DNA from: an uncultured Bacteroidia bacterium
GTDB lineage: Bacteria; Bacteroidota; Bacteroidia; Bacteroidales; UBA932
Direction of reading: 5' to 3'
Length of the DNA: 64,000 bases
NCBI GenBank assembly: GCA_902789245.1
Contig: CADAND010000012.1
Span: 62,001-126,000 of the forward strand
Shown in pieces: positions 1 to 64,000 of the stretch. The number at the start of each line of letters is the position of its first letter. The stretch's first letter is position 1. The notes below the pieces were generated by a model that worked only from the letters and a program-made list of their open reading frames with translations, searched no databases and was not told where the DNA came from. The translations under genes and the position numbers were made by a program.

Positions 1-753
1 GCCGCCGAACCAGGAATCATAGTTGCGCAGCATCTTGAAATCGCGGATGCTGAGGATGTATTCATTCTCGTCCCCCTTTCCCTTGTCTTTCGTGGCTTTG
101 GTGGGGGCGGATTCCTCGAAGAGCTCGAACGGGGTGAAGCCCGCGTCGTCGTTGCGGTTGATCACCCAGACCGGGCGCTCGCGCGCCACCTGCTCGGTCA
201 CGATCACGGAGTCTACCACGTGGGCGCCGTGGCTGTCGATGCGCACTTCATAGCCGTAGTTGGCTTCGGCGCCGTAGCCCGGATCGAAGGTGACGATGGG
301 GAAGTCCTGGCCGTTCCATTCCTCGGAATAGGGCCAGTAGATCTGCATGTCGGACTCGCTGAGCGCGTTGATATAGCGCTCCACGTCCGCCGCACCGGCC
401 TTGGTGCCATATTTGTCCGACAGATAGTTGGCGAAAAGCTCCCGCAGGGGCACCGGGTAGCCGCCGGCCTTGGTGGCGCGGGTCTGCGGACTGTCGCCTA
501 CGCCCGCGCCCGGAGCCTCGAAGAGATCCGTGAGGCGGTATTCCTCGTCATAGCCGTGCCCGGAGGAAGACGTGACGGCATCATAGACTTCATCGAGGTG
601 CCCGCTCTCGAGCGGCAGGTCGGAGAGCATCTTGGCCACGTCCGACAGGGAAAAGAGGCCCTGGTCGGCCGTCGGATCAAAGGGTTGTTTCTCGCCGCAG
701 GAGGCGAGGGCAAGGGCGCAGAACAGCGCCACGGAGAATCGGAGTGTTTTCAT
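1..753 (-). CDS. Lipoprotein of unknown function, C-terminus beyond window edge
   Basis: Read from an ATG at 753, the frame stays open for 251 codons to the first base of the window, so the stop codon lies outside it. The protein begins with a lipoprotein signal peptide ending in the lipobox LASC (Cys about residue 19), so it is probably anchored in the outer or cytoplasmic membrane. The rest is acidic, rich in Asp, Glu and Gly, and includes a low-complexity stretch KATKDKGKGDENEY before the edge. I recognise no domain. It is transcribed in the same direction as prmC-ddl-PBP1A but is separated from prmC by about 125 bp, so it may have its own promoter. Confidence 0.75.
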   Translation of the reverse strand, partial: MKTLRFSVALFCALALASCGEKQPFDPTADQGLFSLSDVAKMLSDLPLESGHLDEVYDAVTSSSGHGYDEEYRLTDLFEAPGAGVGDSPQTRATKAGGYPVPLRELFANYLSDKYGTKAGAADVERYINALSESDMQIYWPYSEEWNGQDFPIVTFDPGYGAEANYGYEVRIDSHGAHVVDSVIVTEQVARERPVWVINRNDDAGFTPFELFEESAPTKATKDKGKGDENEYILSIRDFKMLRNYDSWFGG

Positions 754-877
754 TTTTGCAAACAGTTTAGACTGCTGCAAATTGACAAACAATTATCCGA
801 TTTGTTGTCCGATTAATCGTTTAATTTCCGGTGGATGGCCCAAAGGCGCTGACAGGCAGCTGCTGCCTGCGACGCGG

Positions 878-1747
878 TCAGGCGGAGAACCGAACGAAAC
901 GTACTTTTTTGTAGAAATCGGGGAGATTCTGTACGTTTTTGAAGCCCGCGGTGCGGAAGACCCCGGCCGTTTCGGGCCCGAGTGCCTCGTTGATCTCGAC
1001 GAGGCCGACCCCGCCCGGCCGCAGGAAGCGCTGTGCCCAGCGCGCGACGGCCCGGTAGAAACGCAGCGGATCGTCGTCCGGCACAAAGAGCGCGAGCCCC
1101 GGCTCCCAGTCCAGCACATTGGGTCGCATCTGTGCCCGCTCGCGCTCCAGCACATAGGGCGGATTGCTGACGATCAGATCGAACGGGCCATACGGGAAGA
1201 CCTGCTCCGTGTCCAACACGTCCGCCTGCAGAAACTCCGGACTTTGGCGGACAAGGCCGCTGCCGCCAAACTGATTCCGGGCATAACCCAACGCTCTCTC
1301 CGACAAGTCGAGGCCGATGACTTCGGCGTCCCGGATGTCCAGCGCGATGCTCCAGGCGATGCAGCCCGAGCCGGTGCAGAGGTCGAGCACCCGCGGCGCG
1401 CGCTCCAGATCCATCTCCTGCAGCGTCCGGACGGCCTCGGCTACGAGCAGCTCCGTCTCGGGACGCGGCACGAGCACACCGGGCCCCACGGCGAAACGCC
1501 GGTCGCAGAACTCCGCCACGCCCAGTACATACTGGATCGGCTCGCCGGCGCACAGCCGCTCCAGGTCGGCCGTGAGCTCCGGCAGCTGTGCCTCCGGGAC
1601 GGCCGTCTGCGGCTCCACGATGTGCGTGTAGTTCGTCACGCCCAGCAGCTCACGGCAGAGCATCAAAACCAAACCCCTCGCCTCCGGCGAAGGGTACAGC
1701 TTTTCGAGGCGGGCGGCGCCGTCGCGGATGAAATCGGCGAGCAGCAC
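878..1747 (-). CDS. prmC: Peptide chain release factor N5-glutamine methyltransferase PrmC
   Basis: SAM-dependent methyltransferase that modifies the Gln of the GGQ motif in release factors RF1 and RF2. The 289-aa length is normal for the family. The N-terminal helical domain carries PIQYVLG (about residue 71), the Rossmann fold shows LDLCTGSGCIA for SAM binding, and the family signature NPPY lies near residue 195. The start codon is GTG at 1747; it overlaps the ddl stop codon by one base (TAGTG), so the gene is translationally coupled to ddl. Confidence 0.93.
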   Translation of the reverse strand: MLLADFIRDGAARLEKLYPSPEARGLVLMLCRELLGVTNYTHIVEPQTAVPEAQLPELTADLERLCAGEPIQYVLGVAEFCDRRFAVGPGVLVPRPETELLVAEAVRTLQEMDLERAPRVLDLCTGSGCIAWSIALDIRDAEVIGLDLSERALGYARNQFGGSGLVRQSPEFLQADVLDTEQVFPYGPFDLIVSNPPYVLERERAQMRPNVLDWEPGLALFVPDDDPLRFYRAVARWAQRFLRPGGVGLVEINEALGPETAGVFRTAGFKNVQNLPDFYKKVRFVRFSA

Positions 1748-2763
1748 TAGCAGTTCTCGATGAGGGTGCTCAGGAAGGCGGTCATGTCCAGACCCGCCGT
1801 GCGGACCATCTTGGGCACGAGCGAGGCGCTCGTCATGCCCGGGATGGTGTTGATTTCCAGGAAGTAGAGACCATCCTCGGCGAGGATCCAGTCCATGCGG
1901 ACGACGCCGCGGCAGCCGAGGCGGAAGTAGATCTCGGCCGTGGTGTCCTGGACCTGCTTGCGGACCTCGTCGGAGACGGGGGCCGGGCAGATCTCCTGGC
2001 TGTGGCCGTTGTACTTGGCGTCGTAGTCGAAGTACTCGTTCTCCGTGACGATCTCGATGAGCGGCAGCGTGGCGACCTTCTCGCCGTCGAAATAGGCGGC
2101 GCAGGTGAGCTCGCGGCCCGTCACGCCCTGCTCGATGAGCACGGTGTGGTTCTCGCTGAAGGCGAACTGCACGGCGGGGCCGACGTCCTCGGGGCGCATC
2201 ACGCGCGTGACGCCGAAGCTGGACCCGCCCTGGGTCGGCTTCACGAACACGGGGAATTTCAGTTTATTCACGACCTCTTCCTTCGCCTTGTCGTGGTCCA
2301 TGCCGTGGCGGATGAAGACATCCGGGGCGCATTTCGCGAGCCCCAGCTCACGGATGTAGCACTTGCAGGCGTATTTGTCGAAGACGATCGAGCAGGTACT
2401 CGAGTCGCAGGTGCTGCAGGGGATACCCAGCATTTCGAGGTAGCCCTCCATCTGGCCGGTCTCGCCCGGCGCGCCGTGCTGCACGATGTACGCGAAGTCG
2501 AACTTGATCCGTTCGCCCAGCACCTGGACGGAGAAATCGTTCTTCTCGATCTCGGGACGTGCTCCTTCCGGGAAGGTGACGCGCATCGAGTTGCGCTTCT
2601 TGGCCGCCACGAGCTGCCATTTGCCGAAGCGGGCGAAGATCTCGTAGACGTCGTATTCGTTTCCGTCGATGCGGGAGGCGACGAATTCGCCGCTGCGGCA
2701 GGAGACCTCCCACTCGGAGGAGTCGCTGCCGTACACGACGGCGATGGTCTTGTACTTGCTCAT
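1747..2763 (-). CDS. ddl: D-alanine--D-alanine ligase
   Basis: ATP-grasp ligase that makes the D-Ala-D-Ala dipeptide for peptidoglycan in the cytoplasm. The protein is 338 aa. It shows the N-terminal pre-ATP-grasp region (IAVVYGSDSSEWEVS), the HGAPGETGQMEGYLEMLGIP block, the KPTQGGSSFGV phosphate-binding loop and the C-terminal metal-binding LEINTIPGMT, all typical of Ddl. It lies 3 bp downstream of the PBP1A gene and overlaps prmC, so precursor synthesis and a peptidoglycan polymerase share one operon. Confidence 0.95.
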   Translation of the reverse strand: MSKYKTIAVVYGSDSSEWEVSCRSGEFVASRIDGNEYDVYEIFARFGKWQLVAAKKRNSMRVTFPEGARPEIEKNDFSVQVLGERIKFDFAYIVQHGAPGETGQMEGYLEMLGIPCSTCDSSTCSIVFDKYACKCYIRELGLAKCAPDVFIRHGMDHDKAKEEVVNKLKFPVFVKPTQGGSSFGVTRVMRPEDVGPAVQFAFSENHTVLIEQGVTGRELTCAAYFDGEKVATLPLIEIVTENEYFDYDAKYNGHSQEICPAPVSDEVRKQVQDTTAEIYFRLGCRGVVRMDWILAEDGLYFLEINTIPGMTSASLVPKMVRTAGLDMTAFLSTLIENC

Positions 2764-2766
2764 ATC

Positions 2767-5142
2767 TTAATTGAAATAGTAATCTTCTTCCTGGTTGCTC
2801 GAGTCGTTTCCGTCTTGGCCGGCGTAGTCGTCGCCGTAGCCGCCGAGGAACGAGCCGTCCGTCTCGCAGTTGTACTTCAGCGCGCCGACGGAAGGCACGA
2901 TGAAGTGATCATCGTCCATCGACCAGCCGATGGTCGGGTCCGCGAGGCATTTCTTCATCCAGATGCCCCAGATCGGGAGGGCGGCGTTGGCGCCCTGGCC
3001 CAGGGAGGTGGAGGTGAAGTGGACGTTGCGGTCCTCGCCGCCCACCCACACGCCGGCGGTGATGTTGGGCGTGTAGCCGATGAACCAGCCGTCGGAGTTG
3101 TCGTTGGTCGTACCGGTTTTGCCGGCAATCTCGCCGCGCAGGCCGTAGACGGAGCGGAGTCGGTTGCCCGTGCCCTCGTTGACTACGCCGCGCATCATGT
3201 TCACCATCAGGTAGGCCGTCTGCTCGGAGATGGCGTCGCGCTTCTGGTTGTTGAATTCGTCGATCACGCGTCCGTCATTGTCCGTGATCCGGTAGACGTA
3301 CTGGGGCGTGATGTAGGTGCCGTGGGACGGGAAGGTGTTGTAGGCGGCGACCATGTCGAACACGGGCACTTCCGCCGCGCCCACGCACAGGGAATACACC
3401 TCGTCCAGGTGCGTCTGCACGCCCATCTGGTGGACCATGCGGACGAGGGCCGCCGGGCCGAGCTCCTTCATCAGGAAGGCGGAGGCGTTGTTGGAGCTGT
3501 GGGCGAGGCCCCAGCCCAGGGTGACGGTCTTGCCGATCATTTCCTCCTTGTCGGTGCTTCGCGGCGTCCATACGTCGCCGTTGGGCAGCACGAAGGTCTG
3601 CGGGAGCAGGACGATGCGGTCGCAGGGCGTCATGCCTTCCTGCATGGCCAGCGTATAAAGGTAGGGCTTGATGGTCGAGCCGACCTGCCGCTTGCCCTGG
3701 CGGACGTTGTCATATTTGAAATAGCGGTAATTCGGGCCGCCGACATAGGCGCGGATGTAGCCCGTGTTGGGCTCGATGGCCATGAAGCCGCAGCGCAGGA
3801 AGCTCTTGTAGTAGCGGATGGAGTCGTCCGGCGTCATGGTGGTGTCCACGTAACCCTTGGCGTTCCAGGCGAAGACGCGCATCTTCTCGGGTTTGGAGAA
3901 CTGGGACATGATCTCGGCCTCGCTCTTGCCGGCGCGTCGCTGCAGGCGGTAGCGGTCGCTCCACCGGCGGGCCTGGTTCATCAGGGTCTCGGCCATCTTG
4001 GGCGTCACGTCGCTGGAGAACGGGCGGTTGCGCTTGCCCTTCAGCTCGCGGTCGAAAGCCTTCTGGAGATTGCCTCCCATGTGCTCGGCCACAGCCTCCT
4101 CGGCGTACTGCTGCATCTTATAGTGGATGGTCGTATAGATGCGCAGGCCGTCCCGGTCGAGGTCGTAGGACGAGCCGTCGCTCTTCTTGTGCTTGTTGAG
4201 CCAGCCGTAGATCGGATCGTCGCGCCAGCGGAGCGAGTCGTGCGCGTAGTCCTCCGGGAACTGGTAGTCGGAGCGCTCGGGGCGCGTGGCCTGCATGTCG
4301 CGGCGAAGCATGTCGCGGAAGTAGGGCGCGCGGCCGGCGTTGTGGTCCTGCACCTGGAAGTTGAGGTTGATGGGAATCTGGCGGATCGAGTCGCGCTGCG
4401 CCTTGGTCAGGTAGCCGCTCTTCTCCATCTGGCCGATCACGAAGTTGCGCCGCTCCAGGGAGCGGTCCGGGTTGAGGACGGGGTTGTAGCGCGTGGGCTT
4501 GTTGACCATGCCCACCAGCAGGGCGGCCTCTTCGACCGTCAGGTCGGCCGGCTCCTTGGCGAAGTAGGTCTCCGCCGCGGCCTTCACGCCGTAGGCGCTG
4601 CTGCCGAAGAAGATGGAGTTGAGGTACATGTCCACGATCTCGTCCTTGGTGTAGTCCCGCTCGATCTTGACGGCGGTAATCCACTCCTTGAGCTTGATGC
4701 CCACCATCTGGAACTTGTTGCGGATCTCGCGGCGCGGATAGAGGGTCTTGGCAAGCTGCTGGGTGATGGTACTGCCGCCGCCCTGGCTGGAGTCCCGCAT
4801 CAGCAGGGTCTTGACGAGCACGCGGGCGAGGCCCTTCATGTCGATGCCCGAATGCTTGTAGAAGCGGGCGTCTTCCGTGGCCACGGCCGCCTGGACCAGG
4901 TACGGGGAGAGCTCGTCATAGCTGACGTAGGTGCGGTTCTCTATATGGAAGGTGGCGAGGACCTCTCCGTCCTCGGCGATGACCTGGGTGGCCAGTTTGT
5001 TGTCCGGGTGCTCCAGCTCTTCGAAAGAAGGGATCTTCGCGAAGATGCCGACCAGCAGCAGGAGCAGGAACACCAGCGCGAACGGAGCCGCGACCAGGAT
5101 CCAAAACCACTTGACAATCTTCTTTTTGGTAGTCTCTTTCAT
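2767..5142 (-). CDS. mrcA: Bifunctional penicillin-binding protein 1A (transglycosylase/transpeptidase)
   Basis: Class A PBP that polymerises glycan strands and cross-links peptides at the outer face of the inner membrane. I use the ATG at 5142 (791 aa, MKETTKKKIVKWF), which is followed directly by one membrane helix. The frame can be extended to 5193, but that would begin inside the apparent promoter. The GT51 domain shows EDARFYKHSGID (about residue 89) and GGSTITQQLAK. The transpeptidase domain shows the catalytic STIK (about 488), SSN and KTGT (about 674). The C-terminal tail is Asp/Gly-rich. A -7 element (CAAAATTA on the plus strand, 5191-5198) fits about 45 nt upstream of this start. 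Confidence 0.94.
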   Translation of the reverse strand: MKETTKKKIVKWFWILVAAPFALVFLLLLLVGIFAKIPSFEELEHPDNKLATQVIAEDGEVLATFHIENRTYVSYDELSPYLVQAAVATEDARFYKHSGIDMKGLARVLVKTLLMRDSSQGGGSTITQQLAKTLYPRREIRNKFQMVGIKLKEWITAVKIERDYTKDEIVDMYLNSIFFGSSAYGVKAAAETYFAKEPADLTVEEAALLVGMVNKPTRYNPVLNPDRSLERRNFVIGQMEKSGYLTKAQRDSIRQIPINLNFQVQDHNAGRAPYFRDMLRRDMQATRPERSDYQFPEDYAHDSLRWRDDPIYGWLNKHKKSDGSSYDLDRDGLRIYTTIHYKMQQYAEEAVAEHMGGNLQKAFDRELKGKRNRPFSSDVTPKMAETLMNQARRWSDRYRLQRRAGKSEAEIMSQFSKPEKMRVFAWNAKGYVDTTMTPDDSIRYYKSFLRCGFMAIEPNTGYIRAYVGGPNYRYFKYDNVRQGKRQVGSTIKPYLYTLAMQEGMTPCDRIVLLPQTFVLPNGDVWTPRSTDKEEMIGKTVTLGWGLAHSSNNASAFLMKELGPAALVRMVHQMGVQTHLDEVYSLCVGAAEVPVFDMVAAYNTFPSHGTYITPQYVYRITDNDGRVIDEFNNQKRDAISEQTAYLMVNMMRGVVNEGTGNRLRSVYGLRGEIAGKTGTTNDNSDGWFIGYTPNITAGVWVGGEDRNVHFTSTSLGQGANAALPIWGIWMKKCLADPTIGWSMDDDHFIVPSVGALKYNCETDGSFLGGYGDDYAGQDGNDSSNQEEDYYFN

Positions 5143-5190
5143 CGGCAAAAAATTTGTCATAATATAATTATGACCCCATGATAACGAGCG

Positions 5191-5198
5191 CAAAATTA
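5191..5198 (-). promoter_or_regulatory. -7 promoter element for the PBP1A-ddl-prmC operon
   Basis: The minus strand reads TAATTTTG, a perfect match to the Bacteroidota -7 consensus TAnnTTTG. It faces the minus-strand operon, and the divergent topA promoter is close by. No clear -33 TTTG was assigned. Confidence 0.5.
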
Positions 5199-5266
5199 AC
5201 GATTAAATTTTGAATTTTACCGAGTTTCTGATTTTCTTTGCAGTTCGAAACTGAAAAGAGAAGAAA

Positions 5267-7579
5267 ATGGCGGGGAATTTAGTTATCGTCGAGTCGCCGG
5301 CCAAGGCGAAGACCATTCAGAAATATTTGGGCAAGGAATTCACGGTCAAATCCAGCTTTGGACACATCCGGGACTTGCAGGACAAGAAGCTGAGCGTAGA
5401 TGTCGCCGACGGCTTCAAGCCCGAGTATGTCGTGCCTGCCGCCAAGAAGAAGGTGGTGGCCGAACTGAAGAAGGCGGCGGACGAAGCCTCGCTGGTCTGG
5501 CTGGCTTCTGATGAGGACCGTGAGGGAGAGGCCATTTCCTGGCACCTGGTCGAGACCCTGGGTCTGGACCGCAGCCGCACCCGGCGCATCGTCTTTCACG
5601 AGATCACCAAGGACGCCATCCTGCATGCCATCGAGACGCCGCGCGACATTGACGACAACCTCGTGAAGGCCCAGCAGGCGCGCCGCGTCCTGGACCGCCT
5701 GGTCGGTTTCGAACTGTCCCCGATCCTGTGGCGCAAGATCCAGCGGGGTCTGTCGGCCGGCCGCGTGCAGTCCGTGGCGCTCCGGCTCGTCGTGGACCGG
5801 GAGAAAGAGATCATCGGATTCCAGAATACTCCCTATTATAAGGTGGAAGCCCAGTTCGTCGTGGACGGGGTCAAGGTCAAAGGCCTGTTGGACACCCGTT
5901 TCGAGACCTTGGAGCAGGCCCGCGCCTTCCTGGAGGACAGCATAGGTGCGTCCTACACGGTCGCGTCCGTCGAGAAGAAGGACGCCGTCCGCTTCCCGGC
6001 GCCGCCGTTCACCACCTCCACGCTCCAGCAGGAAGCGGCCCGCAAGCTGCGTTATCCCGTGAGCCTGACGATGCGTCTGGCGCAGGGGCTCTACGAGCGC
6101 GGTCTGATTACCTACATGCGTACCGACTCCACGAACCTTTCCGCGCTGGCGCTCGGCACGGCCAAGCAGTTCATCCTGGACAACTTTGGCCCGGAGTATT
6201 CCCATCCGCGTCAGTACAAGACCCGTTCGAAGGGCGCGCAGGAGGCGCACGAAGCCATCCGCCCGACCTTCATCGCCAATACGGACATCGAGGGCACGGC
6301 CCAGGAGAAGAAGCTCTACGAGCTGATCTGGAAGCGCACGGTCGCTTCGCAGATGGCCGAAGCCAAAGTGCTGGGTACCAGCATTAAAGTGGCATCCGAC
6401 AAGCGTTCCGAGCAGTATGGCATCCAGGCCACGGAGGTGCTCTTCGACGGCTTCCTGAAGCTCTATATGGAGGGCAGCGACGACGAGGTGCAGGAGGACA
6501 ACACCATCCTGCCGCCGATGCAGGTCGGCAGTCCCATCCAGATGCGCAGCATCGCCGCCGACTGCAAGTTCTCCCAGGCGCCCGCCCGCTACTCGGAGGC
6601 CACCCTGGTCAAGAAACTCGAGGAGCTGGGCATCGGCCGCCCGTCCACTTACGCGCCGACCATTTCGACGCTGACCACGGGCCGCGGCTACATCTTCAAG
6701 GGCGACGTCGAGGGGCGCAAGGTCCCCGTGACGAACCTGACCCTGAAGGGCGGTGCGGTCACGGCCACCGACAAGACGGAGACCGTGGGAGCCGAGCGCG
6801 GCAAACTGATCCCGCAGGAAATCGGCATCGTGGTGTCGGACTACCTCGTGGAGAATTTCCCGAAAATCATGGATTATGACTTCACGGCTAACGTGGAGCA
6901 GGACTTCGACAGCATCGCCGAAGGCAAGCAGGTCTGGAACGAAGTGATTTCTTCCTTCTACGGAGACTTCCACCAGAAGGTGGACGCCACCATGCATGAC
7001 GGTCAGTACACCCACGTGGAGCGCGTGCTCGGCGTGGACCCCGCCGACGGTCGCCAGGTCGTGGCCCGCTTCGGACAGTTCGGCGCCTACGTCCAGAAAG
7101 GGGAGGGTGACGACCGCCAGTCGGCGAGCCTCGCGAAAGGGCAGCTCATCGAGACGCTGACCCTCGAAGACGCGCTCCGGCTGCTGGAGTTCCCGCGCCG
7201 GGTCGGCAGCTATGAAGGTGTTGATATTCAGGTACTCAAGGGCCGCTTCGGCCCGTACCTCAAATACGGTGACAAGAACATTTCCCTGCCCCGCGGAGCG
7301 GACCCGTTGCGCATCTCTCCGGAAGAGTGCATCCAGCTGGTGAAAGACGCCGTTTCGGGCGCCTCGGCGACTCCGGTGATCAAGGAGTTCGAGGCGGCGG
7401 GGATTTCCGTGCTTAACGGCCGGTATGGTCCGTACATCAAGTACGACGGGCGCAATTTCCGCATCCCGCGCGGGACGGACGCCGCCGCGCTGACCGAGGA
7501 GGCCTGCCGCAAGATCATCGCCGAGGCTCCGGCACCCGACGCGGCGGCCAGACCCCGCAGATTCAAGAAAAAGCAATAG
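5267..7579 (+). CDS. topA: DNA topoisomerase I
   Basis: Type IA topoisomerase that relaxes negatively supercoiled DNA. The protein is 770 aa. It begins with the TOPRIM domain (NLVIVESPAKAKTIQKYLG; acidic DEDREGEAISWH), and the active-site tyrosine lies in LITYMRTDST (about residue 283). The C-terminus lacks zinc ribbons; instead it has repeated TopoI C-terminal modules, seen as GRFGPYLKYGDKN and GRYGPYIKYDGRN. A near-consensus -7 element (TTTCTTTG, 5233-5240) lies about 26 bp before the ATG. The Lrp-type gene follows 10 bp after the stop, so the two are probably co-transcribed. Confidence 0.96.
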   Translation: MAGNLVIVESPAKAKTIQKYLGKEFTVKSSFGHIRDLQDKKLSVDVADGFKPEYVVPAAKKKVVAELKKAADEASLVWLASDEDREGEAISWHLVETLGLDRSRTRRIVFHEITKDAILHAIETPRDIDDNLVKAQQARRVLDRLVGFELSPILWRKIQRGLSAGRVQSVALRLVVDREKEIIGFQNTPYYKVEAQFVVDGVKVKGLLDTRFETLEQARAFLEDSIGASYTVASVEKKDAVRFPAPPFTTSTLQQEAARKLRYPVSLTMRLAQGLYERGLITYMRTDSTNLSALALGTAKQFILDNFGPEYSHPRQYKTRSKGAQEAHEAIRPTFIANTDIEGTAQEKKLYELIWKRTVASQMAEAKVLGTSIKVASDKRSEQYGIQATEVLFDGFLKLYMEGSDDEVQEDNTILPPMQVGSPIQMRSIAADCKFSQAPARYSEATLVKKLEELGIGRPSTYAPTISTLTTGRGYIFKGDVEGRKVPVTNLTLKGGAVTATDKTETVGAERGKLIPQEIGIVVSDYLVENFPKIMDYDFTANVEQDFDSIAEGKQVWNEVISSFYGDFHQKVDATMHDGQYTHVERVLGVDPADGRQVVARFGQFGAYVQKGEGDDRQSASLAKGQLIETLTLEDALRLLEFPRRVGSYEGVDIQVLKGRFGPYLKYGDKNISLPRGADPLRISPEECIQLVKDAVSGASATPVIKEFEAAGISVLNGRYGPYIKYDGRNFRIPRGTDAAALTEEACRKIIAEAPAPDAAARPRRFKKKQ

Positions 7580-7589
7580 TTAGTAGCAT

Positions 7590-8087
7590 ATGGCAAATTA
7601 CCAGATCGACGCAATCGACCGGAAGATTCTCTCCTACCTGGTCAACAACGCCCGGATGCCATTCCTGGAGATTGCCCGGGAGTGCGGTATCTCCGGAGCC
7701 GCCATCCATCAGCGGGTCCACAAGATGGAAAGCAACGGAGTCATCACCGGTTCCCGGATGGTGGTCAAGCCCGGCGCCCTCGGGCTCAACGTCTGCGCCT
7801 TCATTAGCGTGAACCTGTCGGAAGACAACAAGTACCCGGATGTCGTTGCCGCGCTGAAGCACATTCCCGAGATTGTGGAATGCCACTTCGTGACCGGCAA
7901 GGCCGCCCTGTTCCTGAAGGTGTATTGCTTTGACAATGAGCACCTGATGAGCATCCTGCTGAATACCATCCAGCGGATTCCCTACATCCAGTCCACGGAC
8001 ACGATGATCTCCCTCGACCAGTCCTTCGAGCGCGAAGTGTGGGTCAAGGATTACAAGACCACCAGCTTCCACGCTAACGGCGTGTAA
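7590..8087 (+). CDS. Lrp/AsnC-family transcriptional regulator
   Basis: 165 aa. The N-terminal winged-helix DNA-binding domain opens with IDAIDRKILSYLVNNARMPF and the recognition region GISGAAIHQRVHKME. The C-terminal RAM (ligand-binding) domain follows from about residue 70. Lrp/AsnC proteins usually bind amino acids and control amino-acid metabolism; the ligand cannot be told from sequence. It follows topA by 10 bp on the same strand and overlaps the 3' end of the convergent ispD gene by 14 bp. Confidence 0.9.
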   Translation: MANYQIDAIDRKILSYLVNNARMPFLEIARECGISGAAIHQRVHKMESNGVITGSRMVVKPGALGLNVCAFISVNLSEDNKYPDVVAALKHIPEIVECHFVTGKAALFLKVYCFDNEHLMSILLNTIQRIPYIQSTDTMISLDQSFEREVWVKDYKTTSFHANGV

Positions 8088-8751
8088 GGATGGCTTCTGC
8101 GAGGACCAGGTCCTCGGGAGTCGTGATTTTGAGATTGAACCGCTCGCCCGCTTCGAAGGCGAGCGGTATTTCTTTGCGCGCCGCCACCGAAGCGTCGTCG
8201 GTGAAGGAGAGGTCGTAGGCCTGCGTATAGGCGGCCTTGATGTCCTCGGAACGGAACATCTGGGGCGTCTGGACGGCGACAACCTTCGCGCGGTCGGGGT
8301 CCGGGGTCGCCGGGTCGGTGGAGCGGAGCGTGTCCACGACGGGGACGACGGGCAGAAGGGCCCGGCATTCCCCGCTTTGCATGCGCTCCAGCATCCGGCG
8401 CACCAGGTCAGCGCTGACCAGCGGCCGCACGCCGTCGTGGATGGACACGATGGCGCCTTCCGGCACCTTGCGGAGCGCGTTCTGGACGGAGTGGAAACGG
8501 GTTAACCCGCCGGCGACGAGGGTTTGCGGACAATGGAAAGAATGGACTGCGCAGAGGTCTTTCCAAGTCTGGAAATGGGCCTTGGGAAGGACCGTGATGA
8601 CCTTCATGTCCGGCTCCGCTTCCAGGAAGCGTTCGATGGTGCACTGCAGGATGGGACGACCGTCCAGCAGGAGGAACTGCTTGGGGGTGTCGCCGCCCAT
8701 TCGGGTACCGCTTCCGCCGGCCACGAAAATCCCGAAATTATTTCTGCGCAT
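8074..8751 (-). CDS. ispD: 2-C-methyl-D-erythritol 4-phosphate cytidylyltransferase
   Basis: Transfers CMP to MEP in the non-mevalonate isoprenoid pathway. The 225-aa protein has the nucleotidyltransferase signature GGSGTRMGGDTPKQFLLLDG near the N-terminus, HDGVRPLVS in the middle and VQTPQMFR later, all typical of IspD. Its promoter faces away from mreB: the minus-strand TAATTTTG at 8771-8778 is 20 bp upstream of the start. ispE of the same pathway is at 42627 in this window. Confidence 0.94.
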   Translation of the reverse strand: MRRNNFGIFVAGGSGTRMGGDTPKQFLLLDGRPILQCTIERFLEAEPDMKVITVLPKAHFQTWKDLCAVHSFHCPQTLVAGGLTRFHSVQNALRKVPEGAIVSIHDGVRPLVSADLVRRMLERMQSGECRALLPVVPVVDTLRSTDPATPDPDRAKVVAVQTPQMFRSEDIKAAYTQAYDLSFTDDASVAARKEIPLAFEAGERFNLKITTPEDLVLAEAILTRR

Positions 8752-8770
8752 AAATCGAATTTTACTGCCG

Positions 8771-8778
8771 CAAAATTA
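8771..8778 (-). promoter_or_regulatory. -7 promoter element for ispD
   Basis: The minus strand reads TAATTTTG, a perfect TAnnTTTG match about 20 nt upstream of the ispD ATG. It sits back-to-back with the mreB -7 element 13 bp away. Confidence 0.55.
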
Positions 8779-8790
8779 CGGAAATTTATT

Positions 8791-8798
8791 TATATTTG
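8791..8798 (+). promoter_or_regulatory. -7 promoter element for the mre operon
   Basis: TATATTTG matches TAnnTTTG and lies 27 nt before the mreB ATG at 8826, giving a short leader. Confidence 0.55.
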
Positions 8799-8825
8799 TC
8801 TTTCGAACTAACACAAGAAACAGAT

Positions 8826-9854
8826 ATGGCGTTTTCCTTCCTGAACCAGGAACTGGCTATCGACCTGGGTACCGCCAACACCGTCATCTACCAGAATGGA
8901 CAGATCGTGTTGGATGAGCCCAGTATCGTGGCCATTGACAACAATACGGGCAAGTGCATCGCCCTGGGCACCCAAGCCAAACTGATGCACGAGCGCACCA
9001 GTCCCGGCGTGAAAACCGTCCGCCCGCTTCGTGACGGCGTGATCGCCGACTTCAACGCGGCGGAGATGATGATCCGCGGCTTCATCAAGCAGGCCGGCGG
9101 CCGTCATTCTTCCCTGTTCACCCCCAACCTGAAGGTGGTGGTCGGCATCCCTTCCGGATCCACGGAAGTGGAGATCCGTGCCGTGCGTGACTCTACGGAG
9201 CATGCCGGCGGCCGCGACGTTTATCTGATCTTCGAGCCGATGGCATCGGCCCTCGGTATCGGTCTGAACGTCGAGGCGCCGCAGGGCAACATGGTGGTCG
9301 ATATCGGTGGCGGTACCACGGAGATCGCCGTCATCTCCCTGGGCGGCCTTGTCCAGCAGGACAGCATCCGCACCGCCGGCGACGTGTTCACGAGCGACAT
9401 CCAGTACTATCTCCGCCAGCAGCATAACATCCGCGTGGGCGAGATCACGGCTGAGAAGATCAAGATGGCCGTCGGTGCCGTCATTGCCGACCTTCCGGAA
9501 GACGAGACGCCCGAACCGTTCATCGTCCGCGGCCCGAATCTGATGACGGCGCACCCGGTCGAGGCCACGATCACCCACCAGGAGATTGCGCACTGCCTCG
9601 ACAAGTCCATCGCCAAAATCGAAGCGTCCATCCTGCACGTGCTGGAAAACACGCCGCCGGAGCTGTACGCCGACATCGTCGAAAACGGAATTTATCTGTC
9701 CGGCGGCGGCGCCCTGCTCCGCGGCCTGGCCAAGCGTTTCCAGGACAAGGTCAACATCCAGTTCCACGTGGCCGAAGATCCGCTTCACGCGGTGGGCCGC
9801 GGCACCTGCGACGCTCTTAAACATACGGACCGTTACTCCTTCCTGATGCGTTAG
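8826..9854 (+). CDS. mreB: Rod shape-determining protein MreB
   Basis: Bacterial actin that forms membrane-associated filaments and directs lateral wall synthesis. I start at the ATG at 8826 (342 aa, MAFSFLNQELAIDLGTANT), where the phosphate-1 loop falls at the usual place near the N-terminus; an upstream in-frame ATG at 8796 would overlap the promoter. The actin-fold motifs are visible: DLGTANTVIY, MVVDIGGGTTEIAVISLGG and LSGGGALLRGL. It is the first gene of mreB-mreC-mreD-mrdA-rodA. Confidence 0.96.
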   Translation: MAFSFLNQELAIDLGTANTVIYQNGQIVLDEPSIVAIDNNTGKCIALGTQAKLMHERTSPGVKTVRPLRDGVIADFNAAEMMIRGFIKQAGGRHSSLFTPNLKVVVGIPSGSTEVEIRAVRDSTEHAGGRDVYLIFEPMASALGIGLNVEAPQGNMVVDIGGGTTEIAVISLGGLVQQDSIRTAGDVFTSDIQYYLRQQHNIRVGEITAEKIKMAVGAVIADLPEDETPEPFIVRGPNLMTAHPVEATITHQEIAHCLDKSIAKIEASILHVLENTPPELYADIVENGIYLSGGGALLRGLAKRFQDKVNIQFHVAEDPLHAVGRGTCDALKHTDRYSFLMR

Positions 9855-9855
9855 G

Positions 9856-10686
9856 ATGTCCGGTCAGAAGACATCCTTCCTGCTGAGCGCGGCAACCTTC
9901 CTTTTGCTGGAGGTTGCTGCGCTCGTCTTGCTGCATAGCAGTTCGACCGTCCAGAACATCTGGATCAACCGGGCTTCGCACCGCACCAAGGCTTTCCTCT
10001 GGGGCGGCGGCGAGGCACTGCGCAACCAGTTCCGTCTGGATGATCTCAACCAGGAGCTCCAGGCGGAGAACGCTCGCCTGCAGGAGCGCCTGCGTGCGTA
10101 TGAACTGCGCGATGCGGCCCAGGAAGAGCAGGAATATGTGGCTCCCGGCGTGAATCCTGCCGTATATCACTATATCCCGGCCACGGTGGTGAAGATGAGC
10201 CGCAATCAGGTCCACAACTACATCATCCTCAACAAAGGCTCCGAAGACGGCATCCGGCCCCAGTCCGGTATCATTTCGGACCGGGGCGTGGTCGGCATCG
10301 TCGAAGCCGTGAGCCAGCATTATTCTTACGGCCTGACCCTAATGAACCCGGAGATGAGCGTCGGCGCACGGCTGGGCTCCACCGAGCAGGTGGGACCGCT
10401 TTATTGGGACGGCGTCAGCACGCACCGCGCCCTGATGCGCAACCTCTCGGCTCATTATGTCCTGTACCCCGGAGATACGGTCCGAACCAGCGGTTTCTCG
10501 GTTTTCTTTCCGCCGGACATCCCGATCGGTGTGACTGGAAACAGTCGGCTGGTGGACGGAACCACGCGTGAGGTAGAGGTGTTTTTGTTCCAGGATTTTT
10601 CTACGCTCCGCTATGTCACGGTGGTGGAAAATCTGGCCCGTGAAGAGATAACGGCCCTGGAGGCCACAGTGGAGGACGCGCTATGA
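9856..10686 (+). CDS. mreC: Rod shape-determining protein MreC
   Basis: Periplasmic scaffold of the elongasome, linking MreB and MreD to PBP2 and RodA. The 276-aa protein has one N-terminal membrane helix (residues about 7-27), a coiled coil (about 50-90, rich in Glu, Leu and Arg) and a C-terminal beta domain with the typical block ILNKGSEDGIRPQSGIISDRGVVGIV. It starts one base after the mreB stop codon and overlaps mreD by 4 bp. Confidence 0.92.
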   Translation: MSGQKTSFLLSAATFLLLEVAALVLLHSSSTVQNIWINRASHRTKAFLWGGGEALRNQFRLDDLNQELQAENARLQERLRAYELRDAAQEEQEYVAPGVNPAVYHYIPATVVKMSRNQVHNYIILNKGSEDGIRPQSGIISDRGVVGIVEAVSQHYSYGLTLMNPEMSVGARLGSTEQVGPLYWDGVSTHRALMRNLSAHYVLYPGDTVRTSGFSVFFPPDIPIGVTGNSRLVDGTTREVEVFLFQDFSTLRYVTVVENLAREEITALEATVEDAL

Positions 10687-11198
10687 AACTCTCTACGGTT
10701 AAGTTCATTCTGCTGTTCGTGGTGCAGTTGCTGGTGTGGAATTATTCTAATTTCCTACAGTACGTCTTTATCGTCTTCCTGCCTGTGATGCTGCTCTGCC
10801 TGCCCATTGAGCGGGGAAGCATCAGTCTGATGCTGCTGGCCTTTGTGCTGGGTGTGGCGGCGGATTTCCTGGTCAACGGCCAGCTGGGCCTCACGGCGCT
10901 GGCGCTGGTTCCCGTGGCGGCGCTTCGCCGCACCGTCATCCAGTTGGTCTTCGGCAACGAGATCCTTGCCCGTGGGGAGGAGCTGTCGTTCCATCGACAG
11001 CGCTACACGAAATTCGCCACGGCTACGCTGATGCTGACGTCCGTTTTCCTGCTGGTCTATCTCTGGGTGGACGGTGCCGGGATGTATTCTCTGGGTTTCC
11101 TGGCCCTCAAATATGTTATCTCCTTGCTGGTGAGTACGGCCGTGTCCGTTCCTGTCGCCTATTTGTTGCTTGAAGAATCGACTGGGAAATGGAACTAA
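10683..11198 (+). CDS. mreD: Rod shape-determining protein MreD
   Basis: Small integral membrane protein of 171 aa with about five predicted hydrophobic segments, as expected for MreD. Sequence conservation in this family is low, so the call rests on size, topology and its place between mreC (4-bp overlap) and mrdA (10-bp overlap). Confidence 0.87.
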   Translation: MKLSTVKFILLFVVQLLVWNYSNFLQYVFIVFLPVMLLCLPIERGSISLMLLAFVLGVAADFLVNGQLGLTALALVPVAALRRTVIQLVFGNEILARGEELSFHRQRYTKFATATLMLTSVFLLVYLWVDGAGMYSLGFLALKYVISLLVSTAVSVPVAYLLLEESTGKWN

Positions 11199-13012
11199 AC
11201 CGCAAAAACCGCCTGGTGATCGGCTTGCTGGTCGTGGCCGCCGTGCTGCTGGCCAAACTGTTCTATATTCAGATCATCAACGACAAGTATAAACGGGACG
11301 CCGACAACAACTCGCTGGTATACAACTACATCTACCCGCCGCGCGGTATTATCTTCGACCGTAACGGAGAGGAGCTGGTCGGCAACGAGGTGTGTTACGA
11401 TATCGTCGTGACCCCGCGGGACGTCAAGCCTTTCGATACGCTGGCGCTGGCCCGGGCACTGAACGTGGAAGAGAGCTTCATCCGCGAGCGGATGGCTTAC
11501 TACCGCAGGTACCGCACGCGGATCGGATTCCAGACCCTGTCGTTCGTCAAGCATATCCCGCATGAGAATTATATCCGTTTTGCGGAGGAGGCTTACCGCT
11601 TCCCGGGCTTCAAGGCGGAAGTGCGCAGTGTGCGCAGCTATCCGTTCAACGCGGGTGGCAACCTGCTCGGCTACATCTCCGAGGTGGATCCCGAATTCAT
11701 CAAGGAGCACCCGGAGTACCGCTCCGGCGACTATGTCGGCAAGACCGGCCTGGAGGCCGCGATGGAGGAACAACTGCGCGGTGTCAAGGGGTATCACATC
11801 TATCTGCGCGACTCGCGCAACCGCGTCCAGTCGCCCTATATGGACGGTGCGTTGGACGTTGAGGCCAAGCCGGGCCACAACATCGTCTCTACCATTGACG
11901 CCCATCTGCAGCAGTACGGCCAGCAGCTGATGGAAGGAAAAGTGGGCTCCGTGGTGGCAATCGAGCCATCCACCGGGGAGATCCTGGCCATGGTGTCCAG
12001 TCCCGGTATCGACGTGGATGTGCTGAGCGACATCGGCCGGCATTATGCCGAAATCTCGCGCGATCCGCGCAAGCCGATGTTCAACCGTACGGTCATGGCA
12101 TCCTACCCGCCGGGTTCCGTGTTCAAGCTGATCAACGGCCTGATCGGCCTGGAAGAGGGTGTGCTGCAGCCGTCCAACATGTATCCTTGCAGCCATGGTT
12201 TCCCCTACGGCGGCAACCGCAAGCTCGGCTGCCATGGCCACGCCTCGCCGCTGAACCTGCTGAGCGCCATCGCCACCTCCTGCAACGGCTATTTCTGCTA
12301 CGTCTTCCGCAATATCCTGGACAACAAGAAATACAAGACCACGGAGGACGCTTTCGACGCCTGGCGGGAAAAGGTCCTCAGTTTCGGTTTCGGCCGCAAG
12401 CTTGGCAGCGATTTCCCCTCGGAGCTGGGCGGCAATATCCCGACCTCCGATTTCTACAACAAGGTGTACGGCCAGGGACGCTGGCGTTTCCAGACCATCA
12501 TCTCCCTGTCCATCGGTCAGGGTGAAATCGGTGCCACGCCGCTCCAGATTGCCAATCTGGCTGCCACGATGGCCAATCGCGGCTACTACTACATTCCCCA
12601 TATCGTCAAGGATTCCGAGGGGGTTGAGATCGATCCCAAGTACAAGGAGCGTCAGTACACCCTCGTGGACACGACGCATTTCCAGACGGCCGTCGAGGGT
12701 ATGTACATGGCCGTGAATGGCGGCGGCACGGCGGGCGGTACCGCCTTCAGCGCCCGCATTCCGGGCCTGGACGTGTGCGGCAAGACCGGCACCGCCCAGA
12801 ATCCCCACGGCAAGGACAATTCTGTCTTTATCTGTTTCGCGCCCAAGGACAATCCCAAGATTGCCGTGGCTGCGTATATTGAGAATGCCGGTTTCGGTGC
12901 CACCTGGGCGCTGCCGGTGGCTTCGCTGATGCTGGAGAAATACCTGAACGGGGAGATTTCGCCGGCACGGCAGTACCTGGAGGACAGACTGATGACCACT
13001 CGATTCTTCTGA
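11189..13012 (+). CDS. mrdA: Penicillin-binding protein 2 (elongation transpeptidase)
   Basis: Monofunctional class B PBP that cross-links peptidoglycan during cell elongation, as the partner of RodA. The 607-aa protein has an N-terminal membrane helix (about 9-27), a PBP dimerisation domain with YPPRGIIFDRNGEELVGN, and a transpeptidase domain with the catalytic SVFK (Ser about 309), SCN and KTGTA (about 531). It overlaps mreD by 10 bp and rodA follows after 2 bp. Confidence 0.95.
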   Translation: MELNRKNRLVIGLLVVAAVLLAKLFYIQIINDKYKRDADNNSLVYNYIYPPRGIIFDRNGEELVGNEVCYDIVVTPRDVKPFDTLALARALNVEESFIRERMAYYRRYRTRIGFQTLSFVKHIPHENYIRFAEEAYRFPGFKAEVRSVRSYPFNAGGNLLGYISEVDPEFIKEHPEYRSGDYVGKTGLEAAMEEQLRGVKGYHIYLRDSRNRVQSPYMDGALDVEAKPGHNIVSTIDAHLQQYGQQLMEGKVGSVVAIEPSTGEILAMVSSPGIDVDVLSDIGRHYAEISRDPRKPMFNRTVMASYPPGSVFKLINGLIGLEEGVLQPSNMYPCSHGFPYGGNRKLGCHGHASPLNLLSAIATSCNGYFCYVFRNILDNKKYKTTEDAFDAWREKVLSFGFGRKLGSDFPSELGGNIPTSDFYNKVYGQGRWRFQTIISLSIGQGEIGATPLQIANLAATMANRGYYYIPHIVKDSEGVEIDPKYKERQYTLVDTTHFQTAVEGMYMAVNGGGTAGGTAFSARIPGLDVCGKTGTAQNPHGKDNSVFICFAPKDNPKIAVAAYIENAGFGATWALPVASLMLEKYLNGEISPARQYLEDRLMTTRFF

Positions 13013-13014
13013 TT

Positions 13015-14328
13015 ATGCTGAAAGCGGACGGAATGCCCGGCTCCTTCGATCGGGGCCTCGGAAAGACGGTGGACTGGTGGCTGGTCGGCTGCTACTTCCT
13101 GCTGGTGCTGATCGGCTGGGTGGTCATTTATGCGTCGATCCATTCCACGGAGCCTTCGTCCATTTTCGACTGGAGTGCCCGCAGCGGCAAGCAGGCCATC
13201 TGGATCCTGACAGCGGTCCTGCTGGACGTCTTCATCCTGTTCGTCATCAACCCCCGTCTGTGGGAGGTGCTGTCTCCATACGCCTACATTGCCGTTTTCT
13301 TCTTGCTGGTGCTGGTGATTTTCGTCAGCAAAGACGTCAAGGGCTCGCACTCCTGGTTTGAGCTCGGCCCCGTCAAGTTCCAGCCGGCGGAGATCTCGAA
13401 GATCACCACTTCGCTGCTTCTGGCGATGGTGATGAGCAAGCCGACATTCCGGCTCTCCAACCGCAAGCACTTCCTGGCGGTGGCCGCCATCGTCGGCCTG
13501 CCGATGCTGGCGATTCTGGGGGAGAGCGAGACGGGCTCCGCCCTGGTGTACGTGGGATTCATCTTCCCGCTCTACCGCGAGGGCCTGTCGGGCTGGTGGC
13601 TGTTCATGCTTGGGATGTCCATCCTGCTCTTCATCCTGACGCTGGTGACATCCTGGTGGGTGTCCGCCGCGGTGCTTTTCGGCGTCTGTCTGATCTACAT
13701 GATCCAGGTGCTGCGCACCAGCCGGCGAGAGGAGCGCTCCCTGCGCCGCCGGGCGTTTTTCCATACGCTGCTGGCTTTCTTTGCCGGTGTGATGGTGATT
13801 TTCGCCACGGATTTTGTCTTCGAAAATGTCCTGCAGGACCACCAGCGCAAGCGCATCGAGGTCCTCCTGGGCCTCAAGGAGGACCCGGCGGGCGTGGGCT
13901 ACAACGTGCGCCAGTCGATGATCGCCATCGGCTCGGGCGGCTTCAGCGGCAAGGGTTTCCTGCAGGGGACGCAGACGACCTACGGCTTCGTGCCGGAGCA
14001 GAGTACCGATTTCATCTTCTGCACGGTGGGAGAGGAATGGGGATTCCTGGGCTGCCTGGTCGTCATCCTGCTGTATGTGTTCCTGATCTGGCGCATCCTG
14101 AACGATGCGGAGCGGAGCCGGGAGGCGTTCACGCGCATCTACGGCTACTGTCTGGCTTCTTGTCTGTTCATGCATCTGTTCATCAATATCAGCATGACCA
14201 TTGGACTGATGCCGGTGATCGGCATCCCGCTGCCGCTGCTCAGCTACGGCGGCTCGTCGCTGTGGGCATTCTCCATGATGTTGTTCATCTTCATCGCGCT
14301 GGATCGCCAGGAGAAGAAATATTTCTAA
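13015..14328 (+). CDS. rodA: Peptidoglycan glycosyltransferase RodA
   Basis: SEDS-family glycan polymerase of the elongasome. The 437-aa protein is almost entirely hydrophobic with about ten membrane helices and shows the family blocks SHSWFELGPVKFQPAEISKI, PEQSTDFIFCTVGEEWGF and PLPLLSYGGSSL. It is the last gene of the rod operon; the next gene begins 10 bp downstream and may be co-transcribed. Confidence 0.95.
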   Translation: MLKADGMPGSFDRGLGKTVDWWLVGCYFLLVLIGWVVIYASIHSTEPSSIFDWSARSGKQAIWILTAVLLDVFILFVINPRLWEVLSPYAYIAVFFLLVLVIFVSKDVKGSHSWFELGPVKFQPAEISKITTSLLLAMVMSKPTFRLSNRKHFLAVAAIVGLPMLAILGESETGSALVYVGFIFPLYREGLSGWWLFMLGMSILLFILTLVTSWWVSAAVLFGVCLIYMIQVLRTSRREERSLRRRAFFHTLLAFFAGVMVIFATDFVFENVLQDHQRKRIEVLLGLKEDPAGVGYNVRQSMIAIGSGGFSGKGFLQGTQTTYGFVPEQSTDFIFCTVGEEWGFLGCLVVILLYVFLIWRILNDAERSREAFTRIYGYCLASCLFMHLFINISMTIGLMPVIGIPLPLLSYGGSSLWAFSMMLFIFIALDRQEKKYF

Positions 14329-14338
14329 TTCTACGGAT

Positions 14339-15814
14339 ATGAAAAAGGTTCTGTTTGTTTCCTTGCTGCTGGCGGCCGCGCTGACCGCCGGTGCGCAGCC
14401 GGGCGGCTTCTCCTTCGGGCAGGCCGCCGAACCTGAGGGACTCGCCAAGCCGGCGCGTCAGTTTACGCTGGACCTGACTCCGGACGGAGCCGCCCAGATG
14501 GTGGTGTATCTGCCGCAGGAGCCGAGCGGCCGCGCCGTGGTCGATTGCCCGGGCGGCGGCTATGCGGTGCTGTCCAACACCCATGAGGGTGCGGCCTGGG
14601 CGCCGTTCTTCAATGAGCGGGGCATCGCCTTCATGCTGGTGAACTACCGCATCCCCCACGGAGACCGGACCCTTCCGATCACGGATGTCGAGACTGCCAT
14701 CCGCATCGTGCGTGACAGCGCCGCCGTCTGGAAGCTGAACCCGCGCGACATCGGTATCATGGGCTCTTCCGCGGGCGGACACCTTGCCTCGACCATCGCA
14801 ACGCACACGCCGTACGAACTGCGCCCGGACTTCCAGATCCTCGTCTATCCGGTGATCACGATGGGCCCCGGCACGCACCAGGGCTCGCTGGATGGCCTGC
14901 TGGGCGACAAGCAGAAGGATCCCGAGCTGGTGCGGCTCTACAGCAACCAGTACCAGGTCCGCAGCCACATCACCCCGCCTGCCTTCCTTGTGCTGTCGAG
15001 CGACGACAACCTGGTTCCGCCCGTGCCCAACGCCATCGCCTACTACACGGCGATGCGCAATGCCGGCAACAGCTGCTCGATCCACATCTATCCGACCGGC
15101 GGCCACGGCTACGGCTACATGCCTTTCTTCGCTTACCACGACCAGATGGTCTCCGACCTCTCCGCGTGGCTGGACAACCTGAAGGCCCCGAAGCAGGATG
15201 CCGTCCGCGTGGCCTGCATCGGTGACAGTATCACCGACGGTCACGGCATCGACCTGCGCTCGGTCAACGGCTATCCCGCCCAGATGCAGACGATGCTGGG
15301 CGACGGCTATGTGGTGAAGAACCTGGGCGTGAGCGGCCGTACGATGCTGAATGCCGGTGACCAGCCTTACATGAAGGAGCTTGCCTGGGAGGACGCGCTC
15401 GCATTCCAGCCCGACGTGGTAGTGATCAAGCTCGGCACCAATGATTCCAAGCCCGCCAACTGGGCGCACAAGAAGGATTTCTCCGCCGACCTGCAGCAGA
15501 TGCTCGATGCGCTCAAGGCCCTGCCTTCGAAGCCGCGCATCCTCATCTGTACGCCGATTCCGGCGCTGTCTGCCGGGTGGACCATCGATGAGAAGGTAAT
15601 CGCCGGGGAAGTGATCCCGATGATCGAGAAAGCTGCCAAGAAGAATAAGCTTGAAGTGATCGACCTGCACACCGTCTTCGCCGGCCAGAACGCCCTTTAC
15701 CTGGAGGATGGCATCCATCCCAACCAGCAGGGCGCCCGCAAGATCGCGGAGACCGTCGCCAAGGCCATCGACCCCAACGCCAAGACCGAGCAAAGGGGCT
15801 TCTGGATGAGATAA
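14339..15814 (+). CDS. Secreted two-domain esterase: alpha/beta hydrolase plus SGNH hydrolase
   Basis: 491 aa with a cleavable signal peptide (to about residue 20, ending GAQ), so periplasmic or exported. Domain 1 (about 55-280) is an acetylxylan-esterase-like alpha/beta hydrolase: oxyanion region GGGYAVLSNTHEG, nucleophile Ser144 in GSSAG, and GGHGYGY near the expected His. Domain 2 (about 287-485) is an SGNH/GDSL hydrolase: GDSIT (Ser297), KLGTNDSK and the Asp-His pair in DGIHPNQQG (about 456). Both active sites look intact. This pairing is known in carbohydrate esterases that strip acetyl groups; the substrate here is unknown. It sits 10 bp after rodA, although a link with the elongasome is not established. 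Confidence 0.85.
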   Translation: MKKVLFVSLLLAAALTAGAQPGGFSFGQAAEPEGLAKPARQFTLDLTPDGAAQMVVYLPQEPSGRAVVDCPGGGYAVLSNTHEGAAWAPFFNERGIAFMLVNYRIPHGDRTLPITDVETAIRIVRDSAAVWKLNPRDIGIMGSSAGGHLASTIATHTPYELRPDFQILVYPVITMGPGTHQGSLDGLLGDKQKDPELVRLYSNQYQVRSHITPPAFLVLSSDDNLVPPVPNAIAYYTAMRNAGNSCSIHIYPTGGHGYGYMPFFAYHDQMVSDLSAWLDNLKAPKQDAVRVACIGDSITDGHGIDLRSVNGYPAQMQTMLGDGYVVKNLGVSGRTMLNAGDQPYMKELAWEDALAFQPDVVVIKLGTNDSKPANWAHKKDFSADLQQMLDALKALPSKPRILICTPIPALSAGWTIDEKVIAGEVIPMIEKAAKKNKLEVIDLHTVFAGQNALYLEDGIHPNQQGARKIAETVAKAIDPNAKTEQRGFWMR

Positions 15815-15844
15815 CCGGGGCATTGGTAGTTGACAAAAAATCGC

Positions 15845-15852
15845 TACCTTTG
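15845..15852 (+). promoter_or_regulatory. -7 promoter element for the split tRNA-Leu(UAA)
   Basis: TACCTTTG is a perfect TAnnTTTG match ending 7 bp before the first base of the tRNA; a TTG lies upstream within TAGTTGACA (from about 15828). It would drive the tRNA, intron and endonuclease as one transcript. Confidence 0.65.
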
Positions 15853-15893
15853 CACCCACGCCTTGGTGGTGGAATGGTAGACACGAGGGACTT

Positions 15894-16618
15894 TGGCTAG
15901 CTCTTTGAAATAATTATTTGGAAAACACGAGAGTAAAGCTTAACTTTACAATATGAGTAAAGCCAGCTATACAATCGAAGATGTAAGACAAGCAGTTGCG
16001 GATAATAAATCTGTTGCTGGAGTATTACGGCAGTTAGGTCTTAGGCCAATAGGTGGGAATTATCGGACAATTAACAGGTTAATCGCTGATAACAAGTTGG
16101 ACATTTCTCATTTTACGGGTCAGGGCTGGAATGTCGGGCTTGCTTTTAAACCTAAGGCTGGTCTCACAGATCAAGATATCTTCGTCGAGAATTCTTCGTA
16201 TAAATGTTCCTGGAGACTTCGGGAACATTATAAAAAGACGACAGGGATTACCAGATGTGAGAAATGCGGTCTTGAGTTTTGGCAAGGCGAGCAAATCCCC
16301 TTGGAGATTCATCATATCAATGGGATTAACACGGATAACCGGCTCGATAATCTTCAGTTACTTTGCCCGAACTGCCATGCTTTGACAAATAATTATCGAG
16401 GAAGAGCAAGATTGAGTGCGCGTTCCGAAAGGAGCGATGTAGAATGTCGTAAATTCAAGGAAGCCTTAACAGGTCATGCTGATGGTAATCTTGAGCCAAG
16501 CCTCCGGAAGGAGGAAGGTGCAGAGACTAGACACGACACACCTAAAGATCCTGGATCCACGGTGAAGGAATAGTCCGGACCACAAACAGAGACTGGTGGC
16601 GAAAGCCATAGTGGCAAG
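15894..16618 (+). ncRNA. Group I intron in tRNA-Leu(UAA), carrying an HNH gene
   Basis: 725 nt from the base after U34 to a terminal G (16618, the expected omega-G). Core elements are visible in order: P-like AAATTCAAGGAAGCC (16451-16465), Q-like AATCTTGAGCC (16487-16497), a hairpin CCTCC-GGAA-GGAGG (16501-16514), R-like GTGCAGAGACTAGACAC (16518-16534) and S-like AAGGAATAGTCCGG (16565-16578). P7 forms between GACTA (16525-16529) and TAGTC (16571-16575). A GAAA-capped hairpin (about 16595-16607) suits P9. The core resembles the cyanobacterial tRNA-Leu introns (IC3 by inference). I could not settle the P1 pairing. A hairpin GTAAAG/CTTTAC lies just before the HNH start. Confidence 0.9.
15953..16573 (+). 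CDS. Intron-encoded HNH homing endonuclease
   Basis: 206 aa. The N-terminal region (about 1-65) has a helix-turn-helix-like motif VAGVLRQLGLRPIGGNYRT, common in HNH proteins. The HNH domain (about 100-145) has two zinc-binding Cys pairs (CEKCG and LCPNCH) and the catalytic core IHHINGINTDNRLDNL, so it looks intact. The last 40 or so residues are translated from the intron's conserved core, and the stop codon TAG (16571-16573) is part of the 3' strand of P7. No ribosome-binding site is evident. Base composition is clearly more AT-rich than the neighbours, which suggests acquisition from outside. The likely role is homing of the intron into intronless tRNA-Leu genes. Confidence 0.88.
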   Translation: MSKASYTIEDVRQAVADNKSVAGVLRQLGLRPIGGNYRTINRLIADNKLDISHFTGQGWNVGLAFKPKAGLTDQDIFVENSSYKCSWRLREHYKKTTGITRCEKCGLEFWQGEQIPLEIHHINGINTDNRLDNLQLLCPNCHALTNNYRGRARLSARSERSDVECRKFKEALTGHADGNLEPSLRKEEGAETRHDTPKDPGSTVKE

Positions 16619-16671
16619 AAAATCCCTTGGCCCGAAACGGCCGTGCGGGTTCGAGTCCCGCCCGAGGCACG

Positions 16672-16701
16672 AAAAAAGACAGCTTTAGCGCTGTCTTTTT
16701 T
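16672..16701 (+). terminator. Rho-independent terminator of tRNA-Leu(UAA)
   Basis: AAAAAAGACAGC, a 6-nt loop, then GCTGTCTTTTTT: a perfect 12-bp stem ending in a T run. The palindrome extends outward into GGCACG/CGTGCC, sharing bases with the tRNA 3' end. The same AAGACAGC/GCTGTCTT stem recurs at 52142 and 54625. Confidence 0.88.
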
Positions 16702-16793
16702 CGTGCCTATTGTCTTCGGTTTACTGGGGGCCTAATCCCCTCTCCAAATATGGCCACTAGCAATTCGTGCACTTTTCCTTCGTAAAACAACTT

Positions 16794-18089
16794 CTATAGC
16801 GCATCGTACGCCACGATGGCCTTCGACAGCCGCTGCTGCACATCGATAAGGGTATAGAGCCCGTCGGCATTCTCTTTCAATCCCTTCAACTTGATTTTAA
16901 CTCCGGCGGGAGGGTTGCTGTACGAAAGGGCCGCCTCCGACCTGAGTTGCGCTGCGGTTGCGTAGATCATCAGGATATCGGCATACTTCGCTCCGTCCGC
17001 CCCGCAAAATGTTTCGAAAACCAACTTGCAGCCGATGGGCGTGCGTTTCTCGATTGAACCCGGCAGGTCCACGTTTTCCGCTTCCAGGGCGGCAAGAACG
17101 CTGCTCACGTTGGAGTCGTGGCCGCAAAGGAAAGAGAAGACACGCCTCTCATCCTGCATCTCATCCAGAATCAGTTGGAGCAGAGGATGGGCCACATTCA
17201 CCGATACGGAAGGCGCGGTGAAAAGAACGTCCCCGTACCACTCCTTAACGGAGGAAATGCTTATCCAGTCGTCGAAAGAGAGATCGTGGCCGAAAGCCGC
17301 TTTTTTCTCGTCCGATTCCTCATAGTACTGTAGAGAAAGGGCGTCGGATACCGTGCAGGCCATCTTGAGGCCGCCCGACATAGACGGCTCCGCGTTGAGG
17401 CTGAAACTAACGGACGCGGGGAACTGGTCAAAAGAGGTGGTGTCGGGGTATGCCGGGGCGTGGGCAATGTCGATAACATGCTCCATCAGGGCGTAGGCAG
17501 ATGCTACGTGGGCATTCAGATCTCCGAATTCCTCCTGGATTTCTTTCTGTGCCCTGGTCACAATCTCTTCCGACAACTTGGTCATCTGCGGAGTAAACAC
17601 GGGGTCCATCGTGTCGAACGGAGCATTCATTTCCACCACGGGGTTTTGTCCCGGGAGCAGGGCGGCCGCAAAACTCCTGGCTGTTAGCTGGCATCGCTGC
17701 TTGGCGTTGGCGTAGAAGCGAAAAGCATGGTTGTCCTGGGAGTATTTGGAGATGAAATCCTTTTTCTCCAGCCACTCCTGGAAGAACGTCCCCATCTTGG
17801 TTTCAAGTCTTTCCCCTTTGGCGGTAAGCGTGCCGTGGCTTCCTTCCCACGGGAACCACTGATAGTCGCTGTTGGTGAGCCGGGTCAGGACGGAATTTTT
17901 GCTCACGAGCGGAGAACGGATGTTGTGCCGGCTCAAAATAACCAGCTGGTCCAGGGTGTAATTCTGCTGAAAGCCGTCGGTACGGGCTACCCATTCTGTC
18001 TTTTCCCCGGGCTGCGGTTCGGGTTTGTCCGGCTGACAGGCGACGGCAATCAGCGCAAAGATTGTACACAGAATGATTCTGTTCTTCAT
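16794..18089 (-). CDS. Histidine acid phosphatase, glucose-1-phosphatase (Agp)-like lipoprotein
   Basis: 431 aa with a lipoprotein signal (lipobox AVAC, Cys about 18), so it is membrane-anchored outside the cytoplasm. The phosphate-binding motif is RHNIRSP (canonical RHGxRxP) containing the nucleophile His, and the proton donor lies in CGHDSNVSSVLAAL. The Asn after His and the surrounding text (SRHNIRSPL, WFPWEGSHGTLTAKGE, RTPIG) resemble E. coli periplasmic glucose-1-phosphatase Agp rather than phytases. It should release phosphate from sugar phosphates. The gene faces the tRNA-Leu terminator and is followed upstream by two other minus-strand exported proteins. Confidence 0.83.
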   Translation of the reverse strand: MKNRIILCTIFALIAVACQPDKPEPQPGEKTEWVARTDGFQQNYTLDQLVILSRHNIRSPLVSKNSVLTRLTNSDYQWFPWEGSHGTLTAKGERLETKMGTFFQEWLEKKDFISKYSQDNHAFRFYANAKQRCQLTARSFAAALLPGQNPVVEMNAPFDTMDPVFTPQMTKLSEEIVTRAQKEIQEEFGDLNAHVASAYALMEHVIDIAHAPAYPDTTSFDQFPASVSFSLNAEPSMSGGLKMACTVSDALSLQYYEESDEKKAAFGHDLSFDDWISISSVKEWYGDVLFTAPSVSVNVAHPLLQLILDEMQDERRVFSFLCGHDSNVSSVLAALEAENVDLPGSIEKRTPIGCKLVFETFCGADGAKYADILMIYATAAQLRSEAALSYSNPPAGVKIKLKGLKENADGLYTLIDVQQRLSKAIVAYDAL

Positions 18090-18141
18090 TGATTAGCTCC
18101 CGCCCGGGGGATTAATGACAGGAGACGTTTCATGTCCGCTG

Positions 18142-18882
18142 TTATTCTTTAATCCGGATGGTCATGAAGCCGGGGTTGACCGGGGCTTCGAGGGCAATGA
18201 TTTTCCGGTCGCTGCCTGTCGAGCGCCAGAAGGTCAGTTCGTTGCCGCTGCCGTTCTCCATCACGCCGCGGCCCGTCAGGCGGAGCACGAAACGGTCGGT
18301 GTTGCGGCCCGGGAACTTCTCCGTGTCCTTGCCCTGATAGACGAGTACGCCCGGATAGCGGTCTTCGCCCAGCAGCAGGTTGATGTCCACGGTGTTGTAG
18401 GAAGCTTCCAGGAAGCGGACAAACTCGATGACAGACAGCAGGTCGTAGGTCTTGCCATCCATCGGGAAATTCTTCGTCGTGGTTTCTTTCACCCCTTCGA
18501 AGGTGGACTCGATCTGCTTGGCCTTGCGGTCATAGACGAAGGTGAAGCGGACGTCCTTGCCTCCCTTCTTGTGAGGATTGACAAAGTAAAGCGGCTGGAG
18601 GTCGGACTGCGCGATGTAGCAGTCGGCTGCCATGTCGGCGCCGATGAACAGGCTGAAGACGGCAGACGTCTTGATGACGGCCCGGGAATGATAGGCCGGG
18701 TGATCCTCCCATTTGCCCTCATTCAGGGTCAGGTCGATCGATGCCACCTTGGCGTTGATGGCGCCCCATTTATAGCGAATTTCATAGTTGACGGTGCCCA
18801 GGGTTTCCTTGGGGAGTTTGCGCGCTTCGCACAGGGAAGCGGCGAGCAGCGCGAGGGAAACGAACAGGAGGATTTTCTTCAT
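18142..18882 (-). CDS. Exported DUF3108 protein
   Basis: 246 aa with a signal peptide (MKKILLFVSLALLAASLCEA). The body matches the DUF3108 pattern known from many Bacteroidota: a beta-rich domain with YEIRYKWGAINAKVASIDLTL near the start and KTYDLLSVIEFVRFLEA in the middle. Function is unknown; the family is usually periplasmic. Its promoter (minus-strand TACCTTTG, 18903-18910) lies 20 bp upstream, so it is transcribed apart from the FISUMP lipoprotein gene behind it. Confidence 0.8.
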   Translation of the reverse strand: MKKILLFVSLALLAASLCEARKLPKETLGTVNYEIRYKWGAINAKVASIDLTLNEGKWEDHPAYHSRAVIKTSAVFSLFIGADMAADCYIAQSDLQPLYFVNPHKKGGKDVRFTFVYDRKAKQIESTFEGVKETTTKNFPMDGKTYDLLSVIEFVRFLEASYNTVDINLLLGEDRYPGVLVYQGKDTEKFPGRNTDRFVLRLTGRGVMENGSGNELTFWRSTGSDRKIIALEAPVNPGFMTIRIKE

Positions 18883-18902
18883 AATATACTTGTGGTTTTC
18901 TG

Positions 18903-18910
18903 CAAAGGTA
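18903..18910 (-). promoter_or_regulatory. -7 promoter element for the DUF3108 gene
   Basis: The minus strand reads TACCTTTG, a perfect TAnnTTTG match in the 35-bp gap between the two minus-strand genes. Confidence 0.55.
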
Positions 18911-18917
18911 ACAATTT

Positions 18918-19913
18918 TTATTCCGTAACGGGACGGATGGGGAATCCGTAGTAACGCGGGCCGTAAAAAATACGGACTTGGTCGAAGTAGGGGACGTTGT
19001 CGGGGATGTAAAGAAAGGCAGCGTAGCCAGGTCCAATGGCATCCCGGGTGGAAGCCCAGAAGTAACCGCTGTTCGCGAATGTGGAAATATCCGCGGATTT
19101 TGACTCGGAAGCGGGGAAGAAAAGGGTGTGGCCATTTTGGGCGGTAGCCAGTCGTCCGGAGACTCCGGTTTGGTTATAATCCTCTATCCACTGCCATTGG
19201 CATGAGTTGACAAGCGCCATAAATTCTTCTTCCGTGGGCATCCGCCATTTGCCACCCAGTTTCACGGATGCGACATCGTCTCCCCCGTTCCCGGTTGACA
19301 GGACAAGCCGTTCGTCGTCTTTGCTGTATCTGATGAACGGACCGTCAATGCTGTGGCCAAACTTGTACGTGTCCCAGGAGTAGACGTCCTTCGTTTGAAC
19401 CTCCCCCCAGGCGTAATAATCGCCGGACTCTTCGGGGCTGTTCGCACCAAGATTGTACGGTGCCCATTTGATGTTTTTCCCGTTCACGACGGTTCCCATG
19501 TCAACGGCGGGAAGAGCGAGATCGAGGGGTACAGCGGGGGTGAACGTCAGGATTTCTCCGCGGATTTCCCGGCCGTTCTGGAGCACGTACATGCAAAAGT
19601 AGTAATCCGTCTCGGGTAAAAGACCGCTTACTGTCGCCTCGTATGTGTACCCCGGTTCAGAATCAACCCTTTCCGCCTGCACGAGACTGGCCGGAGTCAG
19701 GGTCTCGGACGTCGAATAGATGAATCCGACGGTCAAAAGGGAGACATCGGTCATGCCGGGATCCAGCTCTCCGTACAGCACGGCGGAATCGTCCGAAATC
19801 ACGTCGGCATCCCGGGTGAGAACCGTGGCGGAATCCATGCTGATGCGCAAATGGTCGGGTGTGCATGCGAAAAGCAGGGGAAGAGCAAACAGAAAGGCGA
19901 GAATCTTCTTCAT
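18918..19913 (-). CDS. FISUMP-domain lipoprotein
   Basis: 331 aa with a lipoprotein signal (lipobox LFAC, Cys about 17). Residues about 40-130 look like a fibronectin-III-type beta domain (GLLPETDYYFCMYVLQNG). Residues about 135-331 match the FISUMP (Fibrobacter succinogenes paralogous domain/DUF1566-like) pattern: VNGKNIKWAPYNLGA, YYAWGE, KWRMPTEEEFMAL, LFFPASE, YFWAST and GFPIRPV at the end. Such proteins are surface-exposed in Bacteroidota; a carbohydrate or protein-binding role is usual but unproven. Its promoter is the minus-strand TATCTTTG at 19932-19939. Confidence 0.83.
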   Translation of the reverse strand: MKKILAFLFALPLLFACTPDHLRISMDSATVLTRDADVISDDSAVLYGELDPGMTDVSLLTVGFIYSTSETLTPASLVQAERVDSEPGYTYEATVSGLLPETDYYFCMYVLQNGREIRGEILTFTPAVPLDLALPAVDMGTVVNGKNIKWAPYNLGANSPEESGDYYAWGEVQTKDVYSWDTYKFGHSIDGPFIRYSKDDERLVLSTGNGGDDVASVKLGGKWRMPTEEEFMALVNSCQWQWIEDYNQTGVSGRLATAQNGHTLFFPASESKSADISTFANSGYFWASTRDAIGPGYAAFLYIPDNVPYFDQVRIFYGPRYYGFPIRPVTE

Positions 19914-19931
19914 ATTATTATGTTTATCTCA

Positions 19932-19939
19932 CAAAGATA
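19932..19939 (-). promoter_or_regulatory. -7 promoter element for the FISUMP lipoprotein
   Basis: The minus strand reads TATCTTTG, perfect TAnnTTTG, 19 nt before the ATG at 19913. Confidence 0.6.
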
Positions 19940-20021
19940 CATATTTCTGCACGAAAACGCGAAAAACGCAAAATGTGTGTCGTATTGCGCAAAATCCGCA
20001 CCGAAGTTGCGCCCATTTTCT

Positions 20022-20029
20022 TATCTTTG
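20022..20029 (+). promoter_or_regulatory. -7 promoter element for the NagB-like/nagB operon
   Basis: TATCTTTG, perfect TAnnTTTG, 27 nt before the ATG at 20057. A TTG at 20007 is too close for a standard -33; the upstream element is unclear. Confidence 0.55.
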
Positions 20030-20056
20030 TAGCAGATGAGTGTTAGATAAAAGGTT

Positions 20057-21982
20057 ATGGACAAGCATTTTACTCTTCCCTACGAAGGTGGCCTGACCGA
20101 GAAGAACCTTCCCGCGGGCATCCTGCACAACTACGAGAAGATCTGGACCGACATCTATCCGGAGGCGCTCCCGGCTTCGAAGGCCGTGGCGGACGTGATC
20201 GTTGCCGGAATCAATGCCTGTGAGGGCCGGCTGTTCCGGCTGGGCCTGACGACCGGCGCGACGCCGGCTCCGCTCTACGAGGAGCTGCTGCGTCGCTACC
20301 AGGCAGGACAGGTGTCCTTCCGGAACGTCGAGATCGTTTCGATCGACGAGTACTATCCGAGCTCGTCGGATGAGCTGCAGAGCCGCAACTACCGCCTCCA
20401 CGAGGCGCTGCTGGATCAGGTGGACATCCTTCCGGAGAACATCCTCATCCCGGACGGTACCGTGCCGCAGGCGGAGGTCTCCGACTACTGCGCCGCTTTC
20501 GACAAGCGGGTGCGGGGGCTGGACCTGCTGGTCATCGGCATCGGCGAAGAGGGCCAGGTCGGCTTCAACGAAGCCGGCAGCAACGAGAAGACGCGCACCC
20601 GCACCGTGCGGCTGTCCTATGCCTCCCGCAAGCGCCAGTCGCGCAACTTCGGCCACAACCTTGCGGCCACGCCGCGGAGCGCCATCACGATGGGCATCGC
20701 CACGATGCTCTCCGCGCGGCGCATCGTGCTGATGGCCTGGGGAGAAGACAAGGCCATGGCGGTCAAGGCCATCGTCGAAGATGAGATGACACTTGCCTGT
20801 CCGGCTTCGCTGCTGCAGTGGCACGATAATGTCCATTTCTACGTCGATGCGACGGCCGGCAGCCTGCTCACGCGCGTGGTGGCCCCCTGGCTGGTGGGTC
20901 CCTGCGACTGGACGCAGAAGCTCATCCGCAAGGCCGTGGTCTGGCTCTGCGAGCGGGTTGGCAAGCCGATTCTCAAGCTGACGGAGCGCGACTATCTCGA
21001 GAATTCCCTGAGTGACCTGCTGGAATTGTACGGCACCTACGACCAGATCAATATCCGGGTCTTCAACGACCTGCAGCATACGATCACCGGCTGGCCGGGG
21101 GGCAAGCCCAATGCGGATGACAGTACGCGACCGGTCCCGGCCGCACCGAACCCCAAGACGGTGCTGATCTTCTCGCCGCACCCCGACGACGACGTAATCT
21201 CGATGGGCGGCACCTTCATCCGCCTGGTCTCGCAGGGGCACGACGTGCATGTGGCCTATGAGACTTCGGGCGATGTGGCCGTCCACGACGACGTGGTGCT
21301 GCAGCACTTCGACGCGGCGTACCAGCTGGGCCTGGCCGACCGCTTCGCGGAAATCCAGGAGCTCGTGGCCCGGAAGGTCCCGGGCGAGCCGGAGCCGCGC
21401 GCGCTGCTGGACATCAAGGCGGCCATCCGCCGCAGCGAGGCGCGCGCGGCGGTGCGCTCTTTCGGCCTGGACGACAATACGAACGCCCATTTCCTGAACC
21501 TCCCGTTCTACGAATCCGGCGGCATCATCAAGAATCCGTGTACGCAGGCCGACGTGGACATCATCAAGGAACTGGTGTGCCGCCTGCGGCCGCATATGAT
21601 CTTCATGGCCGGGGATCTCGCCGACCCGCATGGCACGCACCGCGTGTGTACGGAGGCGGCGCTGGAGGCCGTGGAGCAGGTGCGCGCTGAGGGCAATGAC
21701 TGGCTCGCCGACACCCATGTCTGGCTCTACCGGGGCGCCTGGATGGAGTGGGAGCTGGGCCGCGTGGACATGGCCGTCCCGCTCAGCCCGGACGAAGTGG
21801 TAATGAAACGCCACGCCATCTTCCGGCACCTCTCGCAGAAGGACATCGTTCCCTTCCCGGGCGAGGATCCGCGCGAATTCTGGCAGCGTGCCGAGGAGCG
21901 TACGCAGAACACTGCCCGGCAGTACGACCGCCTGGGCATGGCCGAGTACCAGGCCATCGAAGTATTCCTGAAACTCTTTTAA
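20057..21982 (+). CDS. NagB-like domain fused to a PIG-L (LmbE) deacetylase
   Basis: 641 aa, two domains. Residues about 1-300 are glucosamine-6-phosphate deaminase/isomerase-like: TTGATPAPLYEELL, SIDEYYP (keeps the D72-type Asp) and IGIGEEGQVGFNEAG. In that last loop the canonical D141 and H143 of NagB are replaced by Glu165 and Gln167, while E148 is kept as Glu172. Residues about 370-640 are a PIG-L/LmbE zinc deacetylase: SPHPDDDVISMGG and DLADPHGTHRVC carry the metal ligands. The fusion is known in Bacteroidota but its reaction is not settled; it could deacetylate an amino sugar and process or sense the product. A normal nagB follows 4 bp downstream. Confidence 0.85.
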   Translation: MDKHFTLPYEGGLTEKNLPAGILHNYEKIWTDIYPEALPASKAVADVIVAGINACEGRLFRLGLTTGATPAPLYEELLRRYQAGQVSFRNVEIVSIDEYYPSSSDELQSRNYRLHEALLDQVDILPENILIPDGTVPQAEVSDYCAAFDKRVRGLDLLVIGIGEEGQVGFNEAGSNEKTRTRTVRLSYASRKRQSRNFGHNLAATPRSAITMGIATMLSARRIVLMAWGEDKAMAVKAIVEDEMTLACPASLLQWHDNVHFYVDATAGSLLTRVVAPWLVGPCDWTQKLIRKAVVWLCERVGKPILKLTERDYLENSLSDLLELYGTYDQINIRVFNDLQHTITGWPGGKPNADDSTRPVPAAPNPKTVLIFSPHPDDDVISMGGTFIRLVSQGHDVHVAYETSGDVAVHDDVVLQHFDAAYQLGLADRFAEIQELVARKVPGEPEPRALLDIKAAIRRSEARAAVRSFGLDDNTNAHFLNLPFYESGGIIKNPCTQADVDIIKELVCRLRPHMIFMAGDLADPHGTHRVCTEAALEAVEQVRAEGNDWLADTHVWLYRGAWMEWELGRVDMAVPLSPDEVVMKRHAIFRHLSQKDIVPFPGEDPREFWQRAEERTQNTARQYDRLGMAEYQAIEVFLKLF

Positions 21983-21986
21983 GCAT

Positions 21987-22784
21987 ATGAAACTCATCAT
22001 CCGCGACAATGCCGCAGAGGGCTCCCTGTGGGCCGCGCACCACATCGCCGCCGCCATCAACGCCAAGGCGGCCCGGACCGCCGAGCCCTTCGTGCTCGGC
22101 CTCTGCACCGGCTCCACCCCCATCGGGACGTATAACGAACTCATCCGCATGGTCCGCGCCGGGGAAGTCAGCTTCAAGAACGTAATCTCGTTCAATATGG
22201 ACGAGTACGTCGGTCTGCCGGTGGAGCACCCCGAGAGCTACCACTCCTTCATGCACCGCCAGCTCTTCGACCATATCGACGAGCCGGCACGGAACATCCA
22301 CATCCTGGACGGCAACGCCGCCGACCTGGACGCCGAGTGCGCCGCCTATGAGGAAGCCATCGCCGCCGCAGGCGGATTCGACCTCTTTCTCGGCGGGGTG
22401 GGTGAAGACGGTCATATCGCCTTCAACGAGCCCTTCTCCCCGCTGTGCTCCCGCACGCGGGTGATGACCCTCACGCAGGACACGCGCGAAGTGAACGCCC
22501 GCTTCTTCGGCGGCGATCCGCAGGCCGTGCCCGCACAGGCGCTGACGGTGGGCGTGGCCACGGTCCTGTCCGCCCGGGAGGTCGTCATCCTGGCTTTCGG
22601 GCCGCGCAAGGCCCGCGCGCTTCGCGACGCCGTGGAGGGCCCGATGTCGCACTACTGCACGCTCAGCGGGATGCAGAACCACCCCGCGGGGACCATCGTC
22701 TGCGACGAGGCCGCCGTGGGGGAGCTCAAAGTGTCCAGCTATCGCTATTTCAAGGCCGTGGAGGCCGCGGAGAATCGTTTATAA
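21987..22784 (+). CDS. nagB: Glucosamine-6-phosphate deaminase
   Basis: Converts GlcN-6-P to fructose-6-P and ammonia in the cytoplasm. The 265-aa length is normal. Active-site motifs are intact: LCTGSTPIGTYNEL, FNMDEYVGLP (D72) and GGVGEDGHIAFNEP (D141, H143 and E148 equivalents). It lies 4 bp after the NagB-like/PIG-L gene, so they form an operon. Its end overlaps the convergent phosphatase gene by 6 bp. Confidence 0.95.
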   Translation: MKLIIRDNAAEGSLWAAHHIAAAINAKAARTAEPFVLGLCTGSTPIGTYNELIRMVRAGEVSFKNVISFNMDEYVGLPVEHPESYHSFMHRQLFDHIDEPARNIHILDGNAADLDAECAAYEEAIAAAGGFDLFLGGVGEDGHIAFNEPFSPLCSRTRVMTLTQDTREVNARFFGGDPQAVPAQALTVGVATVLSAREVVILAFGPRKARALRDAVEGPMSHYCTLSGMQNHPAGTIVCDEAAVGELKVSSYRYFKAVEAAENRL

Positions 22785-24701
22785 ATTCTTGAAACTGATC
22801 TTGAAGAGCTTGGACGTGGTGTCGTCGCCCACCCAGATGCACTGGTGCTCGCGATCCACGTACAGGCCCTCTCCGTTGTCGATGAACGGCACCGGGTACG
22901 TGGCGATCACCTTGCCCTCGAGGGTGCAGAGGTTGATGGTCCGCAGTTCGCTGTCCGCAATCCAGAGCGCGTTGCGCACGGGATCGTAGCAAAGGTCGGA
23001 GATGTCCTCGATGCCTTCCGTGATCTCTGTCTGGCTGAGAATGCCATCGGCCGGAGAGTAGCGGATGAGCAGGCGCGGCTTGGCCTGGTTGCCGAGCAGC
23101 AGGGTGCCGTCGCCCATCCAGGTGATGGCCTCGAGGCCGCTGTTGGTGCGGTAGCCCACTTCTTTGATCACCGTGAGCAGTTCGGATTCCTTGTATTCCG
23201 GAGCGCGCAGCCGGCGGACTTCCTGCTTGCGCTCGACGATGTAATAGACATCGCCCGTCGCAGGATCCAGCGTGACACCCTCGCAGTCCATGCGCCGCTC
23301 CGTGTAGAACGGCTCGGTCTCGCCCGTCCAGCTGACGGCGTAGACGCCGCTCTCGTCGGAGGCGGCCAGCAGCCCCTTGCCGTCCGGTCGCAGGCCCAGG
23401 CCGGAGACCTCCGGCACGGTCGTGTCGACGGTGGTGTATTCGCCCATCACCGGGATACTGGCCTGCTGCTTGAAGGCGTCCCAGTCGTAGTACGGCCAGT
23501 TTTCCGTCTCCAGGGGCAGGTGCGCTTCCCGGCCGTTGAGGAGCACCTTGAAGAGCACCTTCGCGGAGCGGGGATGGCGGTAGAAGACGAAGTGGAGGTT
23601 GGCGCCCATGGGCACTTCGTGCAGCTGGCACCAGAACGGGATCTCGTCGGGGTTGGTGACGTCGTGGTTGTAGCCGTTCACGCCGAGGGTCATCAGCAGC
23701 GGCAGGAAGGTGTAGTCGTGGCCGAAGCGCAGGTCGGCGCCTTGCTCGCCGGAGGCGATGCGTGCGTCGGCCTTGGCGATCATGTCATCCACGATGGGCT
23801 GGTAGCCCAGGTGCGTCGGCCATGCGTTGGCGTAGAACTGGAAATCGTCGATCTTCCAGAGGGCGATGCGCTCCTCGGGCGTGAAGATGTCCGTGAAGTC
23901 CAGGTCCGTGTCCAGGCTGTTCATGCCCGCGGCGAAGAAATACAGGTAGGAGACGAAGTCCCACTGCTCCGCGGCTGCGACGGCTTTGTCGCTGTCCTTG
24001 AAGAGCCGCGCGAGGATGGCGCGGTAGTCCACCGTGCGCTCGATATACTGCGCCCAGGTCTCGTCGAAGCTCACCGGCGTGCGGAGGTACTTGTCGTTGC
24101 GGAAGGGGTTGTTGCGGTCGAGCGGCAGGATGGCGGGCAGGAAGCTGACGCCGAAGTTTTCGAAGATGTCCATCCGTGCATCCTTGGCCTTCAGGCCGAG
24201 GCAGAAGGCGGACATGGTCATGATGCAGCGGGTGGAGGTGGAGGTCCAGGCGCGGACCTTCGCGTCTTTTCCGAACACCTTCGGGAAATTCTCGTACATC
24301 CGCGTGGCCAGCTCCTGCTGTTGCTGCCAGCCCTTGCGCGAAAGGTCGCCAACGCGGTAGCGCACGGACGGATACAGGCTGTCGAAGCGCTGCTTGAACG
24401 AAGCGCCGAGCGGCGTGAGATTGTCCGCCTCGGCGGCGGCGCCGAACACGTTGTTCAGACGCTCGTACATGTCGCTTTGCCAGGCGTAGCGGGCACCGTG
24501 GCGGCCGTAGTGGCTGATGTAGAAGGGTTGGTAGTCCTTGGGCGCAGGCGTGAGCGAGACGGGACCGGTCGGGCAGAGGTAATCGGTGCCGGCAAGCAGT
24601 TCGGGCTGCGTCTGCAGGTCCTGCAGGACGTTGAAGTTCTGCGCACCCGCGCTCAGCGCGAAGGCGCCCAGGACGACGAGAAGAAGGGTTTTGCGGATCA
24701 T
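22779..24701 (-). CDS. Histidine acid phosphatase fused to a beta-propeller (SdiA-regulated/YjiK-like) domain
   Basis: 640 aa with a signal peptide (ending SAGAQ, about residue 21). Residues about 50-400 are a clade-2 histidine phosphatase of the MINPP/phytase type: catalytic ISHYGRHGARYAW and the proton-donor RFGHDYTFLPLL. Residues about 410-640 look like a propeller of the SdiA-regulated/YjiK type: EVSGLGLRPDGKGLLAASDE, CEGVTLDPATGDVYYIVE and NGEGLYVDREHQCIWVGDD. It overlaps the XylR gene by 4 bp and is the last gene of GH20-XylR-phosphatase. It probably releases phosphate from sugar or inositol phosphates outside the cytoplasm. Confidence 0.82.
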   Translation of the reverse strand: MIRKTLLLVVLGAFALSAGAQNFNVLQDLQTQPELLAGTDYLCPTGPVSLTPAPKDYQPFYISHYGRHGARYAWQSDMYERLNNVFGAAAEADNLTPLGASFKQRFDSLYPSVRYRVGDLSRKGWQQQQELATRMYENFPKVFGKDAKVRAWTSTSTRCIMTMSAFCLGLKAKDARMDIFENFGVSFLPAILPLDRNNPFRNDKYLRTPVSFDETWAQYIERTVDYRAILARLFKDSDKAVAAAEQWDFVSYLYFFAAGMNSLDTDLDFTDIFTPEERIALWKIDDFQFYANAWPTHLGYQPIVDDMIAKADARIASGEQGADLRFGHDYTFLPLLMTLGVNGYNHDVTNPDEIPFWCQLHEVPMGANLHFVFYRHPRSAKVLFKVLLNGREAHLPLETENWPYYDWDAFKQQASIPVMGEYTTVDTTVPEVSGLGLRPDGKGLLAASDESGVYAVSWTGETEPFYTERRMDCEGVTLDPATGDVYYIVERKQEVRRLRAPEYKESELLTVIKEVGYRTNSGLEAITWMGDGTLLLGNQAKPRLLIRYSPADGILSQTEITEGIEDISDLCYDPVRNALWIADSELRTINLCTLEGKVIATYPVPFIDNGEGLYVDREHQCIWVGDDTTSKLFKISFKNL

Positions 24702-25870
24702 AAACTGGTTTTTTTCGATTGGTGGCGCTCGCGGTACTCATTGGGCGAGCAGCCGTAAATTTGCTTGAAACGGCGGGAGATGCTCTTGGTGTCGTTCTCT
24801 CCCAGGGACAGTGCGATGCCGACCACCTGCTCGTCCGTGTCGATGAGCAGTTCGGCGAAGCGCTTGATCTTGAGGTCGGAAATATACTGGTAGAGGGTCT
24901 GTCCGGTCACCGCTTTGAAGCGGCGCTCCAGCAGGCGGCGGGACAGTGCCACCTCTGCGATGACATCCTTGACGGAAATCTTTTTCTGGTAGTTGCGGTG
25001 GATGTACTGCACCGCTTTCTGGATCTGCGCGTCGTCCGTGGCGAAGGCTGCCGTGGAGATGCGCCCGACGATCTTGACGGGCTTAAGGACCACGTCCTCG
25101 AGCGGGGCGTCGGGGTTGGCCACCCGGCGCTCGATGAGCTCGGCGGCCTTGTAGCCACCCTCCTCGATGTCCACGAAGATGCTGGACAGCGTGGTGCTGC
25201 CCAGGCTGCATAGCAGCTCGTCGTTGTCCACGCCGATCACCGACACCTCGTCAGGGATGCGGACCCCGGCGGCGTGGCAGGCCTCGATGAGGTTGTTACC
25301 CTGGTTGTCGTCGCAGGCCATGATGCCGATGGGCTTGGGAATCATGCGGAGCCATTCGCGCAGCCGGTCCCGCTCATAGTACCACAGGTGGTCGATGTCC
25401 TGGAGGTTGTAGGCGTAGAAGGAGCTGCCGAGACCGGCGGCTTCCACTTCCCGGCGGAAACCCTCGCAGCGCTCGTCCGACCAGCAGACCTGGTTGAAAC
25501 CGAAGAAGCCGAAATGGCGGAATCCGCGGTCGATGTAGAAGCGCGCGGCCATGCGGCCGGTGCCCAGATAGTCGGCGGTGATGTTGGGAATGGTCTTGAA
25601 GCGTTTCTTGAAATCCTGGGCCACGACGACGATGCCGTTCTTGCCGAACAGGCTCACGTCGTCCGTCTCTTCGAACTGCCCGAGCACGGCGTCGGCGCCC
25701 CAATCCTTGGCCCATTTGACCACGCCCGGGATGCCGATTTCCGCCTTGAAGGACGGCGGCATGCGGCAGATCGCCCACTGTTCCTTGCGACGGGAATAGC
25801 GGACGATGCCCTGGAGGAGCTTGTTGGCGAAGGACTCCGTGAAATCGGTGATGATCAGCAGGCGTAACAT
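24698..25870 (-). CDS. XylR-type regulator: sugar-binding domain plus AraC HTH
   Basis: 390 aa. The N-terminal two-thirds (about 1-275) is a LacI/periplasmic-binding-like sensor: ADYLGTGRMAARFYIDRGFRHFGFFG, GIMACDDNQGNNLIEAC and EVSVIGVDNDELLC. The C-terminal third (about 285-385) is an AraC-type double HTH: IHRNYQKKISVKDVIAEVALSR and LKIKRFAELLIDT. This is the domain order of XylR. It lies 4 bp after GH20 and overlaps the phosphatase gene, so it is the probable local regulator of this amino-sugar locus; the ligand is inferred, not shown. Confidence 0.88.
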   Translation of the reverse strand: MLRLLIITDFTESFANKLLQGIVRYSRRKEQWAICRMPPSFKAEIGIPGVVKWAKDWGADAVLGQFEETDDVSLFGKNGIVVVAQDFKKRFKTIPNITADYLGTGRMAARFYIDRGFRHFGFFGFNQVCWSDERCEGFRREVEAAGLGSSFYAYNLQDIDHLWYYERDRLREWLRMIPKPIGIMACDDNQGNNLIEACHAAGVRIPDEVSVIGVDNDELLCSLGSTTLSSIFVDIEEGGYKAAELIERRVANPDAPLEDVVLKPVKIVGRISTAAFATDDAQIQKAVQYIHRNYQKKISVKDVIAEVALSRRLLERRFKAVTGQTLYQYISDLKIKRFAELLIDTDEQVVGIALSLGENDTKSISRRFKQIYGCSPNEYRERHQSKKTSL

Positions 25871-25874
25871 GTTG

Positions 25875-27950
25875 TCAATGGCGGTGATAGCTGATGCCGA
25901 GATCCTCGTAGTAAGGATACTCGTGGTCCGTGATGATGCTGAAGAACCGGTCGAAATCGGCCGTGAAGGCCGGGTCGTCCGGAGCGGTCGTGCCGGCCCA
26001 GTCGGGGGTGGCGTTCCAGCCGCGCTCGAAGAGGCCCAGCGACTTGGGGAAGAAATAGTAGGTCACGTGGTCGAAGCAGCGGAGCGTCTCGGCCCAGAGG
26101 TGGCCCTCGATGCCGATGATCTGCGACCGGGCGGCCGGCTGCAGAGTCGGCTTGCCCTCGCCGGCGTGCGTGAGGTCCACGGGCTGTCCGTAGTCGTCCC
26201 AGCGGACGGAGCGGTACATGTCGTAGGGCTGCACGGAGAAGCTGCGGCGCTCGTCCACGAAGCCGCCCCAGGAGTGTCCGCGCTCGGTTTTTCCGTAGTT
26301 GTAGGCGAAGTCCATGTAGCAGTTGGGGGCGCTGGAGATGATGACGGGGATGCCCGCGTTGGCGAACTCGTAGGGGAGGACGTCACGGCCGTGCGAGACG
26401 GTCCAGAGGTTGGTGAGAGCGAGGTTTCGCTTCAGGCGCCCGAGCGTGGCGGGCTCGACGTTCTGGCAGACGTCCTGCCAGCCGCCCAGCTTGACGCCGC
26501 GCGCCTCGGCGATGTCCATCAGGCGGTTCAGGAAGTAGTCCTGGAGCCAGCCGATATCCTTTTTGCCGTTGGCCTCCAGCAGGGCCCGGCAGGCCGGCGA
26601 ACCGGTCCAGGAGCCCTCCGGGACCTCGTCGCCGCCGATGTGGATGGCTTCAAGGGGCACGCCAGCCTCCGCATAGAGCGCGATCAGGCCGTCGAAGACG
26701 GTTTCGAAGAAGGTATAGGTGCTGGGCAGGGCCACGTTCATGACGTTGTCGGTGTAGTCCTGCACGGACTCGTATTCGGATCGGTCCTCCGGCTCGGAGA
26801 GCAGGCAGGAAGCGTCGCCGGTGCGCTGTGCGCGGACCTCCATCGACTTGACCGCAGCGCGGGAGTGGCCCGGGGTGTCGAATTCCGGGATCACGCGGAT
26901 GCGGCGTTCCCAGGCGTAGCGCAGGATCTCGACGAAGTCGGCGTGGGAGTAGTACCCGTTGCCGGGGGAATCGTCGCCGGGCTTCGCCGCGACGCAGTAG
27001 GTCGGCTGGAGGCCGTCCGGCTCGGAGATGGTGCCGTCCTCGTTCAGGACCGGCAGGCAGCGGAAAGCGCCGTAGGAGGTCAGCTCCGGCAGGGCGTCGA
27101 TCTCGATGCGCCAGCCCTCGTCGTCGCCGAAGTGCAGGTGCAGGAAGTTGGCCTTGTAGGCGGCCATCAGGTCGATCAGGCGCAGCAGGTCGGCTTTTTT
27201 CGTGAAATTGCGGCTCACGTCCAGCATCAGGCCGCGCCAGGGCAGGTCGGGCCAGTCGCTGACCACGGCGGCGGGTACGGCGGCGCCCTGCGCGTTGCGG
27301 CGGATGCGCTCCAGTGTGGTGCGGGCGTAGCAGGCGCCGTCTTCGTCGGCCGCCTCGATACGGACCGCGCCGTCCGCGAGGGTGATGCGGTACCAGCCGG
27401 GGCGCTGCCCGCCGGTCAGGCTGACGGACGGCTCGGCGGTCGGATCCGTTTCGCCCGGGAGGGCTTTCACTTCTTTGAGACGGGGGATGATGTCATACAC
27501 GCCGGTCCCGACTTTCGTATAGGTGAATCCCGGGACGGGCTCGGTCGGCAGGAAACGGTACTCCGCCTCCACGGGGACGGCTTTGCCGCCCTTGCGCTGC
27601 AGGAAGAATCCTTCCGGGGCGCGGCACTGGTTGACCAGGGGGCGCGCCTGATAGTTCAGGACCATGGCGGCTCCCTGCGTGTCCGTGCCGGGGACAACGC
27701 GGTAGAGCGTCCCGCTGATGTGCTCGATGCTGCCCGGTGCGCCCTCTTCCATCGTGACGGGCGTGCGGAACTGGCTGAACCAGACGGTCCAGTCCGTGCC
27801 GGCGGGCGGGTTCTGGATTTCCAGGGTATGGGCGGCGCGTCCGGTGTCGGGATCCGTGACGCCTTCGGTCCAGACGATGCGACAAGGTTGGGTGCACGCT
27901 ACGCAAATTGCGTACGCGAAAAATAAAAGAAGACAGTGTTTAGTGCTCAC
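25875..27950 (-). CDS. GH20 beta-N-acetylhexosaminidase, lipoprotein
   Basis: Exo-acting hydrolase that releases terminal GlcNAc or GalNAc by substrate assistance. I start at GTG 27950 (691 aa), which puts a lipoprotein signal (lipobox CVAC) at the N-terminus; reading to 27977 would need a TTG start. After an N-terminal GH20b-type domain come the catalytic barrel motifs WRGLMLDVSRNF, FLHLHFGDDEGWRIEI, PEFDTPGHSRA and HIGGDEVPEGSW with the catalytic Asp-Glu pair (about 439). It is the first gene of the minus-strand operon and is divergent from the ROK kinase, with the intervening DNA holding both promoters. Confidence 0.92.
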   Translation of the reverse strand: MSTKHCLLLFFAYAICVACTQPCRIVWTEGVTDPDTGRAAHTLEIQNPPAGTDWTVWFSQFRTPVTMEEGAPGSIEHISGTLYRVVPGTDTQGAAMVLNYQARPLVNQCRAPEGFFLQRKGGKAVPVEAEYRFLPTEPVPGFTYTKVGTGVYDIIPRLKEVKALPGETDPTAEPSVSLTGGQRPGWYRITLADGAVRIEAADEDGACYARTTLERIRRNAQGAAVPAAVVSDWPDLPWRGLMLDVSRNFTKKADLLRLIDLMAAYKANFLHLHFGDDEGWRIEIDALPELTSYGAFRCLPVLNEDGTISEPDGLQPTYCVAAKPGDDSPGNGYYSHADFVEILRYAWERRIRVIPEFDTPGHSRAAVKSMEVRAQRTGDASCLLSEPEDRSEYESVQDYTDNVMNVALPSTYTFFETVFDGLIALYAEAGVPLEAIHIGGDEVPEGSWTGSPACRALLEANGKKDIGWLQDYFLNRLMDIAEARGVKLGGWQDVCQNVEPATLGRLKRNLALTNLWTVSHGRDVLPYEFANAGIPVIISSAPNCYMDFAYNYGKTERGHSWGGFVDERRSFSVQPYDMYRSVRWDDYGQPVDLTHAGEGKPTLQPAARSQIIGIEGHLWAETLRCFDHVTYYFFPKSLGLFERGWNATPDWAGTTAPDDPAFTADFDRFFSIITDHEYPYYEDLGISYHRH

Positions 27951-28068
27951 AATCAGCGGATTTTGTTTCCGATACAAATATGATAAAAAATGCGAATCCG
28001 GAAAACAGCTTGACGCAAATTGTGTAGAGAAATACGCAAATTTGTTTTTTCGCTTTCAATCAAAACTC

Positions 28069-28076
28069 TATTTTTG
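28069..28076 (+). promoter_or_regulatory. -7 promoter element for the ROK kinase operon
   Basis: TATTTTTG, perfect TAnnTTTG, 18 nt before the ATG at 28095. A TTTG at 28041 lies 24 bp upstream as a possible -33 element. Confidence 0.55.
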
Positions 28077-28094
28077 CAAAAAATCACACAGGAA

Positions 28095-28922
28095 ATGACA
28101 CTTGGAATTGACGTCGGAGGAACCAATCTGGTCCTGGGCCTGGTCCAGGACGGGAAGATTGTGAAGCGGGTTTCCGGCCCGTGGTTCCCCCACGAAGCCA
28201 CCCGGCAGGAGACCATCGACACGCTCTCGGAGCGGATTGCCGGCATCATCACACCGGACACGGAAAAAATCGGCATCGGCGTCCCGTCCGTCGTGGATGT
28301 CAAGCGGGGCATCGTCTATGACACCGTCAATATCCCTTCCTGGACGGAAGTCCCTCTCAAAGAGCTCCTCGAGCAGCGCTTCGGCCGGCCCGTGGCCGTC
28401 AATAACGACGCCAACTGCTACGCGATGGGCGTGTACGAGGGTTATCCGTCCGGAGCAAAGCCGGAGGTGCTTGTCGTCATCACCCTGGGCACGGGCGTCG
28501 GGATGGGCATCGTGGACCGCGGACGCCTCTTCTGCGGAGCCAACTGCGGCGCCGGCGAGCTCGGCAGCCTGCCTTACCGTGGCGCCACGCTGGAGGCCTT
28601 CTGCAGCAAGCAGTTCTTCGCCGGCAGCGGCTGGGACAGCATGACCGCCTCCCAGGCCGCGCGCGACGGCGACCCCCGCGCGATTGCCCTTTTCACGGAT
28701 CTGGGCAAGCGCCTGGGCGACCTGCTCAGCACCGTCATGTTCGCCTATGATCCGAGCCACATCGCCTTCGGCGGTGGCGTAGCCTATAATTACCCGCTCT
28801 TCCGGCAGTCCATGGAGGCGCGCCTGAAGCGGGATTTCCCGTATAAGACCAGCCTGGAAAGGCTCACCATCGATGTCTGCACCGGCGACGACATCCCGGT
28901 GATCGGCGCATCCTTAATCTGA
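28095..28922 (+). CDS. ROK-family sugar kinase
   Basis: ATP-dependent hexose or amino-sugar kinase, 275 aa from the ATG at 28095 (MTLGIDVGGTN), which is preceded by a purine-rich GGAA. The phosphate-binding loop GIDVGGTNLVLG is at the N-terminus, with NNDANCYAMG and VITLGTGVGMGIV in the middle and GGGVAYNYPLF near the end. The CxCGxxGC zinc motif of many ROK proteins is not obvious (GANCGAGELGSLP is in its place). The setting points to glucosamine or GlcNAc as substrate, feeding NagB; this is inference. It overlaps the next gene by one base. Confidence 0.88.
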   Translation: MTLGIDVGGTNLVLGLVQDGKIVKRVSGPWFPHEATRQETIDTLSERIAGIITPDTEKIGIGVPSVVDVKRGIVYDTVNIPSWTEVPLKELLEQRFGRPVAVNNDANCYAMGVYEGYPSGAKPEVLVVITLGTGVGMGIVDRGRLFCGANCGAGELGSLPYRGATLEAFCSKQFFAGSGWDSMTASQAARDGDPRAIALFTDLGKRLGDLLSTVMFAYDPSHIAFGGGVAYNYPLFRQSMEARLKRDFPYKTSLERLTIDVCTGDDIPVIGASLI

Positions 28923-31900
28923 TGAACCTGCGTATGAAAAAGATCTTCTACCTTCTTCTGACCCTGACGTTCTGTGCCTGCGGGCAGCAGGGCCGGATGG
29001 CCTCCGGGGACAGCCTGGTCCTGGACGGGGGCTGGCAGCTCTCGCGCGAAGGCGCGGCGGAGCAGTATGCGGCCACGGTCCCCTCGACCGTGTGCGGCGT
29101 CCTTTCCGAGGCCGGCTATTTCGGCGAAGACCTCTTCGACGGCCGCAATTACGCCGCCGTGGACAAGGCGCCCTTCGACGATGTCTGGACCTACAGCACC
29201 GAATTTGCCGCAACGCCCGTCGCGGGCCAGTTCTTCGAGCTGGCGTTCGACGGTCTGAACTACTATGCCGACATCTTCCTGAACGGCACGCAGCTCGCCT
29301 CGTCCGACACCACCTTCGGCGTCTTCCGTCGCCGCGCCTACGAGGTCGGCCCGCTGCTCAAGGGCAACAACCGCCTGGAAGTCAAGCTGCGCCGCGCGCA
29401 GAAGGGCGACCTGAATATCGGATTCGTGGACTGGAATCCCCGCCCGTTCGACGAGAGCATGGGTATCGTCCGCCCGGTGACGCTCCGTGCGACCGGCGCC
29501 GTGTCCGTGGAGGATGTATTCGTAGTGCCCGACCTCAATGTCGAGACGCTTGCGAGCGCGGACCTGGAGCTGCGCGTGAAGTTGCTCAACCATGCCGGCC
29601 GCGCCGTTGAGGGGACGCTCGTGCTTGCGCTGGACGGCGTGGGCGAGGCCTCGGTCCCCGTCAGCCTGCCGGCTGCCGCGCAGCAGACGGTGGTCCTGAC
29701 CCCGGAGCAGGTTGCGATGCTGCACCTGGAGAACCCCCGCGTGTGGTGGAGCTACGACCTGGGCACGCCGGAGCTGTATCATCTGAGCGCCTGCGTCAAA
29801 CTGGACGGCGCCGTGTCCGACCGCAGGGAGGTGGATTTCGGCGTGCGCAAGATCACCAGCTGCATGACGGCTGAGAACTACCGCCAGTTCCAGCTGAACG
29901 GCCGAGACATCCTGCTCAAGGGTGCCGGCTGGACCGACGACCTCTTCCTGCGCGACACCCCGGAGAGCATCCGGCAGCAGGTGGAGTATGTCAAGGATAT
30001 GAACTTGAACTGTATTCGCTTCGAGAACATCTGGGGCAAGGACGACACGGTCTATGACCTGTGCGACCGGCTCGGTGTGCTCGCCCTCGTGGGCTGGAGC
30101 TGCCAGTGGGAGTGGGAGGACTACTGCGGTCTGCCCGAGGTCCGCGGCTACGGCTGCATCAACACCCCGGAGACGGAGGACCTGGCCGTCGCGTATTTCC
30201 GCGACCAGGTGGTCCGCCTGCACAACCACGCCGCCCTGATCGGCTGGCTGACCGGCAGCGACCGCATCCCGAATCCCCGCCTGGAGCAGCGCTACATGGA
30301 GATCTACAACGCCGAGGAGTACCGCCCCTACGTCTGTTCCGCCAAGAACCTGGAGAGCGGCGTCACGGGCTGGTCCGGCACCAAAATGGAAGGTCCGTAC
30401 GAGTACGTCGGCCCGGACTACTGGTATCGTGACAAAGAGGCCGGCGGCGCCTTCGGCTTCAACACCGAGACCGGCATCGGCGCCAACCTCCCGCAGGCGG
30501 AATCCCTGCGCCGCATGATTCCGGAGGACGCGCTCTGGCCGCTCTCCGACAGCTGGAGCTATCATTGCACGGCTTCCGGGTCGGCAATGAATTCTCCGAA
30601 GATGCTCAACACGGTCGTGACGGAGCAGTACGGCGCCGCCAGCGATTTCACGGACTTTGTCCGCAAGGCGCACGCCGTGGATTACGACGGCACGCGTGCC
30701 ATGTTCGAAGCCTTCCGGGCCCGTATGCCGAAGAGCACCGGCATCGTCCAGTGGATGCTGAACTCCGCCTGGCCTTCGCTCTACTGGCAGCTCTACGACT
30801 GGTACGGCGCCCCGACCGCCGGCTATTACGGCACCAAGAAGGCCTGCGAGCCCGTCCAGCTGATTTTCGACTACGCCGACCGCAAAGTCTATGCGGTCAG
30901 CGAGCGGCCGGAGACGCGTACGCTCAAGGCCACCTGTCTCGTCTTTGACGAACATTCCCGCGCGCTGGGCGGCGACAGCCGGGAGTTCACGATAGGCTAT
31001 CGGCAGAGCCTGCCGGTCTTCGACCTGCGCCGCTTCGACGGCAAGCCGCATTTCGTCTCGCTCACGCTCACGGAGCCGGACGGAACGCCCGTCGCGGACA
31101 ATTTCTATTGCCTGCCCGCCCGGGACAATGAGTACGACTGGTCCCGCACCAACTGGTACCTCACCCCGATCAAGCGTCACGCCGACCTGCGCTTCGTCTT
31201 CGCGCAGGAGCCGGCCGACGTGCAGATGAGCGTGGCCGGCGGGGAGGGCAGCTGGACCGTCACCCTGACCAACCCGTCCGACGTCATCGCCTATATGAAC
31301 ATCGTGAAGGCGCTCGACGCCGCCGGAGAGCTGGTCGCCCCGGCCTTCTGGAGCGACAACTTTTTCCCGCTCCTGCCGGGCCAGACCAAGACGGTCACCT
31401 GCCGCACGGAGGCGCAGAACGTGCATTTCGTGCTGGACAGCGGCGCTCCCGCCACGCCGCTGACGGAGGAGGAAGACATCTCCCGCAACCGCTCCAAGTA
31501 CGCGAACGACCAGTTCCGCGAGGACGACCAGTACACGGTCGCCGAGCCGTACGAGACGGTGTCCGTGCAGCAGCCCAAGGGCAAGAAGATCAAGAACGTC
31601 ATCTTCATGATCGGCGACGGCATGGGGGTGGAGCAGGTCAGCTGCGGCTGGGTGCTCAACGGCGGCCATCTCAATATGGACAACATGCCCGTGTCCGGCT
31701 ATTCCCGCACCTATGCGGTGGACCGCCTCGTCACGGACTCCTGCGCCGGAGGCTCCGCCCTGGCGACGGGTGTCAAGACGCGCTATCACTATATGGGCGT
31801 GGACCCGGACGGCAATCCGGTCGCGTCCCTGCTGCATGATGCCCAGCGCAAGGGCATGAAGACCGGCGTCACCGTGACCTGCCGCATCAACGACGCCACC

Positions 31901-32569
31901 CCGCTCGATTTTGTGGGCCACTCGCTCGACCGCGACGAGGAGGAGATCAACGCCGCCCAGTACGTGGACAGCGGCGTGGACTTCCTGTGCGGCGGCGGCA
32001 TCCAGTTCTGGCAGAATCGCTCCGACGGCCGCGACCTGGTGCAGGAGATGGTGGACCGCGGCTACACCTTCGTGGATACCCGCGAGGACCTGAACAAGGT
32101 GAAGTCCGGCCGCGTGCTCGGCCTCTTCGCTCCGCTCGAGATGGAGCCGGCCCTGGACCGCGGACCCATCCTCGAGGACAGCGCCATGAAGGCCATCGAG
32201 CTGCTGGACAACAAGAAAGGTTTCTTCCTGATGATCGAAGGCTCCAGTATCGACGACTGGTGCCACCGCCAGAAGGTCGGCTACATGGCCGAGGAACTCT
32301 TCGACTTCGACCGCACCATCGGCAAGGTCCTCAAGTGGGCCGAGCAGGACGGGCAGACCCTGGTCATCGTGACGGCGGACCATGCCACCGGCGGCCTCAC
32401 GCTGATCGACGGCAGTCTCGAAAACCGCACCGTGAAAGTACATTTTTCTACCAAGGGGCACAACGGCATTCTCGTCCCCGTGTTCGCCTACGGCCCGCAC
32501 GCCGAGGCATTTACGGGTGTTCATGAAAATAACGAGATCGGTCGGATTGTCCGGTCACTGATGAAATAG
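28922..32569 (+). CDS. GH2 exo-glucosaminidase-type enzyme fused to alkaline phosphatase
   Basis: 1,215 aa, a lipoprotein (lipobox FCAC; start at 28922 or at Met5). Residues about 25-860 are a GH2 enzyme: sugar-binding, immunoglobulin-like and barrel domains, with LTGSDRIP (Asp447) and FNTETGIG (Glu516). An Asp in GSD instead of the usual NE is the mark of the exo-beta-D-glucosaminidase (CsxA) subfamily. Residues about 885-1215 are an alkaline phosphatase: metal site FMIGDGMG, nucleophile Ser940 in TDSCAGGSALATGVKT, ADHATGG (His1154) and GHNG (His1180). Both sites look complete. The phosphatase is short next to about 450 aa for E. coli PhoA. The gene lies between the ROK kinase and susC on the same strand. 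Confidence 0.88.
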   Translation: MNLRMKKIFYLLLTLTFCACGQQGRMASGDSLVLDGGWQLSREGAAEQYAATVPSTVCGVLSEAGYFGEDLFDGRNYAAVDKAPFDDVWTYSTEFAATPVAGQFFELAFDGLNYYADIFLNGTQLASSDTTFGVFRRRAYEVGPLLKGNNRLEVKLRRAQKGDLNIGFVDWNPRPFDESMGIVRPVTLRATGAVSVEDVFVVPDLNVETLASADLELRVKLLNHAGRAVEGTLVLALDGVGEASVPVSLPAAAQQTVVLTPEQVAMLHLENPRVWWSYDLGTPELYHLSACVKLDGAVSDRREVDFGVRKITSCMTAENYRQFQLNGRDILLKGAGWTDDLFLRDTPESIRQQVEYVKDMNLNCIRFENIWGKDDTVYDLCDRLGVLALVGWSCQWEWEDYCGLPEVRGYGCINTPETEDLAVAYFRDQVVRLHNHAALIGWLTGSDRIPNPRLEQRYMEIYNAEEYRPYVCSAKNLESGVTGWSGTKMEGPYEYVGPDYWYRDKEAGGAFGFNTETGIGANLPQAESLRRMIPEDALWPLSDSWSYHCTASGSAMNSPKMLNTVVTEQYGAASDFTDFVRKAHAVDYDGTRAMFEAFRARMPKSTGIVQWMLNSAWPSLYWQLYDWYGAPTAGYYGTKKACEPVQLIFDYADRKVYAVSERPETRTLKATCLVFDEHSRALGGDSREFTIGYRQSLPVFDLRRFDGKPHFVSLTLTEPDGTPVADNFYCLPARDNEYDWSRTNWYLTPIKRHADLRFVFAQEPADVQMSVAGGEGSWTVTLTNPSDVIAYMNIVKALDAAGELVAPAFWSDNFFPLLPGQTKTVTCRTEAQNVHFVLDSGAPATPLTEEEDISRNRSKYANDQFREDDQYTVAEPYETVSVQQPKGKKIKNVIFMIGDGMGVEQVSCGWVLNGGHLNMDNMPVSGYSRTYAVDRLVTDSCAGGSALATGVKTRYHYMGVDPDGNPVASLLHDAQRKGMKTGVTVTCRINDATPLDFVGHSLDRDEEEINAAQYVDSGVDFLCGGGIQFWQNRSDGRDLVQEMVDRGYTFVDTREDLNKVKSGRVLGLFAPLEMEPALDRGPILEDSAMKAIELLDNKKGFFLMIEGSSIDDWCHRQKVGYMAEELFDFDRTIGKVLKWAEQDGQTLVIVTADHATGGLTLIDGSLENRTVKVHFSTKGHNGILVPVFAYGPHAEAFTGVHENNEIGRIVRSLMK

Positions 32570-32609
32570 ACTTCAACCAAATCCATTTATTTTAAATCCA
32601 AATAACCTT

Positions 32610-35600
32610 ATGAAAGCCAACAAAATCTTCCTGTTCCTCCTGTCCGGACTGGCCGCATTGACTGTCAATGCCCAGAACCTGACGGTCAAGGGAACGATCA
32701 CCGATGGCGCCAGCGGCGACCCTGTCCCGTTCGCGTCCGTCGTTGTCAAGGGTACGGGCGCCTGGTGCACCTCCGACGCGGACGGCAACTTCTCCGTCGA
32801 AGCACCTGCGACCGCCATGCTTTCCGTGGAAAGCCTCGGCTACGTCCCGGCGGAAGTCGCCGTGAACGGTAAGAATTCCCTGAACATCACGCTCTATCCC
32901 GATCTGGACCAGCTCTCCGAGGCGGTCGTCATCGGTTACGGTGTGCAGCAGAAGAAACTCATCACCGGCTCAACGGTCCAGGTGAAGGGCGGCGATCTGA
33001 CGAAACTCAGCACAACTTCCGTCCTGGGCGCTCTGCAGAGCCAGAGCCCCGGCGTCACCATCACCCAGGCCTCCGGTCAGCCCGGCGAGGGCTACAAGGT
33101 CAACATCCGCGGTATGGGCACCATCGGCGATTCCGACCCGCTTTACGTCATCGACGGTGTGGCGGGCGGCAGCCTCAGCGCCCTTAACCCTGCTGACATC
33201 GAGTCCATCGACGTGCTCAAGGATGCCGCTTCGGCCGCCATCTACGGTGCGCGTGCCGCCAACGGCGTCGTGCTCGTGACCACCAAACAGGGCAAGGAAG
33301 GCCGCGCCGTGGTCTCCTACGACGGCTACTACGGCTGGCAGTTCATCTCCAAGATGCCGAACCTCTGCAACGCGCAGGAGTATATGCGGGCCCTGGACCT
33401 GATGTACAAGAACGAGGGCATCGCCCTGACCGACTGGGCGAACGTCCTGCCGGCCAAGCTCTACCAGCAGATCCAGAACGGCAGCTGGAAGGGTACCAAC
33501 TGGATGGAAGAGGCCTATAACAAGGGCGCCATGACGACCAACCACGCGATCAACGTGACCGGCGGCACGGCGGACCACAAGTATGCCATCGGTCTGTCCT
33601 ACACCGGACAGGACGGTATCATCGGCTACAACAAGATCACTCCGATGAACGCCAGGTTCCAGCGCTATACCTTCCGCGTCAACACCGACAACGTCGTGAT
33701 CAAGAACGACAAGCTCGACATCCTGCGCATCGGCCAGACGCTGAACTTCAACCACAGCACCAACAGCGGTATCGCGAACGATGTGGACATCTATTGGAAC
33801 TCCGTCCACAACATCCTGCGCACGACCCCGCTCCTTCCTGCTTATGCCTATGACGAGCAGGGCAACGTGACGGGCTTCTACGATCAGGACGTGCGCCTGG
33901 CCGAAGGCTGGACCTTCGACACCACCACCAGCTCCGCCAACCCGCTGGCATACGACTACTACACTTCCCGCGGTCTGAACACGAGCTCCAGCTACACGCT
34001 GCAGGCCAGTATCTTCGCCGAACTCCAGCCGATCAAGAACCTCAAATTCAAGACCCAGTTCGGTTACCTGATGTCCGCCGGTTCTTCCCGCTCGTACAAC
34101 ATGATCTACAACATCAATGCGAAGGCTTTCAATGATTTCGACAATGTCAGCCAGAGCATGAACACGAACCAGCGCATCACCTGGGAAAATACGGTGTCCT
34201 ACTCCTTCTCCATCGCTGGCAAGCACAACTTCGACGTAGTGGCCGGCCAGTCCATCGAGAAGTGGGGCATGGGCGCTTCGGTCAAGGGAACGGGCTACAA
34301 CTCCATCTTCCCGAACGACTTCGAGCGCGCCTACCTGTCCAACACCAAGCCGAAGCAGCTGAGCGAAGTCTCCGTGTCCGGTGCTCCCCGCAGCCAGGGC
34401 GCCCTCGCTTCCTTCTTCGGCCGTGTGAACTACAACTTCGACGGCAAGTACATGTTCTCCGCAACGGTCCGCGCCGACGGTTCCTCCAACTTCGCCCGCG
34501 GTCACCGCTGGGGTATCTTCCCCTCCGTGTCCGCCGGTTGGGTGATCTCTTCCGAGCCGTGGATGGCCGAGGCCAAGGACTGGCTCAGTTTCCTGAAGGT
34601 CCGTGCCAGTTGGGGCCAGAACGGTAACGCCAGCATCTCCAACTTCCAGTACCTCTCCTCCATCGTGCTGGATACGAACGCGTCCTACGCCTTTGATTCC
34701 GAAGATTCCTTCGCGACCGGTGCCGTCGGCGACGTGCTCGCCAACCCGGACGTGAGCTGGGAGACCTCCCAGCAGCTCGACCTCGGTGTCGACGCCCGCT
34801 TCTTCAACTCCCGCCTCGGTGTCTCCCTCGACGGTTACATCAAGGACACGCGCGACTGGCTGGTCAACGCCCCGATCGCTTCCGTGTACGGTCTGAATCC
34901 GCCTTATATCAACGGCGGCGACATCCGCAATGCCGGTATCGAGCTCTCCGTTGACTGGAGCAAGAACACGGGTGACTTCACCTACGGCATCAACGTGAAC
35001 GGTGCCTACAACAAGAACATTGTCACCCGCATCGCCAACGCCGAAGGTATCATCCACGGTGCCGAGGACGTCCTCTCCGAAGGTACGGTCGAAATGTACC
35101 GCGCCCAGGTCGGTTATCCGATCGGCTACTTCTACGGCTACAAGACCGCCGGTGTCTTCCAGAACCAGGCCCAGGTCGACGCCGCGAAGGTGAAATATGA
35201 GGATTCCAAGCCGGGCGACCTGATCTTCGTCGATACCAACAACGACGGGGTGATCTCCGCTGACGACCGCACCATGATCGGCGACCCGAATCCGCACTTC
35301 ACCGCCGGCCTGAACTTCTGGATGGCCTGGAAGGGCTTCGACTTCAACATCGCAGGCTACGGCGCGTTCGGCCAGCAGATCGCCAAGTCCTACCGTTCCT
35401 TCGCCGACAGCCAGCGCGACAACTTCACCACCGACGTCTTCCAGACCTGGCAGGGTGAGGGCACCTCGAACCGCCTTCCGATCCTGACCTACGGCAGCAA
35501 CCGCAACTGGCAGAACATCTCCGACATCTACATCGAGAACGGCGACTACTTCAAGATCTCCAACCTCACCGTCGGTTACGACTTCCGCCGCCTGGTGAAC

Positions 35601-35783
35601 ATGAAGTTCATCAGCAAGGCCCGCCTGTATTTCTCCGCCCAGAACCTCCTGACCATCACCAAGTACTCCGGCATGGATCCGGAAATGGGCAAGGGCACCG
35701 ACGACGACTGGGCTTCCGGCATCGACGTGGGCTTCTATCCTGCTTCCAGGACTTTCCTCATTGGTGTTAACATTCAATTCTAG
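32610..35783 (+). CDS. SusC-family TonB-dependent outer-membrane transporter
   Basis: 1,057 aa with a signal peptide (to about residue 22). It has the N-terminal carboxypeptidase-D-like domain (LTVKGTITDGASGDPVPFASV), the plug with RGMGTIGDSDPLYVIDGV and IYGARAANGVVLVTTKQG, and a beta-barrel ending in aromatic residue F (LIGVNIQF). Imports glycan fragments across the outer membrane with its SusD partner. It starts 40 bp after the GH2-phosphatase gene and is followed by susD after 6 bp. The substrate is inferred from the neighbours. Confidence 0.95.
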   Translation: MKANKIFLFLLSGLAALTVNAQNLTVKGTITDGASGDPVPFASVVVKGTGAWCTSDADGNFSVEAPATAMLSVESLGYVPAEVAVNGKNSLNITLYPDLDQLSEAVVIGYGVQQKKLITGSTVQVKGGDLTKLSTTSVLGALQSQSPGVTITQASGQPGEGYKVNIRGMGTIGDSDPLYVIDGVAGGSLSALNPADIESIDVLKDAASAAIYGARAANGVVLVTTKQGKEGRAVVSYDGYYGWQFISKMPNLCNAQEYMRALDLMYKNEGIALTDWANVLPAKLYQQIQNGSWKGTNWMEEAYNKGAMTTNHAINVTGGTADHKYAIGLSYTGQDGIIGYNKITPMNARFQRYTFRVNTDNVVIKNDKLDILRIGQTLNFNHSTNSGIANDVDIYWNSVHNILRTTPLLPAYAYDEQGNVTGFYDQDVRLAEGWTFDTTTSSANPLAYDYYTSRGLNTSSSYTLQASIFAELQPIKNLKFKTQFGYLMSAGSSRSYNMIYNINAKAFNDFDNVSQSMNTNQRITWENTVSYSFSIAGKHNFDVVAGQSIEKWGMGASVKGTGYNSIFPNDFERAYLSNTKPKQLSEVSVSGAPRSQGALASFFGRVNYNFDGKYMFSATVRADGSSNFARGHRWGIFPSVSAGWVISSEPWMAEAKDWLSFLKVRASWGQNGNASISNFQYLSSIVLDTNASYAFDSEDSFATGAVGDVLANPDVSWETSQQLDLGVDARFFNSRLGVSLDGYIKDTRDWLVNAPIASVYGLNPPYINGGDIRNAGIELSVDWSKNTGDFTYGINVNGAYNKNIVTRIANAEGIIHGAEDVLSEGTVEMYRAQVGYPIGYFYGYKTAGVFQNQAQVDAAKVKYEDSKPGDLIFVDTNNDGVISADDRTMIGDPNPHFTAGLNFWMAWKGFDFNIAGYGAFGQQIAKSYRSFADSQRDNFTTDVFQTWQGEGTSNRLPILTYGSNRNWQNISDIYIENGDYFKISNLTVGYDFRRLVNMKFISKARLYFSAQNLLTITKYSGMDPEMGKGTDDDWASGIDVGFYPASRTFLIGVNIQF

Positions 35784-35789
35784 TGCATC

Positions 35790-37571
35790 ATGAAAAAGAC
35801 TATCATACGACTTTTCGCCGTTGCCTCGGCCTTGCTTGCCCTCTCGGCTTGCGAGAAATTCCTGGACACGGTCAGCTATACCGAGCGCAACACGAGTAAT
35901 TTCCCGGCCTCCGAAGAGGATGCCATGCAGCTCGTGACAGGTATCTACGCTACGCTCAACCTGGACCTGCGCGACTACGCCGGCACCTGCTATATCATGC
36001 AGGCCAACCTCTGCTCCGACGACCAGTACGGCGGCGGTGGCATGGACGACTCCGAAGCCCAGGCCTGGGACCACCTGATGTACAACGACATCGATGCCCA
36101 GGGTGAATTCTGGACCAACTGCTACAGCGGTATCGGCCGCGCCAACATGGCCATCTCCGCCCTCGACAAGGTGGAGGACGAGGACCTGCGCAACCAGCTC
36201 CTCGGCGAGGCTTACATCCTTCGTTCCTGGTTCTATTTCGAACTCGCCCAGATGTTCGAGATCGTGCCGCTCGTGACCACGGTTCCCGAGAGCGTCGGTG
36301 ACGCCGCCGAGTACCCGGCCCTGGCGACCGTGCAGGAGATCTACGGCTTCATCGCCGCCAGCCTCAAGAAGGCCTGTGACATCATGCCGTCCACCCCGTA
36401 CGGCGAGGTTCTGACCGGCCGCGGCCACGTGAACCGCTGGGTCGCCGAAGGCCTGCTGGCCCGCGTGTACCTCTTCTACACCGGCTTCTACAGCGACAAG
36501 AACAGTGAGAACATCACCGCCCTCCCGCTCGTGGACCTGGAGACCGGCGAGATCATCAACGAGACCGTCGGCAAGGACTATGTGGTCAGCAAGCTCGAGG
36601 ATTGCATCCAGAACTCCGGCTACTCCCTCGTGCCCGACTACCGCTGCCTGTGGACCTACAGCAACAAGGCGACCAAACCCGATTATCCGTTTATGGCCGA
36701 CTGCGAAGACTCCTGGTATATGGATGCCCACAACCCCGAGCAGATGTTCCATATCAACGCCGCCAAGTCCAGCCACAAGTACAACTACCTCAACTACTAC
36801 TGTGGTCTGCGCACCTTCGACAGCGGCGACTATAAAGGCGTGTTCCCGATGAGCCGCGGCTATGGCTTCGGCACCGTCAACCCGGATCTTTGGAACACCT
36901 GGGACGAGGACGACATCCGCCGTAAGGGCTCCATCTGGAGCGTGTGGGAAGAGGCCCCGGACTTCGACTCTTACCAGTTCGGCGCCGAGTCGCAGATGGA
37001 AGAGTCCGGCCTGTGGCAGAAGAAACTCATCTCCCCGGCCTGCTACCTCAACGGCAAGTGGAGCTATGAGTTCACCTCCATCGCGGAGTACTACGGACAG
37101 GGCAAGGATCTTGGCCGTAAGAAGGCTACGAACGACTTCACGATCCTGCGTTTCGCTGACGTGCTCCTGATGCACGCCGAGCTGACCGACGGCAAGGTGA
37201 TCTACAAAGGCATGGACGGCATGAACGCGGTCCGCGTGCGCGCCAAGCTGCCGCAGATCGCCTACAGCGTGGCTGCCCTTCGCCAGGAGCGTCGCCACGA
37301 GATGCCTTTCGAGGCCATCCGCTGGGGTGACATGCGCCGCTACGGCAAGGCCTACTGCATCGCCGCCCTCGAGAGCCAGCTGGGCCAGAAGATCTGGAAC
37401 AACGGTGTCGAGACGACCATGAAGGATCAGGGTGCCGGCTACCGCGCCCGCTATGAGGCCACCTGGGGCTTCCGCCCGTATCCGCAGACGGAAATCAGCC
37501 TCTCCAACGGTGTCCTCAAGCAGAAGGATGGTTGGGATGCCTCCTCCGCCCTCTACACGAGCTGGAAATAA
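35790..37571 (+). CDS. SusD/RagB-family nutrient-binding lipoprotein
   Basis: 593 aa with a lipoprotein signal (lipobox LSAC, Cys about 21). The helical SusD body has RNTSNFPASEEDAMQLVTGIY near the start, LGEAYILRSWFYFELAQMF, and RHEMPFEAIRWGDMRRY close to the C-terminus, all typical of the family. It caps the SusC barrel at the cell surface and binds the glycan. It is the last gene before a strong terminator. Confidence 0.93.
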   Translation: MKKTIIRLFAVASALLALSACEKFLDTVSYTERNTSNFPASEEDAMQLVTGIYATLNLDLRDYAGTCYIMQANLCSDDQYGGGGMDDSEAQAWDHLMYNDIDAQGEFWTNCYSGIGRANMAISALDKVEDEDLRNQLLGEAYILRSWFYFELAQMFEIVPLVTTVPESVGDAAEYPALATVQEIYGFIAASLKKACDIMPSTPYGEVLTGRGHVNRWVAEGLLARVYLFYTGFYSDKNSENITALPLVDLETGEIINETVGKDYVVSKLEDCIQNSGYSLVPDYRCLWTYSNKATKPDYPFMADCEDSWYMDAHNPEQMFHINAAKSSHKYNYLNYYCGLRTFDSGDYKGVFPMSRGYGFGTVNPDLWNTWDEDDIRRKGSIWSVWEEAPDFDSYQFGAESQMEESGLWQKKLISPACYLNGKWSYEFTSIAEYYGQGKDLGRKKATNDFTILRFADVLLMHAELTDGKVIYKGMDGMNAVRVRAKLPQIAYSVAALRQERRHEMPFEAIRWGDMRRYGKAYCIAALESQLGQKIWNNGVETTMKDQGAGYRARYEATWGFRPYPQTEISLSNGVLKQKDGWDASSALYTSWK

Positions 37572-37609
37572 AAGAGCAATTTGTTTGCTTGATTAGTAAA
37601 TATTTGGTT

Positions 37610-37648
37610 GGAACCGGAACCGGGCCGCGAGGGTCCGGTTCCTTTTTT
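37610..37648 (+). terminator. Rho-independent terminator after susD
   Basis: GGAACCGGA (37610-37618) pairs perfectly with TCCGGTTCC (37634-37642) and is followed by six T. The 3' part (GGTTCCTTTTTT) can also pair with AAAAAAGGAACC at 37658-37669, which gives an alternative hairpin on the readthrough RNA. Confidence 0.85.
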
Positions 37649-37706
37649 GTCTGCGCCAAAAAAGGAACCAGGCTTCGCCATGCAGGGGGGCGTTCCTCCC
37701 GCGTCG

Positions 37707-39179
37707 CTACTTTCCGATGTGTAAGCTGGAGAGCCAGAGGCCGAGCCAGGTGAGCTGGGCGTTGTAGAGCAGGAGTTCGAAGCCAATCTGGTAGCCGCCG
37801 AACCAGGCTGCGCTATGGGTGGAGAGGACATAGCAGATCACCGGCGAGAGGGCGCAGATGAGCGGCACCCAGCCGTCGCGCACGCGGCGCCGGGTGAGTA
37901 TGCCGAAGAAGAAGAGGCCCAGCAGGGGACCGTAGGTGTAGCCGGCGACGGTGTAGATGGCGTTGATCACGCTTCCGTCGCGGATGGCTTCAAATCCGAG
38001 AATGACCAGGCCCATCACCACGGCGGCGCAGGCGTGGACCCGGCGGCGGGTGCGCCGCAGCCCGGCCTCGTCGAGGCGCGTGTCGGCATGCAGGAAGTCC
38101 ACCGTGAAGGTGGTCGTCAGCGCCGTGAGCGCGGAGCCGGAGCTGCTGAATGCCGAGGCCGTGATGCCGAGGGCGAAGAGAAGGCTGACGATGGGCGGCA
38201 TGTAGGCGGCGCCGGCGGCGTCCGTGCCGCAGGCAATGGTCGGGAAGAGGTCGTCCGGCTTCGCCACGGAAATGCCGCGCTCCGCGGCGAACTGATACAG
38301 CAGCACGCCGAGGGCGAGGAAGAGCAGGTTGACCGGGATGAAGGCAGCCCCGTAGCTCATCATGTTGCGCTGGCTCTCGCGCAAGGTCTTGCAGGACAGG
38401 TTCTTCTGCATCATGTCCTGGTCCATGCCCGTCATCGCGACCGTGGTCAGCGCGCCGGCGGCGAACTGCTTCCAGAACAGGCGCGTGTCCTTCCAGTCGT
38501 CGAAGAACCATATGCGCGCCATGCCGCTGTCGCGGATGCTGCCGGCCATCGCTCCGAAGTCCAGGCCCATCACCCGCCCGATCTGCACGAGACAGAGCAC
38601 CACCACCGTGAGCAGCGCAAGTGTCTGGAACATATCTGTCCAGACCAGCGAGCGCACCCCGCCGCGGAAGGTGTAGAGCCAGACGCAGAGCATCGTGGCG
38701 GCCACGTTGACCCACATCGGGATGCCCAGCGGGTCGAAGACGATGAGCTGCAGCACGATGGCCGTGAGGTACATCCGAACGCCGCAGAGCAACAGCTTGG
38801 ACAGGAGGAAGAAACCGGCTCCGGTGCGATGGCTCCAGCGGCCGAAGCGGTCCTCCAGATAAATGTATAAACTGTTGAGGTTGAGGCGGTAATAGAGCGG
38901 CAGCAGGACGTAGGCGATGACGGCATAGCCCGCCACGAATCCCACGGCCATCTGCAGGTAGGACCACTGCGAGGCGGCCACCATGCCCGGCACGGACACG
39001 AAGGTGATGCCGGAAATGGAAGTGCTGACCATCGCCACGGCGACGGCCCACCAGGGAGACTTGCGCCCGCCGCGGAAAAAATCCGCGCTTCCTTGGGCGC
39101 GGCGCGAAATCCACCATCCCGCGCCGATGACGGCGCAGAGGTACAGGGCGATGCTTGAAAGCAGGACGACAGGAGGCAT
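37707..39179 (-). CDS. Sodium:solute symporter (SSS family)
   Basis: 490 aa, an inner-membrane transporter with about 13 hydrophobic helices. It shows the SSS pattern near the N-terminus ([37 protein letters not shown] in several blocks, with the conserved Ser/Gly-rich first unwound helix) and [17 protein letters not shown] in the middle, matching the second sodium site. It lies convergent to the susCD operon and may carry the released sugar into the cytoplasm; substrates of this family include sialic acid, hexoses and amino sugars. It starts about 60 bp from the sufB promoter on the other strand. Confidence 0.88.
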
Positions 39180-39237
39180 ACCCGGACTAAATAACGTGCG
39201 AAGATACGAAAAACCGCCAAAAATCCGCCAGAATCGT

Positions 39238-39245
39238 TATCTTTG
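39238..39245 (+). promoter_or_regulatory. -7 promoter element for the suf operon, nearly leaderless
   Basis: TATCTTTG, perfect TAnnTTTG, ends only 7 nt before the sufB ATG at 39253. Transcription should begin at or within a few bases of the start codon. Confidence 0.6.
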
Positions 39246-39252
39246 CAAGTTC

Positions 39253-40700
<1,448 letters not shown>

Positions 40701-40704
<4 letters not shown>

Positions 40705-41306
40705 CCTGGATCGAAATCATATCCGCCCTGCTGGGACTGACCTGCGTATTCCTCGCGGGCCGCAACTCGAAAGTCAACTTCTGGGTTGGCTACGCGTATA
40801 ACATTTTCCTGTTCGTGCTCTTCTGGCGGCAGCATCTCTACAGCGCGATGCTGCTCCAGCCTGTATCCTTCGCGATCAACGCGTTCGGCCACTGGCGCTG
40901 GACGCACCCCAAGGAGGATGAGCGCAGCGCCGCCGACGCGAAACGGCTCAAGGTCGGCCACCTGACGAAGGAGCAGTGGCCAGGCATCATCCTGCTGGTC
41001 TGCGTGTTCGGCGCTGTCTGGGCGATGTGTCTGGACTGGCTGCCCGTCAAGTGGCCGGAGACCTTCCAGGTGGATCCTTCCCCCTGGCTGGATTCCTACC
41101 TGCTGATGTTCACGCTGCTGGCGCAGTACCTCAGCGCCCAGAAGTGCTGGGAATGCTGGGTCGTGTGGCTGGTGGTCAACGCCGCCAACATCGTCCTCTA
41201 TGTCAGTTCCGGACTCTATCTGATGCCGATCGTCAGCGCGCTGTACCTTGCGAACGGCATCTGGTCCCTCATTTCTTGGAAAAAACTCTTCAACAAGCAT
41301 GAATAA
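40701..41306 (+). CDS. pnuC: PnuC-family vitamin transporter
   Basis: 201 aa with about six to seven hydrophobic helices. The PnuC signature is visible in the first helices ([17 protein letters not shown] and [17 protein letters not shown]) and near the C-terminus ([19 protein letters not shown]). Imports nicotinamide riboside or a related vitamin such as thiamine by facilitated diffusion; the actual substrate is unknown. Its place is odd: it sits between sufB (4-bp overlap) and sufC (8-bp overlap), so it is fully embedded in the Fe-S assembly operon. Confidence 0.85.
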
Positions 41307-42054
41307 CGACGTCTTACTGGAAATCAAGGGCCTGCACGCCCGGGTGGAGGACAAGGAGATCCTCAAGGGGGTGGACCTGACCATCCGCCGGGGTGAAGTG
41401 CACGCGGTGATGGGCCCCAACGGTGCCGGCAAGAGCACGCTGGGTGCGGTCCTGGCGGGCCGGCCGACCTTCGAGGTCACCTCCGGCAGTGTCCGCTACG
41501 ACGGGCGCGACCTGCTCGCGATGAGCCCGGAGGAGCGCTCGTGGGCGGGCCTTTTCCTGAGCTTCCAGTATCCGGTGGAGATCCCCGGCGTGAGCATCAC
41601 CAACTTCATGAAGGCGGCCGTGTCCGCGCGCCGCAAGGCGCAGGGCCTGCCCGAGCTTACGCCTGCGGAGTACCTGAAGCTGCTCAAGGAGAAAATGGCC
41701 TTCGTGCAGATGAAGGGCGAATTCGCCCGGCGGGAAGTCAACGTGGGCTTCTCCGGCGGCGAGAAAAAACGCAACGAAATTTTCCAGATGGCCATGCTCG
41801 AACCCACGCTCAGCATCCTCGACGAGACGGATTCCGGCCTCGACGTGGATGCGCTCCGCATCGTGGCGGAGGGTGTGAACCGGCTTCGTACGCCGGAGAC
41901 GGCGGCCATCGTGATCACACACTACCAGCGCCTGCTGGAATACATTGTCCCGGATGTCGTCCACGTGCTCAAGGACGGCCGCATCGTCAAGACGGGCGGC
42001 CGCGAATTGGTGGACCGCATAGAGGAGAAAGGCTACGAAAGCATCGATGAATAA
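41299..42054 (+). CDS. sufC: Fe-S assembly ATPase SufC
   Basis: ABC-type ATPase of the SufBCD complex, 251 aa from the ATG at 41299. Walker A is GPNGAGKST, the signature FSGGEKKRNE and Walker B LSILDETDSGLD, with VITHYQRLLEYIVPD after it, all specific for SufC. It overlaps pnuC by 8 bp and sufD by 8 bp. Confidence 0.95.
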   Translation: MNNDVLLEIKGLHARVEDKEILKGVDLTIRRGEVHAVMGPNGAGKSTLGAVLAGRPTFEVTSGSVRYDGRDLLAMSPEERSWAGLFLSFQYPVEIPGVSITNFMKAAVSARRKAQGLPELTPAEYLKLLKEKMAFVQMKGEFARREVNVGFSGGEKKRNEIFQMAMLEPTLSILDETDSGLDVDALRIVAEGVNRLRTPETAAIVITHYQRLLEYIVPDVVHVLKDGRIVKTGGRELVDRIEEKGYESIDE

Positions 42055-42643
42055 CGAGGTTTACGTCATCGGCCGCGACAGCGCGCCCCAGTATCTCCGG
42101 CTGGAAGCCGGGGAGGAGCGCAACGTGACTCTGGTTTTCCTGCCGGGCGCCACCGGACGGTTCGTCCTCGAGGCGGACCTCGTGGGCCCCGGAGCCTCGC
42201 TGGACCTGGCCGGCCTGTACCTCTGCCCGGACAGCGAGCAGCTCGACCTGCGCCTGCTGGTCCGCCACAGCGTCGGCGGCTGCGTCTCGCGCCAGCTCTT
42301 CAAGGGCCTGGTGGGGGGCACGGCCCGCGCCTCTTTCGACGGCCTGGTCTATGTGGCGCAGGACGCCCAGAAGACCCAGGCATTCCAGGAGAACCATTCG
42401 ATCCTGCTCTCCGAGTCGGCCCGCGTCGAATCCCGGCCGCAGCTGGAGATCTATGCCGACGACGTCCAGTGCTCGCACGGAGCCACGACCGGCTACCTCA
42501 ACCCGGACGAATTGTTCTACCTGCGTTCGCGCGGCATCCCCGAGGCGGAGGCCCGGCGGCTCCAGATGATCGCCTTCCTCGCCCCGGTGCTCCGCCGCCT
42601 GCCCGAATCCTTAATCGAAGAAATCCATGGTTGTCTATCCTAA
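42047..42643 (+). CDS. sufD: Short SufD-like protein
   Basis: 198 aa, less than half the usual SufD length (about 420-450 aa). What is present is the beta-helix core and the C-terminal SufBD region: QENHSILLSESARVESRPQLEI in parts, ADDVQCSHGATTGYLNPDELFYLRSRGI. The N-terminal helical part of SufD is missing. There is no frameshift or upstream remnant: sufC ends 8 bp inside its start. The operon therefore appears to encode a natural short form. No sufS or sufU follows; ispE does, with a 17-bp overlap. Confidence 0.85.
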   Translation: MNNEVYVIGRDSAPQYLRLEAGEERNVTLVFLPGATGRFVLEADLVGPGASLDLAGLYLCPDSEQLDLRLLVRHSVGGCVSRQLFKGLVGGTARASFDGLVYVAQDAQKTQAFQENHSILLSESARVESRPQLEIYADDVQCSHGATTGYLNPDELFYLRSRGIPEAEARRLQMIAFLAPVLRRLPESLIEEIHGCLS

Positions 42644-43382
42644 TGTCAAAATCAATCTGGGCCTGAGCGTGCTGCGCAAGCGCCCGGACGGGTACCACGA
42701 CATCGAGACGCTCTTCGTCCCGTATTTCGGCATGTCGGACAAACTGGAGATCGTGCCTTCGGACAAGCTCCGCTTCGTGGCTTCGGACAACGTGACCTGG
42801 GACGACGACCTGACCCTGCGCGCCTACTCGCTGCTCAAGTCCGACTTTGACCTGCCGCCGGTGGAAATCCGCCTGACGAAGCGCTCCGCCGTGGGTGCCG
42901 GCCTGGGCGGCGGCTCCGCGGACGCGGCCTTCACGCTGATGGCGCTGGCCGACATGTTCAAGCTGGGCCTCGAGGACTGGCAGCTGGCCGACTACGCCGC
43001 CTGCCTGGGTTCGGACTGCTCCTTCTTCATCTACAACCGCCCGATGTTCGGCGAGGGGCGCGGCGACGTCCTGTCGGACTATGAAATCAATCTGTCGGAC
43101 TACGAGATTCGCGTGGAAGTTCCCGAAGGGGTGCACGTAAGTACGAGCGAGGCCTATTCGCGCGTTGTCCCGCGCGAACGGGTCGCCCTCCCGCCCCTGC
43201 GCGAGGCGCTCCGTTACCCGGTGATGATGTGGCAGGACGTGCTCTTCAACGACTTCGAGTCGTCCGTCTTCCCGATCTACCCGGCCGTCGAGGCGCTCAA
43301 GAAGCGTTTCTACGCCGACGGGGCTGTCTATGCCTCCATGTCGGGCTCCGGATCGGCCGTGTTCGGACTCTTCAAAAAATAG
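42627..43382 (+). CDS. ispE: 4-diphosphocytidyl-2-C-methyl-D-erythritol kinase
   Basis: GHMP kinase of the MEP isoprenoid pathway, 251 aa. It shows the N-terminal NVKINLGLSVLRKRPDGYHDIET, the ATP-binding loop KRSAVGAGLGGGSADAA, and SMSGSGSAVFGLF at the C-terminus. It is encoded inside the suf operon (17-bp overlap with sufD), which is consistent with the Fe-S dependence of later MEP enzymes, though that link is inference. Confidence 0.95.
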   Translation: MVVYPNVKINLGLSVLRKRPDGYHDIETLFVPYFGMSDKLEIVPSDKLRFVASDNVTWDDDLTLRAYSLLKSDFDLPPVEIRLTKRSAVGAGLGGGSADAAFTLMALADMFKLGLEDWQLADYAACLGSDCSFFIYNRPMFGEGRGDVLSDYEINLSDYEIRVEVPEGVHVSTSEAYSRVVPRERVALPPLREALRYPVMMWQDVLFNDFESSVFPIYPAVEALKKRFYADGAVYASMSGSGSAVFGLFKK

Positions 43383-43383
43383 T

Positions 43384-43391
43384 TATATTTG
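43384..43391 (+). promoter_or_regulatory. -7 promoter element for the DUF975 gene
   Basis: TATATTTG, perfect TAnnTTTG, immediately after the ispE stop and 24 nt before the ATG at 43416. Confidence 0.55.
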
Positions 43392-43415
43392 TAGGAACGA
43401 TAACCAATTGGCAAT

Positions 43416-44075
43416 ATGAGATTTAATCAGGATTACAAGAATGCGGCGCTGGATCGCCTGCATGGAAACTGGGCGGCTGTCGTGATTGCGACGCTGGTCA
43501 TGATTCTCCTTTGCGGCCTCTTTACGGGCGGCTCGGCCGTCCCGCAGTATTTCCCGCAGGCGACCACGGGCCTGCTCTACTGGGTCTGCGGCGGCAGCTT
43601 CCTGCTGACCCTCTTCGTCATCAATCCCCTGATTGTCGGTTACGACAACGCCATGCGGCTTTTCTATGAGCGCGGCGATATCGAGGTGGTCCGCAACTTG
43701 TTCAAGATCGCGACGACCAACTACCTCCACAAGGTGGGCGGCATGTTCCTGATGGAGCTCAAGGTGTTCCTGTGGTCGCTGCTGCTCGTCGTTCCGGGCA
43801 TCGTCATGTCCTTCTCCTATGCGATGACCCCCTACATCCTCGAGGAGCATCCCGAGATCGGTGTCTGGGAGGCCAGCACCCGCAGCCGCGAGATCATGCG
43901 CGGACATCGCTTCGACCTCTTCTGGCTGTATCTCAGTTTCATCGGCTGGGCCATTCTCAGCATCTTGACCTTCGGCATCGGCCTGTTGTGGCTCATTCCA
44001 TACATGAGCGCTTCCGAGGTCGGTTTCTACGAGGACCTCAAGGCGGAGCAGGGCGAAGAAGCCGTGACTCCTTAA
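43416..44075 (+). CDS. DUF975 integral membrane protein
   Basis: 219 aa with about five membrane helices. The pattern matches DUF975: short N-terminal amphipathic region, NPLIVGYDNAMRLFYE after the second helix, and WEASTRSREIMRGHRFDLFWLYLSFIGW in parts before the last two helices. Function is unknown. It has its own promoter and is followed by the flippase gene after 4 bp. Confidence 0.78.
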   Translation: MRFNQDYKNAALDRLHGNWAAVVIATLVMILLCGLFTGGSAVPQYFPQATTGLLYWVCGGSFLLTLFVINPLIVGYDNAMRLFYERGDIEVVRNLFKIATTNYLHKVGGMFLMELKVFLWSLLLVVPGIVMSFSYAMTPYILEEHPEIGVWEASTRSREIMRGHRFDLFWLYLSFIGWAILSILTFGIGLLWLIPYMSASEVGFYEDLKAEQGEEAVTP

Positions 44076-44079
44076 TCCC

Positions 44080-45632
44080 ATGCCGCAACCGGCAGGACAG
44101 CTATCGGAGAACAGCAGGAGGCTGGCACGCAACACCCTCCTGCTGTATTTCCGTATGTTCCTGCTGCTGCTCATCGGCCTGTTCACCTCGCGCGTGGTGC
44201 TCCGGACCCTGGGCGTGGAAGATTACGGCGTTTACAACGTCGTGGGCGGCGTAGTGACGGTGTTCACCTTCCTCACGAATTCCATTTCCGCGGCGATCAG
44301 CCGCTATCTGGCCGTGGGCCTCGGCCAGGGGGATCCCGCGCACCTGCGGCGCATCTTCTCGACGGGCGTACTGATCCAGATCGGCCTTTCGCTGCTGCTC
44401 GTGCTCCTCACGGAGACGGCCGGCCTGTGGTGGCTGAACCACCGGCTCATCATCCCGGACGGACGCCTGGAGGCGGCCCGCTGGGTGCTCCACTGCTCGC
44501 TGGGCGTGCTGGTGGTCACGCTCCTGGCCGTGCCGTACAACGCTGCCATCATCGCGCACGAGCGGATGTCGGCCTTCGCCGTGATCAGTCTAGGCGAGGC
44601 GCTCCTCAAGCTGGGCGTCGCGCTGCTGCTCTTCTTCTCGCCCTTTGACAAGCTGATCAGCTATGCCGTCCTGATGCTCGGCGTGGCCGTGCTGGTGCGC
44701 GCCGCCTACGGCCTCTACTGCCGCCGTTTCTTCGCGGAGACGCGCGGCCGTCTCGTGTACGACGCCGCGCTGACGCGCGAAATGACGGCCTTCGCCGGCT
44801 GGTCCTTCTTCGGCTCCAGCGGCTATGTCCTGAATACCCAGGGCGCCGGGCAGGTGGTCAACCTCTTCTTCGGCGTGGCCGTGAACGCCGCCCGGGGCGT
44901 CGCCCTGCAGATCGAGAATACCGTCAAGCAGTTCGTTTCCAATTTCCTGACCGCCCTGAATCCGCAGATTACCAAGGCCTGGGCGTCGGGGGAGCGAGCG
45001 TACTGCTTCGAACTGGTGCGCAAGGGCGCCAAATATGCCTGGCTCGTGATCCTGGCCTGCTTCATCCCCGTTTTCGGCGAAGCCGAGTGGCTGCTGGGCC
45101 TCTGGCTGGGTCCCGACAAGGTGCCGCCCCACGCGCCCGCCTTCGTGCGTTTGGCGCTCGTGGGTCTGCTGGTGGACCTGGCCGGCAATTCGCTGCACAC
45201 GCTGGTGCAGGCGACCGGAAAGGTCAAACGATTCTACCTGGTCACCGGCCTGACCTCCTACCTGGGCCTCCCGCTGACCTGGCTCTGCTTCAAGTTGGGG
45301 GCAGGCCCGTCGCTGGCCTACGTCGTCTTCATTGCGGTCTATCTGGCCGTGTTCGTGGAGCGCATCGTGCTGGTCTGACGGATTTCCCGCTGCGGCCGTA
45401 TCTGACGATGCTCCTCCTGCTCCTGATGACGAGCAATTTCTCGCTCGTCTTCCCGCTCCTGGCCCTCGGCTTCGGCTGGGCGCCCGGCTGGCGCCTGCTC
45501 TTCGGCGCGCTGTTGGGCTGGGCCACGATGGCCCACTTCACCTGGCACTACCTCCTCACCGAAGGCGAAAAGGCGTGGGTGCTGCGCAAGCTGCAGCTCC
45601 TGCGCGAGAAGATTTCCCGGAAGAATGGATAA
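44080..45632 (+). pseudogene. Wzx-type polysaccharide flippase, frameshifted near the 3' end
   Basis: The first frame (44080-45378, 432 aa) is a MOP-superfamily lipopolysaccharide or polysaccharide flippase with about 12 membrane helices, typical in LYFRMFLLLLIGLFTSRVV and GVEDYGVYNVVGG. It ends abruptly at ERIVLV-stop. The sequence then continues in the next frame as TDFPLRPYLTMLLLLLMTSN and two more hydrophobic helices ending in KLQLLREKISRKNG (stop at 45632), which is how full-length homologues end (about 500 aa). A single-base deletion around 45370-45380 would explain it. No homopolymer is present there, so slippage is unlikely. The second part could alternatively be a separate 74-aa protein from the ATG at 45408. 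Confidence 0.7.
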
Positions 45633-46251
45633 GATCGCGATCTATACCTGCATCGTCGGCGGCTACGACGAGCTGCAGCAGCCGGCCGTCGTTGAGGACG
45701 GCTTCGACTTCATCTGCTTCGTCGGGATGGGGGAGAAGACGGAGACGGCGACATACACCGCCCGTTGGGCCAAGACCCATCCGCACGAGCTGCTGCCGGA
45801 CTACGCCGCCAGCGTCTGGATCGACGGCAACATCGCCCTGCAGGACGGCTCCCTATACGAAGCCGTGCGCGCCAAAATGGCTTCGGATGCGCAGTACAGC
45901 GGCGTGCCGCATCCCGACCGGGACTGCACCTACGCCGAAGCGCGCAAGTGTTTCGACATGCGTTACCTGAAGCTGGACGGCCTGTTGGGCGTCTGGTTCT
46001 ATCTGTGGATCTGCGGCCTGCCGCGCCATGCCGGCCTGATGGAGAGCAACCTGGTCTTCCGGCGGCATCAGGACCCCGCCGTGGTGGCTTTCGACGAGCG
46101 CTGGTGGCGGCTCGTCCGGAACCTGAGCCGGCGCGACCAGCTGTCGCTGATGCTGTGCCTGCGCAGGGGCGGCATCCGCTGGGACGACCGCCTGCTGGAC
46201 GGCCGGAACACCCGTAATCATCCGGGTTTCAAGTATTTGTTGCATAAGTAA
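45625..46251 (+). CDS. DUF616 glycosyltransferase-like protein
   Basis: 208 aa, matching DUF616 (the family of plant TOD1/MUCI70-like putative glycosyltransferases): IAIYTCIVGGYDELQQP at the start, a DYAASVWIDGNIAL block with the DxD-like Asp residues, the PHPDRDCTYAEA region and GLMESNLVFRRHQDP. It overlaps the flippase tail by 8 bp. Together with the flippase and the two family-2 transferases nearby it suggests surface polysaccharide synthesis; the sugar and acceptor are unknown. Confidence 0.75.
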   Translation: MDKIAIYTCIVGGYDELQQPAVVEDGFDFICFVGMGEKTETATYTARWAKTHPHELLPDYAASVWIDGNIALQDGSLYEAVRAKMASDAQYSGVPHPDRDCTYAEARKCFDMRYLKLDGLLGVWFYLWICGLPRHAGLMESNLVFRRHQDPAVVAFDERWWRLVRNLSRRDQLSLMLCLRRGGIRWDDRLLDGRNTRNHPGFKYLLHK

Positions 46252-46270
46252 TTTTTTTGACCTATCTTTG
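46240..46270 (+). promoter_or_regulatory. Promoter of rpsP-rimM
   Basis: TTG (46240-46242), 20 bp, then TATCTTTG (46263-46270), a close match to the -33/-7 arrangement. The leader (46271-46328) contains a 6-bp hairpin CATTCC/GGAATG at 46274-46292. Confidence 0.65.
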
Positions 46271-46328
46271 CCGTCCATTCCTCGGGTAGGAATGTATTTA
46301 GGTTTAACTTTTTAACAACAGATTCACA

Positions 46329-46913
46329 ATGGCTGTTAAGATTCGTTTACAGCGCCACGGTAAGAAGAATTTCGCATTCTTCCACATTGTAGTGGCGGAT
46401 TCGCGCTCCCCGCGCGATGGTCGTTACATCGAGCAGATCGGCTCCTACAACCCCAACACCAACCCTGCCACGATCGTTCTCAACTCCGAGCGCGCCCTGG
46501 CTTGGCTGAAGGTGGGTGCTGAACCGACCCTCACCGCTCGCCGCATCCTCTCTTACGAGGGCGTTCTCCTTCGCCACCACCTCGACGGCGGTGTCGCCAA
46601 GGGTGCCCTGACCCAGGAGGCTGCTGACAAGAAGTGGAACGACTGGAAGGCTCAGCGTGACGCCAAGGTCGAGGCCAAGGTGAGCGGCATCAAGAATGCT
46701 GCGATCGAGGCCAAGAAGGCCGCCAAGGCTGAGGAGACCAAGGTCAACGAGGCTCGCGCCGAGGCGCTCGCCAAGAAGGCTGCGGAGGCTGCTGCCGCCG
46801 CGAAGGCCGCTGAGGCTGCCGAGGCCGCCGAAGAGGCTGCTGAGGCCGTCGCCGAAGAGGCTGCCGCCGAAGCTCCCGCTGAGGAAGCTGCAGAGGCCCC
46901 TGCCGAGGCATAA
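46329..46913 (+). CDS. rpsP: Ribosomal protein S16 with long C-terminal extension
   Basis: Small-subunit ribosomal protein. Residues about 1-85 are canonical S16 ([52 protein letters not shown]). Residues about 100-194 are a low-complexity Ala/Glu/Lys tail made of imperfect repeats, such as [16 protein letters not shown]. coli S16 is only 82 aa. Such tails are common in Bacteroidota. The stop codon overlaps the rimM start by one base. Confidence 0.95.
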
Positions 46914-47377
46914 TGCTCCAGATCGCCAAGATTCTTAAATCCAACGGCACCGATGGCGGCCTCCTGATCGGAGTGCGCGACATCGAGGTCGGGCAGATCG
47001 ACCTTCAGGAACCGGTGTTCATCGAATTCGATGGACTGCCGGTTCCCTTTTTTATCCTGGACCTGCAGCAGCGGGGCACTTCCAAGGCCATCATCCACTT
47101 GAACGACATCTCCTCCCTGGCGGACGCCGAGGAGGTGGTCGGCCGCGGCATTTTCATCGAGGGCGAATGGGATGAAGAGGAGGAGCTGGACTTCACCGGC
47201 TGGACCCTGCTCAACCGCGGCGAGCGCGTCGGCACCGTCACCGGCATGGAACCCATCCCCGGCAATCTCTGTCTGTATATCGGGGAGACCCTCGTCCCCC
47301 TGCACGAGGACCTCATCCGCTCGGCCGACCCGGCCACGCGCACCCTCGACCTCGACCTCCCCGAAGGTCTGCTATAA
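46913..47377 (+). CDS. rimM: 16S rRNA processing protein RimM
   Basis: Assembly factor for the 30S head, binding S19. The 154-aa protein has the N-terminal beta-barrel (ILKSNGTDGGLLIGV, VFIEFDGLPVPFFI, SDADEV-type block LNDISSLADAEEVVGRGIF) and the PRC-barrel C-terminus. It starts at the ATG that overlaps the rpsP stop. In many bacteria trmD follows; here a glycosyltransferase does. Confidence 0.9.
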   Translation: MLQIAKILKSNGTDGGLLIGVRDIEVGQIDLQEPVFIEFDGLPVPFFILDLQQRGTSKAIIHLNDISSLADAEEVVGRGIFIEGEWDEEEELDFTGWTLLNRGERVGTVTGMEPIPGNLCLYIGETLVPLHEDLIRSADPATRTLDLDLPEGLL

Positions 47378-47417
47378 CTCCGCCCTCCGCAACGCTGACG
47401 CACGGCAAGCCTGCCGT
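47378..47417. repeat. Degenerate partial copy of the structured element
   Basis: CTCCGCCCTCC followed by GCAACGC at 47378-47395 matches the segment at 63025-63042 of the full copy (CTCCGCCCTCC, then ACAACGC). Only about a third of the element is present, and it begins directly after the rimM stop codon. An ACGGCA/TGCCGT hairpin (47402-47417) follows. Confidence 0.5.
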
Positions 47418-47431
47418 TCCGCAGAATTTGC

Positions 47432-47439
47432 TATCTTTG
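47432..47439 (+). promoter_or_regulatory. -7 promoter element for glycosyltransferase 1, leaderless
   Basis: TATCTTTG, perfect TAnnTTTG, ends 5 nt before the ATG at 47445, so transcription should start at about the start codon. Confidence 0.6.
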
Positions 47440-47444
47440 TGCTG

Positions 47445-48395
47445 ATGGAAGCGCCGCTCGTCAGCATCGTCATCGTGTGCATGAACCGCATGGACAACCT
47501 GGTTCCCTGTCTGGAAGGGATCCGGGCGCATACCGCCGTGCCGTACGAGACGCTGGTGGTGGCCTACCGTTTCAGCCCGGAGAACCTCGCCCGGGCGAAG
47601 GCCGAGTTCCCCTGGGTGAGCTTCGTGGAGAGCAACGAGATTCGCGGCTTCAGCGAGAACAACAACCTCGCCCTGCGGCAGGCCCGCGGGCAGTTCTGCT
47701 TCGTGCTGAACGACGACACCGAGCTGCACGAGGACGTGATCGGGGCGCTGGTGCGTGATTTCGGGCAGCTCCCCGCGGACGCGGCCATCGTCAGTCCGCG
47801 CCTGCTCAATGCCGACGGCTCGCTGCAACTGTGCGGACGCCCGCCCTATCCGGCGCGCTACTACGTGCTGCAGCAGTGGCACCTGCACCGGGAGCCCATC
47901 GACGACACCGTCGGCAAGACGCCGCTCTTCGGCGAAGTCTTCCGCACTTCCAACATCACCGGAGCCGCTTTCCTGATCCGGACGGACATTTTCCGGGAGC
48001 TGGGCTGGTTCGACGAGACGTATTTCTTCACGCCCGAGGACATCGCCCTCTCTACGCTCGCGCGGAAGAGGGGCCACGGCGTCTATGTGGACCGGGCCGT
48101 CAGCCTCACCCACAAGTGGCGCACCACGGCCACGCGCATCTCCCCGGCCATCCGCCCGGCGGCCGTGCGCGGCTCGCTGATCTTCTTCAGCGGCGGCTCG
48201 CGCCTGAAATACGCCCTGCTGGCGCTGCCCGTCTGGCTGGCGGAAATGAGCAAGCGCGCCAAGGCTGCGCTGAAGCTGCGCCGCGACCCTTCCGAGGCAA
48301 ACCGCATCGCCTGGGAGACCTTCCGCAACATCACGCGCAACATCTTTACCTGCCGCACGCCCAAGGAGATTTTCACCCGATACTTCCATGCCTAG
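47445..48395 (+). CDS. Family 2 glycosyltransferase
   Basis: 316 aa from the ATG at 47445. The GT-A fold is clear: VSIVIVCMNRMDNLVPCLEG, ENNNLALRQARGQFCFVLNDDTEL with the DxD-like Asp pair, and FRTSNITGAAFLIRTDIF followed by FFTPEDIALSTLARKRG, as in rhamnosyl-type transferases. It uses a nucleotide sugar on the cytoplasmic face. The substrate is unknown. It has its own leaderless promoter and overlaps the next transferase by 8 bp. Confidence 0.85.
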   Translation: MEAPLVSIVIVCMNRMDNLVPCLEGIRAHTAVPYETLVVAYRFSPENLARAKAEFPWVSFVESNEIRGFSENNNLALRQARGQFCFVLNDDTELHEDVIGALVRDFGQLPADAAIVSPRLLNADGSLQLCGRPPYPARYYVLQQWHLHREPIDDTVGKTPLFGEVFRTSNITGAAFLIRTDIFRELGWFDETYFFTPEDIALSTLARKRGHGVYVDRAVSLTHKWRTTATRISPAIRPAAVRGSLIFFSGGSRLKYALLALPVWLAEMSKRAKAALKLRRDPSEANRIAWETFRNITRNIFTCRTPKEIFTRYFHA

Positions 48396-49257
48396 AATTC
48401 TTGTCATCATCGTCACCTACAACGCCCTGAAGTGGATCAAGAAGGGCCTGAAGAGCGTGGAGAAGTCCACCCTCCCGGCCGACGTACTGCTGATCGACAA
48501 CGGCTCCACCGACGGCACCCTGCCGCTGGTCCGCACGGACTGGCCGGGCACGCGCATCATTGAGACGGGCGAGAACCTGGGCTTCGGCGCGGCCAACAAC
48601 ATCGGCCTGCGCATCGCCCTGGACGAGGGCTACGACTTCGCCTACCTGCTGAACCAGGACGCCTGGCTGGAGCTGGACACGCTGGAAAAGCTCGTGGCAG
48701 CGCACCGGCAGGAGTGGGGCGTCCTCAGTCCGATGCAGCTGGACGCGCGCGGGCGGCGCGACAAGCGTTTCCGCAAGAAGTGCGGAAAATACGTGGAGCG
48801 CGCCCTGCAGGGCTACCACAACGACCGCCTGGTCGTGGAGGTGCCCTTTGTGATGGCGGCGCACTGGCTGGTCAGCCGCCACGCCATTGAGACCGTGGGC
48901 GGCTTCTCGCCGGCCTTCAAGCAGTACGGCGAGGACGACAACTGGATCGACCGCCTGCACTGGCACGGGCTGCAATGCGGCGTGGTGCCGGCGGCCCGCG
49001 CCGTGCACGACCGCGGCGGCCGCAAGCTTCCCCGCGAGAAAAAGATGCGCCTGAAATGCATTGCGGCCGTGGTGAAAGTCAGCAACCCCAACCGTTCCTG
49101 GCGCTGGATGCGCATCCGCGAGGTGCTGGAGCTGGTCGGGATGGGCGTCAAGAATCTTTCCGCCATCCCCTGGAAATTCATCCGGGAATTCCGCGGGCGC
49201 CTGCCGGAACTGCAGGAGCTCCGCGAGCAGTCCAAGCAGAAAGGGGCCTTCTTATAA
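48388..49257 (+). CDS. Family 2 glycosyltransferase
   Basis: 289 aa. GT-A signature: ILVIIVTYNALKWIKKGLKS, LLIDNGSTDGT, GFGAANNIGLRIAL and LLNQDAWL, then QYGEDDNWIDRLHWHG in the acceptor region. It is coupled to the preceding transferase (8-bp overlap) and the two probably act on the same polysaccharide or glycolipid. Confidence 0.85.
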   Translation: MPRILVIIVTYNALKWIKKGLKSVEKSTLPADVLLIDNGSTDGTLPLVRTDWPGTRIIETGENLGFGAANNIGLRIALDEGYDFAYLLNQDAWLELDTLEKLVAAHRQEWGVLSPMQLDARGRRDKRFRKKCGKYVERALQGYHNDRLVVEVPFVMAAHWLVSRHAIETVGGFSPAFKQYGEDDNWIDRLHWHGLQCGVVPAARAVHDRGGRKLPREKKMRLKCIAAVVKVSNPNRSWRWMRIREVLELVGMGVKNLSAIPWKFIREFRGRLPELQELREQSKQKGAFL

Positions 49258-49296
49258 TCCCCATAAATGGGTATTGCGCATGTCGCGCGCGCGTGC

Positions 49297-49304
49297 CATC
49301 TTTG
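49297..49304 (+). promoter_or_regulatory. -7 promoter element for feoAB
   Basis: CATCTTTG, one mismatch to TAnnTTTG, 22 nt before the feoAB ATG. No Fur box was recognised by eye. Confidence 0.4.
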
Positions 49305-49326
49305 CACCTTGGTTAGTTGTGAATAG

Positions 49327-51660
49327 ATGACACTGAAAGAACTTCCCATCGGCGGCAGCGCCGTCATCCTGACAGTCGGGGGCAAGGGGTCCCTGCGTCA
49401 GCATTTCCTGGATATGGGACTCATCCCGGGCGCCCGGGTGAAGCTGGTCAAATACGCCCCGCTCGGCGACCCGATGGAGCTGCGCATCAACGGCTACGCC
49501 CTCACGCTGCGCCTCGCCGACGCCGCGAAGATCAAGGTCGAACTGCTGGAAGCGGAAGAGGAAGAAGTCGTTCCCGATGTGGAGCGCCCCGTGCACGACG
49601 CCGACCACCCGGGTCTGGGTGAAGGCGGCAAATACCACGACAAAGCGCATGAGAATGCGCTGCCGGACGGCACCAAACTGACTTTCGCCCTCGCGGGTAA
49701 TCAGAACTGCGGCAAGACGACGCTCTTCAACCAGCTGACCGGCTCCAACCAGCACGTGGGCAACTTCCCGGGCGTGACGGTGGACCGCAAGGACGGCGTG
49801 ATCCGCGGCCATGCGGAGACCTGTGTGACCGACCTGCCGGGCATCTATTCGCTCTCTCCCTATACTTCCGAAGAGATTGTCTCCCGCAATTTCATCCTTA
49901 ACGAGAAGCCGCGCGGCATCATCAATATCGTGGATGCCGGCAACATCGAGCGCAACCTCTACCTGACCATGCAGCTGATGGAGCTGGATACGCCTATGGT
50001 ACTGGCGCTCAATATGATGGACGAAGTCCGGAACAACGGCGGATCCATCCGCGTGAACGAGATGGAGGAGGCCCTCGGCATCCCGGTGGTGCCGATCTCC
50101 GCCGCCAGGAACGAGGGTATCGACGAGCTCGTGGAGCACGCCGTGCACGTGGCGCGCTACCAAGAGCGCCCTGCCCGTCAGGACTTCTGCGACAAGAATG
50201 ACCACGGCGGTGCGGTGCACCGCTGCCTGCACGGTGTGATGCAGCTCATCGAGGACCACGCCGAGCGGGCGGGCATCCCGCTGCGCTTCGCGGCGAGCCG
50301 CCTCGTGGAGGGCGACGCCGCCATCGAGCAGGCGCTGGCCCTGGAGCCCAACGAGAAGGAGATGGTGGAGCACATCATCTTGCAAATGGAGGAGGAGCGC
50401 GGCCTGGACCGCAACGCGGCCATGGCCGACATGCGCTTCGCCTTTATCCGCAGGCTGACGGCGCAGACCGTCGTGAAGCCGCGCGAGAGCAAGGAGTACC
50501 GGCGCAGCCGCCGCATCGACCGTGTGATGACGGGCCGCTGGACGGCGATCCCCATTTTCCTGGTCATCATGTGCTGCGTGATCTGGCTGTCGATCGACGT
50601 ATTGGGCGCACCGCTGCAAGACCTGCTGGACCAGGGGATCCAGGGGCTCGCCGGCGTTGTCGGCACGGGTCTGGACCGCTGGGGTGTGGCTCCGGCCGTG
50701 CGTTCGCTCGTCGTGGACGGTGTCTTCGGCGGCGTGGGCACGGTGATCAGCTTTGTCCCGATCATCGTTATCCTGTTCTTCTTCCTCTCCATGCTGGAAG
50801 ACAGCGGCTACATGGCGCGCGTCGCGTTCGTGACCGACAAGATGCTGCGCCGCCTGGGCCTGAGCGGCCGGAGCATCGTGCCGCTGCTGATCGGATTCGG
50901 CTGCAGCGTGCCGGCTGTGATGTCCACGCGCACGCTGTCTTCGTCGCGCGACCGCCGGATGACCATCCTGCTGACGCCGTTCATCAGCTGCTCGGCGAAG
51001 ATCCCGATTTACGCTTTCTTCACGGATGCCTTCTTCCCGGGCCACGGCGGCCTGGTGCTGGTCGTCCTGTATCTGTCCGCCATCCTGATCGGCATCGTGG
51101 TGGCGTTGGCCGGCAAGCTGCTGCCCCAGAAGGACGGCGCGGCGCCCTTCGTGATGGAGCTGCCGAATTACCGCTGGCCTGGCGCGAAGAATGTCGGCCA
51201 CCTGCTGTGGGACAAGACCAAGGACTTCCTCCAGCGGGCTTTCACGGTGATCTTCGTGGCTTCGATCGTGATCTGGATCCTGCAGAGTTTCGATTTCCGG
51301 CTGCAGCTCGTGGAGCCGGGCGAGAGCATGCTCGCGGCCGTCGCCGGCCTGATTGCGCCGCTGTTCCAGCCCCTCGGGCTTGGCGACTGGCGCGTGGTGA
51401 CGGCGCTGGTGACGGGTTTCCTGGCGAAGGAGAGCGTGGTGGCGACGCTGGAGGTGCTGAATGTCACCGCCTCGCTGACGGCGCTGACCGCCATTCCAAT
51501 GCTGGCCTTCTGCCTGCTCTATACGCCGTGCGTGGCCGCTATCGCTGCGGTCAAACGCGAGCTCGGCGGCAAATGGGCTGTCTGGATGATTGTGTTCCAA
51601 TGTGCCGTGGCGTGGGTTGTGGCCTGGCTGGCCTACCTCGCCGCGGGCTTATTCTTCTGA
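49327..51660 (+). CDS. feoB: FeoA-FeoB fusion ferrous iron transporter
   Basis: 777 aa. Residues about 1-75 are a FeoA SH3-like domain (GKGSLRQHFLDMGLIPGARV). Residues about 115-280 are the FeoB G domain: LAGNQNCGKTTLFNQLTG (G1), NFPGVTVDRKDG, DLPGIYSLSPYTSEE and NMMD. The C-terminal half is the membrane part with gate motifs (GFGCSVPAVMSTRTL). Imports Fe2+ across the inner membrane. The FeoAB fusion is usual in Bacteroidota. A small Cys-rich membrane protein gene follows after 4 bp. Confidence 0.96.
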   Translation: MTLKELPIGGSAVILTVGGKGSLRQHFLDMGLIPGARVKLVKYAPLGDPMELRINGYALTLRLADAAKIKVELLEAEEEEVVPDVERPVHDADHPGLGEGGKYHDKAHENALPDGTKLTFALAGNQNCGKTTLFNQLTGSNQHVGNFPGVTVDRKDGVIRGHAETCVTDLPGIYSLSPYTSEEIVSRNFILNEKPRGIINIVDAGNIERNLYLTMQLMELDTPMVLALNMMDEVRNNGGSIRVNEMEEALGIPVVPISAARNEGIDELVEHAVHVARYQERPARQDFCDKNDHGGAVHRCLHGVMQLIEDHAERAGIPLRFAASRLVEGDAAIEQALALEPNEKEMVEHIILQMEEERGLDRNAAMADMRFAFIRRLTAQTVVKPRESKEYRRSRRIDRVMTGRWTAIPIFLVIMCCVIWLSIDVLGAPLQDLLDQGIQGLAGVVGTGLDRWGVAPAVRSLVVDGVFGGVGTVISFVPIIVILFFFLSMLEDSGYMARVAFVTDKMLRRLGLSGRSIVPLLIGFGCSVPAVMSTRTLSSSRDRRMTILLTPFISCSAKIPIYAFFTDAFFPGHGGLVLVVLYLSAILIGIVVALAGKLLPQKDGAAPFVMELPNYRWPGAKNVGHLLWDKTKDFLQRAFTVIFVASIVIWILQSFDFRLQLVEPGESMLAAVAGLIAPLFQPLGLGDWRVVTALVTGFLAKESVVATLEVLNVTASLTALTAIPMLAFCLLYTPCVAAIAAVKRELGGKWAVWMIVFQCAVAWVVAWLAYLAAGLFF

Positions 51661-51664
51661 TGCC

Positions 51665-51826
51665 ATGAACCTCCCCACCCTCATCGTCCTGCTGCTTGTC
51701 CTGGCCGCCCTGGTGCTGGCCCTCCGTGTCCTGCGCCGCTCCGGCGGCGGCAGTAGCTGCGGCTGTGGCTCCGCCGGCAGTTGCTCCGGCGGCTGCTCCG
51801 GCTGTCCGCATTGTCAGGGCCGGTAG
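51665..51826 (+). CDS. FeoB-associated Cys-rich membrane protein
   Basis: 53 aa: one N-terminal membrane helix (about 3-21), then a Gly/Ser-rich tail with six Cys in the pattern CxC, CxxxC, CxxC. It lies 4 bp after feoAB. Small proteins of this kind regularly follow feoB and may bind iron or assist the transporter; the exact role is not known. Confidence 0.85.
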   Translation: MNLPTLIVLLLVLAALVLALRVLRRSGGGSSCGCGSAGSCSGGCSGCPHCQGR

Positions 51827-52006
51827 TTAGATCTTGGGGACAAAAAAGAACATGAAGATGGCGAGCATGACCGCGCCGAGGACGAGCAGAATGTAAGGGG
51901 CTTTCTTGCGCTTTACGTTTTTGCGGTCAACAAACACCCATCCCCACCCAACGAGCAACAGCGCAAATTGGAGAATGATCCAGATAAGAAGGAATGTCTT
52001 ATTCAT
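51827..52006 (-). CDS. Small two-helix membrane protein
   Basis: 59 aa encoded on the minus strand directly against the end of the Cys-rich gene. It has two hydrophobic segments (FLLIWIILQFALLLVGWGWV and ILLVLGAVMLAIFMFFFV) separated by a basic loop RKNVKRKKAPY. I recognise no family. The ATG at 52006 and the codon usage fit the genome. Confidence 0.6.
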   Translation of the reverse strand: MNKTFLLIWIILQFALLLVGWGWVFVDRKNVKRKKAPYILLVLGAVMLAIFMFFFVPKI

Positions 52007-52141
52007 AGCCTGGTGTATTGTGGAACGAATGTTTCAGTAAAATTAGACGATTCCTCTGAAAAAAGCAATGCAGGGCCCTGTACGGCCCCTGCAGATTGAC
52101 GGACGGCTGGCCCAAATTGATTGAATCCTTGCTTTATACGA

Positions 52142-52171
52142 AAAAGACAGCCTCTTGCGAAGCTGTCTTTT
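52142..52171 (-). terminator. Rho-independent terminator of tRNA-Leu(GAG)
   Basis: On the minus strand AAAAGACAGC, a 10-nt loop, then GCTGTCTTTT. The stem is perfect over 10 bp and shares its sequence with the terminators at 16672 and 54625. Confidence 0.8.
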
Positions 52172-52175
52172 CATG

Positions 52176-52258
52176 TGCGGTAGGTGAGACTCGAACTCAC
52201 ACAGGCCAATGCCCACTACCCCCTCAAAGTAGCGTGTCTACCATTTCACCACTACCGC
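52176..52258 (-). tRNA. trnL(GAG): tRNA-Leu(GAG)
   Basis: Read on the minus strand, 83 nt. Acceptor GCGGTAG pairs with CTACCGC, discriminator A (CCA not encoded), anticodon stem CTACT/GGTAG with loop TTGAGGG giving anticodon GAG, a long class II variable arm (TGGGCATTGGCCTG) and a T arm with GAGTTCGAGTCTC. It has no intron, unlike the UAA isoacceptor at 15860. Confidence 0.93.
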
Positions 52259-52276
52259 AGTTCTGATTTGGGACTG

Positions 52277-52284
52277 CAAAAATA
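52277..52284 (-). promoter_or_regulatory. -7 promoter element for tRNA-Leu(GAG)
   Basis: The minus strand reads TATTTTTG, perfect TAnnTTTG, 18 nt upstream of the mature tRNA 5' end. Confidence 0.55.
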
Positions 52285-52318
52285 GGGATATTTCTGTAAA
52301 TCACAAAAATATTTTGCT

Positions 52319-52326
52319 TAATTTTG
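52319..52326 (+). promoter_or_regulatory. -7 promoter element for the hemerythrin-LuxR gene, nearly leaderless
   Basis: TAATTTTG, perfect TAnnTTTG, ends 7 nt before the ATG at 52334. Confidence 0.55.
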
Positions 52327-52333
52327 TGTGAGT

Positions 52334-53272
52334 ATGGACAAGTTCAGCAACAATATGAAAGTCGCGGATCTCGTCGAGTCCAATTATCGCTTGCTCGGCG
52401 TGCTGGCCCGCGTGGGGATTGACGGGTGTTTTGGCGAGAAAACGGTGGCCGAGGCATGTGCCCAGTGCGGCCTGGATCCGGACACGCTCATACTTCTGTG
52501 CGACGTGTATTCCAACCCGGATTTCAAGCCGACCGTCGAGATGCTGCACCGCAGCCACGTGAGCGACATCCTCCGCTACCTCCACCAGTCGCACGACTAC
52601 TACCTGAACTGCGCCATCGAGGAGATGGAAGCCTCCACTTCCCGCCTGCTGGCGCCGTGCACCAAGAAGCAGCAGGAAGTGTTCTGGGACTTCTTCCGGG
52701 GCTACAAGGTGGAGCTCAAGAACCACTTCGGGTTCGAAGAGGAAGAGGTGATCCCGTATGTGCAGGACCTGATGATCGGCCGTCAGCGGAGCGGGTTCAG
52801 CATCGACCGCTTCGAGGAGAATCATTCCAACATCGACGAGAAACTGTCCGACTTCAAGAACCTGGTGATGAAGTCGCTCCCGCCGGTCTGCGACACCATG
52901 GAGCGGCTTCAGCTGCTGCTGTGGATCTTCGCCCTGCAGGAGGACCTGAGGTGCCACACCTACATCGAGGACAACATCCTGGTGCCGATGGTGCGCCTGC
53001 TGGAGAACCCCCAGCGCTACCGCGAGCGCGCCCGGGTGCAGGAGGAAGAGGCGGAGGAGCATCAGGAGCTGTCGGCGCGCGAGAAGGAGATCCTGGTCAG
53101 CGTGGCGCAGGGCCTGCTGAACAAGGAAATCGCCGACAAGCATCACATTTCCATCAACACCGTGATCACGCACCGAAAGAACATCACCCGCAAGACGGGC
53201 ATCAAGACGGTGCCGGGCCTGACGGTGTACGCCATCCTGAACAACCTGATCGATATCAACGAGATCGAATAA
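52334..53272 (+). CDS. Hemerythrin-like (RIC-type) domain fused to LuxR-type HTH
   Basis: 312 aa from the ATG at 52334 (a GTG at 52328 is the alternative). Residues about 1-75 resemble the N-terminal ScdA/DUF542-like part of RIC proteins (VADLVESNYRLLGVLARVGI). Residues about 80-225 are a hemerythrin-like helical bundle with candidate di-iron ligands: HRSHVSDILRYLHQSHDYYL, KNHFGFEEEEV, EENHSNID and CHTYIEDNIL. Residues about 245-312 are a LuxR HTH (LSAREKEILVSVAQGLLNKEIADKHHIS in parts, then TVITHRKNITRKTGI). The protein could sense O2, NO or iron through a diiron site and control transcription. It overlaps queH by one base. Confidence 0.83.
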   Translation: MDKFSNNMKVADLVESNYRLLGVLARVGIDGCFGEKTVAEACAQCGLDPDTLILLCDVYSNPDFKPTVEMLHRSHVSDILRYLHQSHDYYLNCAIEEMEASTSRLLAPCTKKQQEVFWDFFRGYKVELKNHFGFEEEEVIPYVQDLMIGRQRSGFSIDRFEENHSNIDEKLSDFKNLVMKSLPPVCDTMERLQLLLWIFALQEDLRCHTYIEDNILVPMVRLLENPQRYRERARVQEEEAEEHQELSAREKEILVSVAQGLLNKEIADKHHISINTVITHRKNITRKTGIKTVPGLTVYAILNNLIDINEIE

Positions 53273-53874
53273 TGCTGAAGGTCGAAGCTCCGGGCGGAGC
53301 CCGGGACATCCTGCTGCACGCGTGCTGTGCACCTTGTTCCGGGGCCATTCTGGAGTGTCTCCGGGACAGCGGGATCCGCCCCGTGGTCTTCTTCAGCAAT
53401 TCCAATATCTACCCGCGCGCGGAGTATGACCTCCGCCTGGCGGAACTGCAGCGCTATGCCGGGAAGATGGGCGTGGAGCTGGTCGCCGACGAATACGACC
53501 ACGATGCCTGGCTGGCGGCAGTCCGCGGGCTGGAGCGCGAACCGGAGCGCGGCGAGCGCTGCGCGGCCTGCTTCCGTTTCCGCCTGACCCGTGCCGCCTG
53601 CTTCGCCGCCCAGCGCGGCCTTCCCGTCCTCGCCACCACCCTGGCCTCCTCCCGCTGGAAGGATCTCGACCAGGTGAACGAAGCCGGTGCCATCGCATGC
53701 GGAGTGGAGTGGGGCTGGCTGCCGCGGAACGACGTGGCGATGGCGGTACAGTGGTGGCCGCAGAACTGGCGGAAAGGCGGCCTGCAGGAGCGGAGGAACG
53801 AGGTGATCCGGGAGCAGGGCTTCTACAACCAGAACTGGTGCGGCTGCGAATTCTCAAGACATGATAACCCTTAA
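53272..53874 (+). CDS. queH: Epoxyqueuosine reductase QueH
   Basis: 200 aa. QueH (formerly DUF208) reduces epoxyqueuosine to queuosine in tRNA. Conserved Cys pairs are visible: LHACCAPCSGA near the start, ERCAACFRFRL in the middle, and WCGC near the end, with FFSNSNIYPRAEYDLRL between. These Cys bind the Fe-S cluster and metal. The start ATG overlaps the stop of the hemerythrin-LuxR gene (TAATG). Confidence 0.93.
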   Translation: MLKVEAPGGARDILLHACCAPCSGAILECLRDSGIRPVVFFSNSNIYPRAEYDLRLAELQRYAGKMGVELVADEYDHDAWLAAVRGLEREPERGERCAACFRFRLTRAACFAAQRGLPVLATTLASSRWKDLDQVNEAGAIACGVEWGWLPRNDVAMAVQWWPQNWRKGGLQERRNEVIREQGFYNQNWCGCEFSRHDNP

Positions 53875-53885
53875 TTAATACAAGT

Positions 53886-54062
53886 ATGATTGCTACTATC
53901 GTTTACATCGCCGGCATCGTCGCCGCCGTCTGGTGCGTGCTTGACATCTTCAAGCACAACAAGCTCGAGCCCCTCTTCAAGGTGCTCCTCGCCATCGCCG
54001 TCCTGGCCTTCAGCTGGGTCGGCTTCCTGGTGTACTACCTCCTGATCCGCGACAAGATCTAA
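53886..54062 (+). CDS. Small membrane protein, PLDc_N-like
   Basis: 58 aa, ATG at 53886. Two helices (IVYIAGIVAAVWCVLDIF and VLLAIAVLAFSWVGFLVYYL) flank a short KHNKLEPLFK loop, as in PLDc_N-type small membrane proteins. It lies between queH (11 bp) and the GNAT gene (11 bp). Confidence 0.68.
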   Translation: MIATIVYIAGIVAAVWCVLDIFKHNKLEPLFKVLLAIAVLAFSWVGFLVYYLLIRDKI

Positions 54063-54073
54063 TCTTCCGGCGC

Positions 54074-54619
54074 GTGGACCTGATCCCCATCACCCAGGAC
54101 AACGTCGCCACCGCCTGCCGCATCCAGCACCAGCTCTTCCCGGGGAAGGACATCAACGCCGACCGCGATTTCGTGAATGGTTTTCTCCAGCCGGAGCGCG
54201 GGAAAGAGTACTGGCTGCTGCAGGTGGAGGAGGACTACGTCGGCGTGGCCGGCCTCTACAGCATCCGCCTCGATCCCGAGACGGCCTGGCTTGCATGGTT
54301 CGGCATCCTGCCGGAATTCCGCCGCAGGGGCTACGCCACCGAGGCGCTCGACCTCTTTGAGGCACGTGCGCGCGAGCGCGGTTTCCTGTACGCGCGCCTC
54401 TTCACAGAGCGCGCGGACGCCGCCGCCATCGCCTGCTACCGCAAGAACGGCTACTCCCTGGAGGAGTACAACTGCCCGACCGACAAGGGCGCCGCGATGG
54501 TCCCGATGTACGTGATGTCGAAGTCGCTCTACCCTGACCGGGAATGCCCGAAATGGGGGGACCGCGACATCGGCCTCTGGCGCCAGCTCACCAAACAGGT
54601 CGAGCGGCTTTACGAATAA
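54074..54619 (+). CDS. GNAT-family N-acetyltransferase
   Basis: 181 aa with a GTG start at 54074. The acetyl-CoA binding region is LAWFGILPEFRRRGYATEALDLFE (motif A in parts: RRRGYA), followed by ARLFTERADAAAIACYRKNGYSLEEY, the usual C-terminal GNAT strand and helix. The substrate is unknown. It is followed by a strong terminator. Confidence 0.83.
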   Translation: MDLIPITQDNVATACRIQHQLFPGKDINADRDFVNGFLQPERGKEYWLLQVEEDYVGVAGLYSIRLDPETAWLAWFGILPEFRRRGYATEALDLFEARARERGFLYARLFTERADAAAIACYRKNGYSLEEYNCPTDKGAAMVPMYVMSKSLYPDRECPKWGDRDIGLWRQLTKQVERLYE

Positions 54620-54624
54620 GCATG

Positions 54625-54656
54625 AAGACAGCTTCGAAAGAGGCTGTCTTTTTTTT
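54625..54656 (+). terminator. Rho-independent terminator after the GNAT gene
   Basis: AAGACAGC (54625-54632), a 10-nt loop, GCTGTCTT (54643-54650) and six further T. Same stem sequence as the terminators at 16672 and 52142. Confidence 0.88.
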
Positions 54657-54762
54657 AACCTTTTGGCAGGGTTGTACGTCTAATATAAGGATAGAGAAAG
54701 TAGGGAGAGCGAAGAAATTCAATAAAACGATATATAATTATTGCATGACAATAAATATTTAT

Positions 54763-54770
54763 TATCTTTG
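54763..54770 (+). promoter_or_regulatory. -7 promoter element of the structured RNA-like element
   Basis: TATCTTTG, perfect TAnnTTTG, ends 8 nt before the closing stem of the element at 54779, within AT-rich DNA that holds no gene. Confidence 0.55.
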
Positions 54771-54776
54771 CAAAAC

Positions 54777-54878
54777 CAGGCCGCCCGTGCGCGGGCGTTG
54801 CAACGAAGCGGCAATTTGGTTTTTCGCGCTACCGCACGAAAAATAAATTGCCGCTGAGGAGGGGAAAGGCGGCCGGGA
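54777..54878 (+). ncRNA. Structured RNA-like element, copy A
   Basis: Closing stem GGCCGCC (54779-54785) pairs perfectly with GGCGGCC (54868-54874). Inside lie a conserved GGCGTTG (54794-54800), a long hairpin of GCGGCAATTT (54808-54817) with AAATTGCCGC (54845-54854) continued by TTTTTCG (54820-54826) with CGAAAAA (54837-54843), and GGGGAAA (54861-54867) just before the closing strand. A second copy at 62956 keeps the same layout with different but still complementary stem bases. A -7 promoter element lies just upstream and no terminator follows, so it may be a separate small RNA or a leader of the exporter operon. The gap 54658-54959 holds this element and two promoters, but no gene. Confidence 0.65.
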
Positions 54879-54902
54879 GAGATGAAAAAATTTGCAGCTG
54901 TA

Positions 54903-54932
54903 TTGCAAAATCAAAAAAGATATGTACCTTTG
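54903..54932 (+). promoter_or_regulatory. Promoter of the MacAB/TolC-type operon
   Basis: TTG (54903-54905), 19 bp, then TACCTTTG (54925-54932), a good -33/-7 pair, 27 nt before the ATG at 54960. Confidence 0.65.
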
Positions 54933-54959
54933 CAGTGTAATAGTTCAATAAGACACTAT

Positions 54960-55682
54960 ATGCTCATCGAACTCAAGAACGTCAACAAGACATACAACAA
55001 CGGCCAGCCGCTGCACGTGCTGAAGGGAATCAACCTGGGCATTGACAAGGGAGAATTCGTCTCCATCATGGGTGCCTCCGGCTCCGGCAAATCCACGCTG
55101 CTCAACATCCTGGGCATCCTGGACAACTACGACATGGGCGAGTACTACATCGACGGCCGCCTGATCAAAGGCCTCACCGAGCGCCAGGCCGCGGACTACC
55201 GCAACCATATGATCGGCTTCATCTTCCAGTCCTTCAACCTGATCGGCTTCAAGACCGCCGTCGAGAACGTGGAACTGCCCCTGTTCTACCAGGGTGTCCC
55301 GCGTGCCAGGCGCCACCAGATGGCGATGGAATACCTCGACCGCCTGGGCCTCGCCGACTGGGCGAAGCACTACCCGAACGAGATGTCCGGCGGCCAGAAG
55401 CAGCGCGTCGCCATCGCCCGTGCGCTGATCACCGACCCCAAGATCATCCTGGCCGACGAGCCCACGGGCGCGCTCGATTCCAAGACCTCCGAGGAGGTGA
55501 TGCAGCTGCTCGGCCAGCTGAACCGCGAAGCGGGGGTGACCATCATCGTGGTCACGCACGAAAGCGGCGTGGCCAACTGCACCGACAAGATCGTCCACAT
55601 CAAAGACGGCATCATCGGGCAGATCGAAGACAACCGCGAGCACCGCGCGTCGGTGTTCGGCACCAGCACCATCATGAAATGA
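54960..55682 (+). CDS. MacB-type ABC transporter ATPase
   Basis: 240 aa from the ATG at 54960 (MLIELKNVNKTY); an in-frame extension to 54882 crosses the promoter. Walker A is GASGSGKST, the signature MSGGQKQRVAIARAL and Walker B ILADEPTGALD, with VTHE for the switch His. This is the MacB/LolD/FtsE type with separate permeases. It energises the two FtsX-like permeases that follow (4-bp overlap). Confidence 0.93.
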   Translation: MLIELKNVNKTYNNGQPLHVLKGINLGIDKGEFVSIMGASGSGKSTLLNILGILDNYDMGEYYIDGRLIKGLTERQAADYRNHMIGFIFQSFNLIGFKTAVENVELPLFYQGVPRARRHQMAMEYLDRLGLADWAKHYPNEMSGGQKQRVAIARALITDPKIILADEPTGALDSKTSEEVMQLLGQLNREAGVTIIVVTHESGVANCTDKIVHIKDGIIGQIEDNREHRASVFGTSTIMK

Positions 55683-57004
55683 GAGACGTCCTTACCGAAA
55701 TCTGGGAAAGCATCCGGCGCAACAAGCTGCGCACCTGCCTCACCGGCTTCGCGGTGTCGTGGGGCATCTTCATGCTCATCGTGCTGCTGGGCGCCGGCAA
55801 CGGCCTGATGAACGCCTTCATGCGGGGCGGCGAGGATATCGCCACCAACACCATGCAGGTGGGCGGCGGCCGCACGTCCAAACCCTATGACGGCCTCAAG
55901 GAAGGCCGCCGCATCTGGCTGGACGAGCGCGACGTGCAACTGACCGGCAGCGAAGTCTTCGCGGACCACATCGATCAGGTCATCTCCTCCGTGAGCACGA
56001 GCGCCACGGTCAGCTACGGCAGAAAACACTTTTCCGGCAGCATCGAGGGCAACTTCCCCGCCCGCCAGGAGATGGACAAGATCGAGATCCTCTATGGCCG
56101 CTTCCTGAACGACAAAGATATCAAGGACAGCCGCAAGGTGGTCGTCCTGCCGGAAGACCGGGCGGAGACCCTGCTGGGCAACGAGGTCCGCGACTCGGGC
56201 GCCAGATTCCCCGGCGTGGCGCCGAGTGTCAGATCCGGCAAGCAGGTCAACGTCCAGGACATGCTCGGCAAGTACGTGCGCATCGGTGACTTCTCCTACC
56301 GGGTCGTGGGCATCGCCAAGGCCAACCAAGAATCCAATAGCAATACCGTCTATGCGCCCTACACGACCATCCGGACCATCTACGGGAAGGGTCAGGAGAT
56401 CGATGACATCACCTTCACCTTCCACGGACTGGACTCCGAGGCGGAGAATGAAGCCTTCGAGGAGCAGTTCCGCGCCACGATGAACGTGCGTCACCGCGCC
56501 GCTCCGGACGACCGGCGCGCCCTGTGGATCTGGAACCGCTTCACGCAGAACCTCCAGATGAACAGGGGCCGCAACCTCCTCAGCACGGCGCTCTGGGTCA
56601 TCGGCCTGTTGACGCTGCTGGGCGGCATCGTGGGCGTGTCCAACATCATGCTCATCACCGTCAAGGAGCGCACGCACGAATTCGGCATCCGCAAGGCCAT
56701 CGGCGCGAGCCCCTGGGGCATCATGAAACTGATCCTGGCGGAGAGCGTCACCATTACGGCCTTCTTCGGCTACGTCGGGATGCTGCTTGGCATGCTCGCC
56801 TGCATGGTCCTGGACAAGACGGTGGGCCAGTCCTCCGTGTCCATCATGGACGAGCAGATCGCCATGTTCGTCAACCCGACCGTGGGCCTGGACGTGGCTC
56901 TCGAGGCCACGCTCGTGCTCATCATCGCCGGCTCCCTGGCCGGTTTGTTCCCGGCCCGCAAGGCCTCCCGTGTCAGACCTATTGAAGCCCTCCGCGCAGA
57001 ATGA
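55679..57004 (+). CDS. MacB/FtsX-type ABC permease 1
   Basis: 441 aa. An N-terminal helix (LRTCLTGFAVSWGIFMLIVLLG), a large periplasmic MacB-PCD domain (about 45-300) and three C-terminal helices in the FtsX region (GGIVGVSNIMLITVKERTHEFGIRKAIGASP). Exports a substrate from the periplasm or inner membrane with the ATPase and the adaptor. Overlaps the ATPase and the next permease by 4 bp each. Confidence 0.9.
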   Translation: MRDVLTEIWESIRRNKLRTCLTGFAVSWGIFMLIVLLGAGNGLMNAFMRGGEDIATNTMQVGGGRTSKPYDGLKEGRRIWLDERDVQLTGSEVFADHIDQVISSVSTSATVSYGRKHFSGSIEGNFPARQEMDKIEILYGRFLNDKDIKDSRKVVVLPEDRAETLLGNEVRDSGARFPGVAPSVRSGKQVNVQDMLGKYVRIGDFSYRVVGIAKANQESNSNTVYAPYTTIRTIYGKGQEIDDITFTFHGLDSEAENEAFEEQFRATMNVRHRAAPDDRRALWIWNRFTQNLQMNRGRNLLSTALWVIGLLTLLGGIVGVSNIMLITVKERTHEFGIRKAIGASPWGIMKLILAESVTITAFFGYVGMLLGMLACMVLDKTVGQSSVSIMDEQIAMFVNPTVGLDVALEATLVLIIAGSLAGLFPARKASRVRPIEALRAE

Positions 57005-58242
57005 GATTCGATGTAGACAGTTTCCGGGAGATTGCGGATTCGCTGGTCCGCAACAAGAGCAGAAGTCTGCTCACCGGCTTTGGTGTGTTCTGGGGCGTGT
57101 TCATGCTCCTCTTCATGATGGGAGGCGGCGAAGGACTCAAGAAGTCGATCGAGTCCAACTTCGAAGGCTTCGCCACGAATACCTGCATCCTGGTCTCTTC
57201 GCAGACCAGCGAACCTTACAAGGGCTTCAAGGAAGGCCGCTACTGGAATTTGACCTATACGGACGTGGAGCGCCTGCGGCAGATGATGCCGAACATGGAG
57301 ACGGTCACGCCGACCATCGCCTCCTGGGGCGGGAGCGTCGTCCGCGGCACTTACACGGCCAGCGGCAGCGTCAAGGGCGTGCTGGCGGACTACAGCAAGA
57401 TCGAGGAGCCCAAGATCAAATACGGCCGCTACCTCAACGAGGCGGACATCCTGCAGGAGCGCAAGGTCTGCGTGATCGGCAAGCGTATCTACAACGACCT
57501 TTTCCCCGACGGCGGGGACCCCTGCGGGGAGTTCATCCAGGTCGGTCCGGTATTTTACCAGATCGTGGGCGTGGACTACAACAGCGGCAACATCAGCATC
57601 AACGGCCGTGCGGACCAGACCGTCAGCGTCCCGCTTCCGGTGGCGCAGAAGATCTACAACCGCGGCACGGTGGTGGACCTGATCTGCATGACGGGCAAGT
57701 CCGGCGTGCGCATGACCGACGAGGAGTCCCGCATGCGGGAAATCCTGGCCCGCCAGCACCAGTTCAACCCGAAGGACAAGGAAGCGCTCTTCATCATCAA
57801 CACCGAACAGATGTTCTCCCTGGTGGACAACCTGTTCACGGGCGTGAACTTCCTGATCATGCTGATCGGTCTGGGTACCATTCTCGCGGGCGTGATCGGC
57901 GTCAGCAACATCATGATGGTCACGGTCAAGGAGCGCACCACGGAAATCGGCATCCGCCGCGCCATCGGCGCCACGCCGCGCGACATCCTCTCCCAGATCA
58001 TCCTCGAGAGCATCTCCCTGACGCTCGTGGCCGGATCGTTCGGCATCGTGATTGCCGTACAGCTGCTGCGTCTGGTCGAGACGATTTCCCTCGCCTCCGG
58101 CAACACGGGAGGCTATCAGATAAGCTTCTGGACGGCCATCGTGGCCGCCCTGCTGCTGACCGCCCTGGGGGTGGTCGCGGGCCTGGCGCCGGCATCCCGC
58201 GCGATGGCCATCAAACCGGTGGATGCGATGAGAGACGAATAA
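57001..58242 (+). CDS. MacB/FtsX-type ABC permease 2
   Basis: 413 aa and paralogous to permease 1 (same layout, with GVIGVSNIMMVTVKERTTEIGIRRAIGATP), so the transporter is probably a heterodimer. One N-terminal helix, a periplasmic MacB-PCD domain and three C-terminal helices. The adaptor gene follows after 19 bp. Confidence 0.9.
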   Translation: MRFDVDSFREIADSLVRNKSRSLLTGFGVFWGVFMLLFMMGGGEGLKKSIESNFEGFATNTCILVSSQTSEPYKGFKEGRYWNLTYTDVERLRQMMPNMETVTPTIASWGGSVVRGTYTASGSVKGVLADYSKIEEPKIKYGRYLNEADILQERKVCVIGKRIYNDLFPDGGDPCGEFIQVGPVFYQIVGVDYNSGNISINGRADQTVSVPLPVAQKIYNRGTVVDLICMTGKSGVRMTDEESRMREILARQHQFNPKDKEALFIINTEQMFSLVDNLFTGVNFLIMLIGLGTILAGVIGVSNIMMVTVKERTTEIGIRRAIGATPRDILSQIILESISLTLVAGSFGIVIAVQLLRLVETISLASGNTGGYQISFWTAIVAALLLTALGVVAGLAPASRAMAIKPVDAMRDE

Positions 58243-58261
58243 TAAATAAAAAACCAAGGAT

Positions 58262-59368
58262 ATGAAACGCATTGTCAAGTACATCATTTTCGTGCTGATC
58301 GGCCTGATCTTCATCGGGACCTTCACCTTCCTGTTCAAGAACTCCCGGCCCGACAAGATCGAGTACCAGGAGCTGGAGGCCGTGCTCGGCGACATCCACC
58401 GGACGACCGTCGTGACCGGCAAGGTCGAGCCGCGCAACGAAGTCAACGTCAAGCCGCAGATCAACGGCATCATCGCCGAACTCTACAAGGAGGCCGGCCA
58501 GCAGGTCAAGGAGGGCGAAGTGATCGCCAAGCTCCGCGTGATCCCGGACATGAACTCCCTGAGCTCCGCCCAGTCCCGCGTGCGCCTGGCGGAGATCAAC
58601 GTCAAGCAGGCCAAGACCAACTACGATCGCGAGAAAGCCCTCTATGACAAGAAACTCGTCAGCGACGAGGAGTACGACCAGGTCCTCCAGGCCTACAACC
58701 AGGCCGTCGAGGAGCAGGCGGCCGCCCAGGAATCCCTGGAGGTGATCCGCGACGGCGTGTCCTCGCGCAACACCACCGGGAGCTCGACCCTGGTCCGCTC
58801 CACCATCACGGGCCTCATCCTCGACATCCCGGTCAAGGTGGGCAACTCCGTGATCCAGGCCAACACGATGAACGACGGTACGACCGTGGCCACCGTGGCC
58901 AACATGGCCGACCTCATCTTCGACGGCAACATCGACGAGACCGAGGTGGGCTCGCTCGTGGAGGGCATGCCGATGGTCATCAGCATCGGCGCCCTGCCCG
59001 ACTACAGCTCCGAGGCGGCCCTGGAGTACATCTCGCCGAAGGCGGTCGAGAACAACGGCGCCAACCAGTTCGAGATCAAGGCGGCCCTGAAGCCGGGTTC
59101 CGGCCACACGATCCGCTCCGGCTACAGCGCCAATGCGGAGATCGTGCTGGAGACGGCCAGCCAGGTGCTGACCATCCCGGAGAGCGCGCTGGAATTTGAC
59201 GGGGACGACACCTTCGTCTATCGCAAGAACGCCGAGGGCGGCTACGACCGCGTGCAGGTCCAGACCGGCCTGAGCGACGGCGTGGACATCGAAATCAAGA
59301 GCGGCCTGAACCAGGGCGACAAGGTCCGTGGCCCGAGAATCATCAAATCCGAAGAAAATGAGAACTAA
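58262..59368 (+). CDS. HlyD/MacA-type periplasmic adaptor
   Basis: 368 aa with an N-terminal membrane anchor (about 5-25), then a barrel-sandwich lipoyl domain split by a coiled coil (INVKQAKTNYDREKALYDKKLV, YNQAVEEQAAAQESLEVI) and RSTITGLILDIPVKVGNSV. It links the inner-membrane permeases to TolC. It overlaps the TolC-type gene by 11 bp. Confidence 0.9.
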   Translation: MKRIVKYIIFVLIGLIFIGTFTFLFKNSRPDKIEYQELEAVLGDIHRTTVVTGKVEPRNEVNVKPQINGIIAELYKEAGQQVKEGEVIAKLRVIPDMNSLSSAQSRVRLAEINVKQAKTNYDREKALYDKKLVSDEEYDQVLQAYNQAVEEQAAAQESLEVIRDGVSSRNTTGSSTLVRSTITGLILDIPVKVGNSVIQANTMNDGTTVATVANMADLIFDGNIDETEVGSLVEGMPMVISIGALPDYSSEAALEYISPKAVENNGANQFEIKAALKPGSGHTIRSGYSANAEIVLETASQVLTIPESALEFDGDDTFVYRKNAEGGYDRVQVQTGLSDGVDIEIKSGLNQGDKVRGPRIIKSEENEN

Positions 59369-60683
59369 GAGCATCTTTCTGGCGGCCGTCCTGCTGCTCT
59401 CAGGCGGCGCCGCCCGGGCGCAGCAGGCCCCGTGGAGCCTCACGGACTGCATCAGCTACGCGCTGGAGCACAACCTGACCGTGCAGCAGAGCGCCATCAA
59501 AGTGGAGCAGCAGGAAGTGGAACTCAGCACGGCGCAGGGCCGCCGTCTGCCGACCGTGAACGCCTCCGCGTCGGAGAACTTCTCCTTCGGCCGCGGCCTC
59601 ACGGCAGACAATACCTACTCCAATTCCAATACGACTTCGACCTCCTTCCAGCTGGGGGGCAGCATGCCCATCTTCCAGGGCTTCGATATCAACAACGGCA
59701 TCAAGCTCAGCAAGCTGAACCTTGCCGCCGCGACGGCCGATCTGGAGAAAGCCCGCGACGACATCCGCGTGGCCGTGGCGCAGGCTTATGTGCAGATCCT
59801 CTACAACCAGGAGCTGCTGCGCGTGGCCCACGAGCAGGCGGAGCATGATGCGCAACTGCTGGAGCAGGTGCAGGAGCGTCTGCGCGCCGGCAAGGTCAGC
59901 GACGCGGAAGTGTCCGCGCAGCAGGCCACCCTGGCGCAGAGCCGCCAGTCCGAGATCCAGGCCGAAGGCAATCTGCAGATCTCCCTGCTGGAGCTGACGC
60001 AGCTGCTGGAGCTCCCTTCGCCGGAGGGCTTCTCCATCGTCACGCCCGAAGTGGGCGACCCGTCAAAGGCGCTGCTGATGCGTCCGGAGGCCATCTATGA
60101 CGAGGCCGTTGCCGTCAAGCCGGCCATCGAGGCCGCGAAGCTCAACGTGGACGCCGCCGAGCTGAGCATCGCCCGCGCCAAGGGCGCCTACCTGCCGTCG
60201 CTGTCGCTCAGCGGTGGTCTCGGGACCAATTACTATACGAATTCCAAGATGTCGGCGCTCCCGTTCGGCGAGCAGGTCAAGAACAATTTCAGCCAGTACG
60301 TCGGCCTGTCGCTCAACATCCCCATCTTCCAGGGATTCTCCACCCGCAACCGCGTCCGTACGGCCCAGCTCAGCTACAAGGGCCAGCAGATCCAGCTGGA
60401 GAGCGTCAAGAAGGCGCTGTATAAGGAAATCCAGCAGGCTTACTACAACGCCGTCAGCGCCCAGGCGCGCTATGCGGGCAGCCGCGAGTCGGCCGCCAGC
60501 GCGCTCCAGCACTACGAGCTGACGGAGGAGAAATACAAGGTGGGGAAGGCCGGAGTGACTGACTACAACGACGCCCGCAACAACTGGCTGCGCGCCGAGT
60601 CGGAGCACATCCAGGCCCGTTTCCAGTGCCTCTACCAGACCAAACTGCTGGACTTCTACCGGGGGCAGGACTTGCAATTCTAA
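59358..60683 (+). CDS. TolC-family outer-membrane efflux protein
   Basis: 441 aa from the ATG at 59358, with a signal peptide (ending ARAQ, about residue 22). Two OEP repeats of long helices are seen, with LTDCISYALEHNLTV at the start of the first and VAQAYVQILYNQELLRVAHEQ, plus SLSGGLGTNYYTNS in the barrel. Forms the outer-membrane tunnel of the tripartite exporter and ends the operon. Confidence 0.92.
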   Translation: MRTKSIFLAAVLLLSGGAARAQQAPWSLTDCISYALEHNLTVQQSAIKVEQQEVELSTAQGRRLPTVNASASENFSFGRGLTADNTYSNSNTTSTSFQLGGSMPIFQGFDINNGIKLSKLNLAAATADLEKARDDIRVAVAQAYVQILYNQELLRVAHEQAEHDAQLLEQVQERLRAGKVSDAEVSAQQATLAQSRQSEIQAEGNLQISLLELTQLLELPSPEGFSIVTPEVGDPSKALLMRPEAIYDEAVAVKPAIEAAKLNVDAAELSIARAKGAYLPSLSLSGGLGTNYYTNSKMSALPFGEQVKNNFSQYVGLSLNIPIFQGFSTRNRVRTAQLSYKGQQIQLESVKKALYKEIQQAYYNAVSAQARYAGSRESAASALQHYELTEEKYKVGKAGVTDYNDARNNWLRAESEHIQARFQCLYQTKLLDFYRGQDLQF

Positions 60684-60691
60684 ATAATTGC

Positions 60692-60699
60692 TAAATTTG
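60692..60699 (+). promoter_or_regulatory. -7 promoter element for the beta-barrel gene, leaderless
   Basis: TAAATTTG, perfect TAnnTTTG, ends 4 nt before the ATG at 60704. Confidence 0.5.
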
Positions 60700-60703
60700 C
60701 ATT

Positions 60704-61438
60704 ATGAAAAAATTGATTCTAGCCATCGCAGCGCTTGCTTTTTCCTGCGCCGCTTTTGCCCAGGACCGCGAGATCGATCTCGAGGAGTGGGACAATTTCA
60801 ACAAGATTGAACTTTCGAAAGGTCGCACCCGCGTGGAGACCAACCTGACTTTCGCCTTCCCGATGTATTTCGGCTGGACGACCCTCACCAACATCAACTA
60901 CAAGGGCACCTGGTCGACGGGTTCCATGTCGAACTTCCTGAACTTCGACACGGGCAAGAACTTCGTCTACGGCCTGCAGATTTTGGGCATGGACATCCGC
61001 TACGGCGCTTTTGGAATCAACCTGGGCGCCCGCTGGACCTTCATGGACTTCACCTTCAGGGATTCCTACACCACGATGGTCCAGGCGGGCAACAGCTTCG
61101 TCCCGGCGGCCATCAACGTCACGGGCTACAACGGCGCCAAGTCCAAGATCCATGCTTCCTATTTCGGTATTCCGATGCGCTTGAGCCTCAATTTCGGCAA
61201 GGCTACGGTTTATGCCGGCGGCAGCGTCGAGTTCCTTACGAACGGCTACGCCAAGTACCGCGCGCCGAAGAGCAAGACCCAGATGAAGGGTCTCTTCAAC
61301 TCGTTCCGCGCCACGGTTGAGGGCGGCTTCTCCTACGGCAACCTCGGTATGTTCGTTCAGTACGGCCTCACGCCGCTCTTCCCCGCGGACCTGAGCGACG
61401 CCCGCACCCTGACCTTCGGCATCCTCCTCGGCCTGTAG
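60704..61438 (+). CDS. Outer-membrane beta-barrel protein
   Basis: 244 aa with a signal peptide (MKKLILAIAALAFSCAAFAQ). The body alternates polar and hydrophobic residues in short strands (TNLTFAFPMYFGWTTL, AFGINLGARWTFMDFTFRD, SLNFGKATVYAGGSVEFL) and ends in a hydrophobic GILLGL strand, as in outer-membrane barrels. No specific family or function can be assigned. It has its own promoter and is followed by the CYTH gene after one base. Confidence 0.72.
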   Translation: MKKLILAIAALAFSCAAFAQDREIDLEEWDNFNKIELSKGRTRVETNLTFAFPMYFGWTTLTNINYKGTWSTGSMSNFLNFDTGKNFVYGLQILGMDIRYGAFGINLGARWTFMDFTFRDSYTTMVQAGNSFVPAAINVTGYNGAKSKIHASYFGIPMRLSLNFGKATVYAGGSVEFLTNGYAKYRAPKSKTQMKGLFNSFRATVEGGFSYGNLGMFVQYGLTPLFPADLSDARTLTFGILLGL

Positions 61439-61439
61439 C

Positions 61440-61910
61440 ATGGCCTTTCAGGAGATAGAACGCAAATTCCTGGTCGCCGGAGACTTCCGCAAGGAGGCTT
61501 CCGGCGCCAGTCGTATTATCCAGGGCTTCCTGAGCTCCGCTCCGGGCCGCACGGTGCGTGTCCGGGTCCGTGGGGAGCAGGGGTTCCTGACCGTCAAGGG
61601 CCCGGCCCGGGGCCTGACGCGCTTTGAGTGGGAAAAAGAGATTCCCGCGGACGAAGCGAAGCAGCTGCTCGCCTTGTGCGAGCCGGGCGTCATCGACAAG
61701 ACGCGCTGGCTCGTCCCCGCCGCCGACGGGCACGTGTGGGAGGTGGACGAGTTCCATGGGGACAACGAGGGCCTGGTGGTCGCCGAGGTCGAGCTCGGGG
61801 CAGAAGACGAGCCCTTCGAGCGGCCCGCGTGGGTGGGCGCGGAAGTCACGGGCGACCGCCGCTACTACAACTCGATGCTGATAAAATGCCCGTACAGGGA
61901 TTGGAAATGA
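61440..61910 (+). CDS. CYTH-domain protein (triphosphate tunnel fold)
   Basis: 156 aa. The ExExK signature is intact in FQEIERKFLV (residues 5-9), and conserved basic and acidic strands follow (RVRVRGEQGFLTVKG, FEWEKEIP, WEVDEFHGDNEGLVVAEVEL). CYTH proteins hydrolyse tripolyphosphate, thiamine triphosphate or related substrates, and some are adenylate cyclases; bacterial short forms are usually triphosphatases. It overlaps an alternative galE start by 4 bp. Confidence 0.9.
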   Translation: MAFQEIERKFLVAGDFRKEASGASRIIQGFLSSAPGRTVRVRVRGEQGFLTVKGPARGLTRFEWEKEIPADEAKQLLALCEPGVIDKTRWLVPAADGHVWEVDEFHGDNEGLVVAEVELGAEDEPFERPAWVGAEVTGDRRYYNSMLIKCPYRDWK

Positions 61911-61924
61911 ATCGAAAACCAAAT

Positions 61925-62947
61925 ATGAGCAAGAAAACCGTTCTCGTGTCCGGCGGAGCCGGATTCATCGGCAGCCACGTGACCGTGGAGCTGACCCAGG
62001 CCGGCTATGACGTCGTCATCGCCGACAACTTCTCCAACTGCGATGAGACCAACTACAGGGGCGTCTGCGCCATCCTCGGCAAGGAGCTGCCCCTGATCCC
62101 GATGGATTTCTGCCAACGGAGCTCCGTCGAGGAGCTGTTCAGCAAGTATCCCATCGATGCGGTCATCCATTTCGCCGCCTTCAAGGCGGTGGGCGAGTCG
62201 GTCTCCGAGCCGCTCAAGTATTATCGCAACAACCTGGTGTCCTTCATGAACATCCTGGATGTCGCCCGCGAGAAGGGCTGCAACGTCCTTTTCTCTTCGT
62301 CTGCGACGGTCTATGGCCAGACGGACCAGCTCCCCGTGACGGAGCAGAGCCCGCGCCAGCCGGCGGAATCGCCCTACGGCAACACCAAGACGATGTGCGA
62401 GGACATCCTCCGCGACAGCGTGAAGGCCTATCCGGGCGTGCGTGGTATCGCGCTGCGTTATTTCAACCCCATCGGCGCCCACCCGTCCGCACTCATCGGC
62501 GAGCTGCCGCGCGGCGTCCCCAACAACCTGGTGCCGTTCATCACCCAGACCGCCATCGGCAAGCGTGAGTGCCTGTCGGTGTTCGGCAACGACTACCCGA
62601 CGCCTGACGGAACCTGCCTGCGCGACTTCATCGACATCGTCGATCTCGCGAAGGCGCACGTCTGCGCGGTCACGCGCATGTGCGAGGGGAAGATGAAGCA
62701 GGCGTACGAGATCTTCAACGTCGGCACCGGCCGTCCGCTCTCCGTGCTGGAGCTGATCACCGCCTTCGAGAAGGTCAACGGCGTCAAGCTGAACTGGAAA
62801 TACGCCCCGCGCCGCGCAGGCGACGTCGTGGCCATCTGGGCCGATCCGACCCTCGCCGAGCAGGAGCTCGGCTGGAAGGCGGAGCGCAGCATCGAGGACA
62901 CCCTCGCCGCCGCCTGGGCCTGGGAAAAGCGTCTGGCTGGCAAATAG
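61925..62947 (+). CDS. galE: UDP-glucose 4-epimerase
   Basis: 340 aa from the ATG at 61925; the in-frame ATG at 61907 is possible and would overlap the CYTH stop. NAD-binding GGAGFIGSHVTVEL, the catalytic Ser-Tyr-Lys region SSSATVYGQ and SPYGNTKTMCE, and RYFNPIGAHPSALIGE, typical of GalE. Interconverts UDP-glucose and UDP-galactose for glycan synthesis. Confidence 0.93.
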   Translation: MSKKTVLVSGGAGFIGSHVTVELTQAGYDVVIADNFSNCDETNYRGVCAILGKELPLIPMDFCQRSSVEELFSKYPIDAVIHFAAFKAVGESVSEPLKYYRNNLVSFMNILDVAREKGCNVLFSSSATVYGQTDQLPVTEQSPRQPAESPYGNTKTMCEDILRDSVKAYPGVRGIALRYFNPIGAHPSALIGELPRGVPNNLVPFITQTAIGKRECLSVFGNDYPTPDGTCLRDFIDIVDLAKAHVCAVTRMCEGKMKQAYEIFNVGTGRPLSVLELITAFEKVNGVKLNWKYAPRRAGDVVAIWADPTLAEQELGWKAERSIEDTLAAAWAWEKRLAGK

Positions 62948-62955
62948 CTCTTGCC

Positions 62956-63061
62956 ATTCGCCGGTTTCCCCCGCGGGCGGCCAGAAATTATTTTTCGTGC
63001 AGTTGCTCGAAAAACCAATTTCTGCTCCGCCCTCCACAACGCCAGCGCGCGACCGGCGAAT
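62956..63061 (-). ncRNA. Structured RNA-like element, copy B
   Basis: In the orientation of copy A this copy is on the minus strand. Closing stem ATTCGCCGGT (62956-62965) pairs perfectly with ACCGGCGAAT (63052-63061). The central hairpin is CAGAAATT (62982-62989) with AATTTCTG (63017-63024), continued by TTTTTCG (62991-62997) with CGAAAAA (63008-63014). CAACGCC (63037-63043, GGCGTTG on the minus strand) and the TTTCCCC segment (GGGGAAA on the minus strand) match copy A in place and sequence. No promoter is evident next to this copy. Confidence 0.6.
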
Positions 63062-63063
63062 TC

Positions 63064-63090
63064 CTGTCATTCTGAGCGAAGCGAAGAATC
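63064..63090 (+). repeat. Short dispersed repeat (CATTCTGAGCGAAGCG type)
   Basis: The sequence CATTCTGAGCGAAGCG and the following AAGAATC form a short near-palindromic unit that I recognise as a widely dispersed intergenic repeat in bacterial genomes, often translated as HSERSEES in over-extended genes. It lies between copy B and the phosphodiesterase start. Its function is unknown, and I could not check its copy number. Confidence 0.6.
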
Positions 63091-63091
63091 T

Positions 63092-63583
63092 ATGTATATC
63101 GGCCTGATCAGCGACACCCACGGGGTCTTCTCCGACGGCTTCCGGAAATTCCTGGAGCCGGTGGACGTCATCTGGCATGCAGGTGACTTCGGGGGCGGCA
63201 TTTCCTTCGCCGAGTCGATTGCCGCGTTCAAGCCCCTCGTGGCCGTCCACGGCAACTGCGACGGGCAGGATATCCGCCGCGAATACCCGGCCTTCCAGTA
63301 CCTGGAGGTCCAGGGCAAGAAGATCCTGATGACCCACATCGGCGGCTCGCCCGGCCACTATGACCTGCGCGCCGCCGCGCTGATCGACCAGTATCGGCCC
63401 GACATCTTCATCTGCGGCCACTCCCACATCCTCAAGGTGATGCAGGACCACGGCCACAACCTGCTTTACATCAACCCCGGCGCCGCCGGCCTGCAGGGTT
63501 GGCAGGTGGTCCGCACCGCCCTGCGCTTCCGGATCGAATCCGGAGAAGTGAAAGATATGGAAGTCTTCGAACTTCCCAGATAG
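63092..63583 (+). CDS. YfcE/MJ0936-type metallophosphoesterase
   Basis: 163 aa from the ATG at 63092; a longer frame from 62951 would translate the repeat and is rejected. Metal ligands are intact: SDTHG, HAGDFGG, HGNCDG, THIGG and CGHSH. Such enzymes hydrolyse phosphodiesters or other phosphate esters with Mn2+. The natural substrate is unknown. Confidence 0.88.
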   Translation: MYIGLISDTHGVFSDGFRKFLEPVDVIWHAGDFGGGISFAESIAAFKPLVAVHGNCDGQDIRREYPAFQYLEVQGKKILMTHIGGSPGHYDLRAAALIDQYRPDIFICGHSHILKVMQDHGHNLLYINPGAAGLQGWQVVRTALRFRIESGEVKDMEVFELPR

Positions 63584-63586
63584 CAT

Positions 63587-64000
63587 ATGAAAAACAAGTT
63601 AGTAGTTGTATTCAGAACCGCTCTGGTCCTGCTCTTCCTTGCGGCCGCCGGTACGGCCGCCCGGGCGCAGGAGCACCCGGATTCTGCCCTCGAGCAGCTC
63701 GAGGGCGTCGTCGTCACCACCAGCCGCCTGCCCGCTTACCTGGGCGAGAGCGTGCGCATCGTGACCGTCCTGGACAGCGTGGCCATCTCCACGATTCCGG
63801 CCTCCAACATCAACGATCTGCTCAAGTTCGCCGTGGGCGTGGACGTCCGTCAGCGGGGTCCCGAAGGGATCCAGACCGACATCAGCCTGCGTGGCGGAAC
63901 CTGCGAGCAGATTGCCGTCCTGCTGGACGGGGTGAGCATCTCCGACCCGCAGACCGGCCACAACTCTGTGGACTTCCCGGTAAGTGTGTCCGAGATTGAG
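63587..64000 (+). CDS. TonB-dependent receptor, C-terminus beyond window edge
   Basis: The first 138 codons from the ATG at 63587 are inside the window. There is a signal peptide (ending AARAQ, about residue 28), then a plug domain: LEQLEGVVVTTSRLPAYLG as the TonB box region, DLLKFAVGVDVRQRG, DISLRGGTCEQIAVLLDGVSISDP. The lack of a carboxypeptidase-D-like N-terminal domain sets it apart from SusC, and it resembles BtuB or siderophore receptors. It starts 3 bp after the phosphodiesterase. Confidence 0.88.
   Translation, partial: MKNKLVVVFRTALVLLFLAAAGTAARAQEHPDSALEQLEGVVVTTSRLPAYLGESVRIVTVLDSVAISTIPASNINDLLKFAVGVDVRQRGPEGIQTDISLRGGTCEQIAVLLDGVSISDPQTGHNSVDFPVSVSEIE

Follow-up and report, generated by a model that had tools for sequence, protein, structure and literature searches.

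We confirmed that positions 15860-16669 of the window (the whole stretch of 64,000 nt that was analysed) are a tRNA-Leu(UAA) gene interrupted by a group I intron, as the original prediction had claimed for a complete tRNA split between U34 and A35. With introns allowed, ARAGORN called tRNA-Leu(taa) at 15860-16670, with the intron given as i(35,725); without the intron option it called no tRNA at 15860-16669. The intron junctions are confirmed by an empty site, found at locus L276 of the genome G593: its intronless tRNA of 85 nt equals the two exons of the window joined, and its upstream flank is 81% identical to that of the window over 900 nt. The features of the locus, with their evidence, are listed here.

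15860-15893, + strand: tRNA-Leu(UAA) exon 1, last base U34 (ARAGORN with introns allowed; empty-site tRNA of G593 equals the joined exons)
15890-15893, + strand: 5′ strand of P1, exon ACUU, with U15893 in the U.G wobble at the 5′ splice site (inspection; pairs with 16414-16417)
15894-16618, + strand: group I intron, 725 nt, with terminal G 16618 (ARAGORN, Rfam, helix covariation)
15894-16411, + strand: L1 insertion, 518 nt, containing most of the HNH gene (alignment to ORF-less relatives; GC)
15901-15920, + strand: conserved block CTCTTTGAAATAATTATTTG at the start of the L1 insertion (near-identical in 18 Bacteroidales HNH introns)
15941-15948, + strand: TAACTTTA, 4 nt before the start codon and one base off TAnnTTTG (sequence; suggestive only)
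15953-16573, + strand: HNH endonuclease reading frame, 206 aa, with stop TAG at 16571-16573 within P7 (ORF, Pfam, PHROG)
16256-16381, + strand: HNH domain PF01844, residues 102-143 (Pfam match)
16412-16419, + strand: internal guide TTGAGTGC, of which GAGU 16414-16417 pairs with the exon (sequence; pairing by inspection)
16421-16436, + strand: P2 hairpin with GAAA loop (sequence, inspection)
16445-16450, + strand: 5′ strand of P3, partner 16533-16538 (6 pairs; 514/516 cells paired; double changes in 6/6)
16454-16495, + strand: P4-P5 arm, P4 16454-16459/16490-16495 and P5 16463-16465/16484-16486 (P4 507/516 and P5 211/258 cells paired)
16501-16514, + strand: P6 hairpin (389/403 cells paired; double changes in 5/5 pairs)
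16525-16529, + strand: 5′ strand of P7 (R), partner 16571-16575 (420/420 cells paired; double changes in one pair)
16539-16564, + strand: P8, 16539-16542 with 16561-16564 (340/340 cells paired; double changes in 3/4 pairs)
16571-16575, + strand: 3′ strand of P7 (S), whose first three bases are the HNH stop codon (sequence, covariation)
16597-16608, + strand: P9 hairpin with GAAA loop (sequence, inspection)
16619-16669, + strand: tRNA-Leu(UAA) exon 2, from A35 to the discriminator A73 (ARAGORN with introns allowed; sequence)

The intron has a P1 with U.G at the 5′ splice site and a terminal G, both recognized by inspection with the junctions made exact by the empty site, and a covarying P3-P8 core that includes the guanosine-site helix P7 and a P3/P7 pseudoknot. 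The helices were tested on 86 distinct tRNA-Leu intron cores, where slid controls were paired in fractions of 0.02-0.66. P3, P4, P6 and P8 show compensatory double changes with 97-100% of cells paired; P7, for which the same two strands had been predicted, was paired in every cell; the pairing of P5 was weaker (82%). The GNRA-capped P9-like hairpin and terminal G of the original prediction are present in the sequence, as the GAAA hairpin and G 16618. Minimum-energy folds of the raw intron pieces were no better than those of shuffles (z -0.12 and -0.81), by a method unable to show the pseudoknot. The feature is real and, judged by its sequence, is built like a mobile group I intron.

The Rfam group I model (Intron_gpI, RF00028) matched 16376-16599 at 41.1 bits and E 6.3e-9 in a local E-value scan. 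This is under the gathering score of the model, 50, so that an ordinary scan of the whole window at the gathering score did not report the intron. The original prediction had named a covariance score below threshold as grounds for rejection; taken literally 41.1 bits is such a score, while the local match and the covarying core uphold the group I assignment. Within the host family, 9 of the 12 introns at the tRNA-Leu(UAA) site exceed the cut-off (from 9/14 matching genomes). Two standard annotation steps, ARAGORN at its default and the Rfam cut-off, are blind to the window intron.

The internal guide lies downstream of the HNH domain in the window and only 7-9 nt past the exon in the ORF-less relatives L299, L300, L301, L303 and L315; the HNH gene therefore fills loop L1, and the last ~50 codons of its frame overlap ribozyme elements P2-P7. 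The mobile-family HNH gene that had been anticipated is well supported: besides the PF01844 domain with its catalytic and zinc-binding residues, residues 2-162 of the protein match phrog_10822, a phage HNH family, with E 2.3e-41. In an alignment of 22 HNH proteins, 21 residues are invariant (among them C102, H121, N133, C138, C141 and H142) and an HFTGQGW core is common to all. A profile search with the protein yielded only a weak HNH match, to an IscB (E 0.024), and nothing beyond the HNH fold; a fold search with its model (mean pLDDT 77.6, pTM 0.46) found no PDB match at E <= 0.001. For the HNH part, the median dN over 153 pairs is 0.26 with dS mostly saturated, and the median dN/dS is 0.126 in the 6/153 pairs with usable dS. 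Even with dS saturated these values point to strong constraint on the HNH part, and hence the full-length copies are predicted to be probably active.

The C-terminal end of the frame differs among copies. In phage loci L060, L061, L063, L064 and L113 the HNH frame crosses the core into P8, encoding at its C-terminus a zinc finger and a VSDNAVRKWC-like segment that are also found in free-standing phage copies such as L069 and L074. Several phage members of phrog_10822 thus keep this part, in contrast to the Bacteroidales copies that were read, the window copy included. The notion that the core-coded C-terminus is a conserved protein domain was dropped, because the stop falls in P6 or in P7 depending on the copy.

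The L1 insertion has 40.9% GC in a window of 61.7% GC and contains the window's lowest-GC 500-nt stretch. UUA accounts for 5 of 207 codons in the HNH frame, against 1 of 2549 in six neighboring host genes. Just before the start codon, TAACTTTA resembles TAnnTTTG, the Bacteroidetes -7 element; strict matches occur in 5/18 Bacteroidales HNH introns and in 5/19 for phages, where 1.3 were expected. A Bacteroidetes-type promoter inside L1 is suggestive only on this basis.

Besides the split gene, 43 tRNA genes are present in the draft genome (2.28 Mb in 28 contigs, 95.4% complete), among them tRNA-Leu genes with anticodons CAG, CAA, GAG and UAG. ARAGORN found no second tRNA-Leu(UAA) in this 95.4% complete draft, nor was an intronless anticodon arm of the window tRNA sequence found there, so the intron-split gene is the only tRNA-Leu(UAA) gene found. 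This agrees with the original prediction that the UAA isoacceptor would depend on splicing unless another copy existed.

Among sister genomes the locus of the window intron occurs in three states: with an HNH intron (the window copy and G600, L302), with an ORF-less intron (G641, G672, G648 and G678), and without intron (G593). Upstream flanks at this locus are 74-85% identical, and the other intron cores are 92-98% identical to that of the window; in sister genomes the upstream flanks align where the downstream flanks do not. We compiled 78 distinct Bacteroidales introns with both ends present from 95 loci, excluding 14 duplicates, two without exon 1 and one without a readable core. The L1 insertion was full-length (at least 490 nt) in 20, truncated in 11 and absent in 47. 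This series is the pattern that a homing cycle would be expected to leave. No HNH relative was found in 30 intronless Bacteroidales loci, with about 1.5 kb taken on each side.

Genome samples gave the following distribution. Fourteen of 199 genomes of the host family match the Rfam model, and 12 of these matches read as tRNA-Leu(UAA) introns (L038 and L042 being cut by contig ends); the other two, L043 and L044, look like chance matches in coding DNA and were rejected as tRNA introns. In the genus, blastn found the intron core in 39/101 genomes (in one over 50 nt only); the intronless anticodon arm is present in 38/101, both being matched in only three (Fisher p 5e-7). In the order sample the core was matched by blastn in 1/393 genomes, the window's own, and in the phylum sample 2/395 genomes match a broader core pattern. 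Per genome, about 5 candidates were scored in the RF00028 survey of the order and no more than 2 in the one by blastn; as the latter missed the divergent intron L059, both order surveys undercount. Divergent tRNA-Leu(UAA) introns are L059 from another family of the order, L244 from a Saprospiraceae MAG, and L368 (G955); otherwise, the genome samples showed the intron in a single Bacteroidales family. Among the named records with an intron at the tRNA-Leu(UAA) site are numerous MAGs of Bacteroidales from rumen, omasum, faeces and comparable sources.

We searched viral contigs with the HNH protein and found 32 loci, 22 of them distinct. Seven of the 22 lie inside tRNA-Leu(UAA) introns, recognized by ARAGORN for L060, L061, L063, L065 and L072 and by eye for L064 and L079. 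The other 15 are free-standing, and for 13 of these the nearest tRNA gene is tRNA-Leu, always within 95 nt, against 6.2 expected from drawing the nearest tRNA at random among those of the stretch. In L081, one of the remaining two, a tRNA-Leu(UAA) overlaps the gene end and is excluded by the rule of the count; L091 is an HNH relative that lies by another tRNA or by none.

A second viral scan by family motif took the best 80 of at least 570 relatives and gave 75 further loci, 68 distinct. At least 18 of the 68 lie inside tRNA-Leu(UAA) introns, a count in which some loci are on contigs also found by the core-pattern scan described below, L451, L452 and L454 seem to be near copies, and doubt attaches to a few loci called 'inside' under other labels. 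Of 36 free-standing copies, 29 have a tRNA within 300 nt, and in 24 of these the nearest is tRNA-Leu, mostly UAA (14.6 expected, P 2e-5; 23/27 after clustering at 80% identity). Both expected values are high, since some loci contain tRNA-Leu only. Exceptions in this set are five copies nearest another tRNA, seven that lack a tRNA within 300 nt and six whose locus has none at all.

Among ten database phages, the HNH gene touches or overlaps tRNA-Leu in GodonK, Maleficent, cr111_1 (crAss-like), S-CRM01 and D69, and in the 595-kb phage LR756511 it lies inside a tRNA-Leu(UAA) intron, in P6 rather than L1; in Francesca, LCK69, Enterococcus phage 113 and Dulem virus 42 the HNH relative is by another tRNA or by none. 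A scan with the intron core pattern found 55 viral stretches, of which 27 are tRNA-Leu(UAA) genes by ARAGORN, with introns of about 200, 690 or 970 nt; many of these encode the HNH, and other viral introns with this core pattern interrupt other tRNA genes or protein genes. For the contigs of L113 and L116, a PHROG scan of ten neighbor proteins found no structural phage gene among nuclease, methyltransferase and unknown families, and the label 'phage' rests on the viral collection's own sorting. With these exceptions, the HNH gene is located within or next to its presumed target, which suggests that the family is tied to tRNA-Leu genes and that phages spread this kind of intron.

Intermediate arrangements were also found. 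Two phages have an ORF-less tRNA-Leu(UAA) intron with an HNH match behind the tRNA, at 225 nt in L383 and at 21 nt on the other strand in L387. Two Bacteroidales loci have an ORF-less intron-split tRNA-Leu with an HNH match that starts 153 nt behind (L217, where a second copy of the exon end precedes the HNH gene) or 81 nt behind (L233, where a copy of the tRNA 3′ end follows it). From its positions in L1, in P6 and beside ORF-less introns, the enzyme family would have met the tRNA-Leu intron more than once. All states of collaborative homing are represented: the free-standing enzyme at an intronless target (L067 and others), the ORF-less intron, the ORF-less intron with an adjacent HNH gene, and the composite (the window, L060-L066). 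Taken together, these arrangements are what collaborative homing would predict.

A first core tree was built from 116 cores and 143 columns, most of its phage cores having been recruited by a pattern derived from the window, which biases the sample toward close ones. Thirty Bacteroidales introns form one clade (99/97), joined by five phage introns (98/91), and these, together with further phage introns, lie on one side of a strong branch (100/99); the divergent Bacteroidales intron L059, which has a long branch, is placed among those of phages. Ten of 11 cyanobacterial introns form their own clade (99/99), the eleventh, L351, grouping with betaproteobacterial ones. In a tree of tRNA-Leu introns only (86 rows, 146 columns), ten cyanobacterial rows were again a clade (100/100). 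On the latter alignment the AU test rejected a clade of Bacteroidales and alphaproteobacterial introns (p 0.005), and rejected neither a clade of Bacteroidales and cyanobacterial introns (p 0.338) nor one of all phage introns (p 0.184). The phylogeny that the original prediction had proposed thus places the Bacteroidales introns with those of phages but leaves a cyanobacterial grouping standing. In an HNH tree of 52 proteins the 21 Bacteroidales proteins form one tight clade (100/100), with two phage HNHs from introns, L113 and L140, and a free-standing one, L067, as neighbors (91/95). Monophyly of the intron-encoded HNHs as a whole was marginally rejected (p 0.046). The phage HNHs are more diverse than those of Bacteroidales, and are partly free-standing.

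The original prediction had also described the insertion position as characteristic of cyanobacteria and plastids. The position is indeed shared with them, but it is not peculiar to them: 29 of the 35 alphaproteobacterial loci among the matches listed are tRNA-Leu(UAA) introns, and use of the site by cyanobacteria only was therefore rejected. Signs of the horizontal movement it had postulated were found.

The scheme that we consider quite likely as a whole is as follows. The pre-tRNA would fold an IC3-like group I ribozyme that excises itself at the U34/A35 junction and ligates the two halves of the anticodon loop, as the only source of tRNA-Leu(UAA) in this host. The HNH homing endonuclease of L1 probably cleaves tRNA-Leu(UAA) genes that lack the intron, at or close to the anticodon arm, whereupon repair would copy the intron in. 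The enzyme belongs to a tRNA-Leu-tied family living in phages, beside tRNA-Leu or within tRNA-Leu(UAA) introns, and the arrangement would have arisen by collaborative homing, when an endonuclease was paired with an intron already at its target. The composite may then have reached the Bacteroidales family from phages, by transfer or by exchange, to undergo a cycle of gain, decay and loss. Of this scheme, the sequences themselves show the intron, its site, the location in L1, the family ties, the empty site and the series of decay, while splicing, cleavage and the direction of transfer are inferred.

The data suggest that the carrier of the intron was a phage and not a cyanobacterium. It would be quite unlikely for the intron to have been transferred from, or to have closely co-descended with, a cyanobacterial or plastid trnL intron that took up the HNH later, with phages obtaining the HNH from bacteria. 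The identical insertion position and the cyanobacterial grouping left by the AU test fit such an origin, but the best trees set the cyanobacterial introns apart and place those of Bacteroidales with phages, the closest HNH proteins are from phages, and the 31 cyanobacterial and 57 proteobacterial loci compared yielded no HNH relative. Old vertical inheritance within Bacteroidota also agrees poorly with a core found in one genome of the order sample and two of the phylum sample. A reversal of the direction, in which the HNH intron evolved in Bacteroidales and phages acquired it with host tRNA genes, we judge unlikely; the nesting of Bacteroidales within phage introns is indecisive, given that the AU test allows the phage introns as one clade, yet the phage HNHs show more diversity and include free-standing copies, against one tight clade of 21 proteins in Bacteroidales, the L1 insertion is low in GC for its window, and the intron is limited in the genome samples to one Bacteroidales family, barring L059, L244 and L368.

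We also weighed the HNH frame as an inactive passenger of an intron whose spread is due solely to recombination of the complete tRNA locus, which seems rather improbable. The 11 truncated copies, the varying end of the frame within the core and the sister flanks that align only upstream could all be read in this way, but full-length copies retain their catalytic residues and appear strongly constrained, with the saturation of dS borne in mind. As for an error of assembly or annotation, or a pseudogene whose genuine tRNA-Leu(UAA) counterpart is absent from the draft, the incomplete genome of 28 contigs would permit it; it is very improbable in the face of intact exons, compensatory changes in the core, the recurrence of that core in 39/101 genomes of the genus, and MAGs of other studies that show this arrangement too.

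A leucine tRNA that is probably indispensable to many genomes of a Bacteroidales genus appears to depend on ribozyme splicing. The feature is more than one further intron, in that a set of states occurs at one tRNA gene together with an enzyme family that appears tied there: this one gene offers natural steps of collaborative homing, with the enzyme by an empty tRNA gene, an intron without ORF, the enzyme adjacent to the intron, and the enzyme inside it. We tentatively propose, with somewhat less than even confidence, that the tRNA-Leu(UAA) site is an active homing target of phages, where the HNH entered two loops on at least two occasions and carried the composite into Bacteroidales. If so, use of the site in Alphaproteobacteria, and perhaps in Cyanobacteria, may reflect repeated phage-borne invasion and not only descent. 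The age and mobility of the trnL intron become testable, as a candidate endonuclease family for the site can now be assayed.

A passage of a 2014 review gives bacterial tRNA group I introns for Cyanobacteria, Alphaproteobacteria and Betaproteobacteria (PMC4033280), and the cyanobacterial intron is described, in an excerpt of another paper, as generally believed to be ancient in origin (PMC4476775). Among the titles and opening lines of abstracts listed from the open-licence literature, we found no report of tRNA-Leu introns in Bacteroidota. The cyanobacterial and plastid trnL intron (IC3) has the same gene, U34/A35 position, core plan and place of the guide GAG as the window intron (L297, L223, L328-L356), but it belongs to another clade in the best trees, and the cores compared are mostly longer. 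Proteobacterial tRNA introns (Ile, Arg, Leu and others) likewise have a similar core and insertion in the anticodon loop; they differ by lacking an HNH relative in the 57 loci, and an alphaproteobacterial clade with Bacteroidales was rejected. The endonuclease of a cyanobacterial tRNA-fMet intron is reportedly specific for the tRNA anticodon region, as Bonocora and Shub are said to have found in 2001. It resembles the window HNH in being intron-encoded with a supposed anticodon-region target, and differs in its tRNA and its family, the window family being also free-standing beside tRNA-Leu.

For phages, a passage of a 2014 review states that the introns then observed were all in protein-coding genes, although phages have many tRNA genes (PMC3984707). 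Lak megaphages later provided introns within tRNAs, described as enigmatic, with Tyr and Thr tRNAs named (PMC6784885). The phages described here share with Lak the presence of introns in phage tRNA genes; theirs are of group I, interrupt tRNA-Leu(UAA) and often come with an HNH gene, in contrast to the Tyr and Thr tRNAs named for Lak.

Collaborative homing and trans homing have been summarized for mobE and the nrdB intron, in a paper that also lists SegB, a free-standing endonuclease of another family, from the T4 tRNA region (PMC2988022). Common to that case, as there summarized, and to the present one are a free-standing endonuclease, an endonuclease-less intron and a composite of the two. 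At tRNA-Leu, in contrast, the target is a tRNA gene, and two loops of the ribozyme, L1 and P6, appear to have been entered.

At the window's tRNA-Leu(UAA) locus, the upstream flanks could be aligned between the sister genomes compared (L298-L303 and the intronless locus L276), whereas none of the downstream flanks compared among these same loci was alignable. Judged from this one-sided conservation, the tRNA looks as if it were a point of integration or recombination. Both the intron and an intronless (unsplit) anticodon arm were matched in three genomes, G622, G631 and G664, the intron match in G622 spanning 50 nt only; such double matches may reflect either contamination or two copies of the gene.

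HNH genes, of a putative homing endonuclease family, were also found behind intron-split tRNA-Leu genes at two other Bacteroidales loci, and the window holds a further tRNA-Leu gene, of ordinary form:

L233, 5617-6110: HNH gene behind an intron-split tRNA-Leu, with the 3′ end of the tRNA repeated after the gene, CCGAGGCAC

L217, 7700-8000: HNH gene behind an intron-split tRNA-Leu, with an additional copy of the exon end in front of the gene, GAGGGACTT

Window, 52175-52258, minus strand: tRNA-Leu(GAG) without intron

In another Bacteroidales family, a group I intron splits a tRNA read as Ile(UAU) (L058; G450 C127:21047-21244); a second tRNA lies nearby, and the locus is perhaps a phage tRNA cluster.

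Among the viral stretches, the HNH gene of a phage tRNA-Leu intron (L079, 3001-3504) contains two in-frame TAG codons, which suggests that this phage is recoded. A permuted tmRNA (RF04321, 69.3 bits) was found at 2387-2642 of L072, a 244-kb viral contig rich in tRNA genes. Many of the 26 viral stretches L369-L394 carry a related group I core; its host there looks like a single conserved protein gene, perhaps that of the capsid.

Introns in tRNA-Leu(UAA) appear to be common in Alphaproteobacteria, and were present in 29 of the 35 alphaproteobacterial loci among the matches listed (alphaproteobacterial records within L147-L266). One tRNA-Leu intron from the cyanobacterial class sample (L351; G715 C90) clusters with betaproteobacterial rather than cyanobacterial introns.
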